This document shows positions 1 to 9,892 of a stretch of DNA of 9,892 nucleotides, piece after piece. The position numbers were made by a program, and so were the translations under genes. Location of the stretch: positions 1 to 9,892 of the forward strand of contig JAFGBW010000294.1 of the NCBI GenBank assembly GCA_016932965.1, written 5' to 3'. The DNA is from Candidatus Auribacterota bacterium (GTDB taxonomy: Bacteria; Auribacterota; JAFGBW01). Each line of letters opens with the position of its first letter. Within the stretch, counting starts at the first letter, position 1. Under the pieces are notes generated by a model, which was given only the letters and a program-made list of their open reading frames with translations, was not told the origin of the DNA and did not search any database.

Positions 1-1169
1 GGCATATCCAAAATGGCATTAAAGGAATACTCTTTTAAAAATCTTCCACTGCGGCTGTCCATGTCTGTGTATTTCAAACGGAAAGAAAGGGAACGGTCCA
101 GTTTGAGTTCGGTCTGCCATGTGCTGTCAGATATTTTATTGAATTCATGAGATTGCATGGAAAGAGTATCGACCCATTCCAGGCATTGGATGGGAGAAGT
201 CAGCTCTATCTGGAGGGATAAAACAGAACCAGCAGGGAAATGGCTGACGGAGGTCCATGTATTATCAACCATTTCTTTTTGGCTCAAATAAGATGGATAC
301 CGGACGCGTATCTCCTCTGACCGGATTTTCGGGGGAAGAATGACGTTCAAAGGGATCCAGGGACTTTGATAATCACCCAGATTCACTTTCCAATGCAAAT
401 TGTTCCGGAGGGATTTAAAAACATATGAATAGGTTTTTTCAGGGGATGGAAGAAGGATTTCTTCCCGGACAACGTCAGAATCTTCCTCGCGAAAAATGAC
501 CCGCCCTTTTAAATAAGGCCGACCCTTTTTCAGAATGAACCGCAGGGGATGATCCTGTCCGAAAAGAACAGACCGGCTTTCAAAATCTCCTTCCAGCACG
601 ACACGGGTTTTCGGCGGGATTGAACCAAGCGGAAAAAAAAGACGCGCCGCTCCGTTGGTGAAGTATTCAGGAGCGATCAAAACGTAAATAACCAATGTGC
701 CAATGATCGAGAGAAAGGGAAGCAGAACGGGTTTGACATTTCGCCATTCAATACGGCTGGTCAAACGAAACTGATGGATATTTGCCGCCGTCAGGCGAAT
801 CAATTCAGCCGCGATCCCCGAAGGATTGAGGGAGGGTCTTTTGGCAAAATCCATGGAATTGACCAGCCAGTTTTCCTGATGCTGATTATGAAATTCAAGA
901 CGAAGGGCCAGATTGTCTTGATAAAGCGTTTTTTTAAGATCTTTTATGAGATGGATAGTAAAAGGCGCACACCCTGCCAAAACAGATAGAAAACCAATGA
1001 TCCTCCATTCCATGCGCAAATGAAGCCAGTTGTCCACACCAAGCCATACAAGCAAGGCGATTCCAACATAAGATCCGATTTTCAAACCGGCAAACAGACA
1101 ATCAGCGGCAGATTCAATCTGTCTGAACCGAGCCACATGATTTTTTATGATCCGGATTTCTTTATCCAT
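1..1169 (-). CDS. DUF4175-like membrane protein, 5' part only (C-terminus beyond window)
   Basis: The minus-strand frame is open from the ATG at 1169 to the left edge, giving about 389 residues with no stop. The N-terminus is cytoplasmic-looking and charged. It is followed by a hydrophobic pair at about residues 31-50 and 56-75, a soluble stretch with a leucine/glutamate-rich motif (NLALRLEF near 86-93), and a third hydrophobic segment at about 146-167. After that comes NGAARLFFPLGSIPPKTR (172-189), then beta-rich extracytoplasmic sequence resembling Ig-like modules. This order matches what I know of DUF4175 proteins, large envelope proteins often encoded with MoxR ATPase, DUF58 and von Willebrand A proteins. 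Those partners are not visible here; they could lie to the left. An in-frame TAA lies 19 codons upstream, and ATG 1169 is the first standard start after it. No strong Shine-Dalgarno is seen. The family call is from recalled features, and the function is unknown. Confidence 0.6.
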   Translation of the reverse strand, partial: MDKEIRIIKNHVARFRQIESAADCLFAGLKIGSYVGIALLVWLGVDNWLHLRMEWRIIGFLSVLAGCAPFTIHLIKDLKKTLYQDNLALRLEFHNQHQENWLVNSMDFAKRPSLNPSGIAAELIRLTAANIHQFRLTSRIEWRNVKPVLLPFLSIIGTLVIYVLIAPEYFTNGAARLFFPLGSIPPKTRVVLEGDFESRSVLFGQDHPLRFILKKGRPYLKGRVIFREEDSDVVREEILLPSPEKTYSYVFKSLRNNLHWKVNLGDYQSPWIPLNVILPPKIRSEEIRVRYPSYLSQKEMVDNTWTSVSHFPAGSVLSLQIELTSPIQCLEWVDTLSMQSHEFNKISDSTWQTELKLDRSLSFRLKYTDMDSRSGRFLKEYSFNAILDM

Positions 1170-1293
1170 GATTTCATTCTGTCGATTTGAAAATATTGAT
1201 CCGATTAAATAACCACGAATTCCTTAGAGCAGACTTGCTGCTTCTCAAATATGGAATGAGCTACCCCGGAGGATACTGACAGCAGGGAAAAGG

Positions 1294-1317
1294 TCATCAT
1301 GACTATAGGCATGATGA
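1294..1317. repeat. Perfect 8-base inverted repeat with 8-base loop
   Basis: TCATCATG at 1294-1301 is the exact reverse complement of CATGATGA at 1310-1317, with ACTATAGG between them. It sits about 125 bases upstream of the DUF4175-like start. Neither side carries a T-run, so it does not look like an intrinsic terminator. It could be an operator half-site pair or chance. Confidence 0.4.
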
Positions 1318-1354
1318 ATCTCAAATTGCAGGTGGCATCATATTTTCCCTTCCC

Positions 1355-1389
1355 GTTCGCTATTCATCATTTCGCATTCTCAATTCCCC
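1355..1389. repeat. Degenerate 7-mer tandem repeat, ATTCNNN phase
   Basis: Five consecutive 7-base units are visible: GTTCGCT, ATTCATC, ATTTCGC, ATTCTCA, ATTCCCC. The ATTC core keeps phase through the run, with one or two changes per unit. It runs into a tract of eight C bases. The unit ATTCTCA also occurs in the second heptamer array at 3077-3110, on the other side of the regulator gene. Confidence 0.6.
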
Positions 1390-1392
1390 CCC

Positions 1393-1419
1393 CGTGCTCT
1401 TCGTTTTCTCCGTGGTGAA
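1393..1419. repeat. Degenerate 9-mer tandem repeat, CGTG type
   Basis: Three in-phase 9-base units are visible: CGTGCTCTT, CGTTTTCTC and CGTGGTGAA. This resembles a short intergenic repeat I recall from many environmental bacterial genomes, in which CGTG/TGTG words recur every 8-9 bases and end in GGTGAA. It directly follows the heptamer run, as two repeat classes in tandem. Confidence 0.5.
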
Positions 1420-1446
1420 AAAGCATTATTTCTGTAACAATCAAAC

Positions 1447-1464
1447 CCTTTCAAACCTAAAAGG
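1447..1464 (-). terminator. Weak hairpin after the regulator gene
   Basis: Read on the minus strand, CCTTT (1464-1460) pairs with AAAGG (1451-1447) around an 8-base loop, beginning six bases after the TGA of the sigma54 regulator. What follows is T-rich but interrupted (GTTTGATTGTT). The stem is only five pairs, so it may be a weak terminator or nothing. Confidence 0.25.
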
Positions 1465-1469
1465 CCGGA

Positions 1470-2912
1470 TCACGGGTTCTCTTCAAGACCGTATTTCTTG
1501 ATTTTCGAATACAGCGTGGTGCGGTTGATCCCGACGACATTGGCCACCTCATTTTTATTCCAATTATGAACCCGGAGCGCCATATCCAGCAGTTTTTTTT
1601 CCACCTCTTCAATATTGAACGAATTCACACGAAGCTCTATTCCTCCATCCGGCTCCGGATGATTTAAAACCAGTTCCGGAATAGGGACTCCTTCCACGGG
1701 CTTGTCCATTTCAGATGAGAAAGAGACTGTTTCTGCCGGTTCAAATCCATCCAGATTCAAATGGCGGACATCCAGATATTCCCCATTTTCCAGAAGAACG
1801 GCTCTTTCGATGACATTTTTAAGTTCACGCACATTTCCCGGCCAGGAATAGGAACAAATAGCACTCTCAGCGGGAACGGTGAAACCCCTGAACTGCTTTT
1901 TAAATTCGTTGGAAAAAATCATGAGATAGTGTCTGGCAATGAGGAGCGCGTCCTGACATCTGTCACGCAGGGCAGGCAGGGTAATGGGAACGACTTTGAG
2001 CCTGTAAAACAAATCCTCGCGGAACTTTCCGGCCTTAACAGCCTCCTCAAGGGCGATGTTCGTTGAAGCGATGACCCTGACATTCACGGAAATGTCCCTG
2101 TTGCCCCCTACCCGTTTGAAACGTTTTTCCTGAAGCGCCCGCAATAATTTGGCCTGCATGGCCAAAGGCATATCGCCTATTTCATCCAAAAAAAGGGTAC
2201 CGCCGTCCGCCTGTTCAAAAATCCCCTTATGTTCCTTCTTGGCGTCCGTAAAAGAGCCTTTTTCATGTCCAAAAAGCTCGCTTTCCAGGAGACTTTCCGG
2301 TATCGCCGTGCAATTCACCTCAATGAAACGGTTATCACAACGGCTGGATTTAAAATGGATCGCTTTTGCCACAAGTTCCTTTCCAGTTCCGGAAGGTCCC
2401 TGAATGAGTACCGTAGTTGACGGAGACACCGCTACTTTAGAAATCATTTCATAGACTTTTTTCATGGCGGGAGAATCACCGACGATATTCTGAAAGGAAT
2501 AGCGCTGTCTTTCGGTCTGGCGGTACGATTCCAGTTCAACCTTATTTTTCCGGTTTAAAATAGCCTTCTTGATGCAGTCTTTCATTTCCTCCACATTAAA
2601 AGGCTTGCTCCGGAAGTTATCCGCTCCTAACTGCATGGCTTCAACAGCCAATTCAATATCCCCATAAGCGGTCATCATGATCACGATGGGATTTGAATTT
2701 GATTGCCTTGAAGCTTTAAGAACCTCTAATCCGGACATATCAGGCAGTTTCATATCCAATAAAATCACATCAGGGGCTTCTTCCTCAATGAGAGTGACTG
2801 CTGTTTGCCCGTTATCCGCTTCACAGACCTGATAACCTTCCTTTTCCAAAGCCTTGGCAAAGGCGAAACGGATCGATGTCTCATCATCTACTATCAAGAC
2901 GCTTTCGTTCAT
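1470..2912 (-). CDS. NtrC-family sigma54-dependent response regulator
   Basis: This is a cytoplasmic two-component activator of sigma54-RNA polymerase, 480 residues, normal for an NtrC/AtoC/ZraR-type protein. The receiver domain (1-115) has acidic residues D9/D10, phospho-acceptor D53, T81 and K103. The AAA+ domain (about 142-375) has Walker A GPSGTGK (172-178), Walker B FLDEIGD with D243/E244, FREDLFYR (298-305) with arginine-finger candidates, and GNVREL near 359-364. The sigma54-contact loop reads GSFTDA (219-224) instead of the usual GAFTGA, but keeps F and T. A variable Pro/Glu-rich linker (390-430) leads to a Fis-type helix-turn-helix (about 450-473). The receiver has all catalytic positions, so phosphorylation by a kinase is expected, yet none is adjacent. 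A near-consensus sigma70-type promoter lies 47-75 bases upstream of the ATG. The Shine-Dalgarno is weak. The target genes cannot be named from the sequence. Confidence 0.95.
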   Translation of the reverse strand: MNESVLIVDDETSIRFAFAKALEKEGYQVCEADNGQTAVTLIEEEAPDVILLDMKLPDMSGLEVLKASRQSNSNPIVIMMTAYGDIELAVEAMQLGADNFRSKPFNVEEMKDCIKKAILNRKNKVELESYRQTERQRYSFQNIVGDSPAMKKVYEMISKVAVSPSTTVLIQGPSGTGKELVAKAIHFKSSRCDNRFIEVNCTAIPESLLESELFGHEKGSFTDAKKEHKGIFEQADGGTLFLDEIGDMPLAMQAKLLRALQEKRFKRVGGNRDISVNVRVIASTNIALEEAVKAGKFREDLFYRLKVVPITLPALRDRCQDALLIARHYLMIFSNEFKKQFRGFTVPAESAICSYSWPGNVRELKNVIERAVLLENGEYLDVRHLNLDGFEPAETVSFSSEMDKPVEGVPIPELVLNHPEPDGGIELRVNSFNIEEVEKKLLDMALRVHNWNKNEVANVVGINRTTLYSKIKKYGLEENP

Positions 2913-2958
2913 AATGGGCTCAATAATTGGTTAAAAATATCCAGATTAAATATATTTT

Positions 2959-2987
2959 ATCATAAAAATAACACAACGTCGTGACAA
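2959..2987 (-). promoter_or_regulatory. Predicted sigma70-type promoter of the sigma54 regulator gene
   Basis: Reading on the minus strand, the -35 element is TTGTCA (2987-2982), the spacer is exactly 17 bases (2981-2965) and the -10 element is TATGAT (2964-2959). Each hexamer has one mismatch to consensus. Transcription would begin about 40 bases before the ATG at 2912, in AT-rich DNA. The call is from pattern only. Confidence 0.55.
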
Positions 2988-2994
2988 TAAAAAT

Positions 2995-3028
2995 AGGCAC
3001 AAAGGAATAAAGGCACAGAGGCACAAAG
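2995..3028. repeat. 8-mer tandem repeat, AGGCACAA type
   Basis: The units are AGGCACAA, AGGAATAA, AGGCACAG and AGGCACAA, followed by AG: just over four copies in perfect 8-base phase. On the other strand it reads as repeats of the TTTGTGCC kind. It resembles the CGTG-type 9-mer at 1393-1419 and lies immediately upstream of the regulator's predicted -35 element. Confidence 0.65.
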
Positions 3029-3076
3029 TTTCCGGAGATTTGTATTCTTATCCTTCATGGTTTGGAATGTTTCTCC

Positions 3077-3110
3077 TTAATTCTTAATTTTTAATTCTCA
3101 ATTCTTAATT
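3077..3110. repeat. 7-mer tandem repeat, TTAATTC type
   Basis: The units TTAATTC, TTAATTT, TTAATTC, TCAATTC and TTAATT follow one another in exact 7-base phase, almost five copies. The array starts 19 bases after the stop of the GGDEF/STAND gene in its direction of transcription. It shares the ATTCNNN phase and the unit ATTCTCA with the run at 1355-1389. Confidence 0.7.
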
Positions 3111-3129
3111 GTGTCATCTCATTTCATTA

Positions 3130-6100
3130 CTATTTTCTGAAGAAGTCAATATTTCTTGTTTTGATCTTCTCCCACTCTTTTTTTAACGTCTTATTCCGCA
3201 AGGAAGAAAGAGAAAAGATACGCTCCTCGGTTTCCGGGAGTAATCCAGCCAGTTTACTATTTTTTCCCGTTTCTTCATAAAGATGAAGAAGATTCATGCG
3301 TGAATACAGTTCGTTTTCAAACTCGCCGAGTTTTTGATGCAGCGAAATGGACTGCAGGTAATGTTCCTCAGCAGAAGGGAAATCCTTTTGTTGATAATAC
3401 AAATCCCCCAATAGCGCCAGAAATTGGGCCTCCCTGGAGGCCTCGCCAAGGGTCCGGCATAAATCAAGGGCTTTGGTATAATAGAGTTCCGCTTTTTCAG
3501 GCTGAGCCGAGAGATAAAGATTCCCCAAATTGGAGTAAGCAGCAATGGAGATGGATCTTTCCCCGATTTCCTGGGAAAGGGAAAGGCATTGGGAATACGA
3601 CTGTTCCGCCTGTTTCAATAAATCCATGGCATAGTACACATTACCAAGATTATTTAAAATATGCAGTCTCAGCGAAAGATCCCCGATTTCCTCGCTGAAT
3701 TGCTTTGCATAAAGAAAGCCCTTCTCCGCCAGACGGTATTTCTTCTGGTGATAGTAGATGAGAGCAATATTGTTATAACAGCTGGAAATGCCTGAAATGT
3801 CACCGTCCAGCTTGTATTGCTGGAGACTTTTTTTATAATACTGCAAAGCCTCCTGATACCTGTCACGGCTAAAATAGGCATTGCCGATGGTTTTGAATGC
3901 CAATGCCCTGGCTGAAGGATTCCCTGCTTTTTCCGACCAATGCCATGCATTCTTACCATGCCGTTCCGCTTCCAAGTACAAACCTTCATGGTAATAGACG
4001 TCGGCAATGAGGGACTCAATCCTGCTTTTTAAAAGAGAATCTATCGTTTCCTCGCTGGCCTTCTCAAGGAGTTTCAGGGATTGGGAATAATGCCCCAGTT
4101 TAAAATGGACCGTTCCGAGAGCGTGTTTCGAAAAAGGAGTATCCGGTAAAGAACCAATGATTTTAATGGCCTGGTTATATTCCCCCAAAAGCGTCAGGAC
4201 ATCACCATAACAGAATAAAGCCTGATGGTATACGGCAAGCAGTTTTTCTTTGTTTTCCTCATCCAGTTCCTCCCATAATGGAAGGACCTGTTCAAACAGT
4301 TTTTTTGCTTCCCTACTGGCATGCTTATCATGATTTTTTACAGCGCTTTCCACCCCGTATCGGAAAGCTTTATCTGTGATTCTGGCTTCAAGGGAATGAT
4401 AAAAGAGAAATTCCGGATTTTCACATTTTCCCCGGGTCAGTTCGGATTCTGCGTGTTCCACGATTTTTAAATGCAGGCGACGCTGGCGGGTCTGGCTCAA
4501 TGGCAAGGACAGGACCCTGCGGATATTGGGGCTGATAAATTGATATTGTTCGGTCTTGGAATCCGTGATTTCCTCAAGAATGCCATGAGACACGGCTTCA
4601 TCCAGAATATCCAGAAGATATCCTTCATTTTTTTCACTGATTGATTTGAGAAACTCGAATGAAAACCTGTTGCCTATGACCGAAGCAATCTGGAGGATGT
4701 TCTTTATATCGTCGGAGAGCCCTTCCATCTGTTCCAGGATAAGATCTTTGATTTTTTCCGGTAAGGCAAGAGACTTGCATTTATCGACGCTCCATCCTGA
4801 AGAACCAGGGAAAAGAATACGTTCCTGTATCATTTTAAAAAGGATTTCACGGATAAATAAAGGGTTGCCTTCACCCTGTTCCAGGAGAACCGTCTCAATT
4901 TCAGCGAGATCTTCAGGATTTTCAGTATGAAATAATTTATAAATAAGTTTTCGGACAGCATCAGCTTTGAGTGCCGAAAGGATGATTTCAACCGGAGCCG
5001 TGATCCTTTCCAGATGCTTCATCCATTTATAAAATTCAGCAAAGGATGATTTTTCTTTTGAAAAAGGACATGTACAGATGACCGCCATCTGGCTTTGTGT
5101 GCTTTGCTGGACCAGGTGGGATATAAATTCAGCGGTAGCAGAATCAATCCAGTGTATGTCTTCAATAATCACGACACAAGGAGCATGCTGAGACAATGAT
5201 TTCAATAAATGGGTGATTCCGTAATACAGATACGGCAGGCCTTCCGGATCTTTACCGGATTCCTGCCCGGCTCTCTTATGAGGCAGGTCCATTTCCGGAA
5301 GGAGTTTCATGATCTCCTTCTGTTCTTTTTTTGAAAGATCTGAGAGCAGTTTCAAGAAAAGCCCTTTGTTCTTTTCAAACCACTGCATCAAGAGATCAAT
5401 GAGAGGCTGGAACGGAATTTCCACTTCATGAATCAGGCACCTGGAATGCAGGACAAAAACATCCGGACCTATTTCATGAAGCAGTTCTGTCAGAATCCTC
5501 GTTTTTCCCATTCCGGAATCACCTTTTAGAAGCATGAAGACGCTTTGTTTAGTGTCCCGGATCCGGAGGCAATTTTTTTTCAGCTCTTTGAGTTCATTTT
5601 CTCTTCCTACAAACGGAAAATGAAAAAGGACCGTGGGTGAAACGCTTTGTTGAAGGACTTGTCTGGCTTCAGAAGCAAGGCATGCTATCCCTCTGCCTTT
5701 TTCCTTGGCCAGGTATAATCCCTTGTCTGCGGATTGAATGAGATCCTCTACACAGGCCGCATCGTCGGGGAAAATGGCAATCCCGCAGGAAGTACCCACC
5801 ATGACCTTGACGTGGTTTTTTGTTCCCTTGAAGGGATTGGACAGCAAACTGCTGAACACGCGCTGGACGACGGTTTTGGCTTCATTCAGGGAAGTATCAG
5901 GAAGAATCAAAAAAAATTCATCACCGGCAAAACGGATCACAATGTCGCGGGAACGGACGGACTGGCGTAGAATATCGGAAAACCAAAGCAATGCCTGGTC
6001 TCCCTCTCTATGACCATACGTATCGTTTACTTCCTTGAAATGGTCCAGATCCATCATGACCAGGCAAAAAGAAAGTCCTTTTTTCCGGCTTCGTTCGATT

Positions 6101-6207
6101 TCCTGCTGGAGGCGCAAATTGAGGTATCGCCTGTTATATAAGCCGGTCAGATCATCGGTCAAGACCTGGGTTTCCAGGGCATTTAAATCATTGGGATTGG
6201 GGCTCAC
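3130..6207 (-). CDS. GGDEF domain fused to STAND-like ATPase and TPR repeats
   Basis: A 1025-residue protein with no signal peptide or membrane segment, so probably cytoplasmic. The GGDEF domain (about 14-176) starts with LTDDLTGLYNRRYL. It has metal-binding D53, the VNDTYGH motif (60-66), AGDEF at 94-98 in place of GGDEF, and an RxxD inhibitory site (R85-D88) at the normal five-residue distance. A STAND/AAA_16-like ATPase follows (about 198-460) with FVGRENEL (199-206), Walker A GDSGMGKT (229-236), Walker B VVIIED (345-350) then IHWID, and GEGNPLFIREIL (445-456). Winged-helix-like sequence runs to about 570. TPR-type helix pairs fill about 660-965, with at least six repeats at roughly 40-residue spacing. 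I infer a cyclic-di-GMP synthase gated by ligand binding to the TPR/ATPase part. AGDEF cyclases are known to be able to act. Start: GTG 6207, after an in-frame TGA; it overlaps the small gene upstream by 20 bases and lacks its own good Shine-Dalgarno. Confidence 0.92.
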   Translation of the reverse strand: MSPNPNDLNALETQVLTDDLTGLYNRRYLNLRLQQEIERSRKKGLSFCLVMMDLDHFKEVNDTYGHREGDQALLWFSDILRQSVRSRDIVIRFAGDEFFLILPDTSLNEAKTVVQRVFSSLLSNPFKGTKNHVKVMVGTSCGIAIFPDDAACVEDLIQSADKGLYLAKEKGRGIACLASEARQVLQQSVSPTVLFHFPFVGRENELKELKKNCLRIRDTKQSVFMLLKGDSGMGKTRILTELLHEIGPDVFVLHSRCLIHEVEIPFQPLIDLLMQWFEKNKGLFLKLLSDLSKKEQKEIMKLLPEMDLPHKRAGQESGKDPEGLPYLYYGITHLLKSLSQHAPCVVIIEDIHWIDSATAEFISHLVQQSTQSQMAVICTCPFSKEKSSFAEFYKWMKHLERITAPVEIILSALKADAVRKLIYKLFHTENPEDLAEIETVLLEQGEGNPLFIREILFKMIQERILFPGSSGWSVDKCKSLALPEKIKDLILEQMEGLSDDIKNILQIASVIGNRFSFEFLKSISEKNEGYLLDILDEAVSHGILEEITDSKTEQYQFISPNIRRVLSLPLSQTRQRRLHLKIVEHAESELTRGKCENPEFLFYHSLEARITDKAFRYGVESAVKNHDKHASREAKKLFEQVLPLWEELDEENKEKLLAVYHQALFCYGDVLTLLGEYNQAIKIIGSLPDTPFSKHALGTVHFKLGHYSQSLKLLEKASEETIDSLLKSRIESLIADVYYHEGLYLEAERHGKNAWHWSEKAGNPSARALAFKTIGNAYFSRDRYQEALQYYKKSLQQYKLDGDISGISSCYNNIALIYYHQKKYRLAEKGFLYAKQFSEEIGDLSLRLHILNNLGNVYYAMDLLKQAEQSYSQCLSLSQEIGERSISIAAYSNLGNLYLSAQPEKAELYYTKALDLCRTLGEASREAQFLALLGDLYYQQKDFPSAEEHYLQSISLHQKLGEFENELYSRMNLLHLYEETGKNSKLAGLLPETEERIFSLSSLRNKTLKKEWEKIKTRNIDFFRK

Positions 6208-6310
6208 CTGTTTTGACGGCTTTTTTCATTTCACGGACTCTTTCCTTACGCCGTTTGATCTGGCGGATTCTACGTCTTTTTTTTTCCATTTTATTGTATT
6301 GTTTACCCAT
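6188..6310 (-). CDS. Short, very basic protein (40 aa), operon partner of the GGDEF protein
   Basis: ATG at 6310 to TGA at 6190-6188 encodes 40 residues beginning MGKQYNKMEKKRRR. Nearly half of residues 1-33 are Lys or Arg, and the pattern suggests one long basic helix with a short polar tail. A clear GGAG (6319-6322) lies eight bases upstream of the ATG, good support for translation. Its last 20 bases overlap the GTG start of the GGDEF/STAND gene in another frame, so that start is probably translationally coupled to it. From memory, short proteins beginning MGKQYNK with a basic RRR-rich core recur in several little-studied phyla, but I cannot verify this here. A role with RNA or the ribosome would suit the charge, but is a guess. 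The coding sequence includes a run of nine A (6285-6277), a possible slippage site; a slip into the downstream frame would meet a TGA, so it would not make a fusion. Confidence 0.7.
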   Translation of the reverse strand: MGKQYNKMEKKRRRIRQIKRRKERVREMKKAVKTGEPQSQ

Positions 6311-6435
6311 GCTGTTGTCTCCATTTGTTCTTTTATATTTTATGGCCTATTGCATACTGAAATATAACCATTCCGGCAATCATATTATGCATTTTCTTTA
6401 ACGATTTCGCCTGAAACGGCGTAACATCACATATA

Positions 6436-6451
6436 GCCTTTACTGAAAGGC
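6436..6451. repeat. Perfect 6-base inverted repeat with ACTG loop
   Basis: GCCTTT (6436-6441) and AAAGGC (6446-6451) are exact reverse complements separated by four bases. On the plus strand a run of six T follows about 13 bases later, too far for a standard intrinsic terminator. Being in a divergent spacer, an operator is possible. Confidence 0.35.
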
Positions 6452-6541
6452 CGGAGAAATGTATATTTTTTATCAAAATGCACTCTTTACTACAGTGTTT
6501 TATAAAGTCATTTTCAATATATGATCGTCTCAACTCATGAA

Positions 6542-6547
6542 TATAAT
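6542..6547 (+). promoter_or_regulatory. Candidate -10 element for the radical SAM/GT-C unit
   Basis: A perfect TATAAT lies 26 bases before the ATG of the radical SAM gene. No good -35 hexamer is found 16-18 bases upstream, so it would need an activator or be weak. Transcription from it would give a leader of about 20 bases starting just before the GGGGGA ribosome-binding sequence (6557-6562). Confidence 0.4.
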
Positions 6548-6573
6548 TTAATACAAGGGGGATGGAATAGCTG

Positions 6574-8136
6574 ATGTCGTCAACAAAACCCGTAAAAATC
6601 ATTTATATACGGCCTCCCAGACATTATTGGCCGATCCTGAATGAAGCGGATAATTTTCTTTTGCCTTTGGCTTACCCAACACTGGCGGCATACGTCAGGC
6701 AGCAACTGCCGCATGTTCAGAACATCATTTTGGACTGCTGTGCGCATCAGATTGGGTGGCGCAGCTTAAAGCTGTTTCTCGAGAAAGAAAATCCTGACAT
6801 TGTGGCCATTGGAGAAAAGGTCTGTTATTCGCATGAAGCGGATAAAGCCTTCCGGCTCGTAAAGGAAGTCAACCCCCATATCACGACTGTTGCAGGCGGT
6901 CAGTTTTATTCCCATGTTGTGGAACCTTCTTTAAGAAGCAATCCTTGTATTGATTATATTCTCAGGTTCGAAGGGGAAATTGCTTTGGTGGAATTCATAA
7001 AGGCATTTGAAAATGGAAAAAATTATTCAACGGTTCCGAATCTGGCCTATCTGGACAAGGGGAAATTGATCCAAAACGAGATCGCACCGCTGCTTGACAT
7101 GACAAGTCTTCCTCCCCCTGCGTATGACATCTCTTCTCTGGACAAATACCAGCCCTTTGGAAAATTGTGGCCAAAAGCTGTTACGGTCCAGCGGAGCCGC
7201 GGGTGCACCAATAATTGTTCCTATTGTTCCTGGATAGCCCAGGAATCAGTTTATACAACAGGGGACAATAATAAATCTGCCAGGAAAGCCGTATTCCGCA
7301 GCAAGACCCCGCAGCAAATGATAAAAGAGATTGAAATGCTTTATGAGCAATTTGGCGTCAGGTACCTTTTCTGGGTGGATGCCTCCTGGAACTACGGGGA
7401 TGATTGGATGAACGAATTTTGCGATGAAATCATCCGCAGGAAGTACAAGCTGGGCTGGTGGGCGTTCATCCGGCTGGATTTGATCTCTGAACAGCATCAA
7501 AACGGGACCTTGAAAAAAATGGTCCGGGCAGGATTCAGGCATATTCTGGCAGGGGCTGACAGAAATGATTTTGATGATTTATGCACCTTAGGCAAACGGA
7601 GCCAGAATTTTCAGGTTGTAAAAGAGGCTTTGGGTATTTTCAAAAAGCATTACCCGGAAGTGTTCAGGCAGTGCACGTTCATCACGGGACTTCCGGATGA
7701 CACATCTGAACGCATCCAATCGCTTCTGCATTACGCTCATGAGATCGATGTGGATTTTGCCGCTTTTCATCCTCTGTCCCCTTTTCCGGGGACTCCTATG
7801 TATGAAGAAGCACAGGAGAACGGTTTATTGATGGACCGAAATTTCGTCAATTTTGACATGTTTTATCCTGTCATGAAGACAAAATATCTGACCCAGGAAG
7901 AAGTCGCCTACTGGACAAGATGGTGCCAGTCTAATTTCGTGGCAAAAAAACCGTTCCGGTACTTTTGGAGGTTTTTCTCCCCGCATTCCATAAGACGGCG
8001 CCTGCACTGGTGGTTTGCGTTTGCCATCACGCGTGTCATGGTCAAACAGATTGTGAATCACATCCGCGGCATAGAAGCCTTCCAGGGATTTTCCGGGGTC
8101 AACAAACTATGGAAACCCGCCTGGTATGAAACGTGA
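6574..8136 (+). CDS. B12-binding-domain radical SAM enzyme (BchE/PhpK-like class B)
   Basis: 520 residues. The N-terminal part (about 6-165) looks like the Rossmann-type cobalamin-binding domain of this superfamily: KIIYIRPP (8-15), PLAYPTLAAYV (31-41), the strand IILDCCA (51-57), VAGGQFY (106-112) and FEGE (132-135). A proline-rich linker (SLPPPAYD, 178-185) leads to the radical SAM core with the [4Fe-4S] cluster motif RGCTNNCSYCSW, cysteines C211, C215 and C218. Later landmarks are FWVDASWN (266-273), TGLPDDTSER (371-380) and SPFPGTPMYEEA (402-413). The C-terminus is rich in aromatic and basic residues (about 460-500), perhaps resting on the membrane. The usual cobalamin motif DxHxxG is not intact; many BchE-type relatives lack it. 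Family enzymes methylate or rearrange unactivated carbons, and the substrate here is unknown. The start is fixed by an in-frame TAG two codons before ATG; GGGGGA at 6557-6562 is a slightly distant Shine-Dalgarno. Confidence 0.88.
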   Translation: MSSTKPVKIIYIRPPRHYWPILNEADNFLLPLAYPTLAAYVRQQLPHVQNIILDCCAHQIGWRSLKLFLEKENPDIVAIGEKVCYSHEADKAFRLVKEVNPHITTVAGGQFYSHVVEPSLRSNPCIDYILRFEGEIALVEFIKAFENGKNYSTVPNLAYLDKGKLIQNEIAPLLDMTSLPPPAYDISSLDKYQPFGKLWPKAVTVQRSRGCTNNCSYCSWIAQESVYTTGDNNKSARKAVFRSKTPQQMIKEIEMLYEQFGVRYLFWVDASWNYGDDWMNEFCDEIIRRKYKLGWWAFIRLDLISEQHQNGTLKKMVRAGFRHILAGADRNDFDDLCTLGKRSQNFQVVKEALGIFKKHYPEVFRQCTFITGLPDDTSERIQSLLHYAHEIDVDFAAFHPLSPFPGTPMYEEAQENGLLMDRNFVNFDMFYPVMKTKYLTQEEVAYWTRWCQSNFVAKKPFRYFWRFFSPHSIRRRLHWWFAFAITRVMVKQIVNHIRGIEAFQGFSGVNKLWKPAWYET

Positions 8137-9550
8137 TTACCTTGTTTGGGGCGGGATAGTTTTCATATTCATTTATAAATTATATTCTGTACTTCTGTCC
8201 CCTTTCAATGAAGATGAACTGGCTTTTGTCAGATATGCCTGGCTGATGCGTCAGGGATATGTTCCTTTTAGAGATTTTTTTGATCTGTCCTTTCCCTTTT
8301 TCCATGCTTTAGTGATACCATTTCTGATTTTTTTTCATGATCCAATCACCGCTGTTCTAGGAATAAAAATTGCCTTCTTGGCGCTGTCATTTATCAGCAT
8401 CATATTATTTTATCAATTTCTGATAAAAATTCTTCCTAAGCATGTGTCATTGAATACAGTTCTAATCTATTCATTGAGTTATATTCATTTTATCCAGAAT
8501 ACGCTGATCCGGCCTCCGTCACTTTCCATCCCGCTTTTAGTCATGATCGGCTATTTATATATACAAAATAAGCTTCTGAACAAATGGCTGTTGCTTGTGT
8601 TACTGACCCTGACTTCCCTGATTGATTTCAGGGCCTGTATTGTCATTATTTTTGTTTTGCTTTTGAGAATGAAACAGGGGGCCATGGGTTTGCGTTTCAT
8701 CATCTCCTATTGCCTGATGCTATTATTGACCGTCCTGGGTACTTTTTTCTTAATCAATGTCAATTTATTCCCCCTGCTGATAAAAATTCTATCGCATATC
8801 CCGTTCAGAACAGATCAAACCCTATACGTTACATTACATGAATGGAAAGGGGAATGGATCATCTTGCTCATTTTCATTGTTATTCCATTCATAAAAGGGG
8901 GAAAGTTCAAAAATGCACTTCGTGTGGGCGTATTATTCCTAATAACACTTCATTTCATCTTTTTCCGGTTAAGACCCTATACTTTCGGCCCCTATGTGAT
9001 CCCATTCATAGCTTTGATTATTGGATGGTTCGTTGCTTCTTTTCACAAAAAAATCCAGCATCTATTTTTCTGGGGCTTACTGTCGGTCAATTTCTTTATT
9101 CAGACATGGAATTATACTCATAACTTTTATGATAAGGATTACGTGCATGAATTCCATTACGATATGACTCCCGCGGAACAGAAAATGAGCATGGACATCA
9201 TTCACAGGGCACTGATACATAAGCAAACGGTATTGAATTTAAGCCCTTTTTGTTATGATCTTTTTAATCCTGTCTGTTTTCCATTATTGAGGTTTATAGA
9301 TGATATTCATCACGTAACAAGACGAATCCAAAAAGCAGATGAGATATTCGACTCCATGCTCAAGTGGCTGGAAGAGGCCAATCCTGATTTCATCATTTAT
9401 TCGGAAAAACATCACCGGTTACGAATAGATGTTGAAATGTCTATTTTCAGAAACTACATGAGGATCGGAAAATTTCTATATAAACGAAAACAAGGCCATG
9501 ATCCGGTAAAATCCAGCCGATACGAAAAACCGAGCTGGATGAACTATTAA
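8126..9550 (+). CDS. Polytopic membrane protein, probable GT-C (GT39-like) glycosyltransferase
   Basis: 474 residues. About 9-11 hydrophobic segments run from residue 6 to about 328 (around 6-24, 58-72, 76-99, 110-146, 153-180, 190-213, 243-256, 265-281, 286-305, 309-327). A soluble C-terminal part covers about 330-474. The first outer loop carries NEDELAFVRYAWLMRQGYVP (28-47) followed by FRDFFD. This is the acidic-pair loop and small-gap layout of GT-C enzymes, where an Asp/Glu acts as base and a polyprenyl-phosphate sugar is the donor. E29, D30 and E31 are the candidate catalytic acids. The C-terminal domain contains NPDFIIYSEK (419-428), as expected for the soluble tail of such proteins. 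The ATG lies inside the radical SAM gene with an 11-base overlap (ATGAAACGTGA), so translation is probably coupled. Its base composition looks more AT-rich than its neighbours, hinting at transfer. Exact donor and acceptor are unknown. An unrelated polytopic protein is the alternative. Confidence 0.75.
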   Translation: MKRDYLVWGGIVFIFIYKLYSVLLSPFNEDELAFVRYAWLMRQGYVPFRDFFDLSFPFFHALVIPFLIFFHDPITAVLGIKIAFLALSFISIILFYQFLIKILPKHVSLNTVLIYSLSYIHFIQNTLIRPPSLSIPLLVMIGYLYIQNKLLNKWLLLVLLTLTSLIDFRACIVIIFVLLLRMKQGAMGLRFIISYCLMLLLTVLGTFFLINVNLFPLLIKILSHIPFRTDQTLYVTLHEWKGEWIILLIFIVIPFIKGGKFKNALRVGVLFLITLHFIFFRLRPYTFGPYVIPFIALIIGWFVASFHKKIQHLFFWGLLSVNFFIQTWNYTHNFYDKDYVHEFHYDMTPAEQKMSMDIIHRALIHKQTVLNLSPFCYDLFNPVCFPLLRFIDDIHHVTRRIQKADEIFDSMLKWLEEANPDFIIYSEKHHRLRIDVEMSIFRNYMRIGKFLYKRKQGHDPVKSSRYEKPSWMNY

Positions 9551-9658
9551 AAAATGGTTTTCCTATGAATAAAATCAAACGTGCCGGGCTTCTCCACGCT
9601 GAACGGCACAGCAGTCAATAACTGGACATATTGATTGATTTCCGTTCAGGTTTATTCA
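9551..9658. other. Spacer between the GT-C gene and transposase remnant
   Basis: This 108-base stretch has no gene. It includes GTGCCG and CGGCAC, six-base inverted arms about 17 bases apart, near 9582-9609. TGTCCAGTTATTGACTG, read on the minus strand, lies just beyond the transposase remnant's stop and could be a decayed insertion-sequence end. No clear intrinsic terminator for the GT-C gene was found. Confidence 0.4.
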
Positions 9659-9892
9659 TTAAGGGGGGAATCGACCCAGGCTTTTTGACGGACGATAGGA
9701 GTAATGATCCATTCGCCAGGTTTTTATTATTTCTTCAGTCTGCCATAAGAATCCAAAACCGTTTTCCTCCAGGAATGCTTCACTCAATCGACCGTTGAAG
9801 CTTTCTATAAAGCGTCCCTAGTCTGGCTTTTCAAGCTGAATATCATCAGTAACAACTGATCGATTTTCTCCTAAAAGCTGTTGTTAGAAAGA
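9659..9892 (-). pseudogene. IS3-family transposase C-terminal remnant with internal stops
   Basis: On the minus strand from the right edge, one frame reads LEKPD, a stop, then GRFIESFNGRLSEAFLEENG, and later IIKTWRMDHYSYRPSKSLG before TAA at 9659-9661. This matches the end of IS3-type integrase-core transposases: GKPxQNAFIESFNGRLRDECLN, then W..DYN..RPHSSLGYLTP. The Glu in FIESFNG is the third residue of the DDE triad. A TAG replaces the expected Gln before GRFIESFNG, another in-frame TAA lies close to the right edge, and the final RPHSSLGY region is altered. The gene is therefore decayed, unless the rest beyond the edge tells otherwise. The first two catalytic acids lie outside the window. 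It marks an old mobile-element insertion downstream of the GT-C gene. Confidence 0.8.

Follow-up and report, generated by a model that had tools for sequence, protein, structure and literature searches.

The frame at positions 6188 to 6310 of the window (the whole stretch of 9,892 nucleotides analyzed here), read on the minus strand, is by its sequence relationships a genuine gene rather than a chance frame; what is new here is that its product, of 40 amino acids, is a member of a widespread family of bacterial proteins, very small and strongly basic, that apparently has no name yet. In its distribution the gene is independent of the GGDEF/STAND gene whose start it overlaps, and we somewhat favor a housekeeping role in RNA binding for the protein, probably in association with the ribosome. 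The features on which the argument draws are listed below.

6188..6310, minus strand: small basic gene, 40 amino acids, stop codon included (list of open reading frames, homologs, score against shuffles)
6230..6310, minus strand: conserved core, residues 1 to 27, with the arm MG(K/R)QYN(K/R) followed by the predicted basic helix KRxRRxxYLKRKK (column counts, alignment A2, AlphaFold model)
6188..6229, minus strand: variable C-terminal tail, residues 28 to 40 and the stop, its final codons overlapping the next gene (alignment A2)
6319..6322, minus strand: GGAG, Shine-Dalgarno-like, 8 bases 5' of the ATG of the small gene (from the sequence)
3130..6207, minus strand: downstream neighbor encoding a GGDEF, AAA_16/STAND-like ATPase, and TPR protein, with a GTG start and a 20-base overlap; unlinked by conservation (Pfam, start check)

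Reality and distribution of the small gene

Rereading of 6188 to 6310 on the minus strand agreed exactly with the preliminary description, which had given an ATG start, a Lys/Arg-rich product of 40 amino acids, a well-spaced GGAG, and a 20-base overlap with a GTG start. The GGAG occupies 6322 to 6319, 8 bases from the ATG, and 6188 to 6207 are common to both genes. The product encoded by 6310 to 6188, from ATG to TGA, is MGKQYNKMEKKRRRIRQIKRRKERVREMKKAVKTGEPQSQ; it contains 42.5% Lys plus Arg and has a pI of 11.6 and a charge of about +12.5. Since the window as a whole holds 101 frames of at least 30 amino acids, length and basicity alone are no evidence for this one. Rfam and tRNA searches of the window found nothing, and scans for consensus promoters and terminators gave no more matches than in shuffles.

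A profile of 18 family members, from which the window protein and all sequences of its own phylum had been left out, scored the window protein at 41.6 bits, while none of 20,000 shuffles that kept its composition exceeded 16.6. The codons of the family are under purifying selection: in closely related pairs, pN/pS, computed only over codons left free by the search pattern, was 0.26 in frame and, with the reading frame shifted, 1.36 and 1.22. Positions that the pattern left free were nearly invariant among the 96 distinct 27-residue cores found among the matches listed (R14 in 93, R20 in 95, and Y17 in 77). It is this homology, together with the selection in the family, that carries the frame beyond chance; we regard a spurious open reading frame, for which the wealth of frames of 30 to 60 amino acids in the window might speak, as a negligible prospect and one that the shuffle comparison and the in-frame pN/pS already refute. 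The earlier proposal of an overlooked but real small gene is thus borne out by homologs in many genomes, occurrence in single copy, and constraint at the codon level.

A first search of relatives returned one fair match to the small protein, and the weak matches of that pass (L003 and L005 to L007) were taken as chance. Clear homologs of the 40-residue product were found within the phylum in G012 (MGRQYNRRIKRARSRARLKRRKEGLKLKKAA...), G013 (MGRQYNRREKRTRKKQYIKRKKAALKKAK), G005 (MGRQYNRRIKRKKTKARLKRKAKMIRLKKAS...), and G006 (MGQQHNAREKRARKKAYIKKTKKTTAKNKKES); all four begin at the same Met behind good ribosome-binding sites with a strong Shine-Dalgarno sequence (AAGGAG), and they were recovered by profile, with E values of 1e-11 to 1e-12, as well as by single-sequence search. 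The window protein itself, in its own genome (G000), gave an E value of 1.1e-11 with a profile including its own row. With G000 counted, 5 of the 43 genomes of the phylum have a clear family member; profile searches of these genomes did not detect the gene in most of them, the two remaining members of the window's order among these, and it is either non-universal in the phylum or diverged beyond detection. A diverged form, MSKPHRVxxKRxRRxxYLKRxR, occurs at its own ATG in three genomes of family f8 of the same phylum (L135, L136, and L137), with MSKPHR in place of MGKQYN and the basic core kept.

Beyond the phylum, a DNA motif pattern applied to 84,980 species genomes gave at least 118 stretches, nearly all from Verrucomicrobiota or Lentisphaerae by title; the single members in Planctomycetota, KSB1, Calditrichota, and Gemmatimonadota, likewise assigned by record title, may each come from a misbinned contig. 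Of 288 Verrucomicrobiota genomes, 160 match the 23-row profile A2 at an E value of ≤0.001, a lower bound given the looseness of the first filter. Every matching genome has exactly one match, as does G000; the family is single copy per genome. Elsewhere in the domain, among 384 relatives, six genomes of families f91, f95, and f185 carry clear forms with a Shine-Dalgarno sequence, MGKRYNPREKRKRRKRYIKRQRKK and MGRQWRVREKRKRRKAREKRRKKK among them. Because TIGR04137, which we take to be the family of the PVC signature protein CT421.2, is undetected in these six carriers, the small-gene family probably extends beyond the PVC bacteria. Omnitrophota as a separate carrier phylum was considered and withdrawn, the phylum group of G061 being largely the same set as that of the Akkermansia genome G059; the locus in G061 (L026) is titled Candidatus Omnitrophota yet is grouped in the phylum of the Akkermansia-titled G059, a disagreement between title and grouping.

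The family consensus is MG(K/R)QYNKxxKRxRRxxYLKRKK, and in alignment A2 the window protein shares its N-terminal MG(K/R/Q)QYN and the KRxRR and KRKK blocks that follow. The AlphaFold2 model consists of an extended arm (residues 1 to 6) and a single helix (residues 7 to 34), with a mean pLDDT of 85. The tails after the core vary in sequence and length in alignment A2; among the matches listed, 86 of 116 complete members have at most 46 amino acids and no long tail. A further 26 of the 116 have 80 amino acids or more, with Lys/Ala-rich, histone-H1-like tails after the core; these include L013, L019, L042, L044, L106, L119, and others, from Roseibacillus, Akkermansia-titled, and other Verrucomicrobiae records. 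A separate observation comes from the 60-base stretch 5' of the start codon in the family: a motif, (AA)GTAAAG, lies a few bases 5' of the ATG in 26 of 119 listed pattern-matched loci, mostly Verrucomicrobiota by title (L014, L016, L026, L041, and L049 are examples). Most of these 26 loci have a CATA(G/T)T-like box farther upstream and no Shine-Dalgarno sequence, and the two elements could be a promoter combined with a noncanonical initiation or regulatory element.

Searches of known families returned no match holding family-wide in NCBIfam or PHROGs, none above cutoff in Pfam, and, for the family profile, no PDB chain at an E value of ≤10, single-sequence matches to PDB being at chance level; a text search of the available literature for the family motif gave no match. 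Three candidates were rejected. FlgM (PF04316) reached 14.6 bits against a gathering score of 25 and matched 1 of 23 family members. DUF6800 (PF20607; gathering score, 25 bits) also matched 1 of 23 members (E value, 0.002), the window protein not being that one, and had no match over cutoff within the window's phylum. TIGR04137 (Chlam_Ver_rRNA) was not matched by the small protein in the NCBIfam search; it matches a separate gene of G000 at C300:1350-1499 (69 bits; cutoff, 50), and hhalign gave a probability of 0.1% for a relation between the two.

Possible functions of the small protein

Our preference for an RNA-binding housekeeping protein is based on the polar conserved arm, the helix dense in Lys and Arg, the one copy per genome, and the selection acting at the protein level. 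The arm MGKQYN and the basic helix (approximately residues 7 to 34) would bind structured RNA, most likely rRNA, and the protein would serve the ribosome or its assembly as an accessory component, similar to bS22 and eL41 in size and chemistry; in this genome its gene stands first before the GGDEF/STAND gene, whose start falls in the variable tail. A precedent is bS22 of Borrelia, a tiny, unannotated protein with 61% Lys/Arg that sits in a pocket of the 16S rRNA (PMC10618245). Like bS22 and eL41 (about 25 to 40 amino acids), which are extremely rich in Lys and Arg, consist essentially of one helix, and are easily missed in annotation (PMC10618245), the small protein is very short, Lys/Arg-rich, and predicted to form a single helix. 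Unlike bS22, eL41, and mS38 (the AURKAIP1/COX24 C-terminal type), it has the conserved arm and is known here from sequence and model; identity with bS22 or mS38 was not found by sequence, there being no PDB chain for the profile, as above, and no COX24_C-type match in Pfam.

A second comparison is with CT421.2, a small, basic protein of about 53 amino acids or more for which an RNA-binding role has been suggested (PMC3444138; PMC7203096). The two share small size, basicity, and occurrence across PVC bacteria, along with a proposed RNA-binding housekeeping role (PMC3444138; PMC7203096), but the small gene is a different gene with no detectable profile relation to TIGR04137, and its family is also present where TIGR04137 is undetected.

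The ribosomal part of the reading draws some support from gene neighborhoods, since translation genes (rimO, a YacP-like NYN gene, rlmI, and yebC) adjoin the small gene in some Verrucomicrobiota lineages. The neighbors change with lineage, however: among the matches listed, an M23 peptidase gene was found at 25 loci, RimO at 17, YacP-like NYN at 13, Rho at 12, RlmI at 11, and YebC at 7, so that M23 peptidase and Rho are as frequent beside the small gene as translation genes are, and the links are lineage specific and phylogenetically nonindependent. The absence of any profile match to a solved ribosomal chain in PDB (E value, ≤10) and the failure to detect the gene in most of its own phylum, both other genomes of the order included, also argue against a ribosomal role. 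We put forward tentatively that the protein, which is common in Verrucomicrobiota and also occurs in several other phyla, is an unrecognized part of the ribosome or a factor for its assembly or hibernation, and that it has been missed because it has about 30 to 40 residues and is unmodeled in the family databases checked. If it is ribosomal or binds rRNA, the translation apparatus of Verrucomicrobiota (Akkermansia among them) and of other little-studied phyla would gain a component, and a conserved single-copy gene would have been left unnamed by family-based annotation.

Chief among the alternatives is a nucleoid-associated protein, or one that binds nucleic acids in general, the basic helix of which would neutralize or bridge DNA as a minimal protein of the histone H1 type. 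We consider this rather unlikely. A charge of +12.5 and a pI of 11.6 in 40 amino acids would suit such a protein, as would the 26 long-tailed members, whose KKAAKKA tails in Verrucomicrobiae resemble those of Lys/Ala-rich, histone-H1-like bacterial proteins; the conserved core of the family, however, forms a module of its own, and most listed members (the 86 of at most 46 amino acids) have no long tail. Moreover, the strict conservation of the arm (G2, Q4, Y5, and N6) exceeds what bulk DNA binding would need, and no nucleoid-protein family was matched in Pfam or NCBIfam. A small regulatory peptide, such as an antitoxin or a leader peptide, whose effect would come from its translation and not from a stable product, is improbable: the small size and, in one genome, the position before another gene would fit, but the protein sequence is conserved across phyla in single copy per genome while the downstream genes differ, and the family consensus had no match in the plasmid collection.

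The GGDEF/STAND neighbor

The GTG at 6207 is a plausible start for the GGDEF/STAND gene because 5' of it the frame stays open for just 6 codons, the next ATG already falls within the GGDEF domain, and alignments with homologous GGDEF/STAND proteins begin at query residue 8 or 9. As no Shine-Dalgarno-like sequence precedes this GTG, coupled translation of the two genes is possible in this genome. The preliminary description had gone further and raised the idea of a small basic protein that feeds a second-messenger operon, an idea that did not hold up when other genomes were compared. Within the phylum, homologs of the GGDEF/STAND protein were found only in G007, G014, and G021 (aligned along most of its length at 32% identity), and none of the three has a clear member of the small-gene family; other genes lie upstream of the homolog in G014 and G007, the gene start in G021 falling off the end of the locus. 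The small-gene carriers G005, G006, G012, and G013, for their part, have no GGDEF/STAND homolog at an E value of ≤1e-40, and in the two f6 genomes a polysaccharide deacetylase gene, identified from its sequence, lies beside the small gene in divergent orientation. Neither conserved linkage nor co-occurrence with the GGDEF/STAND gene was thus found.

Because the adjacency is seen in this genome alone and the neighbors of the small gene differ by lineage, the arrangement is most likely accidental. That the small protein serves the GGDEF/STAND protein locally, as a translationally coupled partner or regulator, would be suggested by the 20-base overlap on the same strand and the GTG lacking a Shine-Dalgarno sequence; with each gene occurring in genomes where the other is not clearly present, different genes in the two readable regions upstream of the GGDEF/STAND homologs, and different neighbors of the small gene in other lineages, we judge it highly improbable. 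An apparent operon built on one adjacency can be accidental. Elsewhere in the window, 9659 to 9787 (minus strand) is likely what is left of an insertion-sequence transposase, judged by eye to be IS3-like, with a weak match to the rve_3 integrase core (16.1 bits, below cutoff).
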